Source of the DNA: Gluconobacter albidus
GTDB lineage: Bacteria; Pseudomonadota; Alphaproteobacteria; Acetobacterales; Acetobacteraceae
Direction of reading: 5' to 3'
Assembly (NCBI RefSeq): GCF_002723915.1
Contig: NZ_BEWL01000001.1
Location: 434,001 to 498,000 of the forward strand
Length of the DNA stretch: 64,000 nt
The notes beneath the pieces are model-generated. The model did not search any database. It saw only the letters and a list, made by a program, of their open reading frames with translations, and had not been told where the DNA came from. Positions 1 to 64,000 of the stretch are shown in pieces (the stretch's first letter is position 1; the number at the start of each line of letters is the position of its first letter). A program made the translations under genes and the position numbers.

Positions 1-1
1 C

Positions 2-250
2 GGAGCTTACGACCCGCGAAACCTGATGCGCCGCGTTCACATGTCTCCCGAAGAAGCGCTCATGGCTTTTGATACGCTCGGAGCAAAACAGGGCCTCCCC
101 ATCCATTTCGGGACGTTCCAGCTCACGGACGAGGCCATTCTGGAGCCGCCCACCCGTCTGGAGTTCGCCTGCCGTCCCGCAGGCCGCCCATTCCGGGCCC
201 TCGAAAACGGTGACAGCCTCACTCTTCCGCCAACTGACACAAAAAGCTAA
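2..250 (+). CDS. Metallo-beta-lactamase-fold hydrolase, C-terminal fragment
   Basis: The reading frame is open from the window edge (first codons read GAYDPRNLMRRVHMSPEEAL) to a TAA at 248-250, so only the last 82 residues are present. The pattern G-A-Y-x-P-R ... H-M-x-P-E-E-A is the C-terminal signature of the MBL-fold family that contains N-acyl-phosphatidylethanolamine phospholipase D and UlaG-like lactonases. The metal-binding HxHxDH motif would lie upstream, outside the window. An ATG at 26 exists but is internal, since the family signature starts before it. Substrate cannot be told from this piece. The next gene follows after about 50 bases. Confidence 0.75.
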   Translation, partial: GAYDPRNLMRRVHMSPEEALMAFDTLGAKQGLPIHFGTFQLTDEAILEPPTRLEFACRPAGRPFRALENGDSLTLPPTDTKS

Positions 251-300
251 ACTCTCCCCTGACACCTCCTGTCGAGAGACACCGCCATGTGGAAACCGTC

Positions 301-801
301 ATGAACGCCCAGAACGTCACTTTCACGTCAGACCAGATCACTGCCCTGTTCATCGACGCGGCCCGTGAAGGCGATACCGACCTCCTGACCCAGTTTCTGG
401 ATGCCGGCATGGCCATTGATACGCCCGACAGCCGTGGCTACACCGCCCTGATCGTCGCCACCTATAACGGCCACACGGATGCCGCGCGCCTGCTGCTGGA
501 CCGGAGCGCCGACACGGAAGCCACCGATCTCAAAGGGGCTACTGCGCTCTCGGGCGTGGCCTTCAAGGGCCTGAGCGACATCGCGACACTTCTGCTCGAT
601 CATGGCGCCGAGGTGGATCATGCCAATCATGCCGGCCGCACGCCGCTGATGTTTTCCATCATGTTCAACCGCGAAGACATGGCAAAAAAGCTTCTTGCCG
701 CCGGCGCAAACCCGGACCTGAAGGACGCGGATGGCGTCTCCGCCCGCGATCTGGCCGAACGTCAGCTTATGACCGGCCTGTTCGCCGGAGTGTCCGCATG
801 A
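301..801 (+). CDS. Ankyrin-repeat protein
   Basis: A 166-residue soluble protein made almost wholly of ankyrin repeats. Four consecutive units of about 33 residues are visible, with the consensus turns 'GYTALIVATYNGHTDAARLLL', 'GATALSGVAFKGLSDIATLLL', 'GRTPLMFSIMFNREDMAKKLL' and a last partial unit ending in DGVSARDLAER. Ankyrin repeats bind partner proteins; no enzymatic domain or signal peptide is visible, so it is probably cytoplasmic. I chose ATG 301 because GGAAA sits 6 bases upstream; a GTG at 289 is the alternative and adds four residues. Its TGA overlaps the ATG of hisC (ATGA), so the two are probably translationally coupled, although no functional link to histidine synthesis is known. 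Confidence 0.85.
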   Translation: MNAQNVTFTSDQITALFIDAAREGDTDLLTQFLDAGMAIDTPDSRGYTALIVATYNGHTDAARLLLDRSADTEATDLKGATALSGVAFKGLSDIATLLLDHGAEVDHANHAGRTPLMFSIMFNREDMAKKLLAAGANPDLKDADGVSARDLAERQLMTGLFAGVSA

Positions 802-1865
802 GCCGTTTCTGGAATCGCCGCGTTCAGGGCCTGCACCCCTATGTGCCGGGCGAACAGCCCAGACTCGCGGACCTGCTGAAGCTCAACACGAACGAGTCTC
901 CCTACGGTCCGAGCCCGAAAGTGCTCGATGCCATCCGTGACGTGGCCTCTGACGACCTGCGCCTTTATCCGGACCCAACAGCAGCAGACCTGCGGGACAC
1001 CATCGCCACCCGGTTCGGAACCACCACCGACCGCGTTTTCGTCGGCAACGGTTCCGACGAAGTGCTGGCCCATGCTTTCCGCGCGCTGTTCCATGACGAC
1101 GCGCCGGTCCTGTTCTCGGACGTGACCTACGGCTTTTATCCGGTTTATTGCGGCCTGTTCGAACAGCCGTTCCGCCACATCCCGCTCAATGACGATTTCA
1201 CGATCGACATCGACGCCTATACCGGCGAATGCGGCGGCATCGCCGTTGCCAATCCGAATGCCAATACGGGAATCGCCCTGCCGCTGGAGCAGATCGAAAC
1301 CCTCCTGAACCGCTTTCCGGACCGGACCGTCATCATTGACGAAGCCTATGTTGATTTCGGTGCCCGATCTGCCATTGAACTGACACATCGTCATGACAAT
1401 CTTCTGGTGGTCCAGACGCTGTCAAAGTCCTACGCTCTGGCAGGACTGCGTGTGGGTTTTGCGATCGGCTCCCCGGAACTGATCGAGGGTCTCATCCGCG
1501 TCAAGGACAGTTTCAATTCCTACCCCCTCTCCCGCCCGGCCCAGGCCGGGGCCATCGCCGCGATCCAGGATACCGACTGGCTTGCGGACATCACGACGCG
1601 CACAGTTGCCAGCCGTGACCGTCTGGTCCCGGACCTGCAAAATCTTGGCTTCCAAGTCCTGCCGTCCTGTGCCAATTTCATTCTTGTGCACCACCCGGAG
1701 CACAAGGCCGGAGCCATCGCCGCAGCCCTGCGCGAGCGTGCGATCCTTGTCCGGCATCTCTCAACCCCGCGCATCCAGGACTGGCTGCGTATCTCGATCG
1801 GAACGGACGAAGCCTGCACCCGCCTGACAGACGTTTTGCGGGACATTCTCTCTCCCCGGTCCTGA
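798..1865 (+). CDS. hisC: Histidinol-phosphate aminotransferase
   Basis: A 355-residue fold-type I PLP enzyme. It converts imidazole-acetol phosphate and glutamate to histidinol phosphate and 2-oxoglutarate in histidine biosynthesis. Visible family marks are the N-terminal KLNTNESPYGPSP, the cofactor-loop NGSDEVL, the Asn motif ANPNANTG (about 151-158), DEAYVDF (181-187) and the Schiff-base lysine K210 in TLSKSYALAGLRVGF. Length matches the family. The start overlaps the upstream ankyrin gene by four bases. Acetobacteria often use HisC-like enzymes for aromatic amino acids as well, so a side activity on phenylpyruvate or hydroxyphenylpyruvate is possible. No other his gene is in the window. 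Confidence 0.93.
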   Translation: MSRFWNRRVQGLHPYVPGEQPRLADLLKLNTNESPYGPSPKVLDAIRDVASDDLRLYPDPTAADLRDTIATRFGTTTDRVFVGNGSDEVLAHAFRALFHDDAPVLFSDVTYGFYPVYCGLFEQPFRHIPLNDDFTIDIDAYTGECGGIAVANPNANTGIALPLEQIETLLNRFPDRTVIIDEAYVDFGARSAIELTHRHDNLLVVQTLSKSYALAGLRVGFAIGSPELIEGLIRVKDSFNSYPLSRPAQAGAIAAIQDTDWLADITTRTVASRDRLVPDLQNLGFQVLPSCANFILVHHPEHKAGAIAAALRERAILVRHLSTPRIQDWLRISIGTDEACTRLTDVLRDILSPRS

Positions 1866-1872
1866 ATTAACC

Positions 1873-1891
1873 GGACGGTAATATTCCGTCC
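1873..1891 (+). terminator. Weak hairpin after hisC
   Basis: GGACGG (1873-1878) and CCGTCC (1886-1891) form a 6-bp stem with loop TAATATT, eight bases after the hisC stop. No T-run follows, so termination by this hairpin alone is doubtful. Confidence 0.3.
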
Positions 1892-2004
1892 CCCATAATC
1901 ATGAGCCAGACAGGGCCAGACGGGCGCGTTTCTGCGCGCTCCATCCCACCACCCTCCGGGTGAACGGGAGGCCTGTGGATGTTTCATGCGGAAAGACCGA
2001 ATAC

Positions 2005-2280
2005 ATGCGTGCATTTCAAGGACAGATGTCCGACAACCAGCCTATTCGCCGCAATCAGGCCGAAAAGGAAAAGCAGCTTCGGGACCTCAAGGAAACGATC
2101 GCTTCCATGAAGTCCCACACGTCTCCGACGCTGAAGGAAAGCATTCAGCGCCGCATTCGCGAGCTGGAAACCGAACTGCGTACCATCGCGCGCGAAAAAG
2201 CCGCCAAAGCTGCCAATCCGGACGCCCAGTCCGACCGCCAGCGCCGTCCGCCGCGCCGCAATACGATCCGTTCCATGTAA
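2005..2280 (+). CDS. Small charged coiled-coil protein, unknown function
   Basis: A 91-residue basic protein without signal peptide or membrane segment. The middle (about residues 16-65) is a heptad-rich helix full of K, E and R, with 'KEKQLRDLKETIASMKS' and 'RRIRELETELRTIAREKAA', and the tail is Arg-rich (RQRRPPRRNTIRSM). This looks like a coiled coil with a possibly nucleic-acid-binding tail; I do not recognise a family. ATG 2005 has GGAAAGA 8 bases upstream. ATG 2026 (MSDNQP) is the alternative but its AAGGA is only three bases away. It is followed at once by a strong bidirectional terminator. Confidence 0.6.
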   Translation: MRAFQGQMSDNQPIRRNQAEKEKQLRDLKETIASMKSHTSPTLKESIQRRIRELETELRTIAREKAAKAANPDAQSDRQRRPPRRNTIRSM

Positions 2281-2288
2281 CGAACGCC

Positions 2289-2334
2289 GCAGAAAAGCCG
2301 GTGCAGGGTTCGTCCCCGCATCGGCTTTTCTGCA
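2289..2334. terminator. Bidirectional intrinsic terminator
   Basis: A 16-bp stem with one G-T pair joins GCAGAAAAGCCGGTGC (2289-2304) and GCATCGGCTTTTCTGC (2319-2334) over a 14-base loop. The A-run in the left arm and T-run in the right arm suit termination in both directions, between the small coiled-coil gene and the convergent glycosyltransferase gene, whose stop codon begins at 2337. Confidence 0.75.
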
Positions 2335-3168
2335 TCAGGAAGCCTGAACGGCTTCCCCGTAATCTTCCTCAGCAGAAGCCTTGTCCCAAGTCGACCCCAT
2401 CAAGCGTAACCGCGTCGGATGCAGGCCATCTGTCTCGGTCAGAACGTAATATGCGGTATATTGTCTGGTCGGCTTCCCCGGTCGGTCCATCAACGCATTG
2501 AAAACACTGCGGTCCGCCGTCATCTGAGTTTCATCCCCGGCCAGAGGCTGATTCCAAACGTCCAGGACGTTCGGCACCCGTGTCCGGTCGAGCATCAGGC
2601 AGTTCGGATCCACGAACCCGCCATAACGTTCGCGGAAGATCCCGCCCCCGATCCCGACCGACTCCCACTGATCCTCACAAATGGGTTTTTGTGTCTGCGG
2701 ATGCACAAACCAACGGCCCGCCCACGCCCAGTCATGCCCGTCGATGGCCGACAGGAGGGAGGACAGATGATCGGGCGCCCACCAGTTGTCGTCGTCGAGA
2801 TAGGCAATACGCGGTGCATTCGAAAGCTGGCTGAGCACGCTGCGCAACACGCCACCGTCCTTCGCGCGCCCAAACCCGTCATGACGTTGCGACGTCGAAT
2901 AGCCGGGCCAGAGCACTTCGACGGCCCAGCCCGGTGGCCGCCCTTCGATCGCGCGCTGAAACAGATCGTCCGCACCCTCTTCCGGTGCCCGGTCCAGACC
3001 GATCATGATCTGCACCCGCAGATCCCCCTTCTGTCGGAAAATGGACTGGACCGCCCGGACAATAGTAGGCCGCAGCAGGCTGGGCATTACAACGGCTACA
3101 TCGAAAGGTCGCTGGTCAGGCATGCCAGGATCAGCGAAAATGTGAAGTCCGGGTTTCATGTCCGGCAC
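2335..3168 (-). CDS. GT2-like glycosyltransferase
   Basis: A 277-residue protein with the start of a family 2 glycosyltransferase fold: the strand FDVAVVMPSLLRPTIVRAVQSIF, then the diphospho-sugar metal-binding acidic cluster YLDDDNWWAPDHL, where GT2 enzymes carry a DxD. A tryptophan-rich middle part (DWAWAGRWFVHP) and GIGGGIFRERYGGFVDP follow. There is no membrane segment, so it probably acts in the cytoplasm. Donor and acceptor cannot be told. The start used is GTG 3168 (GAGGG about 10 bases upstream); ATG at 3159 or 3123 are alternatives. The gene stands alone, divergent from the aminopeptidase and closed by the shared terminator. Confidence 0.75.
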   Translation of the reverse strand: MPDMKPGLHIFADPGMPDQRPFDVAVVMPSLLRPTIVRAVQSIFRQKGDLRVQIMIGLDRAPEEGADDLFQRAIEGRPPGWAVEVLWPGYSTSQRHDGFGRAKDGGVLRSVLSQLSNAPRIAYLDDDNWWAPDHLSSLLSAIDGHDWAWAGRWFVHPQTQKPICEDQWESVGIGGGIFRERYGGFVDPNCLMLDRTRVPNVLDVWNQPLAGDETQMTADRSVFNALMDRPGKPTRQYTAYYVLTETDGLHPTRLRLMGSTWDKASAEEDYGEAVQAS

Positions 3169-3238
3169 GATACTGCGCCCTCAAAGCCCTGTCACCTCAC
3201 GCGCTGCTCTCTTGCACTTCCACGCGACAGGGCACACC

Positions 3239-4522
3239 ATGAAAGTCAGAATGATCACTGCGAAAGAGTCCAAAGTGTCCGCTCCCTCCACCTTTTCGCA
3301 CGAACAACTGCTCGACCGTCTGGGCGAGGTCGCCGTCCGCGTTGGCCTGAACATCAAACCGGGCCAGCAGCTCCTCATCACCGCGCCCCTTACCGCCGTT
3401 GCACTGGTCCGACGCGTCACGGAACATGCTTACAAGGCCGGTGCCTCACTGGTGACGACCCTGTACGCGGATGATGAAACCACGCTCGCACGTTTCATCC
3501 ACGCCCCGAACGACGCCTTCGACGTTGCCCCCACATGGCTGGCCGATGGGATGGCGCGTGCGTTCCGTGAAGGCGCCGCCCGCATGGCCATTACCGGCGC
3601 CAACCCGACGCTGCTCAAAGGACAGGACCCCGAACGCATCGCACGCGCCAATCGTGCCAGCTCCAAAGCCAACCGCCCGGCGATGGAAATCATTACCCAG
3701 TTCACCGTGAACTGGAACATTATCGCCTGTGCCACACCTGCCTGGGCCGAACAGGTCTTCCCGGATTTATCCCCTGAAGAGGCGCTCGCGGCTCTGTGGG
3801 ACGGCATTTTCAAGGCGTCTCGCGTGGACGTGGCCGATCCTGTCGCTGAATGGAACGCCCATAACGCCGCGCTGCATGCCCGGGCGAAATTCATGAACGA
3901 GAGCCGCTTCGATGCCCTGCATTTCAGCGGCCCAGGCACGGATCTGACCGTCGGCCTAGCGGACGGACATCTTTGGGCGGGTGGCTCGGAAAAATCCGGA
4001 AATGGCATCGTCTGCAACCCGAATATCCCGACCGAGGAAATCTTCACGACTCCGCATCGCAGCAAGGTCAACGGCCAGGTCAGCAGCACCAAGCCGCTGT
4101 TCCATCAGGGCACTCTGATAGATGATATCTCGGTGCGTTTCGAAAACGGCCGCATTGTCGAAGCAAAAGCCAGTCAGGGTGAGGACGTGCTCAAGCGGAT
4201 CCTCGATACCGATGAAGGCGCTGCCCGGATTGGCGAAGTTGCCCTCGTGCCGCATTCATCGCCCATTTCGGCCAGCAAGATCCTGTATCGCAATACATTG
4301 TTCGATGAGAATGCATCCAGCCATATCGCACTCGGCCAAGCCTACACGAAGTGCATGGTCGATATCGAAGGTCTGACGCCGGAAGAACTTCTGGAGCGGG
4401 GCGTGAACGATTCCCTCATCCACATTGACTGGATGATCGGTTCGGACAAAATCGATCTTGATGGGCTCAAGAACGGCAATCGCGTGCCGCTGATGCGCGC
4501 TGGAGAATGGGTGCAGGCATGA
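3239..4522 (+). CDS. M29-family (AmpS/thermophilic) aminopeptidase
   Basis: About 427 residues matching the M29 metallo-aminopeptidase family, which removes N-terminal residues from peptides with two divalent metal ions, normally in the cytoplasm. Family marks are the N-terminal VGLNIKPGQQLLITAP, the metal-site region IPTEEIFTTPHRSKVNGQV (E and H ligands), ILDTDEGAARIGEVALVPHSSPIS, and the C-terminal 'NDSLIHIDWMIGSDKIDLDG' with H and D ligands. Start ATG 3239 gives the usual family length; a longer frame back to 3158 would overlap the divergent gene and adds non-homologous residues. Its stop overlaps the next start (ATGA at 4519), suggesting coupling to the exported protein downstream. Confidence 0.9.
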   Translation: MKVRMITAKESKVSAPSTFSHEQLLDRLGEVAVRVGLNIKPGQQLLITAPLTAVALVRRVTEHAYKAGASLVTTLYADDETTLARFIHAPNDAFDVAPTWLADGMARAFREGAARMAITGANPTLLKGQDPERIARANRASSKANRPAMEIITQFTVNWNIIACATPAWAEQVFPDLSPEEALAALWDGIFKASRVDVADPVAEWNAHNAALHARAKFMNESRFDALHFSGPGTDLTVGLADGHLWAGGSEKSGNGIVCNPNIPTEEIFTTPHRSKVNGQVSSTKPLFHQGTLIDDISVRFENGRIVEAKASQGEDVLKRILDTDEGAARIGEVALVPHSSPISASKILYRNTLFDENASSHIALGQAYTKCMVDIEGLTPEELLERGVNDSLIHIDWMIGSDKIDLDGLKNGNRVPLMRAGEWVQA

Positions 4523-5079
4523 CATTTTTCCGTATGACAGGGCTTGCGGGCCTTTTCGTCTCTGTCGCAATGCTGCCTCTGGCCGCACAGGCGCAGACCT
4601 ACGCTCAACCCGGCTATCCGGTTCAGGGTGGCACCACGAGCCAGACCCAGATCGACGGCAGCGTACCGCTTCAGGGAACACCGCAGCAGACTCCACAGAT
4701 TCCACCGCAGGTCCGCGCCGATACGGAGCGCGCCATGCAATACCCTCTGCCGCCCGACTTCATGACCCGTGCCGCAGCAACGATCGCCGAACTTCAGGCC
4801 CGAAACATTCAGCCCCCCAATTCGCACGGCACAGGGCTGGCCGACACAATCAGCCGCATCAGTCAGATCCCCGGGCTTGCGCCCGTCCTGCAAAGCCATG
4901 GGTTTACGCCGGAAAGCTTTGTGATGGGCATGACAACCTTCGGCATGACTCTTGCCGCCAGCAATGGCCAGCTTCCTGCCGGAATGCCAAGCCCCAATCC
5001 CGCCAATGTCGCGCTCTTCAAGGCCCAGCCCGAACAGGTTACGGCCCTGATGCAGGCCATGGGCAATCCACCACACTAA
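4519..5079 (+). CDS. Exported protein of unknown function
   Basis: A 186-residue protein with a clear Sec signal peptide (MTFFRMTGLAGLFVSVAML then PLAAQAQ, cleavage near residue 26). The mature N-terminus is Gln/Pro/Gly-rich and low complexity; the rest is helical (FMTRAAATIAELQARN, QIPGLAPVLQSHGFTPESF). No enzymatic motif is seen. The start overlaps the stop of the M29 aminopeptidase, so translation is probably coupled; ATG 4507 in the same frame would put four more residues ahead of the signal peptide and is less likely. I do not recognise the family; the C-terminal helical pattern resembles small periplasmic proteins found in acetic acid bacteria. Confidence 0.7.
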   Translation: MTFFRMTGLAGLFVSVAMLPLAAQAQTYAQPGYPVQGGTTSQTQIDGSVPLQGTPQQTPQIPPQVRADTERAMQYPLPPDFMTRAAATIAELQARNIQPPNSHGTGLADTISRISQIPGLAPVLQSHGFTPESFVMGMTTFGMTLAASNGQLPAGMPSPNPANVALFKAQPEQVTALMQAMGNPPH

Positions 5080-5144
5080 TACGCAACAGCGGCCGTGTGT
5101 TCCGCAGGATCACATGGCCGCTTCAGTCTCCGAAAAAGACCCGA

Positions 5145-5567
5145 ATGCCCATTAAACTCGACCCCGCACTACTCCCTGCCCTGGATATCCTCGGCATGGC
5201 CCAGTCCGGCATCCTTCTGCGTGCCGAGCGGGAGACGCCATCCGATGGTATTCCCGCCTTCGTCACCCGAGCAGGCTGGGATGAGCTCGCTGCGACACAT
5301 GCCGCAAACCACGATGCCCCTCACACAGGGCTTCTTCCGGCTCTTGAAAAAGCCGTGTCCCGTATTCTCGCCCACGCAGCCCACAACGCGTCACACACGG
5401 GCGAAATGACGCCTGTTACCACGCTTCAAAGCGACCTCTTTTCCAGCGATCCCGACCTTGTTCTGGCCTTTGTCCGCGATAGCACCCATCCTGTGGCCTG
5501 CGCCCTGGTCGGCACAGCCCCTCAGATCGAGACCGCACTCCGCAGACAGGACGACGCTCAGGACTGA
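5145..5567 (+). CDS. Unknown cytoplasmic protein
   Basis: A 140-residue protein with no signal peptide, membrane segment or motif I recognise. It is rich in Ala, His and Asp (AATHAANHDAPHTGLLP, HAAHNASHTGE), which could mean metal binding, but no recognised metal site is present. Start ATG 5145 (MPIKLDPALLPALDILG) is chosen over 5097 because the extra residues upstream look non-coding and ATG 5145 begins the compositionally normal part; the upstream Shine-Dalgarno is weak in either case. The 3' end overlaps the convergent fliJ-like gene by ten bases. Confidence 0.55.
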   Translation: MPIKLDPALLPALDILGMAQSGILLRAERETPSDGIPAFVTRAGWDELAATHAANHDAPHTGLLPALEKAVSRILAHAAHNASHTGEMTPVTTLQSDLFSSDPDLVLAFVRDSTHPVACALVGTAPQIETALRRQDDAQD

Positions 5568-5983
5568 CTGAATTGGCGAACGGCAAGTTCGTCCAGTGTG
5601 TTCTGCTCTTTTCTGAGCTCCGCCAGCCGCTCTTCTTCCTTCTGTTCTTCGCGAAGGGTTTTGACGGCTTCCATGGCAGCTCTGGCAATGATCAGTGCGG
5701 AACGCACGGTTTCCCGATCCAGCGCGGCCTCCCGGCAACGTTCCTGCGCCTGCGCAACAGCCTGTCGCCCAACAGGAAGCCAGCGACTAAAGGCTTCTAC
5801 GGCGCCATCTCCTGCGGTGGGGCTGGATGCGATCCGCTGCTCGTTCAGGATCTCTTCCTGAGCAGCTGACAGCTTTTCTTCCGCAGCCGTCTCACGTGCG
5901 ACGGCCTCCGCGAAGCGTCTTTCGACAAGATCAAGCTCCTGCTCACGCAGGGTAATGAGGGTGTCAAGGGGTGACTGTTCCAT
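5558..5983 (-). CDS. fliJ: FliJ-like flagellar export protein
   Basis: A 141-residue, almost wholly helical, highly charged protein beginning MEQSPLDTLITLREQELDLVE, immediately downstream of fliI. FliJ is the coiled-coil stalk-like subunit of the flagellar type III export ATPase and escorts export chaperones. Sequence conservation of FliJ is low, so the call rests on length, long coiled-coil character (LITLREQELDLVERR to EEQKEEERLAELRKEQ), and position after fliI. Start 5983 has AAGGA nine bases upstream; an in-frame start at 6007 would overlap the fliI stop and is possible. Its end overlaps the convergent unknown gene by ten bases. Confidence 0.75.
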   Translation of the reverse strand: MEQSPLDTLITLREQELDLVERRFAEAVARETAAEEKLSAAQEEILNEQRIASSPTAGDGAVEAFSRWLPVGRQAVAQAQERCREAALDRETVRSALIIARAAMEAVKTLREEQKEEERLAELRKEQNTLDELAVRQFSQS

Positions 5984-5996
5984 TCTGATGGATCCT

Positions 5997-7355
5997 TCAT
6001 GCCGCATTCAATGGAGTAGTTTGCGGAACCGTCTGCATGATCTGTGCGAGCTGTTCAAAAGCCTCCGCACGCGTAGAACGCTCGTTCCGCCCCTGAGACA
6101 GGAACTGGTTCAGTCTGGGCATCAATGCGATGGCCTCGTCAACCTCGCGATCCGTGCCTGGCTTGTAAGCCCCCAGCCGGATCATGTCCGCCATACGCTG
6201 ATAGGTCGCCATCGCCGCACGCGCGCGCTGGGTCAAAGCGTTTTCTTCCGGGGAGTTGCACCCCGGAACCGCACGGGACAGGGAGCGCAGGACATCAATG
6301 GCGGGATAACGTCCCTGCTCGCCGATTTTGCGATCAAGAATGATATGACCGTCCAGAATACCGCGCACCGCGTCCGCAACCGGCTCGTTCTGATCGTCGC
6401 CTTCCACCAGAACAGTGAAGAGAGCCGTAATCATCCCCTTATCAGGATATCCCGGTCCTGCACGTTCCAGAAGCCGGGGCAGTTCGGCAAACACCGAAGG
6501 CGGATAACCCCGCGTCGCAGGAGGTTCTCCCGCAGACAGACCGATTTCACGCAGCGCCATACAAAACCGCGTCACACTGTCCATCAGAAGCAGAACCGAC
6601 TTCCCCTGGTCCCGGAAATACTCCGCGATTGCCATGGCAGACAGGGCCGCTTCACGACGCATCAGCGGCGGTGAATCCGACGTTGCGATCACCAGGACGC
6701 TCCGGGCCAATCCTTCGGGGCCAAGATCGTCTTCAATGAATTCACGGACCTCGCGTCCACGCTCACCCACGAGCGAAATCACAGCGACATCGCATTCCGC
6801 CCCCCGTGCGAGCATGGAGAGCAGGGTCGATTTTCCGACACCCGACCCGGCGAAAAGTCCAAGCCTCTGGCCACGACGACACGTCGCAAACGCATCAAGA
6901 GCCCGCACCCCAAGATCAATTCTCTCTCCCAGCCGCGCCCGGCTTGCCGCGTTGGGCGGCGGACATTGGATCGCCTGACGTTTGCTCGCCGGCCACAGAG
7001 GCCCTTTTTCATCAATCGGCTGCCCCAGCGGATCCACCACGCGTCCCAGCCAGCTCGAATTGATACCCAGGCCGCCGCTTTGACGACTGAGAGGAATTCT
7101 GGCCTCGCAACCCGGGCCAATTCCATCCAGCGCACCAAAAGACATCAGCCGCGCAACATCCCCCTGAAATCCAACAACCTCTGATTGTACTAGGCGGCCA
7201 TCACGCGCCTTAACCGCGACTCGATCTCCGATCGTGATGAATCCATCGAGTCCAATAACGGTCATGCAGAGACCCACAACGTCCTTCACGCTTCCTACAA
7301 CCCAGTCACACGTGAAGTTCGTGAGCTTTTCAAGCAGTTTGGCGTAATCGCTCAT
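5997..7355 (-). CDS. fliI: Flagellum-specific ATPase FliI
   Basis: A 452-residue F1-beta-like ATPase that energises flagellar type III protein export at the cytoplasmic face of the basal body. It shows the N-terminal beta-barrel (about 20-95), Walker A G170-SGVGKS-T177, the SLVGERGREVREF catalytic-glutamate strand, Walker B VLLLMDSVTRF and the DGHIILDRKIGEQGRYPAIDVLRS arginine-finger region typical of FliI rather than of ATP synthase beta. Length fits. It is the first gene of a fliI-fliJ unit, divergent from ctrA across a 189-base region that holds a CtrA box, which fits CtrA control of flagellar genes in alphaproteobacteria. Confidence 0.95.
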   Translation of the reverse strand: MSDYAKLLEKLTNFTCDWVVGSVKDVVGLCMTVIGLDGFITIGDRVAVKARDGRLVQSEVVGFQGDVARLMSFGALDGIGPGCEARIPLSRQSGGLGINSSWLGRVVDPLGQPIDEKGPLWPASKRQAIQCPPPNAASRARLGERIDLGVRALDAFATCRRGQRLGLFAGSGVGKSTLLSMLARGAECDVAVISLVGERGREVREFIEDDLGPEGLARSVLVIATSDSPPLMRREAALSAMAIAEYFRDQGKSVLLLMDSVTRFCMALREIGLSAGEPPATRGYPPSVFAELPRLLERAGPGYPDKGMITALFTVLVEGDDQNEPVADAVRGILDGHIILDRKIGEQGRYPAIDVLRSLSRAVPGCNSPEENALTQRARAAMATYQRMADMIRLGAYKPGTDREVDEAIALMPRLNQFLSQGRNERSTRAEAFEQLAQIMQTVPQTTPLNAA

Positions 7356-7417
7356 AGTGGCAGTTTCTGACCGTTTTCTGCGGATTATTCCGATTTCCCA
7401 ACCCTACAACCCCATCG

Positions 7418-7455
7418 TTAAGATGAGCTTAATGTTCCCCTTTAACGAGAATAAT
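7418..7455 (+). promoter_or_regulatory. CtrA box with promoter, fliI-ctrA intergenic region
   Basis: TTAA (7418-7421), seven bases, TTAA (7429-7432) is a perfect copy of the CtrA consensus TTAA-N7-TTAA. A third TTAA lies at 7442-7445. Seventeen bases after the second half-site is AATAAT (7450-7455), a good -10 box, so the CtrA site sits where the -35 of a ctrA-directed promoter would be, as at promoters activated by CtrA. Expected transcription start near 7462, 112 bases from the box to the ctrA ATG. The same site lies 63 bases upstream of fliI on the other strand. No GANTC methylation site is visible in 7356-7544. Confidence 0.75.
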
Positions 7456-7544
7456 AATGACATTTTTACGATTTTTGATCCATATCTATCGACAGGCACA
7501 ACCTTGGGTAGTAACCATTGGTTCACCAAGCCGGGAGTTGAAAC

Positions 7545-8288
7545 ATGCGTATCCTTCTTGTCGATAGCGATCAGTCCGCCGCCGCCACGTTATCCCAGAC
7601 CCTGCGTAACGCGTCCTTTACCGTTGATCATACGCCCTCTGGCGAAGAGGCCATCGAGATGCTGCGTCACTACGACTATGACGTGGTTGTGCTCGAACTG
7701 ATGCTGAACGATCTGGAAGGATATGAAGTAATCCGGCGTGTCCGGGCTGCGCGTATCACGACGCCGATCCTTGTTCTGTCGGCCCTGCTCCGCTCTCAGG
7801 CCAAGATCCGGGCCTTCTCCATGGGCGCCGACGATTACATGACGAAACCCTATGACGCAGGCGAACTGGTCGCCCGTCTTCAGGCCGTCATGCGGCGCTC
7901 CCGGGGGTTTGCCGAGCCGAAGCTGCGGGTAGGTAATCTGGAGCTGGATCTGAACGGCAAAAATGTCACTGTCGATGGGGGCGCACTGCACCTGACAGGC
8001 AAGGAATATGCCATTCTGGAACTGCTGGTGATCCGTAAAGGGTCCGTCCTGACCAAGGACGCGTTCCTCAATCACCTTTATGGCGGCATCGACGAGCCGG
8101 AAATGAAGATCATTGACGTCTTCATCTGCAAACTGCGCCGGAAGCTACAGAATGTTGGCGCAGGCAACCTGATTGCCACGGTCTGGGGTCGTGGTTACAT
8201 CCTGCGGGAAGACGATGTTGCCGAAACGGTTTCCCTCGCAAGCCTGCCCTCCCAGGTCGCCGCCCCCATCGTGGAAGCCGCCGTCTGA
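7545..8288 (+). CDS. ctrA: CtrA cell-cycle response regulator with Glu at the phosphorylation site
   Basis: A 247-residue OmpR-class regulator. The winged-helix part is nearly diagnostic for CtrA: LTGKEYAILELLVIRKG, LTKDAFLNHLYGGIDEPEMK and IIDVFICKLRRKL. CtrA controls division, flagella and replication in alphaproteobacteria. In the receiver, the phospho-acceptor Asp is replaced: YDYDVVVLELML places Glu at residue 51 (codon GAA, 7695-7697), exactly where Caulobacter CtrA has Asp51. The acidic pocket is also altered (D7-S8-D9), while the conserved Ser79 and Lys101 (TKP) remain. The C-terminus ends AAV instead of the AA degron of Caulobacter. Start ATG 7545 has GGGAG eight bases upstream. A perfect CtrA box lies upstream, so autoregulation is likely. 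Confidence 0.93.
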   Translation: MRILLVDSDQSAAATLSQTLRNASFTVDHTPSGEEAIEMLRHYDYDVVVLELMLNDLEGYEVIRRVRAARITTPILVLSALLRSQAKIRAFSMGADDYMTKPYDAGELVARLQAVMRRSRGFAEPKLRVGNLELDLNGKNVTVDGGALHLTGKEYAILELLVIRKGSVLTKDAFLNHLYGGIDEPEMKIIDVFICKLRRKLQNVGAGNLIATVWGRGYILREDDVAETVSLASLPSQVAAPIVEAAV

Positions 8289-8319
8289 CCCTCCAGGGTC
8301 AGGACGTCAGCCCCTGACG
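8286..8319. terminator. Hairpins between ctrA and glmM
   Basis: Right at the ctrA stop, TGACCCT (8286-8292) faces AGGGTCA (8295-8301), and CGTCAG (8305-8310) faces CTGACG (8314-8319) over loop CCC. Neither has a T-run. They lie between two convergent genes and may help end both transcripts. Confidence 0.35.
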
Positions 8320-8345
8320 CATATGAAGGACGGCGTCAGGCACAG

Positions 8346-9704
8346 TCAAGCATGGGCAATGGCGCGAATGATATCGCAGACATGATCCACCACTTCATGG
8401 ACGAGCGCTTCATCTTCCGCTTCGACCATGACGCGGATCAGCGGCTCCGTTCCGCTGGCCCGCAGAACAAGACGGCCACTCCCGGCCAGGCGTTCATCCG
8501 CCCAGGCCTTTGCAGCAGCAAGGTCCGGGCTGCCCATCGGGCTGGCTCCTGAATAACGGACGTTTTTCAGGAGCTGGGGATACGGCGTGAAAAAACGGCA
8601 GATTTCACTGGCCGATCGCTTGGTTTCCACAGATACGGCCAGAACCTGCAACGCAGCGATCAGGCCATCTCCCGTTGTGGCATAATCCGACAGCACCATA
8701 TGTCCAGACTGCTCCCCCCCAAGATTGGCCCCAATCTCGCGCATCCGCTCCACAACATACCGGTCACCAACTGATGTCCGCTGAAGCTCAAGACCCTTTT
8801 CTGCCAGAGCTTTTTCCAGCCCCATATTGGACATGACGGTCGTGACCACCGTGTTGCCACGCAACCGGTCATGCTGCTTCCAGAAGGAAGCGATCAGACC
8901 AATGATCTGGTCACCATCAACAAGATCGCCGTTTTCATCTGCAATCAGGACGCGATCCGCATCGCCATCCAGAGCAATGCCGAAATCCGCACCATGCTCC
9001 CGAACCGCCGCACAAAGCGTTTCCGGATGGGTGGACCCCACGCCATCATTAATATTCAGGCCGTCCGGCTCACAGCCGATCTTGATGACTTCCGCACCCA
9101 GTTCCCACAACGCCTTGGGCGCTACCCGGTATGCTGAACCGTTGGCGCAATCAATGACAATCTTCAGGCCGTCCAGACGCAATCCACGCGGGAAAGACGC
9201 CTTTGCATTCTCGATATAACGACCAGCCGCATCCGTCAGACGTGAAGCGCGCCCAATCCGTTCGGGCGAAGCCAACCGGGCCGAAAGATCCTGAGCCATC
9301 AGGTCCTCGATTTCGCCTTCAACCTCGTCCGACAGCTTGAAACCGTCCGGCCCAAACAGCTTGATGCCATTGTCGGTGAAGGGATTATGGGACGCTGAGA
9401 CCATGACCCCAAGATCGGCCCGGAGAGAACGTGTCAGCATGGCAATGGCAGGAGTGGGCAGCGGACCGACCAGAATGACGTCCATCCCGGCCGAGAGAAA
9501 ACCTGCAACCAGAGCACATTCCAGCATATAGCCGGAAAGACGCGTGTCCTTGCCCAAAACAACGCTGTGCCGGCGATTCTGGCTGCGCATGAAATACAGG
9601 CCGGCCGCCTGCCCCAGTCTCTGCGCGATCTCAACCGTCATGGGCGCGGTATTGGCCGTTCCACGGATGCCGTCAGTACCGAACAGAGACCTCTTGGTGG
9701 CCAT
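8346..9704 (-). CDS. glmM: Phosphoglucosamine mutase
   Basis: A 452-residue alpha-D-phosphohexomutase that interconverts glucosamine-6-phosphate and glucosamine-1-phosphate on the route to UDP-GlcNAc for peptidoglycan and LPS. N-terminal [11 protein letters not shown] is the GlmM signature; the phosphoserine loop [12 protein letters not shown] places the active serine at S105; the metal loop is [10 protein letters not shown], the sugar-binding loop GGEQSGHM, and the phosphate-binding end [14 protein letters not shown]. Length is standard. It lies downstream of ftsH behind a terminator, the ftsH-glmM order being common across bacteria (with folP sometimes between, absent here). Confidence 0.96.
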
Positions 9705-9734
9705 AATGAAAAATCCTGCCTGTCTGCCAGAAAT

Positions 9735-9777
9735 AAAAAAGGCGCGGCAACGGGGATAATCTCCTCGATGACGCGCC
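9735..9777 (-). terminator. Intrinsic terminator after ftsH
   Basis: On the minus strand GGCGCG (complement of 9772-9777) pairs with CGCGCC (complement of 9741-9746), followed by six T residues (A-run 9735-9740). An alternative nested pairing CAACGGG/CCCGTTG exists inside the same stretch. It separates ftsH from glmM. Confidence 0.65.
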
Positions 9778-9800
9778 CGTTGGTGCGATTGGCTGCCTGA

Positions 9801-11705
<1,905 letters not shown>

Positions 11706-11844
11706 CTCGCTCTCTGTCGTCCTTCAGACTGTTCCGTCAGATGCAGTAGGGGATCACCCGTCACAACTGGCCGACCGGTCACATTCTGCGTTGACTCCAT
11801 AACATAAGCCTCCGCGTCCACGATCCTACCCCATCAAGGGCAGG

Positions 11845-11865
11845 AAAACGCATTTCTTGCGTTTT
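11845..11865. terminator. Intrinsic terminator after tilS
   Basis: AAAACGCA (11845-11852) and TGCGTTTT (11858-11865) form an 8-bp stem with loop TTTCT. T-runs follow on both strands. It lies 12 bases past the tilS stop and 140 bases before ftsH. Confidence 0.65.
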
Positions 11866-11876
11866 TGAGGCGCTTT

Positions 11877-13058
11877 TTACGTCATGAGATGATTTTCTCC
11901 CGTCGCAGGGACTGTGGCGGCCCAGACAAAATCGGCTGTGCCCGGCATTTGCCCTATCTGCGGCGACAAAATCAGCCGCCCTTCATACCACACGCCCGGA
12001 AGACAGCGGGCGGCGGCATAGGGAAGACCCAGCCTCCGCAGATCCAGTCCATGAACTGCATCCTGAAGTGGCCCGATTACACTGCCTTCCTGAACCTCCT
12101 GCGTCAGAAAACGCCAGCGCCCGTCCCAGACACACCCCTTTCGTGCCGCAACCGGCGCACCAAGAGCTCTCTCTTCCCGCACCAGGATCACCCCCTCGCC
12201 AAACCGGCCAGCCGGCTGAACACGCACTCCGGACAGAGTGCCACATCCTTTTTTCAGCAGAAGACGCGCAGCCTCCTTCGCCGGACGGTAGGCATTTCCC
12301 GAAACCAGCCGGATCAGAACCGACAGGGTCTCTTCGTTCATCCCGGCCCGCTTCAGGAAAACCCATCCCTCAGGATGCCAGACTGCATGGGATGCAAGAT
12401 TTTCGGCCAGTTCTGCTTCCAGATTCTGGCGCTCCTGCCGGGCCGTGAGATGCAGGGCGTGGGCATCCAGTCTCTGCTCAGGCGTCAGGTCCTGACGCCA
12501 GCGTACCCGCTCGAACCGCCGGTTGGCGTTCGATGGATCTTCGATCCATGGCAGACCGGCGACTTTCAAAGTCAGCCTCAGACGCGCGGGATCGAGGCGC
12601 AGGAGCGGACGCAGCAGCCTGATGCGCCCCCGCACAGCACTAGGCTGAATACCACCCAGCCCCAGAGGTCCACTCGCACGCAGGCTTCGCATCCAGATGG
12701 TTTCGTCCTGATCGCCTGCATGATGCGCAACAAGCAGATCCAGGCACCCTGATGCCACGCAGGCGGCTTCCAGCGCCTCGAACCGGGCGTGTCGCGCCCG
12801 TTCCTGCAATCGGCCTTTCGGGAAGGGGGCAAGCATCAGGAGGCGGGCTGTCACATCCATGACGGCAAGCCGTTCAACCGTCAGCCGGGCTTCGTCAGCC
12901 GACTCAGGCCGCAGGGCGTGATCCACCACGAATGCCACGACATTACGTCGCCAGCGCCGCGCCAGAAACGCGAGCGCCATGGAGTCAGCGCCTCCCGAAA
13001 CGGCGAGAGCAACCGGCGCGTCTGCGGTGTCCGGAGGCCAGGAGCCGAGGCCAGACAT
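11877..13058 (-). CDS. tilS: tRNA(Ile)-lysidine synthase
   Basis: A 393-residue PP-loop ATPase that converts the wobble cytidine of tRNA-Ile(CAU) to lysidine, changing its decoding from AUG to AUA. The ATP PP-loop is [17 protein letters not shown] (SGGxDS), with the following [13 protein letters not shown] and [14 protein letters not shown] motifs of the family. The start at ATG 13058 puts the PP-loop 20 residues from the N-terminus, as in other TilS proteins; the frame continues open to 13220 but that would run 100 bases into cpoB and adds unrelated residues. It follows cpoB by 62 bases. Confidence 0.9.
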
Positions 13059-13120
13059 CAGGTCACGGAATTCACATTCCCCAACAGGATGGGCGACCCC
13101 GATTTTCTGCGGTGCGACGT

Positions 13121-14008
13121 TCAGTGACAGGCCGCACGGCTCCGGAACGTGGTCTCGGCGGTCTTTACCCGCGGCGCAGGGGTTGGGAATTCCGATTTCA
13201 GCTTGTCCAGAGCCTGACACGCCGAACTCTTGTCACCCAGCGCCAGCATCGAAGCCGCAACGCCCAGAAGGGAATCCTGAGCTTTCTGGGACTTCGGAGC
13301 CTTCGTGTAGGCGTCATAATACGCGACCGCAGACTGACGATACTGCTTCTGCCCTGCCAGAGACTGCGCCAGAAGAAACTGGGCATCCACTTTGCCGGAT
13401 ACGCTATGGGCAGTTTTCACAGCAAAACGCGCATTGCTCTCCGCATCGGTGTAGTTCCCGGATCTGAGGGACGCATTGCCGACCTTCAGCGCATCCAGAG
13501 CGGTCTTTGGCTGCTCGGCAGTGTCCGGAGTAGCGGCAGAAGCCTTATCCTCGGCAGCGGCCGGAGCCTTTGCAGATGCAGGAGCAGAGGGAGGTGCCGA
13601 AGCCGCACCCCCACCGCTCTGGGAGGCAAACTGCATATCCGAAATCTGCTTGGACACATTGGCCTGATTGTCACGGACGGAATTGCTGAGCTGATCCAGT
13701 TCGCCACGCATCTGGCGGTTCTGTTCTTCCAGAGCCGAAACGCGTTCCAGAAGCTGCGCCGTCAGGTTGCCGTCACCTGCCGCAACCGGAGCCGCTGCCG
13801 TCGCACTGGGGGCACTCAGGCCACCGCCATTCTGAACCTGTGAGAGCTGCTGACGCAGGGAAGCAATCTGATCCTGCAAAGCAATCGCCTCGCGTGAGGA
13901 AATTTCTCCGCTATCCGGCGCATCCTGCGCCACAGCCGGAAGGACGGGCGACAGGACGGAAAAAGCCGTGCTCAGAAAGACGGCACGCAGGGAACGGGAC
14001 AGCACCAT
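13121..14008 (-). CDS. cpoB: Tol-Pal system periplasmic protein CpoB (YbgF)
   Basis: A 295-residue periplasmic protein that in other bacteria coordinates Tol-Pal with peptidoglycan synthesis at the septum. It has a Sec signal peptide (residues 1 to about 28, [20 protein letters not shown]), an N-terminal coiled coil ([17 protein letters not shown] and [20 protein letters not shown]), an Ala/Pro-rich linker, and C-terminal TPR-like helices from about residue 170 ([52 protein letters not shown]). Start ATG 14008 has AGGAG eight bases upstream. It follows pal but a strong terminator stands between them. Confidence 0.88.
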
Positions 14009-14084
14009 AACGGATCTCCTGAGACAAACTCGCACTCACGGGCACGCAGGCGGGTCATGCGCGCAACATGGCCCAGTCATAAAA

Positions 14085-14116
14085 CAGAAACGGCCGGGGG
14101 ATAATCCCCCCGGCCG
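14085..14116 (-). terminator. Strong intrinsic terminator after pal
   Basis: CGGCCGGGGG (14091-14100) and CCCCCGGCCG (14107-14116) form a 10-bp GC stem with loop ATAATC. On the minus strand the stem is followed by TTTCTGTTTT. It would end the pal transcript ahead of cpoB. Confidence 0.8.
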
Positions 14117-14152
14117 CTCATCATCCCAGTCCGTCAGGCCTGAAACGTCGGT

Positions 14153-14632
14153 TCAGCGAACAGACGTGATGGCGTTACGGTTCTGTGCCCAGGCCTGCTC
14201 GTCGTCGCCATCGGCGGTCGGACGGTCCTTGCCGTAGGAGATCGTGGTGATGCGCGAAGCGCTCACGCCTTTGGCGACCAAATAGTCACGGGCTGCGTTT
14301 GCACGACGCTGGCCGAGAGCAATGTTGTACTCTTCCGTGCCGCGGTCATCGCAGTTGCCAGCAACCTGGATGCTGACCTGCGGATACTTGGCGAGCCATG
14401 CAGCCTGCTTGTCCAGCGTAGCGCGGGCTTCTTCAGAGAGCTGCGACTGGTTCAGCTCGTAGAAGACGCGGTCGCCGACATTGGCAACCAGATCGGCTTC
14501 GCTGCCGGGCGTCGGGCCAGCTTCCTGAGCGACGGCGCCTGCGCCGTTGCTGTCACCCTTGTTGGTGTTGCCGTTGGAACAGGCTGCGAGAACAAGCGCC
14601 AGACCAAGCGCGCCAAATACCTTGAACTTCAT
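14153..14632 (-). CDS. pal: Peptidoglycan-associated lipoprotein Pal
   Basis: A 159-residue outer-membrane lipoprotein that binds peptidoglycan and is moved to the septum by the Tol machine. The lipoprotein signal peptide ends in a lipobox LAAC (MKFKVFGALGLALVLAACSN), giving Cys18 as the lipidated residue. An OmpA-like domain fills the rest, with VFYELNQSQLSEEARATLDKQA, VAGNCDDRGTEEYNIALGQRRA and SYGKDRP; GNCDDRGTEEYN is the typical Pal variant of the NX2LSX2RAX2V peptidoglycan-binding region. ATG 14632 is chosen because it starts the signal peptide; the frame is open further upstream without coding character. Separated from tolB by a GH32 gene. Confidence 0.95.
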   Translation of the reverse strand: MKFKVFGALGLALVLAACSNGNTNKGDSNGAGAVAQEAGPTPGSEADLVANVGDRVFYELNQSQLSEEARATLDKQAAWLAKYPQVSIQVAGNCDDRGTEEYNIALGQRRANAARDYLVAKGVSASRITTISYGKDRPTADGDDEQAWAQNRNAITSVR

Positions 14633-14778
14633 GTGTCTCAATCCTGAGAACGGCCCCACAGCGGGAACCGAATGCGGAAAATGCCGCGTTATTCCGGACC
14701 ACCTCTTTCCTGTTCGGAACAGACAGGAATCGGTTCCGATCCCTGCATGCCGACCCTGAAAATCAGTGGCCATAAGCG

Positions 14779-14808
14779 CCCATACTCATGACTCGAATCA
14801 CCGGTCAA
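14779..14808 (-). promoter_or_regulatory. Candidate pal promoter
   Basis: On the minus strand TTGACC (complement of 14803-14808) is followed after 18 bases by TATGGG (complement of 14779-14784). The -35 is good and the -10 matches three of six. Since pal is cut off from tolB by the GH32 gene and two terminators, a promoter in 14633-14897 is expected. This 286-base gap otherwise shows no gene. Confidence 0.35.
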
Positions 14809-14897
14809 GTGTCGTGTTAACGCCGGTTAAATGTGAAAAGTTCGATTCATATTCGGAACCAGAAATTTCGGCATAAATGTCACAGCTATTCTGAGAA

Positions 14898-14919
14898 ATG
14901 TGGCAGAATTCTGCCACAT
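14898..14919 (-). terminator. Perfect 22-bp palindrome at the GH32 stop
   Basis: Nine-base arms ATGTGGCAG and CTGCCACAT flank AATT, a perfect palindrome that starts at the GH32 stop codon. On the minus strand it is followed by TTCTCAG, a poor T-run. It most likely acts as a terminator hairpin; a protein-binding operator for pal cannot be excluded. Confidence 0.5.
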
Positions 14920-16430
14920 CATCGAAACCAGCGGGCTTTCACGCTCCTGAAACATGCGCTGCCTGCGTAGCTGCCCAGCGTTACAGTCGTGGCATGAGAA
15001 AGGGGAAAGACCACCTCCGTCATCCTGACGAGTCCGTCAGCAGCGAAAATCTCGACCGAACTCCGGTCCACAATGACCCGCAGACAAACAGATCCGTCCT
15101 GCGGGGAGAGAGGCGCCACATGCCGTGTCGTGAAGGCCGCATTCGGCACGGCAACGCCTGACCGACTGCGATCCACGACCAGTTCCTGCCGCGCAGGATC
15201 GTAGAGGATCTCGGTTCCGAACCTGCCATCCTCCGTCGCCGCCACGGTCAGCACCACCACGTCCCCTGCAGGATCAATAACCAGCTGGAGATCAAGAACC
15301 GCATCCGCGAAATCCGTACAGTCCGCAACGCTGTCCGGAAGCCTCCAGGGCGTTCCCACTTCCGGACGGATTTCACTGGCAGCAAAGACTTCGATCGGAG
15401 CGCCAAGACTGACGGGCTTCTGCTTCATCAAAAGCGAGCCATCCCCCTGCCGCGCAAGAGACAGATGCGCCGGAAGCGTCATCTGCCCGCGCCAGGGAGC
15501 CGTCGGAGTCTGGTTGGCGTAGTTCCAGTTGCCCATCCAACCGATGCTGACGGGCGTGGCGGTTCCGGCGAAGCAGACAATCGCATAATTGTCCGGTCCA
15601 TAATCCATCCAGCGATACTGCCACGGATCATCTGTGGCGGCCGGATGCTCTTCGGGCGTAAAGACGGTGCCGTCGAAATCTCCCACGTAATAGAACGTCC
15701 CCGATCCGCCAGTCAGACCACCAGGATTGACGCTGACGATCATCACCCATCCAGAGCGCCCTGCCTCGCCCTCAATCGGGAGCCGCGCCAGAACCGGCAC
15801 TTCCCACAGCATTTCCGGCGTATGATAGCCGGGCGGGCGAAAGTCACTGAGGAATTCCCAGTGCAGAAAATCGGTGGAGCGGAAGAGCTTGACCACCTGC
15901 TGTTCGGCCTCGACCGCCGTCAACACCCAGTATCCGCCCTCTTCATACCAGCACAGTGCCGGGTCCCGGAAATTCCGGGACACCGGATCGAGCGTCAGAA
16001 CCGGGTTGTGAGCGTAGCGGGTCCAGTGCGCTCCCCGATCCAGACTGACCGCAACCGAAACCGCCTGGGTGCCGTCTTCCTGCTCGCCCGGCATGTCGCG
16101 GAACACGCTGGTGTAAAGTGCCAGAAGCGGAGGATTTTGGGCCGTCCCAAGCCCGCTCCGATTGTCCCGGTCATAAATGACCGTGCCGGAATATATTTGC
16201 TCCTGCGGTGTGGACGGCAGCGCAATTGGTTCTTCCTGCCAGTGCAGCAGATCACGGCTGGTGGCATGGCCCCAGGAAATATAGCCCATAACGGGCTCGA
16301 CCGGATTGTGCTGGTAAAAGAGGTGATACACACCATCAATCAGGATCGGCCCGTTCGGATCATTCATCCAGTTCCGGGCCGGGGCATAATGCAGCAGCGG
16401 ACGCCACTGCCGTGTCTCCTGAAGGGACAT
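14919..16430 (-). CDS. GH32 family glycoside hydrolase (sucrase/levanase type)
   Basis: A 503-residue glycoside hydrolase of family 32, which cleaves beta-fructosides such as sucrose, inulin or levan. The nucleophile is D24 in WMNDPNG, the transition-state stabiliser D156 in FRDP (RDP 155-157), and the acid/base is E210 in LWEVPVL. Canonical GH32 enzymes read WECPDL here, so Cys is replaced by Val. FYQHNP and YSGTVIYD are other family motifs; a C-terminal beta-sandwich ends in RVIVDRSSVEIFAADGLVRMTEVVFP. No signal peptide is seen, implying a cytoplasmic enzyme acting on imported sucrose. AGGAG precedes the start. It lies between tolB and pal on the same strand, bounded by terminators. Confidence 0.93.
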   Translation of the reverse strand: MSLQETRQWRPLLHYAPARNWMNDPNGPILIDGVYHLFYQHNPVEPVMGYISWGHATSRDLLHWQEEPIALPSTPQEQIYSGTVIYDRDNRSGLGTAQNPPLLALYTSVFRDMPGEQEDGTQAVSVAVSLDRGAHWTRYAHNPVLTLDPVSRNFRDPALCWYEEGGYWVLTAVEAEQQVVKLFRSTDFLHWEFLSDFRPPGYHTPEMLWEVPVLARLPIEGEAGRSGWVMIVSVNPGGLTGGSGTFYYVGDFDGTVFTPEEHPAATDDPWQYRWMDYGPDNYAIVCFAGTATPVSIGWMGNWNYANQTPTAPWRGQMTLPAHLSLARQGDGSLLMKQKPVSLGAPIEVFAASEIRPEVGTPWRLPDSVADCTDFADAVLDLQLVIDPAGDVVVLTVAATEDGRFGTEILYDPARQELVVDRSRSGVAVPNAAFTTRHVAPLSPQDGSVCLRVIVDRSSVEIFAADGLVRMTEVVFPLSHATTVTLGSYAGSACFRSVKARWFR

Positions 16431-16474
16431 GGGGAATTCTCCTGTTCAAGCAGTCCTTGCGACGCCTCACAGGA

Positions 16475-16526
16475 AAAAGGGTTCCCCGCCCTTTTGCAAA
16501 TCCGTGCTCCCGGACCGGAAGCACGG
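16475..16526 (-). terminator. Tandem hairpins after tolB
   Basis: Reading the minus strand after the tolB stop: first a near-perfect 25-base inverted repeat (16502-16526, outer arms CCGTGCT/AGCACGG), then AAAAGGG and CCCTTTT (16475-16481, 16489-16495) over a 7-base loop, followed by a T-run. The second has full terminator form and would end tolQRAB before the GH32 gene. Confidence 0.65.
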
Positions 16527-16536
16527 AACAGTAACC

Positions 16537-17898
16537 TTAGCCGTTGCGCGGCGACCAGGCTGGATCAGACGCACCCGTCGAAGTCCGGATCGGACGCTCG
16601 TTAAAGCCCGTAATGTCGATCGTCCCGATCCCCGATGCGAAGCCCGCGCCGCCCGCACCTGCGGCACTCTGGCGGCAGAACGCCAGCACACGGCCATTGG
16701 GGCAGAAAGTCGCGCTATCGACTGTGAAGCCCTGCGTCAGGATACGCTCACCGCTGCCATCGGGGTTCATCACACCGAGCGAAAAGCCTCCGCCGCCGAT
16801 ACGGGTAAAGGCGATCAGATCTCCACGCGGGGACCAGACCGGCGAACCATACTGGCCGGTGCCATAGGAAATCCGCTTCGCCGGACCACCCGACGCACTC
16901 ATGATATAGAGCTGCGGGCTGCCACCACGATCCGAGTTGAACACGATCTGGCTGCCATCCGGGCTGAAGCACGGGCTGGTGTCGATTGCGCCATTGGAAT
17001 TGGTGATCTGCCGCTTCGCACGCGAGGCCAGATCGACCACGAAAATGTCCGACCCGCTGCCACGCGTGGCGGACAGCACGACAGAGCCACCGGTCGGCGA
17101 AAAGCGCGGCGCAAAAGAAATGCCCGCGAACTCACCCAAAATCTGCTGACGACCGGACGCCAGATCGAACAGATACACGCGCGGACGGTTGTTGGCGTAG
17201 GACATGAACGCAATCTGGTCGCGCACCGGGTTGAAGCGCGGCGTCAGCGTCAGCCACTCACCATTCGTCAGCATCCGCTCGTTGGCGCCATCCTGATCCA
17301 TCAGGGCCAGACGCGTGATCTGGTGATGGCGCGGGCCGGTGCGGGCGATATAGGCGATACGGGTATCGAAATAACCTTTCTCGCCCAGCATCCGCTCATA
17401 GATCACATCCGCAATGATATGCGCGATCCGGCGCCAGTTGGACGTCGAAGCCGTATAGGCCGTGCCCTGAAGCTGCTGGCCGGAAAGCACATCCCATAGA
17501 CGCATCTCGACGCGCACGCTGCCTGAACCGATAGCCTGACCGGCCACGGCAGCACGGGCTCCCTGTGCCTTGAGCGCGCTGAAATCCGGTGTAGAGCCCG
17601 GCGGCACGTTGCCGCTCATGACCTTGAACAGGCCGGTGCCGTTCAGATCGGACGTGATGACACCGGAAATCTGCTCACCCATACCCGCCCCGAAATTCGG
17701 GATGACAATGGGGATCGGCTCCTGACGGGCCTGATCGACGGTAATTTCAGCTTCGCCGGGGCCAGAAGCCCCAGCAGACTGCGCAAAAGCCGCCAGAGGC
17801 GTTGCCAGGAGACCACCAGCAGCAGTGGCTCCCAGAACGGAGCGGCGCGAAAACAGCGCGCTCAGGGCCTCGGCGTCGGTATCGGGAATGAAGGACAT
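16537..17898 (-). CDS. tolB: Tol-Pal translocation protein TolB
   Basis: A 453-residue periplasmic beta-propeller protein that links TolA to Pal. The N-terminal domain (GEAEITVDQARQEPIPIVIPNF to about 190) is followed by WD40-like PD40 repeats, with recurrent patterns such as FSPDGSQIVFNSDRGGSPQLY and WSPRGDLIAFTR. The signal peptide has a twin-arginine motif, SRRSVLGATAAGG (R18-R19), before the hydrophobic stretch ending in AFAQ, so export by Tat is suggested, unlike the Sec-exported Escherichia coli TolB. ATG 17898 is chosen for GAGGAA seven bases upstream. The gene follows tolA by 16 bases. Confidence 0.95.
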   Translation of the reverse strand: MSFIPDTDAEALSALFSRRSVLGATAAGGLLATPLAAFAQSAGASGPGEAEITVDQARQEPIPIVIPNFGAGMGEQISGVITSDLNGTGLFKVMSGNVPPGSTPDFSALKAQGARAAVAGQAIGSGSVRVEMRLWDVLSGQQLQGTAYTASTSNWRRIAHIIADVIYERMLGEKGYFDTRIAYIARTGPRHHQITRLALMDQDGANERMLTNGEWLTLTPRFNPVRDQIAFMSYANNRPRVYLFDLASGRQQILGEFAGISFAPRFSPTGGSVVLSATRGSGSDIFVVDLASRAKRQITNSNGAIDTSPCFSPDGSQIVFNSDRGGSPQLYIMSASGGPAKRISYGTGQYGSPVWSPRGDLIAFTRIGGGGFSLGVMNPDGSGERILTQGFTVDSATFCPNGRVLAFCRQSAAGAGGAGFASGIGTIDITGFNERPIRTSTGASDPAWSPRNG

Positions 17899-17914
17899 GA
17901 GACTTCCTCGTGGA

Positions 17915-18910
17915 TTACGGCCTGAAGACAAAACGCAACTCATGCGTCTGACCAAGCATCTTGGAGGGAATGGGCAGATGGGCACAGGTGGGGCTCAGCA
18001 CCGCATCCCGCGCCCGCTCCGCCAGAACGCGGTAAGACGGGTCGGAAGCCATTTTCGCAGCCGTATCAGGCGCAAATTTGACAATCCGCGCCTCACCGGT
18101 CGCATCGACGGTCACGACCATATGCGCAACAAAGCTCGCATAGTTCCGTGCCTCGGTATCTTCGGTGTAGCAACGGCGCACAGAACCGCCGATGGCTTTC
18201 TGATCCGCCATGGACAGCGACTTAGTGATGTCACCATTCGGCACACCACCCCCGTTCGGCGCACCCCCCTGGGGCGGATTGGCCTTTGCGGCCGGCGCAT
18301 GGGTCTGCTTCTGGTCGGCGCGGAAATTATCCAGCGTCGCCAGCAGCGAATGACTGTCCGCTTCCGTCTTCTTTGCCGCATTCGGCTGCGTCATATGCGA
18401 GAACTTCGGCATATCGGGCAGCTTGTCGGCTTTCTGTGTCTGCGGGCTCGGCGGCGCGACCATCGTCGATTTCGACGGCGGTGACGGGGTGGGCGGTGAT
18501 GCCGGCACAGGCTGCGGGGACTCATCCGTCATTTTCGGCGGAAGCTTGATGTCCGGCAGCTTCTGCGGCGGCGTCTCCGGCGGAGGCGGCACAGGCTGGG
18601 GTGGCGGCGGCGGCGGAGGCGGCTCTTCCGTCGGCGCCTTCAGAGGCGGCGTCGGAGACGGAGGGGCCTCGTTCTTCACGGGTGCAGGGGCCGGAGCGGG
18701 CGCAGGGGCCGGATGATCGGCCTTGACCGGGTGAGTCGGCGGACCAGCCTGCTCGAATTCCATCTGCACCGTCGGTGGCTCAGGCGGTTCGGGCGGTTTT
18801 TCCGGCGGAATTTGAACAATCAGATACGCGATCAGCCCCAGATGAATGGCGGCTGATCCGTAAAGCGCATGACGAAAGCGCCTGTTGTCAGAGCGGCGTG
18901 GACGGACCAC
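17915..18910 (-). CDS. tolA: TolA-like envelope protein with proline-rich linker
   Basis: A 331-residue inner-membrane protein that bridges the periplasm from TolQR to TolB-Pal. It has one N-terminal membrane helix (about residues 17-34, ALYGSAAIHLGLIAYLIV), then a long Pro-rich stretch (about 35-180, with PPPPPPPPQPVPPPP), and a C-terminal globular domain with VRRCYTEDTEARNYASFVAHMVVTVDA of TolA/TonB type. Enterobacterial TolA has an Ala/Lys-rich helical linker instead. The name rests mainly on position between tolR and tolB. Start is GTG 18910 with AGAGG nine bases upstream; 12 bases separate it from tolR. Confidence 0.85.
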   Translation of the reverse strand: MVRPRRSDNRRFRHALYGSAAIHLGLIAYLIVQIPPEKPPEPPEPPTVQMEFEQAGPPTHPVKADHPAPAPAPAPAPVKNEAPPSPTPPLKAPTEEPPPPPPPPQPVPPPPETPPQKLPDIKLPPKMTDESPQPVPASPPTPSPPSKSTMVAPPSPQTQKADKLPDMPKFSHMTQPNAAKKTEADSHSLLATLDNFRADQKQTHAPAAKANPPQGGAPNGGGVPNGDITKSLSMADQKAIGGSVRRCYTEDTEARNYASFVAHMVVTVDATGEARIVKFAPDTAAKMASDPSYRVLAERARDAVLSPTCAHLPIPSKMLGQTHELRFVFRP

Positions 18911-18922
18911 GGCAGGCGCCTC

Positions 18923-19363
18923 TTACTGGCCGCTCTGGGGCTGCTGCGCGAGAAGCGCAACATGCGTGAAGCCGCCCGACGTGATCTGCCCCATGACCTG
19001 CATCACCTGTCCATAGTCGATATGGGCATCGGCACGAACAAAGATGCGGTGGGTCGGATCGTTCTGCGACTGCGCCTTGAGCTGGTCAATCAATTGATCG
19101 GACGTGACCTGCTGGTCGCCCAGATAAAGCGAGCCATCCGTCCGCAGAGACACGGTAATCGGCTTGGAATCCGAATTGACCGGGCTGGCATCCGTTTTCG
19201 GCAGATCCACATTGACGCCACTGGTCAGCATCGGCGCCGTCACCATGAAAATGATGAGCAGCACCAGCATGACGTCCACCAGTGGCGTTACGTTGATTTC
19301 CGAGGCGGGCCGACGCTTGCGGCGTCCGCCTCCTCCAGCCCGTCCTCCCGCAGACATCCCCAT
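18923..19363 (-). CDS. tolR: Tol-Pal inner-membrane protein TolR
   Basis: A 146-residue ExbD/TolR family protein. With TolQ it forms the proton-driven motor that energises TolA. One membrane helix follows a basic N-terminus: [25 protein letters not shown], whose Asp in [11 protein letters not shown] is the proton-path residue of the family. The periplasmic part ends in [13 protein letters not shown]. The Gly/Arg-rich start ([18 protein letters not shown]) suits a cytoplasmic tail. ATG 19363 follows the tolQ stop by one base with GAAGG upstream, so translation is coupled. Confidence 0.96.
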
Positions 19364-19366
19364 GGT

Positions 19367-20110
19367 TCAGGCCTTCCCGCCGGTCGTATCGTCCGCACGT
19401 TCCTCGGACTGACGCGACAGGATGGCCGCGAACTCGGTGCCGAAGGCTTCCATGCGGTCCGTGAACTTCTCGAACGAGTTGCTCAGGCCGTTATAGGCGA
19501 TATAGGCCGGAATGGCGGTCACGAGACCAATGGCCGTTGCGAACAGGGCTTCGGAAATACCCGGCGCCACAACGGAAAGGTTCGTGTTGTGCATCTGCGC
19601 GATGGACGCGAAGGAATGCATGATGCCCCAGACCGTTCCAAAAAGGCCGACAAACGGTGCCACCGGGCCGATCGTCGCCAGGAAGATCAGGCGGCGCGTC
19701 AGGCGGTCGTTCTCACGCATGACGGTGATGTCGATGGCGCGGTCCACGCGCTCGCGCACGCCACCCCGCGACAGGTCGATGCCGCCGATCCGGGCGGAAC
19801 GGCGCCATTCGCCCATGGCTGCGCCGAATACGGCCGCCATCGGATGTGTCGGGCGCGCACCGTCGGATTCGTAGAGATCGTCGAGCGATCCGCCCGACCA
19901 GAAACGGTCCTCGAATTCCGTCGCCTCGCGGTTGACGCGACGGATGAGAATGATTTTTTCCGCAATGATCGCCCATACGCCGGCGCTGCACAGCAGCAGA
20001 CCCAGCATCACCAGCTTTACAACGATGGAGGCGTGCAGGAACAGGTCCAGAGGCGAAAGACCGGTCGCACCGACCGCCCCAAGCGCACTCGAACTTACCT
20101 CATGATCCAC
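19367..20110 (-). CDS. tolQ: Tol-Pal proton channel protein TolQ
   Basis: A 247-residue ExbB/TolQ/MotA family protein forming the five-fold channel around TolR. Three membrane helices are seen: residues about 20-42 ([19 protein letters not shown]), [20 protein letters not shown] and [18 protein letters not shown], the last two being the family's conserved pore helices with the GTVWGIM motif. GTG 20110 is preferred because AGGAG lies five to nine bases upstream; ATG 20158 in frame lacks a good ribosome site and adds 16 polar residues. First of the tol genes here, 77 bases after ybgC. Confidence 0.94.
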
Positions 20111-20187
20111 TGTTCTCTCCTGTACAGATCCTGTCCCTTGCGGGTCAGGACTCTCCATTGCACTTCACGCGGAAACAGGAAAGTGGG

Positions 20188-20613
20188 TCAGACCTCTCCT
20201 GCCTCCAGTTTTCTCACTGCATCACGCCAGCGAGGCGGAATTTTGGCAGGTTTCATGTCAACGGCACTCAGACAGGCCAGTTCCACGTCGATAACCGTAG
20301 CTGTTTCGCCACCCCCGGAATAATTCCGGACAGTCTGACAAAGTTTCAGCCGCGTCGGCGTCATGGCGTCCAAGGCCGTCTCGATTTCCATCTCGTCATC
20401 GAGTCGGAGTGGCGAGCGATACCGGATCGCCGCCTGACGCACGACGAAGACCAAGCCGAAATCGTTCAGAAGCTCCGTCACGGACGCGTCCGCATCCCGC
20501 ATCGCCTCGCTCCGCGCACGCTCGGCAAAGCCCAGATAGCGTGCGTGATAAACGATGCCGCCCGCATCGGTGTCTTCGTAGTAAACCCGGAACCTGATCT
20601 TGTGCGTGGCCAT
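20188..20613 (-). CDS. ybgC: Tol-Pal-associated acyl-CoA thioesterase YbgC
   Basis: A 141-residue hotdog-fold thioesterase of the 4-hydroxybenzoyl-CoA thioesterase family. YbgC acts on short acyl-CoA or acyl-ACP in other bacteria and is the regular first gene of tol-pal clusters. The active-site motif YYEDTDAGGIVYHARYLGFAERAR contains the catalytic Asp (DTDAGG) and the H-A-R-Y-L segment. Length fits. GGAGAG lies seven bases before ATG 20613. It precedes tolQ directly and follows ruvB by 52 bases, so the tol genes may be cotranscribed with the ruv genes. Confidence 0.93.
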   Translation of the reverse strand: MATHKIRFRVYYEDTDAGGIVYHARYLGFAERARSEAMRDADASVTELLNDFGLVFVVRQAAIRYRSPLRLDDEMEIETALDAMTPTRLKLCQTVRNYSGGGETATVIDVELACLSAVDMKPAKIPPRWRDAVRKLEAGEV

Positions 20614-20665
20614 ACTGTCTCTCCAGTCATGGTGCGCCCATCCCGCGAACCGTGTTCAGGGACTT

Positions 20666-21715
20666 TCAGGGCGCGGAATCGTCCTGCTCCAGCGTGGAAA
20701 GCAGGTCCACCTGGCTCGCGGGCGGGTTCAGACCCAGATGACGCCATCCGGCCTCACCCAGCATCCGCCCACGCGCCGTTCTGAGAACAAGCCCTTCCTG
20801 GATCAGGTAAGGCTCGATCACGTCTTCCAGCGTATCGCGCGCTTCGGCAAGCCCTGCCGCCAGCGTTTCCACGCCCACCGGGCCGCCATGATGATGTTCG
20901 GCAATCCGCTTCAGATAGCGCCGGTCCATTGCATCCAGGCCTCGCTCGTCAACTTCAAGCCGCCCCAGAGCAGCATCGGCCAGCGCACGGTCCACGACCG
21001 CATGCTTCGAGACCAGCGCAAAATCCCGCACGCGGCGCAGCAGACGCCCCGCAATCCGAGGCGTGCCGCGCGAACGACGGGCGATTTCTTCTGCCCCATC
21101 GTCCGTCAGACGCATCCCGAGCTTCAGAGCCCCGCGCGAGACGATCGCCCGCAGTTCTTCCGGCGTATAGAATACCAGCCGCAGCGGAATTCCGAACCGG
21201 TCCCGCAAAGGGGTTGCCAGCAATCCCGCACGCGTGGTCGCGGCCACAAGCGTGAACGGCGCCAGATCAATCCGTACGGACCGCGCAGCCGGGCCTTCGC
21301 CGATAATCAGATCGAGCTGGAAATCTTCCATCGCCGGATAGAGGACCTCCTCGATCGCCGGCTGAAGACGATGGATTTCGTCAATGAACAGCACGTCACG
21401 TGGCTGGAGATTCGTCAGGATCGCCGCCAGATCGCCCGCCCGCTGGATGACCGGCCCGGATGTTGCCCGGAATCCCACACCCAGTTCCCGCGCAACGATC
21501 TGCGCCAGCGTCGTCTTGCCCAGGCCCGGCGGTCCGTGCAGCAATACATGATCCAGCGCCTCTCCACGTGCCCGTGCAGCCTCGATGAAGATGGCAAGAT
21601 TTTCGCGGCTGGCTTTCTGGCCCGTAAAGTCCGCAAGCGTTTCAGGCCGCAGACTGCCCTCGCCCGTATCCTCAGGCTGACGGGCCGGATCGGTTTCGCG
21701 GTAGGTGTCACTCAT
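20666..21715 (-). CDS. ruvB: Holliday junction helicase motor RuvB
   Basis: A 349-residue AAA+ ATPase that drives branch migration of Holliday junctions with RuvA. Motifs: [17 protein letters not shown], Walker [13 protein letters not shown], Walker [25 protein letters not shown], sensor [13 protein letters not shown] and the C-terminal winged helix ([24 protein letters not shown]). Length is standard. The start overlaps the ruvA stop (ATGA), so ruvA and ruvB are translationally coupled. Confidence 0.97.
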
Positions 21716-22314
21716 CGCGCGAGATCCTTCAGGCTCAGACGAATTGCCAGATCAAGCGTCGCATCCTCGTTCTCGGCCAGTACCTTGCTCAGAACAGGCC
21801 ACGCCTCGGCCCGGCGGAACCCGAGCCCCGCCAGCGCCAGCAGCGCATCGTTCTCGACACTCGGCCCAGAGACAATCCCGGGTGCGGATACGGTCCCGCC
21901 CCCGCCCGGCATTTTCGCAACCTTGTTGCGCAATTCGCTCAGAATACGATCCGCCAGACGCGGCCCCACGCCCGCAGCCCGCGTCAGTGAGCCTTTGTCT
22001 CCAGCATTGATCGCCAGCAACAATTCGCCCGGACTGTTCGCCGAGAGGATCGCCAGCGCCACTTTCGCGCCCACGCCCTGCACGGTCGTCAGCAGACGGA
22101 ACCAGTCCCGCTCATCCGTGGTCGCAAAGCCGAAAAGCTGGATGGCATCCTCGCGCACGATCGTCTCGATCAGCACGCGTGCCACGGAAGGTGGCTGAGG
22201 CAGTGCCGCCAGTGTGCGGGTCGAGGCCGAAACCACATATCCCACGCCATTGACGTCAACGATGCAGCGCTCGCCCTCGATCTGTCCGACGAGTCCGGTC
22301 AGTTGCCCGATCAT
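21712..22314 (-). CDS. ruvA: Holliday junction binding protein RuvA
   Basis: A 200-residue protein that forms tetramers on four-way junctions and recruits RuvB. The N-terminal OB domain begins [23 protein letters not shown], followed by two helix-hairpin-helix motifs ([17 protein letters not shown] and [19 protein letters not shown]). The C-terminal RuvB-binding domain ends in [12 protein letters not shown] after a flexible acidic/Gly linker. Both ends overlap neighbours by four bases (ruvC upstream, ruvB downstream). Confidence 0.97.
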
Positions 22315-22817
22315 GCCATGCGCTTCCCAGCCACGACATGCGCCGCACTCGCGCGGTGATGGGCATGACAGATTGCAACGGCCAGCGCATCGGATGCATC
22401 GGCCTTGCGGATCTCGGCGCCCGGCAGCAGCCGCTTCACCATCATCGTCACCTGTTCCTTGGTTGCAGACCCGGTTCCGACCACGGACTTCTTGACCGTC
22501 ATCGCCCCGTATTCCGCAACCGGAAGCCCTTCATAGGCCGGCGTCAGCAGAGCCACCCCACGCGCATAGCCGAGCTTGAGCGTTGAGGAGCCGTTACGGT
22601 TCACGTAGGTCTCCTCAACAGCCGCCTCGGCGGGTGCGTATTCGCGGATCAGCTTTTTAAGCGCGCCATGCAGCTCACACAGGCGAAGCGGCACGGATTC
22701 GGACCCATCGGTCCCGATGACCCCCGAAGCCACATGTTTCAGGTGATTACCGTCCACGTCGATGATGCCCCAGCCCATGAAGCGCAGGCCGGGGTCAATG
22801 CCCATCAGGCGGATCAA
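22311..22817 (-). CDS. ruvC: Holliday junction resolvase RuvC
   Basis: A 168-residue RNase H-fold endonuclease that resolves Holliday junctions in the RuvABC complex. The first catalytic Asp is in [13 protein letters not shown] (D8 from the chosen start), the next acidic residue in [19 protein letters not shown], and the C-terminal pair lies in [17 protein letters not shown]. The start is a TTG at 22817, overlapping the yebC stop (TTGA), which gives the family's usual MxRLxGIDPG N-terminus; ATG 22805 is the alternative and would cut off four residues. Confidence 0.95.
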
Positions 22818-23563
22818 GCAGCCAGCGCCTCGGCCACGTCGTCAGGAATGTCGAAATTGGCGTAGACGGCCTGAACGTCGTCATTGTCTTCCAGCACGTC
22901 GATCAGCTTCATGACCGAACGCGCCTTGTCCTCATCCAGCGTCACGCTGTTTTCCGGACGCCAGTCGAGCTTGGAAGACTTCGGCTCACCGAAACGGCTT
23001 TCAAGCGCATCGCGGACAGCGAAGAAATTTTCCATCTCGCAGGTGACTTCATGACCGTCTTCGGTAGTGACGGCATTATCCGCACCGGCCTCAATCGCGG
23101 CTTCCAGCATTTCGTCTTCCGAGGCCACATCCAGCGGATAGCTGATGACGCCCAGGCGCTGGAACATGAACGAGACCGAGTTCGTCTCACCCATCGAACC
23201 GCCATGCTTGGAAAACGCCGCGCGCACTTCGCCGGCCGTCCGGTTGCGGTTGTCCGTCAGCCCTTCAACGATGATCGCAACACCCGCGGGGCCGTAGCCC
23301 TCGTAACGGACTTCGACGTAATCATCGCCACCTGCGGTGCCAGACGCCTTCTTGATGGCGCGCTCGACATTGTCCTTGGGCATGTTGACTTCACGCGCCA
23401 TGGACAGCGCCGCACGCAGACGGGGGTTGGAGGCGGCTTCGGGCAGACCCGAGCGCACCGCAACCGTAATTTCACGCAGCACCTTGGCGAACTGCTTGGC
23501 CCGCTTGGCATCCTGCGCACCCTTGCGGTGCATGATGTTCTTGAACTGTGAATGACCGGCCAT
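22814..23563 (-). CDS. YebC/PmpR-type transcriptional regulator family protein
   Basis: A 249-residue protein of the YebC/TACO1 family. Members act as DNA-binding regulators (PmpR) or, as shown more recently for some, help ribosomes through polyproline-like stalls. It begins [23 protein letters not shown], the family signature, with [13 protein letters not shown] and [28 protein letters not shown]. Full length. GGAAGGAG lies before the start. It is first in the yebC-ruvC-ruvA-ruvB string, a very common bacterial order, and its stop overlaps the ruvC start. Confidence 0.95.
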
Positions 23564-23597
23564 CGGTCGCTCCTTCCTCTATCGTCGCGTCAGAGGC

Positions 23598-26372
<2,775 letters not shown>

Positions 26373-26466
26373 GCTGAACCTTGAGATGCCGATGGCCCGG
26401 AACGCCAGATCTTTCCAGAAGCGGAAAGACCCGCACACCGTGCCGTCAGGATTTTCACGTCTGCTG

Positions 26467-26495
26467 GAAATAGGACCGGGGCCGCGTAGGGTCAA
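26467..26495 (-). promoter_or_regulatory. Candidate secA promoter
   Basis: On the minus strand TTGACC (complement of 26490-26495), 17 bases, TATTTC (complement of 26467-26472). Expected start near 26460, 88 bases ahead of the secA ATG. This is in the 313-base divergent region 26373-26685, which holds no further gene. Confidence 0.45.
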
Positions 26496-26632
26496 TGGAG
26501 AGGCCGCAGAGAACCTTGAGGAAATGTCCGCATTGTCATCGCAGTGTCACATCCAGCCCGCAGCCCGTGCCCCATACGACACCCTCGTGAAGGAATGGTA
26601 ACGGACCGCACCCTTGCAGGGCGGACCAGCCT

Positions 26633-26660
26633 TTGTCATGGTGCAGGCCATCCTTATTCT
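26633..26660 (+). promoter_or_regulatory. Candidate promoter of the PpiC gene
   Basis: TTGTCA (26633-26638) matches five of six -35 bases; after 16 bases TATTCT (26655-26660) matches four of six -10 bases. Expected start near 26667, giving a short leader before ATG 26686. Confidence 0.5.
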
Positions 26661-26685
26661 CAGGTCATATCCGAGGTAGTCCCAC

Positions 26686-27612
26686 ATGCGGCTTTCCCGC
26701 TCCACTTTCGCTCTCGCAGCCCTCCTGGCCGGCACATCGGTTGCTGCATCGACGGCTTTCGCCGCCCCTGCTCCCGCTCCGGTCGCAACGGCTCCTGCGG
26801 CAGCTCCTGCTCCTGCAGCCAACCCGGACATGCTGATCGCGACCGTCAACGGCTCGAAGATCACACTTGGTGACGTGCAGCGCGCTGCCGGCAACCTCCC
26901 GCCCCAGGCCCGGCAGATCCAGCCGTCCGTTCTGATCCCGCTGATCGTCAACCAGCTCGTTGACCAGAAGGCCGTTCAGATCGCTGCCGACAAGGAAGGC
27001 CTGAGCCGCAAGCCGGACGTGAAGGCTGCCATGGACGCCGCTGCCGCAAACGCTCTGCAGAACGCCTATCTCGAAGAAAAGGTCGGCCCGCTGGTCACCG
27101 ATTCCACACTGCACGACTTCTACCAGACGCATTATGCGAACAAGAAGCCGGAAGAAGAGATCCACGCCCGCCACATCCTCGTGGACAGCGAAGCGCAGGC
27201 CAAGGACATCATCGCCCAGCTCAACAAGGGTGCTGATTTCGGCAAGCTCGCCGCACAGCTCTCCAAGGACAAGGGTTCGGCTGGCGCAAATGGTGGCGAT
27301 CTCGGCTGGTTCAAGAAGGCCGACATGCTGCCTGCTTTCTCCGCTGCCGCCTTCGCCATGAAGCCGAACACGATCTCCCAGACCCCTGTTCACACCCAGT
27401 ACGGCTGGCACGTGATCCAGGTTCTCGCGACCCGCACGGCCCCGATTCCGACATTCGATCAGGTCCACGACCAGGTCCGTCAGGAACTGATCCGCGACAA
27501 GGTGCGTGACATCGTACAGAACGCCGAATCCCAAGTGAAGGTCGTTCACTACGACGCACAGGGCAAGGTCATTCCGGACGCAGCGCCGGCTGCCGCACCT
27601 GCAAAGAAGTAA
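26686..27612 (+). CDS. Periplasmic parvulin-type peptidyl-prolyl isomerase
   Basis: A 308-residue PpiC/SurA-like foldase. A Sec signal peptide (MRLSRSTFALAALLAGTSVA to about residue 27, AFAA) leads into an Ala/Pro-rich linker, an N-terminal chaperone part with VNGSKITLGDVQRA and IVNQLVDQKAVQIAADKEGL, and a parvulin domain (about 155-265): EEIHARHILVDSEAQAKD, LSKDKGSAGANGGDLGWF and TQYGWHVIQVL. It assists folding of exported proteins in the periplasm. The C-terminus is again Ala/Pro-rich (DAAPAAAPAKK). A promoter lies just upstream and argJ starts four bases downstream, so the two are probably cotranscribed though their functions differ. Confidence 0.93.
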   Translation: MRLSRSTFALAALLAGTSVAASTAFAAPAPAPVATAPAAAPAPAANPDMLIATVNGSKITLGDVQRAAGNLPPQARQIQPSVLIPLIVNQLVDQKAVQIAADKEGLSRKPDVKAAMDAAAANALQNAYLEEKVGPLVTDSTLHDFYQTHYANKKPEEEIHARHILVDSEAQAKDIIAQLNKGADFGKLAAQLSKDKGSAGANGGDLGWFKKADMLPAFSAAAFAMKPNTISQTPVHTQYGWHVIQVLATRTAPIPTFDQVHDQVRQELIRDKVRDIVQNAESQVKVVHYDAQGKVIPDAAPAAAPAKK

Positions 27613-27616
27613 GACC

Positions 27617-28852
27617 ATGGCAAAGCCGCTCCCCGTCTCTCCGCTCGCTCGTCCGCTGCCGGACCTTGCAACGATTGCGGGCGTGCGGCTTTCCGCCGTC
27701 GCCGCGGGCATCCGCTATCAGGGCCGTACGGACCTGATGCTGGCGGAATTCGTCCCCGGCACGGTCGCGGCAGGCGTCTACACCAAAAACGCCTGCCCCG
27801 GCGCCCCGGTGCTCTGGTGCCGGACCGCGCTGACACCCCCCTATGCCCGCGCCCTGCTCGTCAATGCAGGCAACGCGAACGTCTTTACCGGTCGCGCCGG
27901 AATTCAGGCCTGCGCAGATTGCGCTGACGCCACCGCACGGCTTCTGGACTGCCCCCCGCAGGACGTCTTTCTCGCGTCCACGGGCGTGATCGGCGAAAAA
28001 CTCCCCCAGGACCGCATCATCGGGGCCCTCCCCGCCGCCAAGGCCGGGCTGGACGAAAACGGCTGGGCCGATGCCGCCCGCGCCATCATGACGACGGACA
28101 CCTTCCCCAAGGCCGCACGCCGTGACGTGACGATTGCCGGAACGCCCGTCCGCATTCAGGGCATCGCCAAGGGTTCGGGGATGGTCGCTCCCGACATGGC
28201 CACGATGCTGGCCTATGTCGCAACCGACGCGAAACTGCCGCAGAACATCCTTCAGTCCCTGCTGGCCTCGGGCTGTTCCCAGAGTTTCAACGCCATCACC
28301 GTCGATTCGGACACGTCCACATCGGACATGCTGATGCTGTTCGCCACCGGACTGGCTGACAATCCCGAGATCGACGACATCAACGACCCCGCTCTCGCCG
28401 AGTTTACCCTCGCGCTGAACGACCTCCTCTTGGAGCTCGCGCTCATGGTGGTCCGCGATGGCGAAGGGGCAACAAAGCTCGTCCGCATCGGCGTCACGGG
28501 TGCTGAAAGCAACCTTTCCGCCCACCGTATCGCGCTCTGCATCGCCAATTCCCCCCTCGTAAAAACCGCCATCGCGGGCGAGGACGCCAACTGGGGCCGT
28601 GTGGTCATGGCCGTTGGAAAAAGCGGCGAACCAGCAGATCGCGACCGGCTTTCCGTCGCCATCGGTGGCACGTGGATCGCCAGAGAAGGTGGCGTCGTCG
28701 AGAATTATGACGAAGCCCCGGTGGTTGCCCACATGAAGGGTCAGGAAATCGAAATCGTCGTCGATCTCGGCCTCGGTGACGGCGAGGCCCGTGTCTGGAC
28801 CTGCGATCTGACGCATGGCTACATCGACATCAATGGCTCCTACCGCAGCTAA
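27617..28852 (+). CDS. argJ: Bifunctional ornithine acetyltransferase / N-acetylglutamate synthase
   Basis: A 411-residue ArgJ. It transfers acetyl from N-acetylornithine to glutamate, and in bifunctional forms also uses acetyl-CoA, in the cyclic arginine pathway. It is made as one chain that cleaves itself before a Thr nucleophile, here T196 in APDMATMLAYV, with the oxyanion-hole pair in ASTGVIGE and the C-terminal motif DPSVTH-like end DLTHGYIDINGSYRS. Whether it is bi- or monofunctional cannot be told by eye. It follows the PpiC gene by four bases; a GC hairpin lies downstream. Confidence 0.95.
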   Translation: MAKPLPVSPLARPLPDLATIAGVRLSAVAAGIRYQGRTDLMLAEFVPGTVAAGVYTKNACPGAPVLWCRTALTPPYARALLVNAGNANVFTGRAGIQACADCADATARLLDCPPQDVFLASTGVIGEKLPQDRIIGALPAAKAGLDENGWADAARAIMTTDTFPKAARRDVTIAGTPVRIQGIAKGSGMVAPDMATMLAYVATDAKLPQNILQSLLASGCSQSFNAITVDSDTSTSDMLMLFATGLADNPEIDDINDPALAEFTLALNDLLLELALMVVRDGEGATKLVRIGVTGAESNLSAHRIALCIANSPLVKTAIAGEDANWGRVVMAVGKSGEPADRDRLSVAIGGTWIAREGGVVENYDEAPVVAHMKGQEIEIVVDLGLGDGEARVWTCDLTHGYIDINGSYRS

Positions 28853-28871
28853 ACGTATCCAACACGTCAGC

Positions 28872-28899
28872 GAGAGCGGGGCTTGTGCGTCCCCGCCTC
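28872..28899 (+). terminator. GC hairpin after argJ
   Basis: GCGGGG (28876-28881) pairs with CCCCGC (28891-28896), with GAG/CTC outside a one-base mismatch. No T-run follows, so its strength is uncertain. Confidence 0.35.
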
Positions 28900-28984
28900 T
28901 GTCGATAGCAAAATCTGTTGTTGATACACTTCAGGCGCTCGCAAAACCGGGTGCCGTTTCGCACCTGATATAAGGAAAATGTCC

Positions 28985-30214
28985 ATGTCTGCTGCAGCTC
29001 GCGTGCTTGTTCTTGGCGGTGGCGTCGGTGGGCTTGAAGCCGCTGCGGCTCTGGGCCGTCACCAGAATATTTCCCTGACACTCGTTGATCGCAGCCCCGT
29101 CCATTACTGGAAACCGGCCCTTCACGAATTCGCTGCAGGTACCATGCAGCATCAGGGCAACTGCATCCCCTTTACTGAAACAGCAGCCAAATTCGGCTTC
29201 ACCTTCGTCCAGGGCAGCCCCACGACGGTCAACCGCGACAGCAAGACAGTCTCGCTCGATACCGGCGCCACGCTGCCCTACGACTATCTGGTGGTGGCCC
29301 TCGGCTCGCGCGCGAATGATTTCGGCATTCCCGGCATTGTCGATCACTGCATGTTCATTGACAGCCTGAACGATGCCGATGCCCTGTTCGCAACCTTCCG
29401 CGAAGCGGTCCAGAAGGCCCGGGCGGCTGGCGAAAAGCTCTCCGTCGGCATTGTCGGCGGAGGTGCAACGGGCGTGCAGCTCATTGCCGAGTTGTGCAAG
29501 TCCATTGACGACGCCCGCGGTCTGGGTCCTGCCGTTCGCAAATCCCTGCTGAACGCCGTGCTGATCGAAACCGGACCACGCATCCTTCCGGCCTTCCCTG
29601 AAGCCGTCTCCTCGGCCGCCGCACGCCAGCTCGAAAAGCTCGGAATTTCCGTGCGAACCGAAGCCATGGTCGTCGGTGCGGACGAAACGGGTTTCAGCCT
29701 CAAATCCGGCGAACATATCCCCGCCAGCCTCCGCGTCTGGGCAGCTGGCGTGCGTGCTTCGGATGCCACGAACCTTCTCGAAGGTCTGGAACGCGGTCGC
29801 TCAGGCCAGCTTGGCGTCACCACGACGCTTCAGACCACGCAGGACCCGTCCGTCTTCGCGATCGGTGACTGCTCCCGCATCGACGCCGCGCCGATTGCCC
29901 CCACGGCACAGGCCGCACGCCAGCAGGGTCAGTATATCGGACGCGCCCTGCCGGACATCATCGCCGGCAAGACCCCCACCCCGTTCGCTTATAACGATCG
30001 TGGCGCTGTCGTGGCCCTCGGGGACTATAACGGCTGGGGTATGCTGGACGCCAAGCGCAGTTTCGGGGGCGGTCTGCTCTCGGGTCTGGCCGCGCGCCTG
30101 ATCCATGAAGGCCTGTACCGTCAGCATCTCGCGGGCATTCTGGGCGTCACACCGACGGCCTGCAGCACGCTCCGCGAGCATCTTTCTCCGGTCAAACCTG
30201 ATCTGGGGAGCTGA
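28985..30214 (+). CDS. ndh: Type II NADH dehydrogenase (NDH-2)
   Basis: A 409-residue single-subunit FAD enzyme that passes electrons from NADH to ubiquinone without proton pumping. Acetic acid bacteria such as Gluconobacter rely on it. It has the FAD-binding GGGVGGLEAAAALG with LVDRSPVHYWKPALHEFAAG, the NADH-binding GIVGGGATGVQLIAEL (about 155-170), and ALGSRANDFGIPG and AIGDCSR. The C-terminal part has RLIHEGLYRQHLAGILG, a probable amphipathic membrane anchor. ATG 28985 is chosen since AAGGA is eight bases upstream; ATG 28979 would leave only two bases. Confidence 0.92.
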   Translation: MSAAARVLVLGGGVGGLEAAAALGRHQNISLTLVDRSPVHYWKPALHEFAAGTMQHQGNCIPFTETAAKFGFTFVQGSPTTVNRDSKTVSLDTGATLPYDYLVVALGSRANDFGIPGIVDHCMFIDSLNDADALFATFREAVQKARAAGEKLSVGIVGGGATGVQLIAELCKSIDDARGLGPAVRKSLLNAVLIETGPRILPAFPEAVSSAAARQLEKLGISVRTEAMVVGADETGFSLKSGEHIPASLRVWAAGVRASDATNLLEGLERGRSGQLGVTTTLQTTQDPSVFAIGDCSRIDAAPIAPTAQAARQQGQYIGRALPDIIAGKTPTPFAYNDRGAVVALGDYNGWGMLDAKRSFGGGLLSGLAARLIHEGLYRQHLAGILGVTPTACSTLREHLSPVKPDLGS

Positions 30215-30227
30215 AAACCCTTTTCAG
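30211..30227 (+). terminator. Short hairpin at the ndh stop
   Basis: CTGAAAA (30211-30217) and TTTTCAG (30221-30227) with loop CCC form a 7-bp AT-rich stem at the ndh stop. Its right half overlaps the left arm of the 19-bp inverted repeat, so the two pairings exclude each other. Confidence 0.4.
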
Positions 30228-30337
30228 AACCCTGTCAAAGGGGGAATGTGGAACGTAGTGTCCCCAGACCCTGCGTCCCCTGTTCCGAGGATTCATGAGC
30301 CCCACCGATCTCTCCCCGCCCTTTGACAGGGTTCTGA
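30224..30337. repeat. 19-bp inverted repeat around the dioxygenase start
   Basis: TCAGAACCCTGTCAAAGGG (30224-30242) is repeated exactly in inverse orientation at 30319-30337, with a 76-base spacer. The right arm lies within codons 9 to 15 of the dioxygenase gene; its ribosome site (GAGG, 30287-30290) and ATG (30295) lie in the loop. Inside the loop shorter pairings exist (GGGGA with TCCCC, GGAAC with GTTCC). I know of no element of this kind. Confidence 0.85.
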
Positions 30338-31044
30338 CCGGCATCGAAGACACCCTGCTGGAAAAAGGGTTCGCCTTCCTTCAGGCCCAGACCACACGCC
30401 CGCTGCTCGAACATGAAGGCCTGACCGACTGGCAGGGCTTCGCCGAGAGCTGGAACCATCTGGGCCTTGACCGTTACATGGCGGATGGCGGCCGTTACCG
30501 CCGTCGCCGCTATGCGACCTTCGCCGTCTCGGGCGAGACCATCACACGAAAAAAACATCAGCCCCATTACCAGAGCCGGGACTACAACCTGCTCAATGGC
30601 GGCGTTGAACGCTGGTTTCCGGCCGTGGCGGATTCGACGGCATCCCATCCCGCCATGACAGCCGCAATCCGCACCATCAGCACGATCGCGGATGCCCTGA
30701 CGCCACCGACGGAAAAGCCCCCGTCTTGGCATGTCGAGGTGCATCAGTTCCGCATTGAGGCCCGGCCCGGCAATGAAGGACGCCCCACACCTGAGGGCCT
30801 GCACCGCGACGGTGTAGACTGGGTTCTGGTCCTCATGGTTGCCCGGCACAACGTGGAACAGGGCGTCACCACCATCCACGACATGCGAAAGGAACCGCTC
30901 GGCTCCTTTACCCTCATCAATCCGCTCGATGCCGCCATCGTGGACGATCACCGCGTCTATCACGGCGTTACAGCGGTACAACCTGTCGATCCGTCTCAGC
31001 CGGCTTACCGGGACGTGCTCGTGGTCACGCTCCGTCATGAATGA
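30295..31044 (+). CDS. 2-oxoglutarate/Fe(II)-dependent dioxygenase family protein
   Basis: A 249-residue cytoplasmic protein like the 2OG-Fe dioxygenase family (PF10014) that includes L-isoleucine 4-hydroxylase. The iron-binding HxD is in GLHRDGVDWVLVLMV (H and D about residues 165-167), the distal His in DDHRVYHGVTAV (about 222), and a 2OG-binding Arg is likely in AYRDVLVVTLRH. HQFRIEAR is the family strand before the HxD. The substrate may be a free amino acid, but this is family inference. GAGG lies four bases ahead of ATG 30295. The first codons form one arm of a 19-bp inverted repeat, suggesting control at the RNA level. Confidence 0.85.
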   Translation: MSPTDLSPPFDRVLTGIEDTLLEKGFAFLQAQTTRPLLEHEGLTDWQGFAESWNHLGLDRYMADGGRYRRRRYATFAVSGETITRKKHQPHYQSRDYNLLNGGVERWFPAVADSTASHPAMTAAIRTISTIADALTPPTEKPPSWHVEVHQFRIEARPGNEGRPTPEGLHRDGVDWVLVLMVARHNVEQGVTTIHDMRKEPLGSFTLINPLDAAIVDDHRVYHGVTAVQPVDPSQPAYRDVLVVTLRHE

Positions 31045-31096
31045 CATCAGAACCTTCACAGATGCCCGTCTTCAATTTCGTGTTATGATAGGTCTT

Positions 31097-31636
31097 ATGT
31101 CGATCCAGCAGATTCTTTCCCGCCGCGCGGCAGTTCTGGCCCTGTCCGTCATGCTCCCCGCAGCGTTGTCCTGTGCGGATGCCGCCACCGGCAAAAACCA
31201 TCACCATACGCGTCACGCCGCGCAGCCTGCCAATGCCGGTGCGGCTCCCGTCATCCTGACGGCGCATCCGGGAACGAAGCTGGATGAAGACGCCCGCAAA
31301 CTGAACGAAGACGACCTGCAGGACGCGGCCAAGCATCACGATCAGCCGGTTGTACTCGTCGGTTCCGCATCGCTCTCGTCCGGCAAGAATGACGAAGCCC
31401 TGTTCGTACAGCTCCAGTCCGCCCGCCTCTGCGGCTCCGCAGGCTGCACCACCTCGGTCTATCTGAAGCACAACGATACCTGGAATACGGTTCTGGACTC
31501 GGTGAACGGCGATATTTCCGTCCTGCCCACACGCCATAAAGGCATGCACGACCTTCTGATCAGCCCGAACGACCGCTGGATCTGGAACGGCAAGGAATAT
31601 CAGGACACGCTCAGCGCCCCGCCGATGCCCAAATAA
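31097..31636 (+). CDS. Exported protein of unknown function
   Basis: A 179-residue exported protein. The signal peptide (MSIQQILSRRAAVLALSVML then PAALSCADA, cleavage near residue 30) carries a Cys before ADA but not a standard lipobox. Histidine-rich NHHHTRHAA follows. The mature domain has DQPVVLVGSASLSSGKNDEALFVQLQ, CGSAGCTTSVY with a probable disulfide, and ends in WIWNGKEYQD. I do not recognise the family, but the pattern resembles small periplasmic proteins that sense dosage of another component. ATG 31097 is chosen for AGGT upstream; 31037 and 31085 are in frame. Confidence 0.65.
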   Translation: MSIQQILSRRAAVLALSVMLPAALSCADAATGKNHHHTRHAAQPANAGAAPVILTAHPGTKLDEDARKLNEDDLQDAAKHHDQPVVLVGSASLSSGKNDEALFVQLQSARLCGSAGCTTSVYLKHNDTWNTVLDSVNGDISVLPTRHKGMHDLLISPNDRWIWNGKEYQDTLSAPPMPK

Positions 31637-31658
31637 CTGCTGTTTTTTCTGGAAGGTC

Positions 31659-31732
31659 TGGAGCGGGCGAGGGGAATCGAACCCCCGTATGCAGCTTGGG
31701 AAGCTGCCGTTCTACCATTGAACTACGCCCGC
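31659..31732 (-). tRNA. tRNA-Gly (anticodon CCC)
   Basis: Folds as a complete 74-base tRNA on the minus strand including encoded CCA. The acceptor stem is GCGGGCG/CGCCCGC, D stem GTTC/GAAC, anticodon stem GCAGC/GCTGC with loop TTCCCAA (anticodon CCC, reading GGG), a four-base variable loop, and a T-loop TTCGATT. The discriminator base is T. It stands alone between an exported-protein gene and the metZ leader. Confidence 0.96.
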
Positions 31733-31797
31733 ACTCGGCGCTGAGCATAACTGCTCCGCCTTTCTTCCGCAATCCACCTCACCCGAACTTCAGGGTG

Positions 31798-31827
31798 TTG
31801 ACGCAAAACCGAAATACAGCCCATAGT
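31798..31827 (+). promoter_or_regulatory. Promoter of the metZ leader
   Basis: TTGACG (31798-31803), 18 bases, CATAGT (31822-31827). Five and four matches to consensus. Expected start near 31834, about 25 bases before the SAM-II aptamer, as is usual for these leaders. Confidence 0.6.
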
Positions 31828-31857
31828 CCGGCTGTCAGAAGCGCTCCGACGTAGCTG

Positions 31858-31917
31858 ACCCTCGTGATTTGAGCGGCCGGCTTGCGGCGAGGTTAAAGAA
31901 TTGCGCTAAAGAGGCCC
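31858..31917 (+). promoter_or_regulatory. SAM-II riboswitch
   Basis: The stretch contains the SAM-II consensus blocks in order: CTCGTGATTTGAG, GGCCGGCTTGC, GGTTAAA and GCTAAAGAGG. These form the P1 helix and the pseudoknot that binds S-adenosylmethionine; SAM-II is typical of alphaproteobacteria and sits before metA or metZ-type genes. Downstream, GCCCTGC (31914-31920) can pair with GCAGGGC (31976-31982), followed by GTTTTA, which may be the switching structure. The 270-base gap 31733-32002 contains the promoter, this element and the metZ ribosome site. Confidence 0.92.
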
Positions 31918-32002
31918 TGCGTCGTTATCGAACGATTCCCAGGACTTCCACGGCCCGCCACATGCGTCCTGTTCAGCAGGGCGTTTTATGGAGGGACACA
32001 TC

Positions 32003-33196
32003 ATGTCTACAGAAAACTGGCGCACCGCCACGCGCCTCCTGCACGAAGCCCCGAACCGCACAGAATTCGGCGAGACCTCGGAAGCCCTCTTCCTGACCTC
32101 CGGCTTCGTCTATGACAGTGCTGAACAGGCCGCCGCAACCTTCACGGGCGACGTCCAGCATTTCCAGTATTCCCGCTTCGGCAACCCAACCGTCGATACA
32201 CTTCAGGAGCGCCTCGCACTCCTCGAGGGTGCTGAAGCCTGCGTTGCCACCGCAACCGGCATGGGCGCCGTCTCCTCGGCTATCCTGTCGCATGTAAAAG
32301 CCGGAGACCGCGTCGTGGCCTCCCGCGCCATTTTCGGCTCCTGCTACTGGATCGTCACCAACCTCCTGCCCCGCTACGGCATCGAGACCGAACTGGTGGA
32401 CGGCACGGATTACGACGCCTGGGAGCGCGCCCTTTCCAAGCCGACGGCTGCGGTTCTGATCGAAAGCCCGTCCAACCCGATGCTCGACGTCCTCGACATC
32501 GCCCGCGTGGCCGAGCTGACGCACAAGGCTGGCGGCCTGCTGATCGTGGACAACGTGTTCGCAACACCGCTCGGGCAATCCCCGCTCAAGCTGGGCGCCG
32601 ATGTGATCGTCTATTCCTGTACGAAACATATCGACGGTCAGGGCCGTGTTCTTGGCGGCGCAGTGCTCGGGTCCAGCGCATGGATCAACGAGACGCTTCA
32701 GCCCTACACCCGTAATACCGGCAATGCCCTCTCGCCGTTCAACGCCTGGGTTCTGCTCAAGGGTCTGGAAACGCTCCAGCTCCGGACGGACGCCATGGCC
32801 CGCAATGCCGCCGCCGTCGCCGATGCGCTGGCCGAACTGCCAGGTGTCGTTCAGGTCCGCTATCCGGGCCGCGCCGACCATCCGCAGTATGAACTTGCCA
32901 AAGCACAGATGAGCAATGGCGGCTCCATGGTGGCGTTCGTGGTGGACAAAGGCCGTGAAGGCGCATTCGCCTTCATGAATGCCTTCAAGGTCATCGCGAT
33001 TTCCAACAATCTTGGCGACGCCCGCAGCCTTGCAACGCATCCCGCCACGACGACCCATATGCGCGTCAGCGAAGATGAACGCGCGCGTCTGGGCATCACA
33101 GACGGAGCCATTCGCCTCTCCGTCGGCCTCGAAGATCCTGCAGACCTGATCGACGATCTGAAGCGCGGTGCCGCAGCAGTTGCGGCCCTTGCATAA
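32003..33196 (+). CDS. metZ: O-succinylhomoserine sulfhydrylase
   Basis: A 397-residue PLP enzyme of the Cys/Met metabolism family. MetZ makes homocysteine directly from O-succinyl- or O-acetylhomoserine and sulfide. Motifs include GYVYDSAEQ-like GFVYDSAEQAAATF, FQYSRFGNPTV, ETG-like ATATGMGAVSSAIL, SPSNPMLDVLD, IVDNVFATP and the Schiff-base Lys in VIVYSCTKHIDGQGRV. The family covers several related enzymes (MetB, MetC, MetY); the N-terminus with TRLLHEAPNRTEFGETSEALFLTSGFVY matches MetZ best. GGAGGG lies seven bases before ATG 32003. A SAM-II riboswitch upstream implies repression by S-adenosylmethionine. Confidence 0.92.
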   Translation: MSTENWRTATRLLHEAPNRTEFGETSEALFLTSGFVYDSAEQAAATFTGDVQHFQYSRFGNPTVDTLQERLALLEGAEACVATATGMGAVSSAILSHVKAGDRVVASRAIFGSCYWIVTNLLPRYGIETELVDGTDYDAWERALSKPTAAVLIESPSNPMLDVLDIARVAELTHKAGGLLIVDNVFATPLGQSPLKLGADVIVYSCTKHIDGQGRVLGGAVLGSSAWINETLQPYTRNTGNALSPFNAWVLLKGLETLQLRTDAMARNAAAVADALAELPGVVQVRYPGRADHPQYELAKAQMSNGGSMVAFVVDKGREGAFAFMNAFKVIAISNNLGDARSLATHPATTTHMRVSEDERARLGITDGAIRLSVGLEDPADLIDDLKRGAAAVAALA

Positions 33197-33237
33197 GTTT
33201 TCCTGACAAAAGGGCGGGATGGCTTTACAATGGCATT

Positions 33238-33711
33238 ATGCCTGACAAGTCATCCCACCCCCTTCTCCATGCCGACCCCGAAACGGCACTCGCCGAAGCC
33301 ATGGAAACTGCACCATGCTTCAGCAAAACCACGGACGACGTGACAGTCACGGTCCGGACCTTCTGGCTGGACGACCAGTCCCATCCTGAAGACCACCAGT
33401 ACGCCTGGGCCTATCACATCAGCATCGAGAACGAGCGGAAAGACACCTTCCAGCTCCTGTCCCGGAGTTGGGAAATCGTGGATGGACTGGGCCGCAAGGA
33501 GCATGTCCATGGCGATGGCGTCGTCGGCGAACAGCCGGTGATCGCCCCGCAGGAACAGTTCGACTACACGTCCGGCGCCATGCTGACCACGCCCTCGGGA
33601 TTCATGCACGGCACCTATCACATGCTGGAGCCGCGTTCGGGCCACCGCTTCGACGTCAGCATCCCCGTGTTCAGCCTCGACAGCCCCCACGACAGCACGC
33701 TGATCCACTGA
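33238..33711 (+). CDS. apaG: ApaG-domain protein
   Basis: A 157-residue protein with the ApaG fold, a seven-stranded fibronectin-like domain. Function is debated: linked to Co2+/Mg2+ resistance and diadenosine tetraphosphate phenotypes in enterobacteria. Motifs: VTVTVRTFWLDDQSHPEDHQYAWAYHISIEN, LLSRSWEIVDGLGRKEHVHGDGVVGEQPVI with the GxGxxG-like GDGVVG loop, and YTSGAMLTTPSGFMHGTYHM. It is slightly longer than E. coli ApaG owing to a 25-residue N-terminal extension. It lies 41 bases after metZ and 84 bases before ispDF. Confidence 0.93.
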   Translation: MPDKSSHPLLHADPETALAEAMETAPCFSKTTDDVTVTVRTFWLDDQSHPEDHQYAWAYHISIENERKDTFQLLSRSWEIVDGLGRKEHVHGDGVVGEQPVIAPQEQFDYTSGAMLTTPSGFMHGTYHMLEPRSGHRFDVSIPVFSLDSPHDSTLIH

Positions 33712-33795
33712 CAGGCCGTGCCGGGAACCTGCGCAGAACGGCGCGGACAGCAGCGCGACCTTGACGTCCCTGCCGTCCCGGCCCATTCCTCCCCC

Positions 33796-34962
33796 ATGCG
33801 TATCGCTGCCCTTCTTCTCGCTGCCGGTCGTGGCCGGCGCTTCGATGCGTCCTCGCCGAACGGGGACACTTCTTCCAAGCAGTTCCGGATGCTGCGGGGC
33901 AAACCCGTCATCCGCAGAGCCGCCGAAGCCCTCCTGCCGCATGTGGACGTGCTGCTGCCGGTTGGGGACGATCCCCTGCTGGCCGACAGCCTGAAAGGGC
34001 TGGACGTTTTGCCGCCCGTCAGCGGCGGTACGGAACGCCATGACAGCGTGCGCAACGGCCTCGAAGCCCTTGCTGCCCTCCCCGAGCCGCCCGATCTGGT
34101 GCTGGTTCATGACGGCGCCCGCCCCTGCGTCCCGGCAGACGTCGTACAAAACGTCATCAGCGCGCTGAAAACCCATGAGGGCGTGATCCCGGCCGTCGCC
34201 GTCATCGACACGATCAAGAAGGCCACCGACGGCATCATCGTCGACACCGTCCCGCGGGACGGACTGTGGCGTGCCCAGACCCCGCAGGGCTTCCGCTTCG
34301 GCACCCTGCTCGAACTTCACCGTACCCTGCGCGATGCCCGCACCGACGACGCCGCCCTGCTCGAACAGGCAGGCCATCCGGTGGCGATCGTTCAGGGGTC
34401 GGAAGACAATATCAAACTGACTGTTGCGGAGGACCTGATGCGTCTTGAAGGTGTGATTGACCGGAACCTGCTGCCCCGCGTCGGACTGGGCTATGATGTC
34501 CATGCCTTCGAGGAAGGCCGCAAGCTGATCCTGTGTGGTATCGAGGTGCCCCATACGAAGGGCCTCGCCGGGCATTCCGACGCCGATGTCGGCATCCACA
34601 CGCTGTGCGATGCCATTTACGGTGCACTGGCTGAAGGCGATATCGGCCGCCATTTCCCGCCTTCCGACAATGAATGGAAGGACATGGACTCGGCACGCTT
34701 CCTGATCCACGCTGGCGAACGCATCCGCGAGCGCGGCGGATTTCTCGTGAACGCCGACGTCACGCTGATCTGCGAACGCCCCAAGATCGGCCCCCATGCC
34801 GAAACCATGCGTCAGCGTCTTGCCGATCTGCTGAAGGTTAGCATCAGCCGCATCTCGGTCAAAGCCACGACCTCCGAGCGCCTGGGCTTTACGGGCCGTG
34901 AAGAAGGGATTGCCGCCACCGCGACCGTCAGCATCATGGTCCCGGATAACGGAGAAGCCTGA
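33796..34962 (+). CDS. ispDF: Fused IspD/IspF isoprenoid enzyme
   Basis: A 388-residue fusion of two MEP-pathway enzymes, common in alphaproteobacteria. The IspD half (1-225) is 2-C-methyl-D-erythritol 4-phosphate cytidylyltransferase, with [31 protein letters not shown] and VHDGARPCV. The IspF half (from about 232) is 2-C-methyl-D-erythritol 2,4-cyclodiphosphate synthase, with [15 protein letters not shown] (zinc D-x-H), [31 protein letters not shown] and [23 protein letters not shown] 33796 is chosen because it starts the IspD fold; no clear ribosome site is visible. IspE catalyses the step between the two halves and is not in the window. A strong terminator follows. Confidence 0.95.
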
Positions 34963-34980
34963 CCGGCAGTTCCGGTTACG

Positions 34981-35018
34981 AAAAAGCCCGGCCTTCCTCA
35001 CGGAAACCGGGCTTTTTT
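34981..35018. terminator. Strong bidirectional terminator
   Basis: AAAAAGCCCGG (34981-34991) pairs perfectly with CCGGGCTTTTT (35007-35017), with a 15-base loop and T-runs in both directions. It closes ispDF and the convergent small membrane protein gene. Confidence 0.9.
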
Positions 35019-35039
35019 ATTGCCTGAATAACCGGAAAA

Positions 35040-35171
35040 TCAGCCGTGAATGGCGCAGACCACCACGATCAGTGGTGTCGCGGCCAAAAAGAGCCAGGCT
35101 CCTATGGAGCAGGTTTTCACGATACGGGTACCCATGTGACGCAGCAGGGGCTTACGAACGGATACAGACAT
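35040..35171 (-). CDS. 43-residue membrane protein, unknown
   Basis: A short reading frame on the minus strand beginning MSVSVRKPLLRHMGTRIVK and continuing with a single hydrophobic helix, SIGAWLFLAATPLIVVVCA, ending IHG. The basic N-terminus and central helix predict an inner-membrane protein with the N-terminus in the cytoplasm. GAGGAAATT lies just ahead of ATG 35171, a good ribosome site. The bidirectional terminator at 34981-35018 follows its stop. It is too short for ordinary gene-length cut-offs. I do not recognise a family. The flanking stretch 35172-35325 shows no other gene. Confidence 0.65.
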   Translation of the reverse strand: MSVSVRKPLLRHMGTRIVKTCSIGAWLFLAATPLIVVVCAIHG

Positions 35172-35325
35172 AATTTCCTCGACTCTGACAGTATTCGACA
35201 GAACCGGAAATAGCGCCCGGTCCCCGGCGGGGGCGAGTCACCAATCATCTCGTTCTGTCACATGGCAGGGCCTTCAATGATCCCCGAATATGGCAAGATC
35301 ATGCCCCATTCAGGGCATTTTCCTC

Positions 35326-36021
35326 TCAGATCGAAACCTTGCGCCCCAGTGTCAGGAACAGTCCCGCATCGAGAATATCTTTCTCGCGATTTTCCATCGT
35401 GCGGACGAGTTCCTCATCCTGCCCCCATTTCGCAAGCTGGGACTTTTCGTCGTGATTGGCCCAGAGAACCGTATCCACGAGGCTGACAGCCCCTCCCACG
35501 ACCGCAAGCGACAGAAGCAGGCTGCCCGTCGCCTGTGCCAGAACGCCCAGAACCGCAAGTTCCAGATCGTCCCGCCCTGCCAGCAACTGGGCCAAAGCGT
35601 CCAGATATCCCTCCTGCTGTACGACCGGCATGAGACCATCGGTTACACTCGGGTGGATCCCGTAACCCGAAAGCCAGGCAAAAACCTGCTTCGCAACCGG
35701 CCCGATCCCGTCTTCGCAATAACAGAGTCCGTCATCCACCCCGAGTCCGAGGAGCATGTCCCGTGCTGCCCGCGGATCCGGCGCGATCCTCTCGATCATC
35801 GTCCCAGCGATCCGGGTCAGGGGCAGCGCATCAGGCGTGAAGGACGCATTTTCCGCAATCCCTCCCCACTCCCCGGCAATAGCCTCGGCCAGAGCAGACG
35901 ACCGGACGGCCAGAACCCGTCCCTGCGGCAGACGGATCGGCCGTCCATCCAGACGCGGTTCGAACAAGCCGTTCTCGGATACTACCGAAACCGCTTTCCA
36001 GAAACGCTTGTGCCCGCTCAA
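35326..36021 (-). CDS. ATP12-family F1-ATPase assembly chaperone
   Basis: A 231-residue protein of the ATP12 family, which in mitochondria and alphaproteobacteria binds the F1 alpha subunit during assembly of ATP synthase. N-terminal RFWKAVSVVSENGLFEPRLDGRPIRLPQGRVL matches the family's core, and EWGGIAENASFTPDALPLTRIAGTMIERI and NHDEKSQLAKWGQDEEL follow. The start is TTG 36021, overlapping the stop of the AsmA-like gene (TTGA); coupling is likely. Placed last in the rarA-rluC-asmA-ATP12 string. Confidence 0.88.
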   Translation of the reverse strand: MSGHKRFWKAVSVVSENGLFEPRLDGRPIRLPQGRVLAVRSSALAEAIAGEWGGIAENASFTPDALPLTRIAGTMIERIAPDPRAARDMLLGLGVDDGLCYCEDGIGPVAKQVFAWLSGYGIHPSVTDGLMPVVQQEGYLDALAQLLAGRDDLELAVLGVLAQATGSLLLSLAVVGGAVSLVDTVLWANHDEKSQLAKWGQDEELVRTMENREKDILDAGLFLTLGRKVSI

Positions 36022-38534
36022 TGCAGAACTCCCAGAGCCCGCAGGATGTCCCCGGCTTTCGAATGATGGACCTTGATCGCCTCGGGGGCCGGACCCGGCT
36101 GTCCCTCACGCGCAGCAGCGAGGGGCGCCGTGCACGGATCGGCAGCATTACCATCCCCGCCGATCGTTACATGGAAATTGCCGCCCGCATCCCGGTCCTG
36201 CGCGACATGCGGTGCATCCAGCGTGCCCGTCAGAACCACGGGTGTGGACGCCCCCGCGCCTTCAAAATCCACCACCGGCAGAAGGCGCAGATCCAGAACC
36301 TGCGTCCCAAGACCGACCGTCCCACTCCCGGAGACAGAAAAGCGCCCGGACTGGAGCCCCAGCGTGTCGATATGCGCCATATCGTTTGCGATACTCATAT
36401 GCAGCCCCAGACACCGCAGCGACCGATCCCCTTTCCCAATGACCACACTGGCCGCAGACCCTGCCATCTGCCCAAGCAGCGCGCTCTGCACCTGACCGTC
36501 CACCATCGAGAGGCCCAGATGTCCCTCCAGCGACTGCCGCATTTCGTCAGCGCTGTTGCCCCGGGCCGAGAGATACCCCACGACCTGCACAGGCCCCTGA
36601 AGCAGAAGCGGCATTCCAAGCCGCGTCTCCATCAGACCAGCCGGCAGAATGAGCGGCTGGAACGTCACGTTCCCCGTAACCGGAAGCGCACCGGCATCCA
36701 GTTCCGCCATCCCTGAAAGCGTCAGCCCCTGCGCCTGCCCGGAAATCGGGTCCAGACGCAGATGCCCGCCCGAAAGCGTCAGGCGCGTCGCCAGACCGGT
36801 ATACTCCCGCCCCGCAAACACGACGTGATCAGCCGCCAGATGCAGGTTCAGATCCTGCGCCCGCAGACGCCTGACCCAGACTGGCGTGGGATCCGGAGCG
36901 CTCTGGATCCCGGCGGACGGATGTTCCTCCGCTTGGGCCGGAACGCTCTTCACGTCCTGCGACGGGCTTTCCGTCGCATTCGGAGCAGCCGCAGCCGGCG
37001 CAGCAGCAGCTTTGGGGGCCGGCTCAAGCCAGAGCCCCTTGAGCACGTCCAGATCCATGTTCGCGGCATGAATGTTTCCGCTCACAACCGGCGGCACGCC
37101 CTGCCCCAGAACCACCTTCAGAGCCCCATCCACAGACAGTTCCTGACTGCCGAATGTCAGGCCATCAAGCGAAAGGCTTTCGCGGTCATGTGTCTCCAGC
37201 GTGCCATGCAGGCTCACATCATGCAGGAGCGCACCCGGCAGATGGAGTGTTTTGCCGCTCCCTTCCGCCACCAGATGCCCACTCTCCGCACCAACCGTTC
37301 CCGAAACGGCGACACGGGCCTTGTCCTGCGCATTGAGGGATGGCGCACCGGAGAGGAGCGTGGTCTGGCTGCGCAGTTCCGCCGTCAGCGGCACCGCAGT
37401 CTGCAGGCCATTCCGCCAGGCCGTAAGCGCCTGCTGCATCGTCTCGGCCCCGGCTTCCACATGCCACGCCGTATCGCGCCACTGCGTATCCGCCGTGACC
37501 GTCAGCGCCGCATCCGGAGCCGCAGCATCAAGATGGAGATTCTGGACCGCACCCTGTCTCAGCCCGACAGAACCGGCATGCAGATGAACGCGCGTGGGCG
37601 TCATCGTCTCCACAAGCCGGTGCAGCAGTGCGCTCCCGTCCAGACCGGCCAGCGAACCGGGGCTGCTCTGAAGCGCGACATCTCCGCCCAGAGACGGAAC
37701 ATCCGGCAGATTGGCATGCGGGAACAGACGATGTGCGTCCTGAAGGTTGGGCCACTCGCCCTGAACCGTCAGCAACACGTTTTCCATCCGGGAGGGATTA
37801 CCGATCCGCCCGTCCAGATTGAGCCAATCCCGCCTGTCGCCCTCACCCAACGTCGTGCCGATGCTGAACGCCCAGGGTTGAGTTCCCTGAATTTGCGACA
37901 AATTGCCGATATGCCCCTTCAGCGTGAACGGCGTCCCGGCATGATGGCCCTGAAGGCTGATCCACGGACTGGGGCTGCGCAGCCCCGCCAGATCCAGCAC
38001 ATCCAGACCGAACGATCCGCTGGTGCGGGTCAAACGGTCATTCCAGAGCACGGCGGTCTGCGTGACATGCAGCCCATCAAGCGACAGGTCCCAATGCGCG
38101 TGAATCCGCTGGCCGCTCCGTGTCTTCACCGGCAGGGAGGCATCCTCGTCCTCACGATCCGGCGTCAGGGACCAGTTGGCCTGTCCATCCGAACCGCGCA
38201 CCAGATTGACCGTCGCCTTCTCGATCACAACGTCCTGAAACCGCACCTCACGGTGCAGCAGGGCGAAAATGGCAATCCCCGCATGGATCGTATGAGCCTT
38301 GAGAACCGGCGTCTGTCCATCGCGCGTCAGAACGACATCGGAGGCCTCGAAGGCCGGCCAGGGCAGAAGCTGCACCGACGAATGACGGACCTGCATCGAA
38401 AGCCCGGTCTGGTGCCTAAGCGCCACGGCCACACGCTCGCGGAGCGCATCCTGATCAATCAGGACATGGGTAGCCACGCTCACACCGACAAAAGCAACGA
38501 TGACGGCAATCAGACCGCCGGTAAGCTTCTTCAT
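36018..38534 (-). CDS. AsmA family envelope protein
   Basis: An 838-residue AsmA-type protein with one N-terminal membrane helix (MKKLTGGLIAVIVAFVGVSV) and a very long periplasmic part. The N-terminal chorein-like region has GLSMQVRHSSVQLLPWPAFEASDVVLT. The C-terminal AsmA_2 part has LRLDPISGQAQGLTLSGMAELDAGALPVTGNVTFQPLILPAG and SGSGTVGLGTQVLDLRLLPVVDFEG. AsmA-like proteins are thought to move or buffer phospholipids between membranes. A Pro/Ala low-complexity stretch (about 500-550) separates two halves. Stop and start overlap both neighbours by four bases. Confidence 0.85.
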   Translation of the reverse strand: MKKLTGGLIAVIVAFVGVSVATHVLIDQDALRERVAVALRHQTGLSMQVRHSSVQLLPWPAFEASDVVLTRDGQTPVLKAHTIHAGIAIFALLHREVRFQDVVIEKATVNLVRGSDGQANWSLTPDREDEDASLPVKTRSGQRIHAHWDLSLDGLHVTQTAVLWNDRLTRTSGSFGLDVLDLAGLRSPSPWISLQGHHAGTPFTLKGHIGNLSQIQGTQPWAFSIGTTLGEGDRRDWLNLDGRIGNPSRMENVLLTVQGEWPNLQDAHRLFPHANLPDVPSLGGDVALQSSPGSLAGLDGSALLHRLVETMTPTRVHLHAGSVGLRQGAVQNLHLDAAAPDAALTVTADTQWRDTAWHVEAGAETMQQALTAWRNGLQTAVPLTAELRSQTTLLSGAPSLNAQDKARVAVSGTVGAESGHLVAEGSGKTLHLPGALLHDVSLHGTLETHDRESLSLDGLTFGSQELSVDGALKVVLGQGVPPVVSGNIHAANMDLDVLKGLWLEPAPKAAAAPAAAAPNATESPSQDVKSVPAQAEEHPSAGIQSAPDPTPVWVRRLRAQDLNLHLAADHVVFAGREYTGLATRLTLSGGHLRLDPISGQAQGLTLSGMAELDAGALPVTGNVTFQPLILPAGLMETRLGMPLLLQGPVQVVGYLSARGNSADEMRQSLEGHLGLSMVDGQVQSALLGQMAGSAASVVIGKGDRSLRCLGLHMSIANDMAHIDTLGLQSGRFSVSGSGTVGLGTQVLDLRLLPVVDFEGAGASTPVVLTGTLDAPHVAQDRDAGGNFHVTIGGDGNAADPCTAPLAAAREGQPGPAPEAIKVHHSKAGDILRALGVLH

Positions 38535-39541
38535 TTCGCAGGCCCCCGGCCCTTGCTGCTGCTCCCGCTGCCCCGAACGCGCTTGGGCGCGGGCGTTTCA
38601 CCCGGCACGAAGCCCAGCGTCCGGAACGTCTCGCGCATATGCGGCGGCAGAGGGGCCGTCACGATCAGGCGCCCACCGGCAGGATGGGGAATATCAAGCT
38701 GGCGCGCATGCAGATGCAGCCGGTCGATGAACCCTTCCGGATGCGCGGCCTTCCCGCCATAGCGCGGATCGCCAAGGATCGGTGTGCCGATGGATTCGGT
38801 ATGCACACGAAGCTGATGCGTCCGCCCGGTCAGCGGAGACAGCTTCAGCCAGCTCAGCTTCTTTCCGGCCGCGTCCAGCGTCGCATAGTCCGTCTTGGCC
38901 GACGCCGCGTCTTCCTCATCGCGTGAGGCCGCGATCACCAGAGCCGCGCCACCCGCACCGATCTTGGCCAGAGGCTGGTCGATGATGCCGGATTCCGGCG
39001 AAGGCCGCCCGACAACCACAGCCCAGTACGTCTTCTCCACATCGCGACCGCGGAACGCCGCCGCAAGCTTCGCCGCCACACCTGGCGTGCGCGCAATTAG
39101 CAGGATGCCGGACGTATCACGGTCGATGCGGTGCACCAGACGCGGACGATCCCCGCCCTCGGGCCGCAGGCCGTCCAGCATCATGTCCACGTGCTTCGTA
39201 ATGCCCGGACCGCCCTGCGTCGCAAGACCGGACGGCTTGTCGAGAACCAGCAGATGCTCGTCCTCGTAAATCACCATCTTGCGGATCTCGCGCTCCAGCA
39301 TCGGGTCCGGTGGGGGCAGCGGAGCGGGCTTGTCCACATCCGGCAGCGGCGGGATGCGAACGCTCTGTCCGGGGATCAGACGTGTATTGGTTTGAACACG
39401 GCCTCCCTCCACGCGGATCTGTCCCTTGCGGCACAGCTTCTGGAGCGCGCCCTGCGTCAGATTGGGGTAGTGACGTCTGAACCAGCGGTCGAGGCGAATA
39501 TCGGCCTCATCCTCGGTCACGATGCGGTTGGTAACTGTCAT
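38531..39541 (-). CDS. rluC: RluC/RluD-family 23S rRNA pseudouridine synthase
   Basis: A 336-residue enzyme with an N-terminal S4 domain (IRLDRWFRRHYPNLTQGALQKLCRKGQIRVEG) and the RluA-family catalytic domain. The catalytic Asp is in RLVHRIDRDTSGILLIART (HRxDxxTSG). KLSWLKLSPLTGRTHQLRVH is the family's conserved RNA-binding segment. RluC modifies 955, 2504 and 2580 of 23S rRNA in E. coli; the site specificity here is assumed. C-terminal basic tail ends in SSSKGRGPAK. Overlaps rarA and the AsmA gene by four bases each. Confidence 0.9.
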   Translation of the reverse strand: MTVTNRIVTEDEADIRLDRWFRRHYPNLTQGALQKLCRKGQIRVEGGRVQTNTRLIPGQSVRIPPLPDVDKPAPLPPPDPMLEREIRKMVIYEDEHLLVLDKPSGLATQGGPGITKHVDMMLDGLRPEGGDRPRLVHRIDRDTSGILLIARTPGVAAKLAAAFRGRDVEKTYWAVVVGRPSPESGIIDQPLAKIGAGGAALVIAASRDEEDAASAKTDYATLDAAGKKLSWLKLSPLTGRTHQLRVHTESIGTPILGDPRYGGKAAHPEGFIDRLHLHARQLDIPHPAGGRLIVTAPLPPHMRETFRTLGFVPGETPAPKRVRGSGSSSKGRGPAK

Positions 39542-40932
39542 GGTTCGCGGGATGCCCTCTTGGCGGCCCGCATGTCCAGAAGTTTTCTGATACGCCCCTC
39601 ATGTCCGCGGTCCGTGGGATGATAAAGGGACGCTCTGGGCATCCCTTCCGGAAAGTAGTTCTGACCCGAAAATGCGTCCTCGCTGTCGTGGTCGTATTCA
39701 TAGCCCTTGCCGTACCCGATATCCTTCATCAGGGACGTCGGCGCATTCAGAATATGCGACGGCGGCATCAGGCTGCCGGTATCGCGCGCCAGAGCGCGGG
39801 CCGCTTTATAAGCCGCATAGACCGCATTGGATTTCGGCGCCGTCGCCAGATGCACAACGACCTGCGCCAGCGCCAGCTCCCCTTCCGGAGAGCCCAGCCG
39901 CTCATAGGTCTGCCATCCCGCCACGGCCATCGGCAGCGCGGAGGGATCGGCCTGCCCCACATCCTCGGCTGCGAACCGCGTCAGACGCCGGGCGATGTAG
40001 CGCGGGTCCTCCCCGCCCTCCAGCATCCGCGCGAACCAGTACAGAGCAGCATCCGGATCACTGCCCCGCAGCGATTTGTGTAGGGCGGAAATGAGGTTGT
40101 AGTGCTCTTCCCGGTCCCGGTCATAGAGGATCGCCCGACGGGACAGGATCGCCGCCAGATCGCGCGGCGTCAGTACTTTCGAGGGGTCAAGCGCCACAAG
40201 CTGCTCGACCATGTTCAGCAGATACCGCCCGTCCCCATCCGCCATGGCCCGCAGACTGGCCCGCGCTTCGGGATCGAGCGGCAGCGGACGGCCGACTTCC
40301 TCTTCCGCATGTTCCAGCAGGCTCTCAAGGCTCGCATCATCCAGCCGGTTCAGCACCAGAACCTGACACCGCGAGAGCAATGCCGCATTCAGCGCAAAAG
40401 ACGGGTTCTCGGTCGTCGCACCCACCAGAACCACCGTCCCGCGCTCCACATAAGGCAGAAACCCGTCCTGCTGTGCGCGATTGAAGCGATGGATCTCGTC
40501 CACGAACAGCAGCGTGCCCTTGCCGGTCGCCGCCTGTTTCTGATCCGCTTCCTCGAACGCCCGGCGCAGATCCGCCACGCCCGAAAAGACCGCCGAAATC
40601 TGGGAATAAAACAGCCCGGCCCGTCCTGCGAGCAGCCGCGCGATCGTCGTCTTGCCACATCCCGGACCACCCCACAGAATCAGGCTGGACAGCGTCCCGC
40701 GCGCCAGCATCCGGGTCAGTGTCCCCTCAGGCCCAAGCAGATGATCCTGCCCCTGCACGTCTTCCAGCCGCTTCGGCCGAAGACGATCCGCCAGAGGCTG
40801 CGTGCGCGATGGGGGACGCCGCTGCACCTGCGGTGCTTCGACCGAACGCTCTCGCCGCGCAGGCTCCGGAGCATGGGCGGGCGGGCGCTTCGCCCCGGGA
40901 GCGCCGCCGAAAAGATCTGTCATGTCTGTCAC
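39538..40932 (-). CDS. rarA: Replication-associated recombination protein A (RarA/MgsA)
   Basis: A 464-residue AAA+ ATPase of the MgsA/WRNIP1 family that works at stalled replication forks. N-terminal RPLADRLRPKRLEDVQGQDHLLG, Walker A WGGPGCGKTTIARLLA, Walker B LLFVDEIHRFNRAQQDGFLPYVE, sensor VLVGATTENPSFALNAALLSRC, and the C-terminal oligomerisation part YHPTDRGHEGRIRKLLD. The start used is GTG 40932 (GGGGGA five bases upstream); ATG 40923 is an in-frame alternative. An arginine-rich N-terminal stretch (about 15-45) precedes the ATPase. Confidence 0.92.
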   Translation of the reverse strand: MTDMTDLFGGAPGAKRPPAHAPEPARRERSVEAPQVQRRPPSRTQPLADRLRPKRLEDVQGQDHLLGPEGTLTRMLARGTLSSLILWGGPGCGKTTIARLLAGRAGLFYSQISAVFSGVADLRRAFEEADQKQAATGKGTLLFVDEIHRFNRAQQDGFLPYVERGTVVLVGATTENPSFALNAALLSRCQVLVLNRLDDASLESLLEHAEEEVGRPLPLDPEARASLRAMADGDGRYLLNMVEQLVALDPSKVLTPRDLAAILSRRAILYDRDREEHYNLISALHKSLRGSDPDAALYWFARMLEGGEDPRYIARRLTRFAAEDVGQADPSALPMAVAGWQTYERLGSPEGELALAQVVVHLATAPKSNAVYAAYKAARALARDTGSLMPPSHILNAPTSLMKDIGYGKGYEYDHDSEDAFSGQNYFPEGMPRASLYHPTDRGHEGRIRKLLDMRAAKRASREP

Positions 40933-41018
40933 TGGCGTCCCCCGCTCCGCGAATGTCCTTCGAATTCTTCCCCAGATATGGGACGTTCGGCCCGTCAGGA
41001 TAATCCCTGACCGCTCTC

Positions 41019-44000
41019 TTAATGCAGAATACGCCGCAGAACGCCCGGCAACAGCATCGACAGCGGATTGACCGACAGATCGGGTTTTTCAACCGTTCCA
41101 TGCAGCTCAAACGTCGCCGCAAGCAGTCCGCCGCCCTTTTCGGGGGCCATCAGATGCCCCAGAACCGGCAGCTTTCCCGGAAGCGCATTCAGCCCGAAAA
41201 CCGGCACGATCGTCCCGTTGAGGTTCAGTCCGGACGTCTTCAGATCAATCGGCCCTTCCATCGTGGCGCCCAGCGCCTGATTGCCGATCACCCCGTCATG
41301 CAGCACCAGCATGTTCCCCGCCAGAGTGAGCCGCGTGGAGAGGTGGCTGATCTCGAACCGGTCCAGATGATTGGTCAGCCAGTGCAGCGGTGAGAGGTCG
41401 GAGACTGCCGTCAGCGTCAGCGGCGGCCGCAGGAACTCCGACGGCCCCATGTCCACATGCCCCCGGAACGGCGGCAGGCCTCCCCACAGACCCGCCGACT
41501 TCGCACTCCGCCCTTCCGGAACCTTCCGCACGCTGGTTTCGTCCGGCGTAAAAACCCCTTCCAGATGCGTCTTCCCGCCCTGAATACGATCATACAGCCC
41601 CAGATTTTTCAGCAGCAGGCCCAGATTGTCGATATCCAGCACGAACGGATGCTCACGCCCCGTATCGTCCAGAACCGCCCGCACCCGGGTCGGCGCATCC
41701 AGCGCAAACCGCCCCGATGTCAGATGTCCGTTGCGCAGTTCGATCTGCGAGACGACACCCCCCACCTGCGCCTTCGGACCATAATAGACATGCGGCGCGT
41801 TCAGCGCGATGGACCAGCTGTCGCCCATGGGCGCGCTTTTCCCGCCCGGTCCGCCCTGCGATCCGGTATCCGCCACCGCTGGATGCGGCGCGAACATCGG
41901 CGCCAGATCCAGCGGATCGGCATCGACCGTCACGCCGACCGGCTGTTCCGCGCTCTGCGGCAGGGCAATGCGTGCATCTCCCTGCGTCCGCCCGATACGG
42001 AAACCTTCCAGCACGATCCCGGTCAGCCTGCCTGCACGTGTGACGCCCCTGCCCGCCACGGAAAGATCAGTCCCGTGCGCCTGCAAGCCGTCCAGAGCCG
42101 ACATTTTCCCGTTCTGAAACGCGATATGCACCATGGCCGTCGCAGGCTCACCCAAGGGCTTGGCCCAGATCGGCACGCTCAGAGCGGCCTGGGCCATGTC
42201 CAGCGACAGTTTCAGATCAGACGCCTCGTTGGCCTGCTGCACGAAATGCGCATTCAGGACTGCATGGCCATCAAACAGCCCCACCGGCGCGATCCGCGCC
42301 TTGGCCACAGACTGTGGGTCCAGAACCGAGCGCGCATCAATCGTCTGCAACACGCGCGACGGCGCCCCGCCCCGGAAATTCTCGTGCAGGACGACATGCG
42401 TGGGAATCCCCGCAAGCTGACCCTCTCCCGTCAGGTCCAGCGCATCCTCGGTGGCGGACATCCTGCCCGCAGCGCCATCCACCGCACGCCCCATCAGGAC
42501 ATTACCCAGATGCACGCCCGAGAACGCAGCCTGCGTCCAGACATGCAGCGCTCCGTCCGGAATATGCGCCACAAGCGGCAGCGTCATGCGGACATGCGCG
42601 TCCACCATGCCCCCGGGCTGTGTGAACGGCAGCGGATGCCGCGACAGCAGATGCAGCCTCGGATGCGCCAGAGCGGACATGAACGCCGCCAGAGGTCCCG
42701 TCAGATGCGTGGAAATATCGCCCGTCTGGTCCTTGGCGTAGAGCTTGCCAATCCGGATTTCTCCCTCGGGCAGCAGCACGTTCTGCTTCACATCCGTGGG
42801 CTGGACACCATGGCTCAGATCAATAACGAGCGTTTCCGGACCATCGAAATGCAGCGACGCATCAAGCCCTGTGGCCGGAGGAACAGGACGCAGCCAGTGA
42901 ACCGTCAGCCCATGTCCCGTCAGCTTTCCCTCGACGGAAGTCGGCAGGATCCTGTCCAGGCCATGATCGCTGTGCAGATGGGCTTTGACGTGAAGATCCC
43001 GCCCGTTCCCATCCGTAATGTTCTTTGAAACCCAGCGGCGGCCACCCTTGACGATCGTTGCGGGCCAGATGGACCCCAGCGTTGCAAAACGGATCGTATC
43101 CAGCCCGGCCTCCGCGTCGCCATCCAGAACGTTCGGCCTGAGTAGATTGTCCAGCCTGACACCGGCTGAAGCCTGCAGATGGGTCAGCTCACCGTTGGTA
43201 TCCGCCACGTCCAGCGTTGCTGAAGGCACGGCGAGCCGCGCGCCACCCTTCAGCCCCGGCCGATCCATCCGCAGATGCACACGCGCCTGTCCCGCATGAA
43301 GATGGAGCGGATCGGCGATTTTCTGAAAAACCTTCCCCTCCCCGAGAGACAGGTTCAGCGTCAGTTCCGACGGCAGCGCATCCATGCCCTGCGGCACAAA
43401 GACCGCATCCGCCCCGATGGACACGGGAACGTGCCAGTCCGCAGCCACGGGGTTGAAAATCCCGAGCTGTGCCGGCTCAAATGGCGTCGCCTCCAGATGC
43501 AGCACACCGTTATGCCCGACCTGGCGCGCCTGCGCCGTCAGGGTGGTGCGGAAACCGTCGAGCGCAATCGTGGTATGCCCGGACCCGACCCAGACGAAAT
43601 CCCGTGAGTGCGGCGCCACCCGGATCCGGCGCGCTTTCATGTCCACGTCTCCGATCACAGCGGTCCGGTCCTTTGGAAGCCCGGCTAAGGTGATGGAAAC
43701 ATTATGGACATCTACGGCCCGCAGACGGTCGAGCCGTGTCGGCACGCCCCGGCCACCCCGTTTCTGCTCCGGCAGATCCATGTCCACATCGCCGTCTGGC
43801 AGACGGCGCAGGGCCAGAGTGGCGCCTTCAAGACGCAGGGTCCGAGGCGCAATCACGCCTTCAAAAAGCGCACTCAGCGAGAGAACAGCATCGGCCTCAG
43901 TCGCGCGTTCTGCCACCAGATTGTCAAACCGGGTGACTTTCAGTCCACGCGCCATCAGCACCAGCCCGGCCGGAACACCGCCCGCGCTCGGCTGCCACTG

Positions 44001-44282
44001 GATCCAGAGCCTGTCCCAGCTCAGGCGACCAGCCGGGTGCCCGGGACGTTTGCCCGCCGCGATCGAGACCGGCTCCACGAGATGGGAGACGCGCGTAATA
44101 TCCACGGGGCCATGGGCCAGTTTCCACAGGAACACACTGCCTGCCGCAGCCGCGAGCGCGACCGGCGTCACGCAGATCAGCGCGGCCCAGCGCGCAACAT
44201 GCCAGTGTCGCGGCATATGCGGCCCCGGGCAGAACGGATGCAGACGCCTGCGAGGAGGACGCGGGAAGTCGTGGACGGCCAT
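41019..44282 (-). CDS. Giant AsmA/YhdP-like envelope protein (DUF3971)
   Basis: A 1087-residue protein with a single N-terminal membrane helix (AALICVTPVALAAAAGSVFLW) followed by a long periplasmic beta-rich body. The middle and C-terminal parts (DUF3971/AsmA_2) have LQPTDVKQ-like repeats, GGKTHLEGVFTPDETSV, LTNHLDRFEISHLSTRLTLAGNMLVLHDGVIGNQALGATMEGPIDL, and the end NPLSMLLPGVLRRILH. Such proteins (YhdP, TamB-like) are believed to form bridges for phospholipids between inner and outer membrane. Start 44282 or the ATG at 44216 (MPRHWHVARW) cannot be decided. It stands apart from the shorter AsmA gene 2.5 kb away. Confidence 0.8.
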   Translation of the reverse strand: MAVHDFPRPPRRRLHPFCPGPHMPRHWHVARWAALICVTPVALAAAAGSVFLWKLAHGPVDITRVSHLVEPVSIAAGKRPGHPAGRLSWDRLWIQWQPSAGGVPAGLVLMARGLKVTRFDNLVAERATEADAVLSLSALFEGVIAPRTLRLEGATLALRRLPDGDVDMDLPEQKRGGRGVPTRLDRLRAVDVHNVSITLAGLPKDRTAVIGDVDMKARRIRVAPHSRDFVWVGSGHTTIALDGFRTTLTAQARQVGHNGVLHLEATPFEPAQLGIFNPVAADWHVPVSIGADAVFVPQGMDALPSELTLNLSLGEGKVFQKIADPLHLHAGQARVHLRMDRPGLKGGARLAVPSATLDVADTNGELTHLQASAGVRLDNLLRPNVLDGDAEAGLDTIRFATLGSIWPATIVKGGRRWVSKNITDGNGRDLHVKAHLHSDHGLDRILPTSVEGKLTGHGLTVHWLRPVPPATGLDASLHFDGPETLVIDLSHGVQPTDVKQNVLLPEGEIRIGKLYAKDQTGDISTHLTGPLAAFMSALAHPRLHLLSRHPLPFTQPGGMVDAHVRMTLPLVAHIPDGALHVWTQAAFSGVHLGNVLMGRAVDGAAGRMSATEDALDLTGEGQLAGIPTHVVLHENFRGGAPSRVLQTIDARSVLDPQSVAKARIAPVGLFDGHAVLNAHFVQQANEASDLKLSLDMAQAALSVPIWAKPLGEPATAMVHIAFQNGKMSALDGLQAHGTDLSVAGRGVTRAGRLTGIVLEGFRIGRTQGDARIALPQSAEQPVGVTVDADPLDLAPMFAPHPAVADTGSQGGPGGKSAPMGDSWSIALNAPHVYYGPKAQVGGVVSQIELRNGHLTSGRFALDAPTRVRAVLDDTGREHPFVLDIDNLGLLLKNLGLYDRIQGGKTHLEGVFTPDETSVRKVPEGRSAKSAGLWGGLPPFRGHVDMGPSEFLRPPLTLTAVSDLSPLHWLTNHLDRFEISHLSTRLTLAGNMLVLHDGVIGNQALGATMEGPIDLKTSGLNLNGTIVPVFGLNALPGKLPVLGHLMAPEKGGGLLAATFELHGTVEKPDLSVNPLSMLLPGVLRRILH

Positions 44283-44341
44283 AGACGGTCATCGGCGCGT
44301 TTCCGGCCTGTCTCCCTCGTGAGAGTTGGGGGTGTAAGCCC

Positions 44342-44845
44342 TCAGGCTTCCGGAAGGTTCCGGAAAGCCTCCGCCACCAGAGCGGCATGTGCAGCAGGTT
44401 TTACCTTCCGCCACACGTTACGGATGACGCCCTGGCCATCCACCAGAAAGGAACTGCGCTCCATCCCCATATAGGTCCGGCCATACATGGATTTCTCAAC
44501 CCAGGTTCCGTAAGCCTCGGCGACGGCATGGTCCTCGTCCGAGGCCAGCGGGAACTTCAGACCATATTTCGTGGCGAATTTCTCAATTTTCGCCACAGGG
44601 TCCGGGCTCACACCGATGATCGTCAGACCCTCGGCATCAAATTCGGGCAGAACCTCCTGAAGACCACAGGCCTGCGTCGTACAGCCGGGCGTGTCGGCTT
44701 TCGGATAGAAATACAGCAGATAAGGCGTCCCGCTCAGCGCGGCACTGCTCACAGTGCGCCCGGAAGAAGCGGGAAGCGTAAAATCTGGCGCCCGGTCGCC
44801 CGGTTGCAGGTCTGTATTCTGTGAAGAAACGGTCATAAGCGGCAT
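44342..44845 (-). CDS. bcp: Bcp/PrxQ-type peroxiredoxin
   Basis: A 167-residue thiol peroxidase that reduces peroxides via a thioredoxin-dependent Cys. The peroxidatic motif is FYPKADTPGCTTQACGLQE, with C-peroxidatic and the second Cys five residues on (CTTQAC), the PrxQ arrangement. Other family strands are GDRAPDFTLPASSGRTVS, IIGVSPDPVAKIEKFATKYGLKFPLASD and RSSFLVDGQGVIRNVW. ATG 44845 or 44836 (MTVSSQ) cannot be separated; I use the longer. It lies 59 bases upstream of the giant AsmA gene on the same strand. Confidence 0.93.
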   Translation of the reverse strand: MPLMTVSSQNTDLQPGDRAPDFTLPASSGRTVSSAALSGTPYLLYFYPKADTPGCTTQACGLQEVLPEFDAEGLTIIGVSPDPVAKIEKFATKYGLKFPLASDEDHAVAEAYGTWVEKSMYGRTYMGMERSSFLVDGQGVIRNVWRKVKPAAHAALVAEAFRNLPEA

Positions 44846-44908
44846 GATTGCCCGACCCGTCCGATCCGATCAAGGCAAACCGGACGAAAACCGTTCAGTA
44901 TTCCGGGA

Positions 44909-45304
44909 TCAGTATCCCGGATACATCACAACGGGGGGCGGCCCGTAAACCACCCGTGGCGGAGGCGCATAGACGACCGGCGGCGGAGCATAGACCACCT
45001 GTGGCGGCGGAGGCGGCGGAGCATAGGGCTGTGCCAGAAGGGCACCGCCTACAGCGCCCAGAGCCAGACCACCCAGAATGCCGCCAACAATGGCGCCGGA
45101 ATGGTTGTGATACCCGCCATGCCAGCCACCGCGCCCACTGCCGGGCGGGCCGCCATATCCATAACCGCGACCGTAGCCCGGACCATATCCCGGCCCGCCT
45201 CCATGCCAGTGAGCCTGTGCCTGCGGCACGACAGCATTCGGGACGATTGCGGAACCGATCAGCAGCGGAGCGGCCATAAGAACTGCACGTGTGATGCGAC
45301 GCAT
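44909..45304 (-). CDS. Exported Gly/Tyr/Pro-rich protein
   Basis: A 131-residue exported protein. Signal peptide (MRRITRAVLMAAPLLIGSA, cleavage near AQA-H at residue 31), then a Gly/Tyr-rich GPGYGPGYGRGYGYGGPPG stretch, a glycine-zipper helix (SGAIVGGILGGLALGAVGGALL, about 69-90) and a Pro/Val/Tyr repeat tail (PPPPPPQVVYAPPPVVYAPPP). The glycine zipper suggests insertion in or across the outer membrane. Function unknown; no enzymatic motif. The stop lies in a small inverted repeat (44902-44921). Confidence 0.65.
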   Translation of the reverse strand: MRRITRAVLMAAPLLIGSAIVPNAVVPQAQAHWHGGGPGYGPGYGRGYGYGGPPGSGRGGWHGGYHNHSGAIVGGILGGLALGAVGGALLAQPYAPPPPPPQVVYAPPPVVYAPPPRVVYGPPPVVMYPGY

Positions 45305-45469
45305 GGCATCTTTCTCCTCGAAACACGTGGTCCGGAAGAGCCGGTCAAAAACAGGCTTTTCCGTCCATGAGAAAGATCATGCCCGCTGAAAATGGCAGCA
45401 AGAGGCGCCAATCATGGCAGGAGCCGGACAAATTGTAACAGACACCGGCCCCATCCCGGAGCCTCCGGC

Positions 45470-46075
45470 TCAGCGCGGCGACTCGACCCGGCGATAACCC
45501 GGCGGCGGGTCGAAAACCTCCAGCGGCTGCGGAGAACGACTGACCGAAACCGCTTCCACGACCGGCTTTCCGTCATGAACCGCCCCCAGCATCAACCCGT
45601 CCTCCGTGTAACAGAAGGTGGTCGGATGGCGGTCGGTGTCCGTACTTTCCCAGATCGTGCAGGCTTCCCCGGCGATCCGGCCCTGCCCCATTCTGCGCCA
45701 TGATCCGGCGGCAGGGGTTCCGGGGACCGCAAAGCTCCCGCCCGGCGCGGGCATGACCGTGGCCGTGCGCTTCGTCCCATCCAGCACCATCAGAATATGG
45801 GTGTGATAATCCGTCAGCATGACCGTGGCCGACCCTTCGGGCTCGATCCGCTGCCGCCACGACGTGGACGTCCAGCGCATCCGTTGATGCAGATGCTGTC
45901 CGGCAGGACCCGTCAGAACATAGTCGATATCGGCATCATGCAGCGGCGTCACGAGCGGGGCCTGCGCCTGAAGCGGAGCGGAGCCTGAAACGTCCGCCTT
46001 TGCTGAAAATCCGACCACAGCCCCCATCAGCACACAGACCGCCGTTCCCGCTGCACGCAACACCGTCAGTCTCAT
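45470..46075 (-). CDS. Exported protein, paralogue of the upstream gene
   Basis: A 201-residue exported protein with signal peptide MRLTVLRAAGTAVCVLMGAVVGFSAKA. The mature domain follows the pattern of its upstream neighbour: a beta-rich body (VTPLHDADIDYVLTG, RQRIEPEGSATVMLTDYHTHILMVLDGTKRTATVM), a 'GEAC-IWES' Cys, 'TTFCYTEDGLMLGA' Cys, and a 'VFDPPPGYRRVE' end, matching GVACDRWTI, ASACVTQDGVILAEN and FEPPAGFHVLE in the other. Two Cys pairs could form a disulfide. It resembles DUF4412-like exported proteins. Start overlaps the upstream stop by four bases. Confidence 0.65.
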   Translation of the reverse strand: MRLTVLRAAGTAVCVLMGAVVGFSAKADVSGSAPLQAQAPLVTPLHDADIDYVLTGPAGQHLHQRMRWTSTSWRQRIEPEGSATVMLTDYHTHILMVLDGTKRTATVMPAPGGSFAVPGTPAAGSWRRMGQGRIAGEACTIWESTDTDRHPTTFCYTEDGLMLGAVHDGKPVVEAVSVSRSPQPLEVFDPPPGYRRVESPR

Positions 46076-47004
46076 TTGCGATTTCCATTGGCCGGGCCAC
46101 TCGGCGGTTGATCCGGCGCGGACACGGAGCCATCCCCTGAAGAATCATTGGAAACGGACGGCTGCGTCGTATCGGGCTGAGCACTCTGCCCCGGCAACAG
46201 TGTCGTATGCGCACCCGGCGTTGTCGTGGCCGGGGCGGGCGTATCCCTGTCTCCGATCACGGGCGTATCGGAATCCGACACATCGGGGGCTGCGGCCTCA
46301 TGCGTGGTCGTCTTCATCTCCGAGCCGGCATCAGTACCCGACGCCTCAGGCACCGGAGAGGGCGTCGCACTGCCCGCCTGGCTCTGATGGGCCGGACGCA
46401 TTTTCGGCTCCAGCACATGAAACCCTGCCGGAGGCTCGAACGTGGACGACGGAATGTCCTGATAGGACACCGAAAGCGCCTTGATGGAGCCTTCCACGCC
46501 GTCCGCATCCACACCATTTTCCGCCAGAATGACGCCGTCCTGCGTCACGCAGGCGCTGGCCTTGCCGTGGCTGCTCTGGATGGTCCAGCGGTCGCACGCA
46601 ACACCCGCCACGGTGTCATGACCGGCGGCCTTATACTGCATGTCCAGATCGAGCATGAACGGATTGTGCAGACCGTGGCTCGGATGAAGGCGCGTATAGA
46701 CCTGCTGCTTCATCATCACGAGCGTGACCTGCTGCGCCGGGCGGTCAAGAATCGTCACCCCGTTGCCATCCTGCGAATCGATCCGCAACAGGTCTCCCGC
46801 GCCCGAGAACGCTACCCGGACGGTATCGGGATGGCCTTTCGCCGTGCTCGACGGCGTGGAAAGCTCATATACGACCGTAACATCCCGCGTCGGCGTCAGA
46901 CGTGGATGCTCGTCTGCACGAGCCCGGCCCGCCAGAGACAACACGGCCGCCAGCAGCCCGAGCGGCGCGGCAGACATGAGGAGGGAGCGCGTGAAAACAG
47001 TCAT
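46072..47004 (-). CDS. Exported protein with low-complexity tail
   Basis: A 310-residue exported protein (signal peptide MTVFTRSLLMSAAPLGLLAA to about residue 30, GRARA). The globular part (about 35-190) is beta-rich: RDVTVVYELSTPSSTAKG, LLRIDSQDGNGVTILDRPAQQVTLVMM, AAGHDTVAGVACDRWTIQ, ASACVTQDGVILAENG. The last 110 residues are Ser/Thr/Pro/Asp-rich and disordered. The globular domain is related to the downstream gene, so this is a tandem duplication. Family not recognised beyond a DUF4412-like resemblance. Start overlaps the aat stop (4 bases). Confidence 0.65.
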   Translation of the reverse strand: MTVFTRSLLMSAAPLGLLAAVLSLAGRARADEHPRLTPTRDVTVVYELSTPSSTAKGHPDTVRVAFSGAGDLLRIDSQDGNGVTILDRPAQQVTLVMMKQQVYTRLHPSHGLHNPFMLDLDMQYKAAGHDTVAGVACDRWTIQSSHGKASACVTQDGVILAENGVDADGVEGSIKALSVSYQDIPSSTFEPPAGFHVLEPKMRPAHQSQAGSATPSPVPEASGTDAGSEMKTTTHEAAAPDVSDSDTPVIGDRDTPAPATTTPGAHTTLLPGQSAQPDTTQPSVSNDSSGDGSVSAPDQPPSGPANGNRK

Positions 47005-47678
47005 GGCGGATCTCCGGCAGGCGCGCGCCCGGGAAGTGAACGCAGGGACGCGATGGATTCACGCAGGGCCTGAAGACTGAAATCGTCAGGCCAGACCGCA
47101 CGCACGGTCAGCGCCTGATGAAGCAGGGACTGATAATCCTCCGCCGGAATCCCGATCCCACCCAGCCCCGTCAGATGGGGCGTGGTGTATTGCGTATCCA
47201 GCAGCGTGTATCGCCCCTGTCGCAGCCCTGCGACAAGATGGACCAGCGCCACCTTAGAAGCATCACGTTCCCGCGAAAACATGCTCTCGCCGAAAAAAGC
47301 CCCCCGCAGCGACACACCATACAGGCCACCCACCAGCGCCTCACCGTCCCAGACTTCAATGGAATGGGCGTTTCCCTGACGGTGCAGGACACCATAAAGA
47401 TGTCGGATGCGCGCGCTGATCCATGTCGTCTCGCGCCCCGGAGCAGCTTCGGCACAGGCGAGCATGACGTCATCGAACGCCCGGTCCGCCGTCACCGTCA
47501 TCCTGCCCGACATCACGAGACGCATGAGCTTTTTCGGAACATGCATCCCGTCCAGCGGCATGATCCCGCGTTCTTCAGGCAGATACCATGTCAGTTCCGC
47601 GCTTTCCGCGTCCGGGGCCATGGGAAAAATTCCCGAGGCATAGGCCTGAAGCAGCAGGTCCGGCGTTATCTCGTCCAT
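47001..47678 (-). CDS. aat: Leucyl/phenylalanyl-tRNA-protein transferase
   Basis: A 225-residue enzyme that adds Leu or Phe to N-terminal Arg or Lys of proteins, feeding them to ClpAP (N-degron pathway). N-terminal LLLQAYASGIFPMAPDAE, TWYLPEERGIMPLDGMHVPKKL, and the catalytic core LYGVSLRGAFFGESMFSRERDASKVALVHLVAGLR and LLDTQYTTPHLTGLGGIGIPAEDY are family motifs. Length fits with ATG 47678; the frame is open to GTG 47726 but that adds 16 unrelated residues. Start of the exported-protein pair overlaps its stop. Confidence 0.95.
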   Translation of the reverse strand: MDEITPDLLLQAYASGIFPMAPDAESAELTWYLPEERGIMPLDGMHVPKKLMRLVMSGRMTVTADRAFDDVMLACAEAAPGRETTWISARIRHLYGVLHRQGNAHSIEVWDGEALVGGLYGVSLRGAFFGESMFSRERDASKVALVHLVAGLRQGRYTLLDTQYTTPHLTGLGGIGIPAEDYQSLLHQALTVRAVWPDDFSLQALRESIASLRSLPGRAPAGDPP

Positions 47679-47822
47679 GATGACACAGTCTTTATCCGTT
47701 TCCTGAACCGCGGCGTCGCAGACCACGTGCGTGAAGCGCGCCGCCGTGGAGCCTGCCGCGCGAAATCATGGCCGTACGGCCAGCGACCATGATAAGGGTG
47801 GCATGCCATAGGGAGACCGCCA

Positions 47823-48026
47823 GTGCCGCTTGCCTTCATTTACGCCATCATTCTCGTCATACTTGGCGTCCTGCGCCTGCTGATGCCCGAAACACACGGC
47901 CTGATGATGGTTCTAGCCAAAGTCAGCGCGACCTGTCTGGTCATCTCGGCCCTCATAGACCTGTGGATGATGCGTGAGGGCAAGCCTCCCCCGTCCCTGA
48001 CCGAGGCCTCCTTCACAACAGACTGA
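47823..48026 (+). CDS. Small two-helix membrane protein, unknown
   Basis: A 67-residue hydrophobic protein starting at GTG 47823 with GGAGA upstream. Two membrane helices (FIYAIILVILGVLRLLM and LMMVLAKVSATCLVISALIDLWMM) with a short loop and a polar tail (EGKPPPSLTEASFTTD). No family recognised. Its 3' end overlaps the convergent MAPEG gene by 14 bases. Confidence 0.6.
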   Translation: MPLAFIYAIILVILGVLRLLMPETHGLMMVLAKVSATCLVISALIDLWMMREGKPPPSLTEASFTTD

Positions 48027-48402
48027 TCAGCACAAGCATCAAACCAGCCATTGAAATGCCCCAGATCAGACTGCGGATCGCACCCCATCCCAAGGCATAG
48101 GCCGGGATATAGATCGCCCGCATCAGAAAATAGATCCCGGCCCCCCAGCCCGTCAGCGGGCTGTAACGGCCCGAGACCCAGGACAGCAGGACAGCGCCGA
48201 TGAAAATCGGTAGCGTCTCCGCCAGATTGGCCTGCGCACGTTTCAGCCGCGCCGCCATCCCGGTGTAACGGGGAGGTTCCCCGTCACGGTTGCTGCTCGC
48301 CCATTGCAGCCCGTCCTGCTGGCGGCAGGCGGCAGCGGTCAGGAAGAGCTGAACGAACGCCAGCACCAGTGTCCATCCAAGCCAGACAAGACCGAGCGGC
48401 AT
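48013..48402 (-). CDS. MAPEG family membrane protein
   Basis: A 129-residue protein with four membrane helices, starting MPLGLVWLGWTLVLAFVQLFLTAAACRQQ. The family pattern N-x-E-x-x-P is present as QANLAETLPIFIGAVLL, and ERAQANLxEtLPxF and IYFLMRAIYIPAYALGWGAIRSLIWG are typical. MAPEG members are glutathione- or lipid-peroxide-related enzymes in eukaryotes; bacterial roles are largely unproven. It ends by overlapping a small membrane-protein gene convergent with it. Confidence 0.85.
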   Translation of the reverse strand: MPLGLVWLGWTLVLAFVQLFLTAAACRQQDGLQWASSNRDGEPPRYTGMAARLKRAQANLAETLPIFIGAVLLSWVSGRYSPLTGWGAGIYFLMRAIYIPAYALGWGAIRSLIWGISMAGLMLVLISLL

Positions 48403-48429
48403 GGGCGTTTCTCCGGGAAATCCTGAAAA

Positions 48430-49269
48430 TCAGGAAAATGTTTCAGATGTGCCCATTCCCCCTGCACGCAGGTCGGCAGCAGCCTCCTTAACGGCCAGCC
48501 CATGGGTGCGTTCCAGACGACGGATTGTGAAATGGGCCCGCGCCAGCGCCCGGTAATGCGCCAGAAATGCCGTGTTGAGCGACGCCCCGCACAAAGCCCC
48601 CGCCACCGGCACCATCTGCAACGCGAACTTGCGCGACAGGCCGATTCCGTAATGCGACGCCACTTCCGCCATCAGCATCACGATGGGGCGTCCCCGCAGC
48701 AGCGCACGCGCCGAGAAGAAACCCAGTTCACCTTCCTCGTCGCTCTGACGCGCCGGGAAACTACGCAGCGCAAAGACTTCCAGACACGCCCGGCGCGTAT
48801 CCTCGTTGCGCAGATCCTCGCCTTCCTCGCGGGCGATGCGGGCGATTTCGCGCATGATGGCCAGCGTCGTGAAGCCGACATCCGGCGCAAGACCAAAAAT
48901 CCCCCCGAAACCGCCCAGCGCACCTGAGACGGCAACCGCGGCCTGCCCCAGGTTCTCACGCATGGGATCACGCGGGGCGGGCGCATCGTTGTCGATACCC
49001 AGAACAGCCACGCGGAACGCACGTTCGATGGCCATTTCCGCCGTCTTGTGGAATTTTTCCTGCACCGCCGGGGCCAGTCCGAGTCCCTGCATGCCGAGTC
49101 GCGTGGCCTGTCCGACCGCGCCGCCCATCAGGTCGGCCAGCCGCACGAGAACCCCACGGCCCTGCTCCACCTTTTCAAGGACCGACTGAAGCTGTGCCAG
49201 GGAATCCCCGTCCAGCGCCGCCGAGGCGAATTTGCTGGTCGGAAGCTGCGTGTCATTCACTGAGGTCAT
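48430..49269 (-). CDS. EcsC family protein
   Basis: A 279-residue protein of the EcsC family, known from the Bacillus ABC transporter EcsABC region but of unclear activity. Family marks are LAPAVQEKFHKTAEMAIERAFRVAVLGI, AVSGALGGFGGIFGLAPDVGFTTLAIMREIARIAREEGEDL and LRSFPARQSDEEGELGFFSARALLRG. Two hydrophobic stretches suggest membrane association. ATG 49269 is chosen, AGGAG lying eleven bases upstream; a TTG at 49278 in frame is too close to it. It lies 27 bases before the MAPEG gene on the same strand. Confidence 0.85.
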   Translation of the reverse strand: MTSVNDTQLPTSKFASAALDGDSLAQLQSVLEKVEQGRGVLVRLADLMGGAVGQATRLGMQGLGLAPAVQEKFHKTAEMAIERAFRVAVLGIDNDAPAPRDPMRENLGQAAVAVSGALGGFGGIFGLAPDVGFTTLAIMREIARIAREEGEDLRNEDTRRACLEVFALRSFPARQSDEEGELGFFSARALLRGRPIVMLMAEVASHYGIGLSRKFALQMVPVAGALCGASLNTAFLAHYRALARAHFTIRRLERTHGLAVKEAAADLRAGGMGTSETFS

Positions 49270-49423
49270 GACGATCAAAACTCCTGTTCGTAAGACCCGA
49301 AACCGTTTACCGGATAGCAGGTTTCATATCCTAACATGGCACCATCATGGGGATATCGGCGCCATAAGACTACCCGGGCCAACTATCCGGACGAGCACCG
49401 TCGGGGTGAGGAGAATTATACCA

Positions 49424-49942
49424 ATGACCGCATTATCGCGCTGGATCCTGTCTGCTCCGCTGGCCGTCAGCCTCCTCGTTCCGGCCGCTTCCCCGGCTTT
49501 TGCCGCCCAGGCCCACCCCCGCCATCATGCCTCTCACGGGACGGCCAACCTGCCGCAGATGGGGCCGACTGCCGGACAGATCGTCGGCGCACCGGCAAAG
49601 CCGCTGACCCCGGCCCAGCAGGCTGCGCTCCCCGATGAAGGCGCCCCGCCTCCCCCGCATGGCTATACGGAAGTGGAAGACTCGGAAACCGCCCTCGCCA
49701 GCTACAGCGACCGGGTGCGGACGCATCTGCCGGTCGGCATGCCAGGCCCGAACGCGCAGCAGAAAACCAACGGCCCCAACAACCTGCCGTCCCATTTCTC
49801 CCTGTTCGGCATGCCGGTGAAGTTCAACGCGCCCGTGCAGTCCCCTTATGAAGATGAAGATTCACCGACGAGCTATGCCGGTCATCCGGTCAATGGCCAG
49901 ACGAATATCCTCGTGAACGGCGACGCCTCTCCCATTCATTAA
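49424..49942 (+). CDS. Exported protein of unknown function
   Basis: A 172-residue exported protein. Signal peptide (MTALSRWILSAPLAVSLLVP to about residue 28, FAAQA), then a His-rich stretch (HPRHHASHGT), an unstructured Pro/Ala/Gly region, and a C-terminal part with LPSHFSLFGMPVKFNAPVQSPYEDEDSPTSYAGHPVNG. No enzymatic motif. GAGGAG lies ten bases before ATG 49424. The 3' end overlaps the convergent EVE gene by four bases. The promoter is probably in 49279-49423. Confidence 0.7.
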   Translation: MTALSRWILSAPLAVSLLVPAASPAFAAQAHPRHHASHGTANLPQMGPTAGQIVGAPAKPLTPAQQAALPDEGAPPPPHGYTEVEDSETALASYSDRVRTHLPVGMPGPNAQQKTNGPNNLPSHFSLFGMPVKFNAPVQSPYEDEDSPTSYAGHPVNGQTNILVNGDASPIH

Positions 49943-50358
49943 GAAAGACGCACCCACTCCCCGATCTGCGTCAGGTGACGGAACTCCTCCTCCGTCACCG
50001 GTGCTACGGACAGTCTGGACTGTTTGAGCAGTGCCATGTCCGCCAGAGCCGGGTCAGCCTTGATCTCGGCGAGGCTCACGGGACGGGTTAAAGCCCCCAT
50101 CACCTTCACATCCACACAGACCCAGCGCGGATCATCCGCAGTCGGGTCCGGATAGGCCTCCCGCACGACTTGCACCACGCCCACAATCCGTTTTTCGCTG
50201 ACGGAATGATAGAAAAACGCCAGATCGCCGTTTTTCATGGCCGAGAGGTTGTTGCGCGCCTGATAGTTGCGCACCCCCGTCCACGGCTCGACGCCGTTCT
50301 GGACCTGCTGCGCCCACGAGAACGCCTCGGGTTCCGATTTCACCAGCCAGAAAGCCAT
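49939..50358 (-). CDS. EVE domain protein
   Basis: A 139-residue protein of the EVE/PUA-like fold (related to thymocyte nuclear protein 1), which binds modified bases in DNA or RNA in studied members. N-terminal MAFWLVKSEPEAFSWAQQ with W-x-x-KSEP is the family signature, followed by VRNYQARNNLSAMKNGDLAFFYHSVSEK, VVQVVREAYPDPTADDPRWVCVDVK and LKQSRLSVAPVTEEEF. EVE domains occur alone or in defence proteins; here it stands alone, divergent from the ccm cluster. Confidence 0.9.
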   Translation of the reverse strand: MAFWLVKSEPEAFSWAQQVQNGVEPWTGVRNYQARNNLSAMKNGDLAFFYHSVSEKRIVGVVQVVREAYPDPTADDPRWVCVDVKVMGALTRPVSLAEIKADPALADMALLKQSRLSVAPVTEEEFRHLTQIGEWVRLS

Positions 50359-50484
50359 CTCTCACTCCCGCCACAAAGGCCATCCCAAGAGCCACCTCGG
50401 GGCCGCCCTGGGGCATTTAGCGCTCAATTCCGTGAAACGTGATAACAGTGATCGGAACAATGGGACAACGCGCCTCTTCCGAAT

Positions 50485-51330
50485 ATGATTGCTTCGGACT
50501 ATTTCAATGGGGAACCTGTCGCGGGAAACCCATCGCCGCGTTGCCACTCTGCCGAGGTCCGTGTCCCAGTGCGCCCTACCCCCAACCTGCTCCATCGCTA
50601 TGCCAATCCGGGGCAGTTCCTGCGTCTGGCGCGCACGCTGCTGCCTTGGCTGACGGCTGGCGCGATCGTGTTTCTCGTGGTCGGCGTCATCTGGGGGCTG
50701 TTCATCGCCCCGGCCGACTGGCAGCAGGGCGACACCGTGCGCATCATGTATGTGCATGTTCCGATGGCCTGGCTGGCATCGTCCTGCTACCTCGGGCTTG
50801 CAGCCTGCGGCGTGCTTTCGCTGGTCTGGCGACACCCGCTGGCCGATCTGGCCGCCATTGAAATCGGACCCGTCGGCGCCTGCGCCGCCGCTTTGTGCCT
50901 GATTACGGGCTCGCTGTGGGGTGAGCCGATGTGGGGCACCTGGTGGGTCTGGGACGCGCGCCTGACCTCCATGCTGGTGCTGTTCTTCCTGTATCTCGGC
51001 CATATCGCCCTGATCCGCGCCTTCGATGAGCCTGCTCGCGGCCAGCGCGCCGCCGCGATCCTCGCTCTGGCCGGCGTCATCGACCTTCCGATCATCAAGT
51101 TCAGCGTCCAGTGGTGGAACACCCTGCACCAGCCCGACAGCATCACCCTGACCGGCGCCCCCACCATGTCCATGATGATGCTCTGGCCGCTGCTGATCTG
51201 CACGATCGGCTTCACACTCGGTGTTGCGGCCGTCATTTTCACCCGGCTCAGCGCCGCCATCCATGAAAGCCGCGCACGCCAGATGATGGCCCGTTCGCGT
51301 CTCGACCGCAGGGACAGTCAAGCAGCATGA
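50485..51330 (+). CDS. ccmC: Haem exporter CcmC
   Basis: A 281-residue integral membrane protein with six helices that loads haem onto CcmE in cytochrome c maturation. The haem-binding tryptophan-rich periplasmic motif is WGTWWVWDARL, flanked by conserved His (VHVPMAWLASS; FSVQWWNTLHQP). The cluster order ccmC-D-E-F-G-H-I agrees. The start is uncertain: ATG 50485 begins a non-homologous N-terminal stretch, while GTG 50569 (MRPTPNLLHRYANPG) gives the usual length and has GAGG upstream. ccmA and ccmB, usually next, are absent here. Confidence 0.92.
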   Translation: MIASDYFNGEPVAGNPSPRCHSAEVRVPVRPTPNLLHRYANPGQFLRLARTLLPWLTAGAIVFLVVGVIWGLFIAPADWQQGDTVRIMYVHVPMAWLASSCYLGLAACGVLSLVWRHPLADLAAIEIGPVGACAAALCLITGSLWGEPMWGTWWVWDARLTSMLVLFFLYLGHIALIRAFDEPARGQRAAAILALAGVIDLPIIKFSVQWWNTLHQPDSITLTGAPTMSMMMLWPLLICTIGFTLGVAAVIFTRLSAAIHESRARQMMARSRLDRRDSQAA

Positions 51331-51494
51331 TGCATCTCCCGAACCACTGGCCGTATATCGCGGCCTCCTATGCCCTGACACTGGGCTGCTCCCTTGTCCT
51401 CGGTGTTGGTGCCGCCCTGCGCCTTCGGAAGTCCAAGGCCCGTCTGGCCGCCGTCGAAGGCCATGCCCGCCGTCGTGAAAGGTCAGCCTCATGA
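51327..51494 (+). CDS. ccmD: Small haem-exporter protein CcmD
   Basis: A 55-residue protein, too short for many gene finders. One membrane helix (YIAASYALTLGCSLVLGVGA), then a basic, helical tail (LRKSKARLAAVEGHARRRE). CcmD helps release holo-CcmE from CcmABC. ATG 51327 overlaps the ccmC stop, and its TGA overlaps ccmE (ATGA). Confidence 0.88.
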   Translation: MMHLPNHWPYIAASYALTLGCSLVLGVGAALRLRKSKARLAAVEGHARRRERSAS

Positions 51495-51994
51495 CCCGCA
51501 AGACCCGTCGTCTCTGGATCGTCATTGCCTGTCTGGCCTGTGTCGGCTCGGCCGCCGCCCTGACGCTGCGGGCCTTTTCGTCCAACATCGTCTTTTTCAT
51601 GGCGCCGTCGCAGGTGAAGGCCAGTCCGCCCTCACCCGATCGCACCATCCGCCTCGGCGGCATGGTCATGGCCGGCAGCCTGCATCGCATCAACGAAAAC
51701 GGCACCCCCGTGAACGCCTTTCAGGTGACGGACGGACAGGCTGCGGTCGAGGTCCATTACACCGGAATCCTCCCTGACCTGTTCCGCGAAGGACAGAGCG
51801 TTGTCGCCCTCGGCACCGTCCAGAAAGACGGTGGTTTCACCGCCAGCGAAGTCCTCGCCAAGCATGACGAGACCTACATGCCCAAGGAAGTCGCGGACGA
51901 ACTCAAGCGTACCGGCAAATGGGACCCGCGCTTCGGCAAAGCGCCGGACGCGTCGAGCTGGGACACCATGACCGCAAAGAAAGCAGGGGGCTGA
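51491..51994 (+). CDS. ccmE: Periplasmic haem chaperone CcmE
   Basis: A 167-residue periplasmic haem chaperone tethered by one N-terminal helix (LWIVIACLACVGSAAALTL). It binds haem covalently through His and passes it to CcmF. The haem-binding His is in VLAKHDETYMP, the family's HxxxY motif, with IRLGGMVMAGSLHR and LPDLFREGQSVVALG of the OB fold. The C-terminal extension ends in KKAGG. It overlaps ccmD and precedes ccmF by seven bases. Confidence 0.95.
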   Translation: MTRKTRRLWIVIACLACVGSAAALTLRAFSSNIVFFMAPSQVKASPPSPDRTIRLGGMVMAGSLHRINENGTPVNAFQVTDGQAAVEVHYTGILPDLFREGQSVVALGTVQKDGGFTASEVLAKHDETYMPKEVADELKRTGKWDPRFGKAPDASSWDTMTAKKAGG

Positions 51995-52001
51995 TCGCCT
52001 G

Positions 52002-53981
52002 ATGTTCGGACCAGAACAGGGCCATTTCGCCCTGGCCCTCGCCTGCGTGCTCGCCCTCGTGCAGTTCGCCGTCCCGCTCTGGGGCGCCAGCCGCCGCGAC
52101 GCGCGCCTCGTGGGGCTTGCGCCCTATCTCGCGGTCTCGCAGTTGCTTGCGCTGGGCTATTCGTTCCTGTGCCTCGTAATGTGCGCCGTCAGCGACGATT
52201 TCTCGGTCCAGAACGTCGCGGCAAACTCCGCCGTCTCCAAGCCGCTGCTGTATAAAATCACGGGCGTCTGGGGAAACCATGAAGGCTCCGTGCTGCTCTG
52301 GACGTTGATCCTCGCCGTCTGCGGCGGTGCGGTATCCCTGTTCGGCCGCAACCTGCCGGACATTCTGCGCGGGCGCGTTCTGGCCATTCTCGGAGGCGTC
52401 TCCGCCGGATTCCAGATGTTCTGCCTCCTGACGTCAGATCCATTTGAGCGCGTCTTCCCCGCTCCGATGGACGGTCAGGGCATGAACCCGCTCCTTCAGG
52501 ACCCGGGCCTCGCCTTCCATCCACCCATTCTCTACACCGGCTATGTCGGTTTCGCCGTTCCCTTCGCCTTCGCCGTCGCCGCCCTGATCGAAGGCCGTGT
52601 CGATGCCGCATGGGGCCGCTGGGTCCGTCCCTGGGCCGTGGCCGCCTGGTGCTTCCTGACCTGTGGCATCGCACTCGGTTCGTGGTGGTCCTATTATGTG
52701 CTGGGCTGGGGCGGCTACTGGTTCTGGGACCCGGTGGAAAACGCCTCCCTCATTCCCTGGCTGACAGGCACGGCCCTCGTGCATTCCGCCATCGTCGTGG
52801 AGAAGCGCGAAGGCCTGAAAATATGGACGGTCCTGCTCGCCATCGCGACCTTCTCATTCTCGCTGTCGGGCACGTTCCTCGTCCGCTCGGGCATTCTGAA
52901 CTCGGTCCATGCCTTCGCCAACGATCCCGCCCGCGGCGTGTTCATCCTCGCCCTGCTCGCCATCGTCATCGGCGGCTCGCTCGCTCTGTTTGCGTGGCGC
53001 GCGCCCTCCCTCACCTCGACCGGCCTCTTCTCGCCGGTCTCGCGTGAAGGCTCGCTGGTCCTGAACAACATCCTGCTGTGCTCGATCTGCGCCGTCGTCG
53101 TGACGGGCACGATGTACCCGCCCTTCATGCAGCTTCTGGCCGGGCGCACCATTTCCGTCGGCAAGCCGTTCTTTGACGCCGCCACGATCCCGCTGACCCT
53201 GCCGCTTCTGCTGGCCATGGGCATCGGCACCGCCCTGCCCTGGAAACGCGCGCAACTCGCCCGGACATTCTCGCATCTCTATGCCGCCGCCGGCATTGCC
53301 GCGATCGGGCTGGCCCTGTGCTTCTGGAAGCTTTCCGGCATCCTGCCCATCGCATGCGGCGCGCTGGCCGTCTGGGTCATCGCGGCTTCCGTGTCGGACG
53401 TGCTGCGCCGGATTGGCATCGGCCATACGTCCGCCCAGGGCGTATGGGAGCGCATGAAGAACCTGCCGCGTTCAAGCTGGGGTGCAGCACTCGCCCATAT
53501 CGGCGCAGGCATCACCATTTTGGGGCTGTGCGGCATGTCTCAGGCCGAGCACGCCATTGTCGAAGTCCATATCGGCGAAACGCGCTCTCTGGCCGGGGAC
53601 GACTGGACTCTTCTCGATGTGCACAACTATATCGGCCCGAACTACAAGGCCATGCAGGCCGACATCGCCATCCGTCACAACGGCAAACTCGTGACCATCC
53701 TGCATCCTGAAAAACGCGACTTCACGACGCAGAGCCAGACCACGACCGAAGTCGCCATCCACACCAATTTCATCACCGACCTGTACGGCGTGGTCGGTGA
53801 CCGGCACGGTACGGGCAAGGACACGACCTATGTCCTGCGCCTGCACCGCAATCCGCTCGCGCCCTGGATGTGGCTGGGCGGACTGGTCATGGCCATCGGC
53901 GGCGCATTCTCGCTCTCCGACCGCCGGATGCGGATCGGCGCCCCCAAGCGTGCCGCTGCCCGCAACATGGCCCGCGCCTGA
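52002..53981 (+). CDS. ccmF: Haem lyase component CcmF
   Basis: A 659-residue multi-spanning membrane protein (about 15 helices) that, with CcmH, ligates haem to apocytochrome c. The haem-handling tryptophan-rich motif is WGGYWFWDPVENASLIPWLTGTAL, preceded by GNHEGSVLLWTLI and HPPILYTGYVGFAVPFAFAVAAL. The C-terminal periplasmic domain includes EVHIGETRSLAGDDWTLLDVHNYIGPNYKAM. Length fits. Six to twelve bases separate it from ccmE and ccmG. Confidence 0.96.
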   Translation: MFGPEQGHFALALACVLALVQFAVPLWGASRRDARLVGLAPYLAVSQLLALGYSFLCLVMCAVSDDFSVQNVAANSAVSKPLLYKITGVWGNHEGSVLLWTLILAVCGGAVSLFGRNLPDILRGRVLAILGGVSAGFQMFCLLTSDPFERVFPAPMDGQGMNPLLQDPGLAFHPPILYTGYVGFAVPFAFAVAALIEGRVDAAWGRWVRPWAVAAWCFLTCGIALGSWWSYYVLGWGGYWFWDPVENASLIPWLTGTALVHSAIVVEKREGLKIWTVLLAIATFSFSLSGTFLVRSGILNSVHAFANDPARGVFILALLAIVIGGSLALFAWRAPSLTSTGLFSPVSREGSLVLNNILLCSICAVVVTGTMYPPFMQLLAGRTISVGKPFFDAATIPLTLPLLLAMGIGTALPWKRAQLARTFSHLYAAAGIAAIGLALCFWKLSGILPIACGALAVWVIAASVSDVLRRIGIGHTSAQGVWERMKNLPRSSWGAALAHIGAGITILGLCGMSQAEHAIVEVHIGETRSLAGDDWTLLDVHNYIGPNYKAMQADIAIRHNGKLVTILHPEKRDFTTQSQTTTEVAIHTNFITDLYGVVGDRHGTGKDTTYVLRLHRNPLAPWMWLGGLVMAIGGAFSLSDRRMRIGAPKRAAARNMARA

Positions 53982-53993
53982 GGAGAAACGGAC

Positions 53994-54548
53994 ATGAGCG
54001 TAACACGACGGGGCATCCTCACGGCCGTGCCCATTATCGGCGCAGGCGTTCTGGGCGTCGGGTTCTGGCGGATGCTGAGCGACATGCGCAGCGGCGCCTT
54101 CGACCCGCGCGCGATCAAGAACCCCAATGTCGGCAAACCCATCCCGAGCTTCGCCATGCCGGGCCTCCCCGGCCTTGGGGACGGCTTCACGGATGCCGAA
54201 CTCAAAGCCCAGCACCGCCCGGTTCTGGTCAATTTCTTCGCCTCATGGTGCATTCCCTGCGTGGCGGAAATGCCCGGCCTGCGCGCCATTTCGCGCAACA
54301 TGCCGATCTGGGGAATCGCCTATGAGGACAAGCCCGAAAACGCCAGTGCCTTCATCCAGCGCGACGGCTCGCCTTACGCCCGCGTCGCCTCAGACCGGCA
54401 TGGCCGCGTGGCCATCGACTGGGGCGTAACCGGCGTGCCCGAGAGCTTTCTGGTTGCCCCAGGCGGCCGCATCATCTGGCACGGCAGCGCTGCCCTCGAC
54501 CCGCAGATCTATGAGGCGGAAATCCGCCCAAGGCTGGCCGGATTATGA
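53994..54548 (+). CDS. ccmG: Thiol:disulfide interchange protein CcmG (DsbE)
   Basis: A 184-residue thioredoxin-like protein anchored in the inner membrane by one N-terminal helix (GILTAVPIIGAGVLGVGFW). It reduces the CxxCH of apocytochromes. The redox motif is NFFASWCIPCVAEMPGL. GVTGVPESFLVAPGGRIIW is the family's cis-Pro segment. GAGGAG precedes ATG 53994. Its stop overlaps the ccmH start. Confidence 0.95.
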   Translation: MSVTRRGILTAVPIIGAGVLGVGFWRMLSDMRSGAFDPRAIKNPNVGKPIPSFAMPGLPGLGDGFTDAELKAQHRPVLVNFFASWCIPCVAEMPGLRAISRNMPIWGIAYEDKPENASAFIQRDGSPYARVASDRHGRVAIDWGVTGVPESFLVAPGGRIIWHGSAALDPQIYEAEIRPRLAGL

Positions 54549-55015
54549 AGGCCTCCAGACGTTTTCCGGCCCTGCTGCTTGCGGTTGGCCTGATCGGCAG
54601 CGGCGTAGCCCTTGCCGTGGACGATCCCGCCGAAATGCTGTCCAACCCGGCGCAGGAAAAACGCGCCGAAGCCATCGGCGCCCATCTGCGCTGTCTGGTC
54701 TGTCAGAACGAGAGCATCGAGGACAGCAGCGCTCCCCTCGCCCGCGATCTGCGCAAGGTTGTCCGCGAACAGGTCGCGGCAGGCAAAAGCGATCAGCAGA
54801 TCATGGACTGGATGACCGAACGCTACGGCGAATTCATCCGTCTGGCCCCACAGTTTTCATGGTCCACCGCCCTGCTCTGGCTGATGCCGGCGCTCGCGCT
54901 GGTGGCCGGACTTGTCATTGCATGGCGTACGGCCAGACGCCGCGTCATCGCCACGCCTGCGCCGCTCACGGATGACGAGCGCGCGCGTCTGGATGCCCTT
55001 TCGGGCCGGGAGTAG
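54545..55015 (+). CDS. ccmH: Cytochrome c maturation protein CcmH
   Basis: A 156-residue membrane-anchored protein with a short periplasmic thiol domain. Signal-like helix (FPALLLAVGLIGSGVALAV), then LRCLVCQNESIEDSSAPLARDLRKVVREQVAAG with the CxxC that reacts with apocytochrome, WMTERYGEFIRL, and a C-terminal membrane helix (TALLWLMPALALVAGLVIAW). Standard length for CcmH/CycL. Confidence 0.95.
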   Translation: MKASRRFPALLLAVGLIGSGVALAVDDPAEMLSNPAQEKRAEAIGAHLRCLVCQNESIEDSSAPLARDLRKVVREQVAAGKSDQQIMDWMTERYGEFIRLAPQFSWSTALLWLMPALALVAGLVIAWRTARRRVIATPAPLTDDERARLDALSGRE

Positions 55016-55017
55016 TC

Positions 55018-55761
55018 TTGTTGTTCTGGTTGGGAATCCTGATTATCGCCGCGGTGGCCCTGTGCCCCGCATTTCTGGGCCTGCGGACCCTGCGTCGCCG
55101 CGTGAACGCCCGCGACTCTGCCCTGACGCTGTATCGTGGACAGCTTGGTGATCTGGAGCGCGACCACGCCCTCGCACTCATCAATGATGAAGAATACCAG
55201 GCCGCCCGCCTTGAAGTTCAGCGACGCCTTCTGGCCACTGACGGAGAAGCCGCCGTTGAGGATCTTTCGGCTGAACCCGCAAAGCGCAGCCAGATTCTTC
55301 CTGTTCTGGCGGTCGGACTTGGTATCCCGGTACTGGCTTTTGCGCTCTATATCGTTAATGGACACCCGTCCCTCCCGCCCCAGCCGCTGAGCGGGCGTCA
55401 GACGGGACCAGACGCGAAGGGTCTGGAAACAATCCACAAACTTCAGACCGAAGTCGCCATGATTCCTGCCACGTCATCGACTTATGCGACCGGACACTTC
55501 ATGTTAGGAGAGGTCGAGGCCAAGTCCGGTCTGACGGAAGATGCGATCCGGGACTGGAAAGCTGCCCTCGACGCCCATTTCGAGCCCGAGCTTGCCATTC
55601 GTCTCGCCGAGCTTGAAAGTCGTAACGGCAGCCATATTTCTGCCGAAAGCCTCGACCTCTATCGCCGCGCCCTGGCCGCGGCACCGGCCGATGCGCCCTG
55701 GCGTATGGCCGTGGAAGCCCGTATCGCGGTTGGCGAACATCAGGAGAATAACGGTCAGTGA
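55018..55761 (+). CDS. ccmI: Cytochrome c maturation protein CcmI
   Basis: A 247-residue protein with two membrane helices and a periplasmic TPR-like part. It brings apocytochrome c to CcmF-CcmH. N-terminal FWLGILIIAAVALCPAFLGLRTLRRR and RGQLGDLERDHALALINDEEYQAARLEVQRRLL are typical of CcmI; IHKLQTEVAMIPATSSTYATGHFMLGEVEAKSGLTEDAIRDWKAAL is the TPR. The start is a TTG at 55018, two bases after the ccmH stop. It is at the end of the ccm genes. Confidence 0.9.
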   Translation: MLFWLGILIIAAVALCPAFLGLRTLRRRVNARDSALTLYRGQLGDLERDHALALINDEEYQAARLEVQRRLLATDGEAAVEDLSAEPAKRSQILPVLAVGLGIPVLAFALYIVNGHPSLPPQPLSGRQTGPDAKGLETIHKLQTEVAMIPATSSTYATGHFMLGEVEAKSGLTEDAIRDWKAALDAHFEPELAIRLAELESRNGSHISAESLDLYRRALAAAPADAPWRMAVEARIAVGEHQENNGQ

Positions 55762-56039
55762 GAAAACCCGAAGCCAACGCCATCGCGCTGTGCCCCGTCT
55801 GTCGCAAACCCATGCGTCCGACATCGGAGAAATGCCCACATTGCGGTGCTGAACGTCATTACGGCCCACGGCTCCTCGAATCCGCCGTCTGCGCCTTTGC
55901 CGGAATGGTCCTGCTTTCGGCGGTTTCCACCCTGCTCCTGCCGATTTCGCTCTGGACCATCATGTTCGCCGCCATCGGGCTGGTTGCTGGTTTTCTCTTT
56001 TCCCACAATCGTTTCAGCGGCGATCGCTGGCTGAAATAA
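55758..56039 (+). CDS. Zinc-ribbon membrane protein
   Basis: A 93-residue protein with an N-terminal zinc ribbon CPVCRKPMRPTSEKCPHCG (residues 12-30, four Cys in the CxxC...CxxC pattern) and two membrane helices (LLESAVCAFAGMVLLSAVSTLLL and LWTIMFAAIGLVAGFLF). GTG 55758 overlaps the ccmI stop (GTGA), making it the last gene of the ccm transcript. I do not recognise a family; the link to cytochrome c maturation is positional only. Confidence 0.65.
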   Translation: MRKPEANAIALCPVCRKPMRPTSEKCPHCGAERHYGPRLLESAVCAFAGMVLLSAVSTLLLPISLWTIMFAAIGLVAGFLFSHNRFSGDRWLK

Positions 56040-56106
56040 GGGCTCGGGATGCCCGGCGCGGTACGATCCGGCCATCCCGCTTCCGACACTCTTCCCGGAT
56101 CCGGAA

Positions 56107-56130
56107 CATTCCTGCTAATGGGCAGGAATG
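56107..56130 (+). other. Hairpin covering the start codon of the DMT gene
   Basis: CATTCCTGC (56107-56115) pairs perfectly with GCAGGAATG (56122-56130), which contains the ATG start (56128-56130) and the purine-rich AGGA before it, over a six-base loop TAATGG. It would hide the start from ribosomes. Confidence 0.6.
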
Positions 56131-57024
56131 ACCCAATCTTCCGGACGTTCCCTGCCCTTTTTCGTCGCTGTGGCCATCCTGTCCTGGGCGAGCGCCTATC
56201 CCGTCGTCCGGATTGCCCTGCATGATTTCGCGCCCGTGCCTCTGGCCGCATTACGCTACGCCGTCGCGGCTGTCATGGCGGCTCTCTGGCTTTTCTGGAA
56301 ACGCCCCGCCCGCCCCCTGACATCCGATATCCCGCAGATCCTCGCCTGCGGCATGATCGGGATCATGCTCTACAACATCCTGTTCAACTGCGGGGAAGTG
56401 ACCGTCTCGTCCGGAGCGGCCAGCCTTCTTATCAGCGCAGCGCCCCTGATGGCCGGGCTTCTGGCCATGGCATTCCTTGGCGAGCGCATGTCCCGCTGGG
56501 GCTGGGCCGGGTCGATCCTGAGCTTCAGTGGCGTCGCCATGATCGCCAAAGGACAGAGCGGCGGTCTTTCCTTTGGCTCCGGCGCCACACTGGTGTTTGG
56601 CGCGGCCGTCTGCGCGGCGTTTTACACGATCCTCCAGAAGGGCCTGATCCGCCGCTACGGCGCACTCCCGACCATCGCCTATGTCCTGATTTCCGGTGCG
56701 ATTTTCCTTACTCCCTGGCTGCCGCAGGGCCTCACGAATTTCTCCCATGCCTCATGGCAGGGACAGGCGGCTGTGCTGGAACTCGGGATTTTCCCGGCGG
56801 CGTTCGGCTATGCCGCCTGGGGTTTCGTCATCGGGCATCTCGGCGCCTCACGCGGTGCAGCCCTGCTTTACCTGCTGCCACCCGTGACGATGGTTCTGGC
56901 CTATTTCCTCACCGGAGAAGTCCCGTCCCTGCGCACCCTGATCGGCGGCGCGATCGTTATGGCCGGTGTGATCCTGACCAATACCTATGGCCGCCACCCG
57001 GTTGCCCAGATCGTGGAATCCTGA
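56128..57024 (+). CDS. EamA/DMT-family membrane transporter
   Basis: A 298-residue drug/metabolite transporter with ten membrane helices and two EamA domains (first PFFVAVAILSWASAYPVVRIAL to about 140; second from about 150, GATLVFGAAVCAAFYTILQK). Such carriers export amino acids, purines or other metabolites; the substrate is unknown. The signature LGERMSRWGWAGSILSFSGVAMIA and AALLYLLPPVTMVLAYFLTGEVPSLRTLIGGAIVMAGVI are typical. The start is fixed at 56128 by an in-frame stop just upstream (TAA 56116); its ribosome site is unusual (AGGA directly joined to ATG), and the start lies in a hairpin. Confidence 0.9.
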   Translation: MTQSSGRSLPFFVAVAILSWASAYPVVRIALHDFAPVPLAALRYAVAAVMAALWLFWKRPARPLTSDIPQILACGMIGIMLYNILFNCGEVTVSSGAASLLISAAPLMAGLLAMAFLGERMSRWGWAGSILSFSGVAMIAKGQSGGLSFGSGATLVFGAAVCAAFYTILQKGLIRRYGALPTIAYVLISGAIFLTPWLPQGLTNFSHASWQGQAAVLELGIFPAAFGYAAWGFVIGHLGASRGAALLYLLPPVTMVLAYFLTGEVPSLRTLIGGAIVMAGVILTNTYGRHPVAQIVES

Positions 57025-57150
57025 AGCCGTTTCCTCGCTGTGACGGCATCCGGATTTTCTATGGCTGGGTTTCTTTGTCCTGCGGCGATTGTGCGATAAT
57101 TTCCCCCGTGAAATGAGCCGGATCACCCGCAGGAAAGCCGAAAACAGACA

Positions 57151-58554
57151 ATGAGCCGTACCGAAACCGATGGCATGGGCCCGATCGAAGTCGCTGACGA
57201 TGTGCTGTGGGGGGCCCAGACCCAGCGCTCCCTGAAATATTTCAGTATCGGCCGCGAACTGATGCCGCATGAAATGATCGAAGCCTATGCGATCATGAAA
57301 CGCGCCTGCGCCACGGCCAACGCCGCCAGCGGTCGTCTGTCGCAGGACCGCGCGGATCTAATCCGGACCGTCTGCGACGAGATCATCAAGGGCGAACATG
57401 ACCGGATGTTCCCGCTCCATGTCTGGATGACGGGTTCGGGCACGCAGTTCAACATGAACGTCAACGAGGTCATCGCAAACCGCGGCTGCCAGATCACCGG
57501 CAATCTGCTCGGCAGCAAGACGCCGCTGCACCCCAACGATCACATCAACATGTCGCAGTCCACCAACTGCAACTTCCCGACCGCCATGCATATCGCGGCC
57601 GTCCTCGGTACGCATCGTCGCCTGATCCCGGCCCTGACGCGCCTGCGTGACGCCATGGCCGCCAAGGCAGAGGAGTGGCGCGATCTGGTCAAGGTCGGCC
57701 GCACGCATCTTCAGGATGCCGTGCCCATCACACTGGGTCAGGAATGGCACGGCTATGCCGGGATGCTGACGGACAATATCGTCCGTCTGGAACAGGCCCG
57801 CGACGGTCTGTTCCCGCTCGCCCTCGGCGGCACGGCACTCGGCACGGGTGTGAGCACGGATGAAGGCTTCGACCGCCGCGCCTGCGCGGAAATTGCCCGC
57901 CTGACGGGCCTCGGCTTCACAGCTGGCGAGAACAAGTTCGCACTTCAGGGCGCGCATGACGCGCTGGTGCATCTGTCGGGTGCGCTGCGCACAACGGCGG
58001 GCAGCCTCTTCAAGATCGCCAATGACGTCCGCCTGCTCGCCTGCGGACCACGCGCCGGTCTGGGCGAACTGCACCTGCCGGAGAACGAGCCGGGATCATC
58101 GATCATGCCGGGCAAGATCAACCCGACGCAGGCCGAGGCGCTGGCCATGCTCGCCCTTCAGGTCATGAGCAATGATGTTGCGGTGGGCCTGGGCGGGGCT
58201 GCGGGCATGCTGGACATGAATGTCTACAAGCCGCTCATGATCCATAACATCATGCAGGGCATCACCCTTCTGCATGACGGCTCGGAAAACTTCCGCCGCT
58301 TCCTCGTCGAAGGCACGAAAGCCAATACGGACAAGCTGAAACAGGATCTGGAACGCTCTCTGGTCCTCGTCACGGCCCTTTCGCCAGCCATCGGTTACGA
58401 CCGCGCCGCACAAGTCGCGCATCACGCCATGGAAAAGGATCTGAGCCCCCGTGAAGCTGCACTGGAACTGGGTTTCATGACATCCGAAGAGTATGACCGC
58501 GTCGCCGATCCGCGCCTGATGCTCCGCCCCAACATCACGCCCCCCGGAACCTGA
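57151..58554 (+). CDS. fumC: Class II fumarate hydratase
   Basis: A 467-residue fumarase of the aspartase/fumarase superfamily, catalysing fumarate to L-malate in the TCA cycle. The catalytic loop is [19 protein letters not shown] (the mobile serine about residue 316), with [23 protein letters not shown] and [21 protein letters not shown], where SxSTNxxxPTA is the substrate site. It is oxygen- and iron-independent, unlike class I. The N-terminus [22 protein letters not shown] is characteristic. Standard length. A 12-bp hairpin follows it. Confidence 0.96.
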
Positions 58555-58574
58555 TTGAACGCCAGCTTCAAACT

Positions 58575-58606
58575 GCTTCCGCATGACGAAAACTTCATGC
58601 GGAAGC
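58575..58606 (+). terminator. 12-bp hairpin after fumC
   Basis: GCTTCCGCATGA (58575-58586) and TCATGCGGAAGC (58595-58606) form a perfect stem with loop CGAAAACT, 20 bases past the fumC stop. No T-run follows, so it may be an RNA-stabilising 3' end or a weak terminator. Confidence 0.5.
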
Positions 58607-58673
58607 GATGGCCGTTACGTCTCAGGACTGATACGGCGGACTCTTCTGCTTTTTTCCCGGAGATGCCCGTCAG

Positions 58674-60173
58674 ATGATGACCCGCCGCGCAGCCCTGCTC
58701 GCTTTAACGCTCCTCTCCCCCGTCTGTACGGCTGCGGCGGCCGATGCCCCCAAGACCGACGCCAGCAAGCTCGAAGCCGGCAAGGCAACCGACGCCTTCA
58801 CGGGCGAACCCGCCCTGCTCCCGGCGGATTCCGTCACGCAGCATCATCTGAACGGCATCGCCTACACTGCCCATGCCGGCACGCTCATTTTGCGCGGCCC
58901 TGACGGCAAACCCACGGCCCGCATGTTCTACGTGTCCTACACGAAGGATGGCGTCCCGGCTGGCACCCGTCCGGTCTCGTATTTCTTCAACGGCGGACCG
59001 GGCGCGGCCACGGCCTATCTGAACCTCGGCGCGGCTGGCCCCAAGGCCCTGACCATGCCCGCCAAGGACCCGACGGACGGCACCCACGCCCAGCTCGGTG
59101 ACAACCCCGACAGCTGGCTCCCGGTCACCGACATGGTCTTCATCGACGCCGTGGGCACGGGCTATTCCCGCCCCACCGATACGGCCAAGGCTGGAGACCA
59201 GTTCTATGGCGTCAAACAGGATGCCAGCACCTTTGCCAAAGCCATCGGCCTGTGGACGGCAGCGAATGGTCGTGAAGCCTCGCCGCATTATCTCGTGGGC
59301 GAAAGCTATGGCGGCATCCGCTCCATCCAGGTCGCGAATGCGCTTCAGATGGAACAGGGCATCCTGCTCAACGGCATCGTGATGATCTCCCCGGCCATCG
59401 AGATGCCCCTGCTGGATTCGGACGAAAATCCGCTTTCCGCAGCTCTCATGATGCCGAGCCTCATCGCCGCGCATCAGAGCCCGAACGTGACGGAAAAAAC
59501 TGCTGAAGACGCCTATCAGTGGTCCCTGAGCACCTACCTGCCAAAGATCGCCGGCAAGCTGCCGTCTGGCAGCGAAGGTCAGGCCCTCTATGCCGAGATC
59601 GCCCAGCGCACCGGCCTCCCGCAGGACGTGATAGCCCGTCAGCACGGCATCCCGGCCATTGGCTCGCATGATATCATGTCCCGCAACGGTCGCCTGTACG
59701 GACTGTACGACTTCACGCAGTCCATCGCCGACCCCTCGGCCGATGGTCTCGACGAAAGCCCCGATCCGACGCTGTTCGGCTTTGGCCGCGCCTATGGCAA
59801 CGCCTTCTCGGGCTATGCCGCGAACGATCTGGGATTCAAGACACCCCTGACCTACGATCTGCTGTCTTTCAAGGTGAACGGAAGCTGGAAGTGGAGCTCA
59901 GGCGGCCCGTCGCCGATCCATCAGATCCCGGTTCTGAACCGCCTTCTGGCCCTCGATCCGGGACTGCGCGTCTTCGTGGCGAATGGCTATTATGACGTCG
60001 CCTGCCCGTTCGCGACCGCGCGCTGGATGAAGGATCACCTGACGGTCGGCGCCGACCGCGTGTCGCTGCATCTCTATCAGGGTGGTCATATGCTCTACAC
60101 GCGCCCGGCCAGCCGCCATGCCCTCTCGGCCGATGTGGCATCCTGGATCCAGGCAGACGGTCGCCAGCCCTGA
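58674..60173 (+). CDS. Exported S10 family serine carboxypeptidase-like protein
   Basis: A 499-residue alpha/beta-hydrolase of peptidase family S10. Signal peptide (MMTRRAALLALTLLSPVCTAAAA, cleavage near residue 23), so it works in the periplasm or outside. The serine nucleophile is in VGESYGGIRSI, the Asp in RVFVANGYYDVACPFATARWM, and the His in LYQGGHMLYTRPASRH. SYFFNGGPGAATAYLNLGAAGP forms the oxyanion-hole region. It would remove C-terminal residues from peptides. ATG 58674 or 58677 cannot be separated. Neither end overlaps a neighbour. Confidence 0.9.
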   Translation: MMTRRAALLALTLLSPVCTAAAADAPKTDASKLEAGKATDAFTGEPALLPADSVTQHHLNGIAYTAHAGTLILRGPDGKPTARMFYVSYTKDGVPAGTRPVSYFFNGGPGAATAYLNLGAAGPKALTMPAKDPTDGTHAQLGDNPDSWLPVTDMVFIDAVGTGYSRPTDTAKAGDQFYGVKQDASTFAKAIGLWTAANGREASPHYLVGESYGGIRSIQVANALQMEQGILLNGIVMISPAIEMPLLDSDENPLSAALMMPSLIAAHQSPNVTEKTAEDAYQWSLSTYLPKIAGKLPSGSEGQALYAEIAQRTGLPQDVIARQHGIPAIGSHDIMSRNGRLYGLYDFTQSIADPSADGLDESPDPTLFGFGRAYGNAFSGYAANDLGFKTPLTYDLLSFKVNGSWKWSSGGPSPIHQIPVLNRLLALDPGLRVFVANGYYDVACPFATARWMKDHLTVGADRVSLHLYQGGHMLYTRPASRHALSADVASWIQADGRQP

Positions 60174-60204
60174 AATATCCAAACCTGAAATACAATGTCA
60201 TAAA

Positions 60205-60233
60205 TTGACAGCCGACGGTGAGGAACAGATAAT
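60205..60233 (+). promoter_or_regulatory. Near-consensus sigma70 promoter of the phytochrome unit
   Basis: TTGACA (60205-60210) is a perfect -35, and 17 bases later GATAAT (60228-60233) matches five of six -10 bases. It is the best vegetative promoter I can see in the window. Expected start near 60240, 70 bases ahead of the leader ORF and 156 ahead of the phytochrome start. Confidence 0.75.
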
Positions 60234-60309
60234 GCACAGAGTAACTTCTGGACCTCACCTGACCGGGCCTCTCCCTACTGAGAAGGCCGCCTCTAACAGG
60301 GAGCCTTTC

Positions 60310-60399
60310 ATGTCAGACGCTTTTCAAACTGCCTCGGCGCACTGGAGACCGTCTGCCCGGCAGGCAGTCTCTTCCTCCCTCAGGCGGACCGCCGCTTGA
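60310..60399 (+). CDS. Short upstream reading frame (leader peptide?)
   Basis: A 29-codon frame reading MSDAFQTASAHWRP then SARQAVSSSLRRTAA, with AGGGAG six bases ahead of its ATG. It lies between the promoter and the phytochrome gene, and its stop TGA overlaps the phytochrome TTG start (TTGA), so ribosomes could restart. I know no family for it. Nearly half of the residues are Ala or Ser, with four Arg. A longer version starting at 60232 is unlikely because the promoter -10 covers that ATG. Confidence 0.4.
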   Translation: MSDAFQTASAHWRPSARQAVSSSLRRTAA

Positions 60400-62618
60400 C
60401 GGTGCAGCGTCAGGCGGGCTCGGAGCCGGGCTATTCGCTGGAACATGCCGTCACAACCTCCTGTGACCGGGAGCCCATTCAGCGGCCGGATGCCATTCAG
60501 CCGCATGGTCTTCTGCTGATTGCCGACATCGCGAGCCTCACCGTGCTTGGCGGCGCGGGAGACATCGAAGGCCGCCTGACCCCCGACTGGCTTGGACGTA
60601 ATCTCGCGAGCATCCTGGACGTCCCGACCGGGCGCTTTGAAGACGCAAGACATGTCTCCCTGTCCGATCTTCGGATTTCAGGGCTCGCAGGCGAGACCTT
60701 CAGCGTCGTCTGTCACGCCCAGGACACGCATTTTCTCGTCGAACTTGAACCCATCGAGTCCCACACTCTGCTCACCTGGGATATTTTCGGCGAGATCGAC
60801 AGGACGGCAGACCGTTTTGAACGCTGCCCGGATATCGCGTCCGTCTGTCGTCATGGCGCGACGATCTTTCAGCGCGTCACCGGCTTTGACCGCGTTCTGG
60901 TCTATCGCTTCATGGAAGACGGCACGGGCCGCGTTGTAGGCGAAAGTCGTAACGACACCTTCCCGTCCCTGATGAACCACCATTTCCCGGCCAGCGACAT
61001 CCCCACGCAGGCCCGGGCTCTCTATGTCCGCAACCGCATCCGCGTTATCCCGGACATCACCTACGAAGCCGCCCCCATCCGTCCATCCGACGCCGGACTT
61101 GCGGGCCTCAATCTCAGCGACGTCCAGCTCCGCAGCGTCTCGCCGATCCACCTTCAGTACATGGCCAATATGGGCGTCCGGGCCTCGGCCTCCGTCTCGC
61201 TGGTCGTCGATGGCGTACTGTGGGGGCTGATCGCCTGCCATAATTCGTCTCCGAAACCTCTGCCCGAAGACATCCGAGCCGCCTGCCGGACTCTGGCCGG
61301 CGTCATGTCCCGCCAGTTGCGGAACAAGGAAGAGCTGGTCACCTATCAGGAGCGTCTGCGCCTGCGCAACGCGATGGAATCCGTCACGTCCCATTTCGAC
61401 GTGCGCCGTCCGCTAGAAAACAATCTTCGCAGTTGCATCAACGAGTTGCAGGCCCTCTTTCCCTGCAACGGCTTTGCGGTCATCAGTGACGAAACCATCA
61501 GTGCAACCGGCGTGCTTCCCGATACGAAAAGCCTTCACCAACTGCATGACTGGCTGAGAGCGGGCAACCATGGCGGCATCTTCAGCAGCGCCCTGCTGGG
61601 CCGGGATTACTCCCCGGCAGCCGACTGGCCTGAACGCTGCGCCGGGCTCCTGGCCATCACACTCCCGCTCCGCACGCCCATCTGTCTCCTCTGGAGCCGG
61701 GTCGAAATCATCCAGACGATCGAATGGGCCGGAAATCCCCACAAAGACGATGCAGACAGCGACGGCATCCTGCGCCCGCGCACGTCTTTCAGAACATGGG
61801 AGCAGACCATCCGCGGGCACAGCACCCGCTGGACCGGCGAGCAGAAACAGGCCGCCCGCCGCCTGCGTCGCGTCCTGATTGCGGACGACCAGACCCAGCA
61901 GCTCCGCGAACTCAACGCGACCCTCGCCGCCACGCTGGAGGAACGCGAAGACCTGCTGCGCCAGAAGGACTTCCTGATCCGTGAGGTCAATCACCGCGTC
62001 CAGAACTCGCTTCAGATGGTCGCATCCTTCCTCAAACTTCAGGCCCGCAGCGCCTCAAATGACGATACCACCACAGCCCTGAAGGAAGCCCAGCACCGGA
62101 TCGCCGCCATCGGGCTCGTGCACCGTCGCCTGTATCGTGACGAACATGTCGGCGTCGTGGATCTGGGCCGGTATATCGAAGAGTTAATGGAGGAACTGTG
62201 CACGTCACTGGGCGAGGGCTGGCACGACCAGATGCATCTCTCTCTCTTCCCGATCATGATTGCCGCAGACCGCGCCATCAATATCGGCCTGATCCTGACG
62301 GAACTGATCATCAACACCAGCAAATACGCCTATAGCGGCCATGCCGGGCCGCTGTATGTCGGACTGGCCCAGGCGGGCACCCGACTGGTTCTGACGGTCT
62401 CGGATCAGGGTGAATGCACCCCCCAGCTCAAGGGAACGGGGTTCGGGACACGCATGATGAATGCCGTCGTCAGCAGCCTTGCCGGCACCCTGACCTACAC
62501 GACGCTGAATCCAGGGCTGGAAGCCGTCATGACCCTGCCTCTGGACTCCCTGCTCCCTACGGAAACGCAGCCCCGTCCCAGGGACACGTCCTCACAGACG
62601 CCCTATCCATATCCCTGA
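60396..62618 (+). CDS. Bacteriophytochrome histidine kinase (HWE/HisKA_2 type)
   Basis: A 740-residue red/far-red photoreceptor kinase. Domains in order: PAS (about 15-130) with Cys23 in SCDREPIQRPDAIQPHG as the biliverdin attachment residue; GAF (about 140-320) with D201 in FPASDIP and H252 in SPIHLQYMANMG, the chromophore contacts; PHY (about 330-510) with the tongue motif PRTSF (461-465); and the kinase, where H533 in REVNHRVQNSLQMVASFLKLQ is the HWE/HisKA_2 phosphorylation His, followed by ATPase motifs ILTELIINTSKYAY and GTGFGTRMM. The start is TTG 60396, coupled to the leader ORF. No haem oxygenase or response regulator lies nearby. Confidence 0.93.
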   Translation: MTVQRQAGSEPGYSLEHAVTTSCDREPIQRPDAIQPHGLLLIADIASLTVLGGAGDIEGRLTPDWLGRNLASILDVPTGRFEDARHVSLSDLRISGLAGETFSVVCHAQDTHFLVELEPIESHTLLTWDIFGEIDRTADRFERCPDIASVCRHGATIFQRVTGFDRVLVYRFMEDGTGRVVGESRNDTFPSLMNHHFPASDIPTQARALYVRNRIRVIPDITYEAAPIRPSDAGLAGLNLSDVQLRSVSPIHLQYMANMGVRASASVSLVVDGVLWGLIACHNSSPKPLPEDIRAACRTLAGVMSRQLRNKEELVTYQERLRLRNAMESVTSHFDVRRPLENNLRSCINELQALFPCNGFAVISDETISATGVLPDTKSLHQLHDWLRAGNHGGIFSSALLGRDYSPAADWPERCAGLLAITLPLRTPICLLWSRVEIIQTIEWAGNPHKDDADSDGILRPRTSFRTWEQTIRGHSTRWTGEQKQAARRLRRVLIADDQTQQLRELNATLAATLEEREDLLRQKDFLIREVNHRVQNSLQMVASFLKLQARSASNDDTTTALKEAQHRIAAIGLVHRRLYRDEHVGVVDLGRYIEELMEELCTSLGEGWHDQMHLSLFPIMIAADRAINIGLILTELIINTSKYAYSGHAGPLYVGLAQAGTRLVLTVSDQGECTPQLKGTGFGTRMMNAVVSSLAGTLTYTTLNPGLEAVMTLPLDSLLPTETQPRPRDTSSQTPYPYP

Positions 62619-62630
62619 ACACCACCCAAC

Positions 62631-62665
62631 AAAAAAGGCGCCAGACCAGCAGGTCGGGCGCCTTT
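62631..62665. terminator. Strong bidirectional terminator
   Basis: GGCGCC arms (62637-62642 and 62657-62662) extended by AAA/TTT and an inner GACC/GGTC stem, flanked by six A on the left and TTT on the right. It ends the phytochrome and the convergent purF transcripts. Confidence 0.9.
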
Positions 62666-62690
62666 CTCACAACACGTCGCCGTCAGCGGG

Positions 62691-64000
62691 TTACGCGACG
62701 AGATTGCCTTCCTTGTCCACCAGCTGGATCGGATAATCCCCGGTGAAGCAGGCATCGCAATAACGGCGCGCACCCTCGGCGCGGTTCGCATGGCCCAGCG
62801 CACGGTAGAGGCCGTCGAAGCTGACAAACGCCAGACTATCCACACCGATCGCCCGCGCCATTTCCTCAAGCGTATGGGTCGCAGCCATCAGCTTGCTCTC
62901 TTCAGGCGTATCAATGCCATAAAAGCAGGCATGTTTCGTCGGCGGAGAGGTGATGCGCATATGCACTTCCGTCGCCCCCGCGGCACGGACCATGTCCACA
63001 ATCTTGCGCGACGTCGTGCCACGGACGATCGAGTCATCCACCAGAATGACGCGCTTGCCGGCCAGAACCGGCCGGTTGGCCGAGTGCTTCATCTTCACGC
63101 CGAGATTGCGGATCTGGTCAGTCGGTTCAATGAAGGTCCGACCCACATAGTGGTTGCGGATGATACCGAGTTCGAACGGAATACCACTTTCCGCCGCATA
63201 GCCAATCGCGGACGGCACACCGGAATCCGGCACTGGCACCACAACATCGGCCTCGACTGCGCTTTCCCGTGCCAGTTCGCAACCGATCTGGCGGCGTGCT
63301 TCATAGACCGGCTGGCCTTCAAGCACGGAATCAGGCCGCGCGAAGTAGATGTATTCGAACACACAGAACCGGCCGCCCTGATCCCCGAAAGGACGCAGCG
63401 AGCGCAGACCGTCATTGTTGATGACGACAATCTCGCCCGGTTCGATGTCGCGGACATAATCCGCCCCGATGATGTCCAGCGCACAGGTCTCGCTGGCCAG
63501 AACCCAGCCACCATTGTCCTGCTCATGACCCGGCATCCGGCCCAGAACGAGCGGACGCACGCCAAGCGGATCGCGCATGCCAATCAGACCGTCATCGGGG
63601 GTCAGCGTAATCAGCGAATAGGCGCCCTTGACCTGTTTGACCGCATCAATGAAGCGGTCGAGCACGGTCGTATAGAGCGAAATGGCGATCAGATGGATGA
63701 AGACTTCCGTATCCGTCGAGGAATGAAAAATGCATCCCCGCTTGACCAGCGCCTGCTTGAGCGTCGCGGAATTCGTCAGGTTGCCATTATGCGCAACCGC
63801 CAGACCACCGAACTCATAATCGGCATAAAGCGGCTGAACGTTGCGAACATGCGTTCCGCCCGTCGTGGCGTAACGGTTGTGGCCGATGGCGACCGTGCCG
63901 GGCAACGTCGCCATGACGCGGCTGTCTCCGAACACATCGCCCACCAGACCCAGACCCTTGTGCTGGTGGAATCGTTCGCCATCGAAACTGACGATACCCG
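62691..64000 (-). CDS. purF: Amidophosphoribosyltransferase, N-terminus outside window
   Basis: First enzyme of purine synthesis (PRPP plus glutamine to phosphoribosylamine). The frame is open to the right edge (GIVSFDGERFHQHKGLGLVGDV reads through 63945-64000), so at least the first residues, including the N-terminal catalytic Cys, are outside. Visible are the glutaminase part (GHNRYATTGGTHVRNVQP, AHNGNLTNS, IFHSSTDTEVFIHLI, LGVRPLVLGR), EPGEIVVINNDG, and the PRPP-binding VILVDDSIVRGTTSRKIVDMV. C-terminal RRYCDACFTGDYPIQLVDKEGN is complete. Ends at the shared terminator. Confidence 0.95.
   Translation of the reverse strand, partial: GIVSFDGERFHQHKGLGLVGDVFGDSRVMATLPGTVAIGHNRYATTGGTHVRNVQPLYADYEFGGLAVAHNGNLTNSATLKQALVKRGCIFHSSTDTEVFIHLIAISLYTTVLDRFIDAVKQVKGAYSLITLTPDDGLIGMRDPLGVRPLVLGRMPGHEQDNGGWVLASETCALDIIGADYVRDIEPGEIVVINNDGLRSLRPFGDQGGRFCVFEYIYFARPDSVLEGQPVYEARRQIGCELARESAVEADVVVPVPDSGVPSAIGYAAESGIPFELGIIRNHYVGRTFIEPTDQIRNLGVKMKHSANRPVLAGKRVILVDDSIVRGTTSRKIVDMVRAAGATEVHMRITSPPTKHACFYGIDTPEESKLMAATHTLEEMARAIGVDSLAFVSFDGLYRALGHANRAEGARRYCDACFTGDYPIQLVDKEGNLVA

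Follow-up and report, generated by a model that had tools for sequence, protein, structure and literature searches.

The CtrA protein encoded in the window, a stretch of 64,000 nucleotides from Gluconobacter albidus, lacks both the phospho-acceptor Asp51 and the complete acidic pocket of CckA-ChpT-controlled CtrA proteins, and carries Glu at position 51 and Ser at position 8 instead. It is probably, as judged from its sequence and those of its relatives, an acetic acid bacterial orthologue whose receiver has become a pseudo-receiver and which regulates independently of phosphorylation. Among bacterial master regulators controlled by a phosphorelay, CtrA is the model case; here, a cultivable and industrially used bacterial group seems to have dispensed with its phosphorylation, and the relay persists in near relatives. 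The acetic acid bacterial protein would represent a master regulator changing its control mode within one family, and it allows a direct test of what phosphorylation adds to CtrA. The features of the locus are given below by their positions in the window.

5997..7355, minus strand: fliI, encoding the flagellar export ATPase and divergent from ctrA (PF00006, PF18269, synteny)
7418..7432, plus strand: exact TTAA-N7-TTAA putative CtrA box between fliI and ctrA (motif search)
7545..8288, plus strand: ctrA, 247 aa, receiver and winged-helix DNA-binding domain (ORF reading, Pfam, NCBIfam)
7551..7880, plus strand: CtrA receiver domain, residues 3-112 (PF00072)
7563..7571, plus strand: codons gat agc gat of D7-S8-D9, the acidic pocket, in which Ser stands in place of D8 (ORF reading, relatives)
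7695..7697, plus strand: Glu51 codon GAA, replacing the phospho-acceptor Asp (ORF reading, relatives aligned)
7779..7781, plus strand: Ser79 codon, switch residue kept (ORF reading, relatives)
7845..7847, plus strand: Lys101 codon, kept (ORF reading, relatives)
7983..8204, plus strand: CtrA winged-helix DNA-binding domain, residues 147-220 (PF00486)
8346..9704, minus strand: glmM-type phosphoglucosamine mutase (Pfam, synteny)

The initial annotation had named the protein (MRILLVDSDQ...YDYDVVVLELMLNDL) CtrA from its letters alone, and this identity is borne out by several lines of evidence. Pfam finds PF00072 and Trans_reg_C (PF00486), as expected of CtrA orthologues, and the top NCBIfam model is NF045991 CtrA at 324.2 bits, which is below the model cut-off of 350. 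The protein shares 45% identity with the solved CtrA receiver 4qpj_C, and in family-wide trees of 121 and 181 rows, which were built with the active-site columns left out, it branches among CtrA proteins with Asp51. The nearest titled CtrA, from G. cadivus, is 96% identical. It is the single CtrA of the window genome; a second, intact copy was sought and rejected, the next best of 16 matches being only 36% identical, and a plasmid search with the ctrA locus gave no match.

Reading of the ORF confirmed the residues reported at the outset, namely, Glu51 encoded by GAA and a D7-S8-D9 pocket with S79 and K101 kept; the loss of D8 is added here to that description. By alignment, CtrA E7, D8, D51, S79 and K101 correspond to CheY D12, D13, D57, T87 and K109, and D8 would be the counterpart of D13, the main Mg2+ ligand. 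Because D51 and D8 have both been lost from the receiver, the usual route of phosphorylation is, as read from these residues, closed to the protein, and the site of an E51D version would still be disabled by S8.

Mapped across acetic acid bacteria, Glu51 is natural, lineage-wide and conserved. Asp51 is not the prevailing state of the close relatives: of the 26 titled loci from acetic acid bacteria in which position 51 could be read, 23 have Glu and the other three Ala; two further titled loci, B. dulcis and Asaia astilbis, are partial. The Glu51 loci belong to Gluconobacter (12/12 loci compared, the window and 11 others, with S79 and K101 kept in this genus), Neokomagataea, Tanticharoenia, Brytella, three Asaia, Acidomonas, Acetobacter musti, two Acetobacteraceae strains and two Bombella; Ala51 occurs in Bombella ESL0385, B. 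saccharophila and Parasaccharibacter apium. Asp51 is found in seven loci (L057-L063) from bog and other metagenomes, titled Acetobacteraceae, Rhodospirillales or, once, Acidobacteria. When family genomes and titled loci are pooled, with some species counted twice, Glu51 is encoded by GAA in 43 and by GAG in 19 of 62 loci, and an isolated mutation, chance or a sequencing error is thus ruled out by the relatives and by the use of two codons.

The phosphotransferase ChpT and the integrity of the CtrA site were compared in a family sample of 249 genomes, of which 208 gave a CtrA match at E 1e-55; CtrA-like loci were obtained from 186, 181 of them usable. ChpT (PF10090) is matched at E 0.001 in 157 of the 249 genomes, 150 of these over the family cut-off. 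At the same threshold, no PF10090 match was found in the window genome, with the Caulobacter control positive, or in any of the five genomes of its genus, the window genome included. With ChpT-bearing defined as a PF10090 E below 1e-5, and an intact CtrA site as D51 and K101 together with acidic residues at 7 and 8, the site is intact in 92 of 93 ChpT-bearing genomes among the 181 CtrA read. At least one site residue is lost in 73 of the 88 genomes without a clear ChpT (65/73 with no match and 8/15 with a weak match); the other 15 keep an intact site (8 with no match, 7 with a weak one). Residue 51 in the 73 genomes without any ChpT match is E in 41, D in 21, R in 6, H in 2, and A, N and S in one each, and in the 15 with a weak match D in 10, E in 2, R in 2 and A in 1; many Asp51 rows without a clear ChpT have lost the acid at 7 or 8, or K101. 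The sole ChpT-bearing exception is G133 (L333), with E51 and an intact pocket, in an assembly that is 88% complete.

On the tree of 181 rows, the window protein falls in a group of 58 rows without a clear ChpT (support 89), and other site losses lie elsewhere, including an Arg/Ser51 group with the pocket gone. By parsimony, site competence changes 10 times (53 to 63 times in 20 shuffles) and the E51 state nine times, reversions included; ChpT changes 18 times, a number inflated by weak matches and incomplete assemblies. Independent-pairs tests of co-loss were not significant on the 121-row tree (two supported pairs, median p 0.5), and on the 181-row tree five supported pairs gave a median p of 1, with some pairings opposite. 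Asp51 is also present inside the E51 clade, in L164 and L219 (genus g60) and L163 and L166 (genus g47), where D8 and K101 are still lost, and these are apparent reversions of residue 51 alone. The Arg/Ser51 loci L198-L206 (genera g68, g96, G023) lack the acidic pocket, while their DNA-binding domain is highly conserved (mean pairwise identity 0.85 over nine rows). A ctrA orthologue was not found in G029 and G116 (genus g30) or in G100, G157 and G200 (genus g100), all from assemblies 98-99% complete.

For the kinase of the relay, a Caulobacter CckA sequence served as query, and hybrid kinases were found with it in all 18 genomes tried. In the kinase tree, four kinases of ChpT-bearing genomes group with the Caulobacter CckA query (support 100/98); against the CckA model, three of the clade's members reach 442, 490 and 412 bits, 126 to 174 above the next non-CckA model, and one member matches a PDB entry named CckA. 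The window genome has four hybrid-kinase matches, of which three were long enough for the tree and the fourth is partial, and none of the three placed falls inside the CckA clade. One of them, G000:C2:414037-415131, is, together with a G215 kinase, the sister of the CckA clade (92/91) on a long branch. Its receiver-kinase-receiver architecture is unlike that of CckA, and its 291.5 bits against the CckA model are close to, and 11 bits above, those against the next model (280.6). The other two prefer PRK13557 over CckA (354 to 294 and 512 to 266 bits). Across the 121-row set, a CckA profile value of 1e-119 or lower is reached in 44 of 52 ChpT-bearing genomes and 2 of 69 others, in a scoring that covered five candidates per genome and, therefore, may include misses; the best value in the window genome is 2e-103. 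As far as these comparisons go, CckA in the window genome appears not clearly present rather than proven absent. The loss of CckA-ChpT control over the window CtrA, put forward in the initial annotation, is supported as very likely: the genome yielded no ChpT, and its kinases placed in the tree all fall outside the CckA clade, although a sister hybrid kinase exists. The same region of the genome (L257, G000:C2:411500-416500) carries two tandem histidine kinases, each with a receiver, which resemble a pair in G215; the second of the tandem is the CckA-clade sister.

Among other cell-cycle regulators, neither SciP (PF06627) nor RcdA (PF07323) was matched above the cut-off in any of 48 genomes, including nine that bear ChpT, with the Caulobacter control positive; a SciP-like match in G037 (5.8e-4) was rejected as below the cut-off. 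GcrA (PF07750) is present in 47 of the 48 genomes; G029 and G100, in which no ctrA was found, have it. The absence of SciP and RcdA from the nine ChpT-bearing genomes places their loss before, or apart from, the appearance of E51. The proposed link between E51 and a simplified cell cycle is thus weak, with SciP and RcdA missing beside ChpT too and GcrA kept. Two single-domain receivers (C1:576461 and C1:581226) were considered as DivK or CpdR and rejected, since by reading they belong to a chemotaxis cluster.

The surroundings of ctrA differ between the two groups of genomes. On the side opposite to fliI, glmM, ftsH, tilS, cpoB and pal follow ctrA in 6/6 acetic acid bacterium loci and 0/4 ChpT-bearing loci, and fliI adjoins ctrA in 4/6 and 3/4, respectively. 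In ChpT-bearing genomes, chpT is often near ctrA, at about 6 kb in G003, G011 and G205 and about 2 kb in G102; in G003 and G011 ctrA separates it from fliI, whereas in G102 it is found on the same side of ctrA as fliI, and in G003, che-like genes stand, by reading, between ctrA and chpT.

An exact TTAA-N7-TTAA box, as at 7418..7432, is expected 0.03 times per window and occurred in 3 of 100 shuffles. Its spacing is kept in 12/12 Gluconobacter loci, exactly in three and with one second-half mismatch (CTAA or TGAA) in nine, and fliI is, judging from the position of the box, likely its second target. Genome-wide, N7 spacing was compared with N8 spacing, an imperfect reference in that it gives a 12-base period; the N7/N8 ratio of 0.66 in genomes without ctrA was used as the baseline. 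The window genome has 24 N7-spaced and 11 N8-spaced boxes. The 11 E51 genomes with fliI beside ctrA give 206:175, against 195:296 in the five genomes without ctrA (p 2.9e-5); three of the 11, which are Neokomagataea-like, show no N7 enrichment (38:43, 30:46, 20:31), and the other eight give 118:55, a split chosen after seeing the data. N7 is not enriched in 27 E51 genomes without fliI beside ctrA (1148:1728) or in five A/H/N51 genomes (225:339), and is enriched in nine Arg/Ser51 genomes (77:51), seven Asp51 genomes without ChpT (73:51) and 14 ChpT-bearing genomes (64:39). Some of the 19 N7 boxes listed outside the ctrA locus of the window genome are inside ORFs; genes close downstream of such boxes include dnaG, dprA and a GGDEF-EAL gene (Pfam), and, by reading, a fliO-fliP-like pair, whose fliO-like protein has no Pfam match. 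The PAS-GGDEF-EAL gene at L291 (G000:C4:44300-46900) begins 48 bases past a CtrA box. Besides the box near ctrA, strong conservation is also seen at 7508..7534 of the window (GTAGTAACCATTG...TTCACCAA); this stretch lies about 11-37 bases before the ctrA start and does not match TTAA-N7-TTAA.

Both domains of the window CtrA are, by their substitution rates, under strong purifying selection: in pairwise comparison of the 12 Gluconobacter loci, the receiver has a dN/dS of 0.037 (65 pairs) and the DNA-binding domain one of 0.026 (66 pairs), at a mean dS of about 1.1, which is near saturation. Mean pairwise identity is 0.50 for the receiver and 0.70 for the DNA-binding domain in 39 E51 rows, compared with 0.65 and 0.73 in 52 ChpT-bearing rows; by this measure, constraint in E51 rows is relaxed on the receiver and hardly on the DNA-binding domain. 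The receiver fold is predicted to be intact, as the AlphaFold model is confident there (pLDDT, taken in blocks of ten residues, is 91-96 for residues 1-80 and 82-92 for residues 81-120) and superposes on 4qpj_C with 1.0 A rmsd over 118 columns. Structural neighbours of the model are 2hqr, titled a phosphorylation-independent orphan regulator, which we take to be HP1043, together with CosR and RitR.

Under phosphorylation-independent control, the receiver might serve as a fixed dimerisation module, and in Gluconobacter Glu51 might favour the DNA-binding-competent state. CtrA activity would then be set mainly by the amount of protein, through autoregulation at the box and perhaps proteolysis, and the role of the protein might be basal regulation of flagellar genes and of a few DNA-related ones, not that of a phospho-oscillating cell-cycle switch. 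Counted against this reading are the CckA-sister kinase, the 15 intact-site genomes without a clear ChpT, G133, the non-significant pairs tests, the E51 genomes without box enrichment, and the occurrence of cckA without chpT that Brilli et al. 2010 report for this part of the order. Another kinase, or acetyl phosphate, might be thought to go on phosphorylating the protein, given at least four hybrid-kinase-like matches in the window genome, one of them sister to CckA, but with D51 and D8 both gone this is extremely improbable. It is just as hard to credit a decaying relic or a sequencing error: 27 E51 genomes without fliI beside ctrA lack box enrichment, and ctrA was found in neither of the genus g30 genomes searched, but for Gluconobacter this view is already contradicted by dN/dS of 0.037 and 0.026 and by Glu51 in 12/12 loci.

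The proposal of the initial annotation, that Glu51 holds the receiver in a phosphorylated-like state and makes CtrA permanently as active as CtrA~P, deserves more weight and is a real possibility, if short of an even chance. It is favoured by the retention of Glu with both codons (43 GAA, 19 GAG), by the nine E51 changes on the tree, and by S79 and K101 being kept in Gluconobacter, but D8 is lost, and the title of Siam and Marczynski 2003 states that Glu gives essential activity without increased DNA binding. As ChpT-less relatives have Ala, His, Asn, Arg, Ser or Asp at 51, phosphate mimicry is not a general principle; nor does it seem to be required in general, since pocketless Arg51 relatives keep a conserved DNA-binding domain (0.85) and box enrichment. 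What stands of the proposal is a natural, conserved Glu51, and it is plausible that Glu contributes to an active-like state in Gluconobacter, where it is conserved. Other aspartate-less OmpR/PhoB regulators are described as gated by other inputs, and a pseudo-receiver gated in this way, whether by a partner protein, by redox or by a small ligand, would fit the strong constraint on the receiver, the structural neighbours 2hqr, CosR and RitR, and the one GGDEF-EAL gene with a CtrA box upstream; the analysis of the window CtrA turned up neither an input nor a partner or ligand site, and we consider such gating unlikely.

Relative to known systems, the preferred reading of a phosphorylation-independent CtrA sets the window CtrA apart from the Caulobacter crescentus relay, with which it shares the receiver and winged helix, the TTAA-N7-TTAA box, the flagellar neighbour and the fit to 4qpj_C; it has, however, no acceptor Asp and no D8, and its genome yielded no ChpT, no kinase inside the CckA clade and no SciP or RcdA family match. 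The aspartate-less OmpR/PhoB regulators (2hqr, CosR, RitR) likewise keep the receiver fold without a working phosphorylation site, but they are separate lineages, whereas the window CtrA derives from a phosphorelay regulator that near relatives keep. CtrA alleles used in the laboratory include the phosphomimetic D51E and the non-phosphorylatable D51A (PMC12186491, PMC6363796), and in the model of PMC6363796 unphosphorylated CtrA activates gafA in Rhodobacter capsulatus. The window CtrA shares the residue change of the laboratory allele D51E (PMC12186491), but here it is natural, lineage-wide and accompanied by the loss of D8 and ChpT. A degenerate relay in many Rhodospirillales, with cckA present and no chpT, is described in passages of Brilli et al. 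2010 (PMC2877005), and those of PMC8116508 (2021) give chpT, cckA and divL in 27-36% of Rhodospirillales genomes; the passages of both make no mention of residue 51 or the receiver pocket. The suggestion by Brilli that another phosphotransferase may stand in for ChpT is ruled out as an explanation of the window CtrA, in which the acceptor Asp is gone. Among open-access titles, abstracts and passages, no report of CtrA residue 51 in acetic acid bacteria was found, and a search of that literature listed no paper on ctrA essentiality in Gluconobacter.

As to how this state arose, D51E might have freed CtrA from the relay, which then became dispensable, with ChpT lost and the pocket decaying and drifting to A, H, N or R; we offer this order of events tentatively and hold it to be rather doubtful. 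If true, nature would have taken apart a master cell-cycle relay, and would have done so repeatedly, by means of a textbook laboratory allele. Possible frozen intermediates with E51 and an intact EDD are G133 (ChpT present, no CckA-profile match at 1e-70, assembly 88% complete), G009 (weak ChpT match) and Acetobacter musti. In other lineages, genera g18, g54 and g56, some of the pocket is gone with D51 still in place, and a second route therefore exists.
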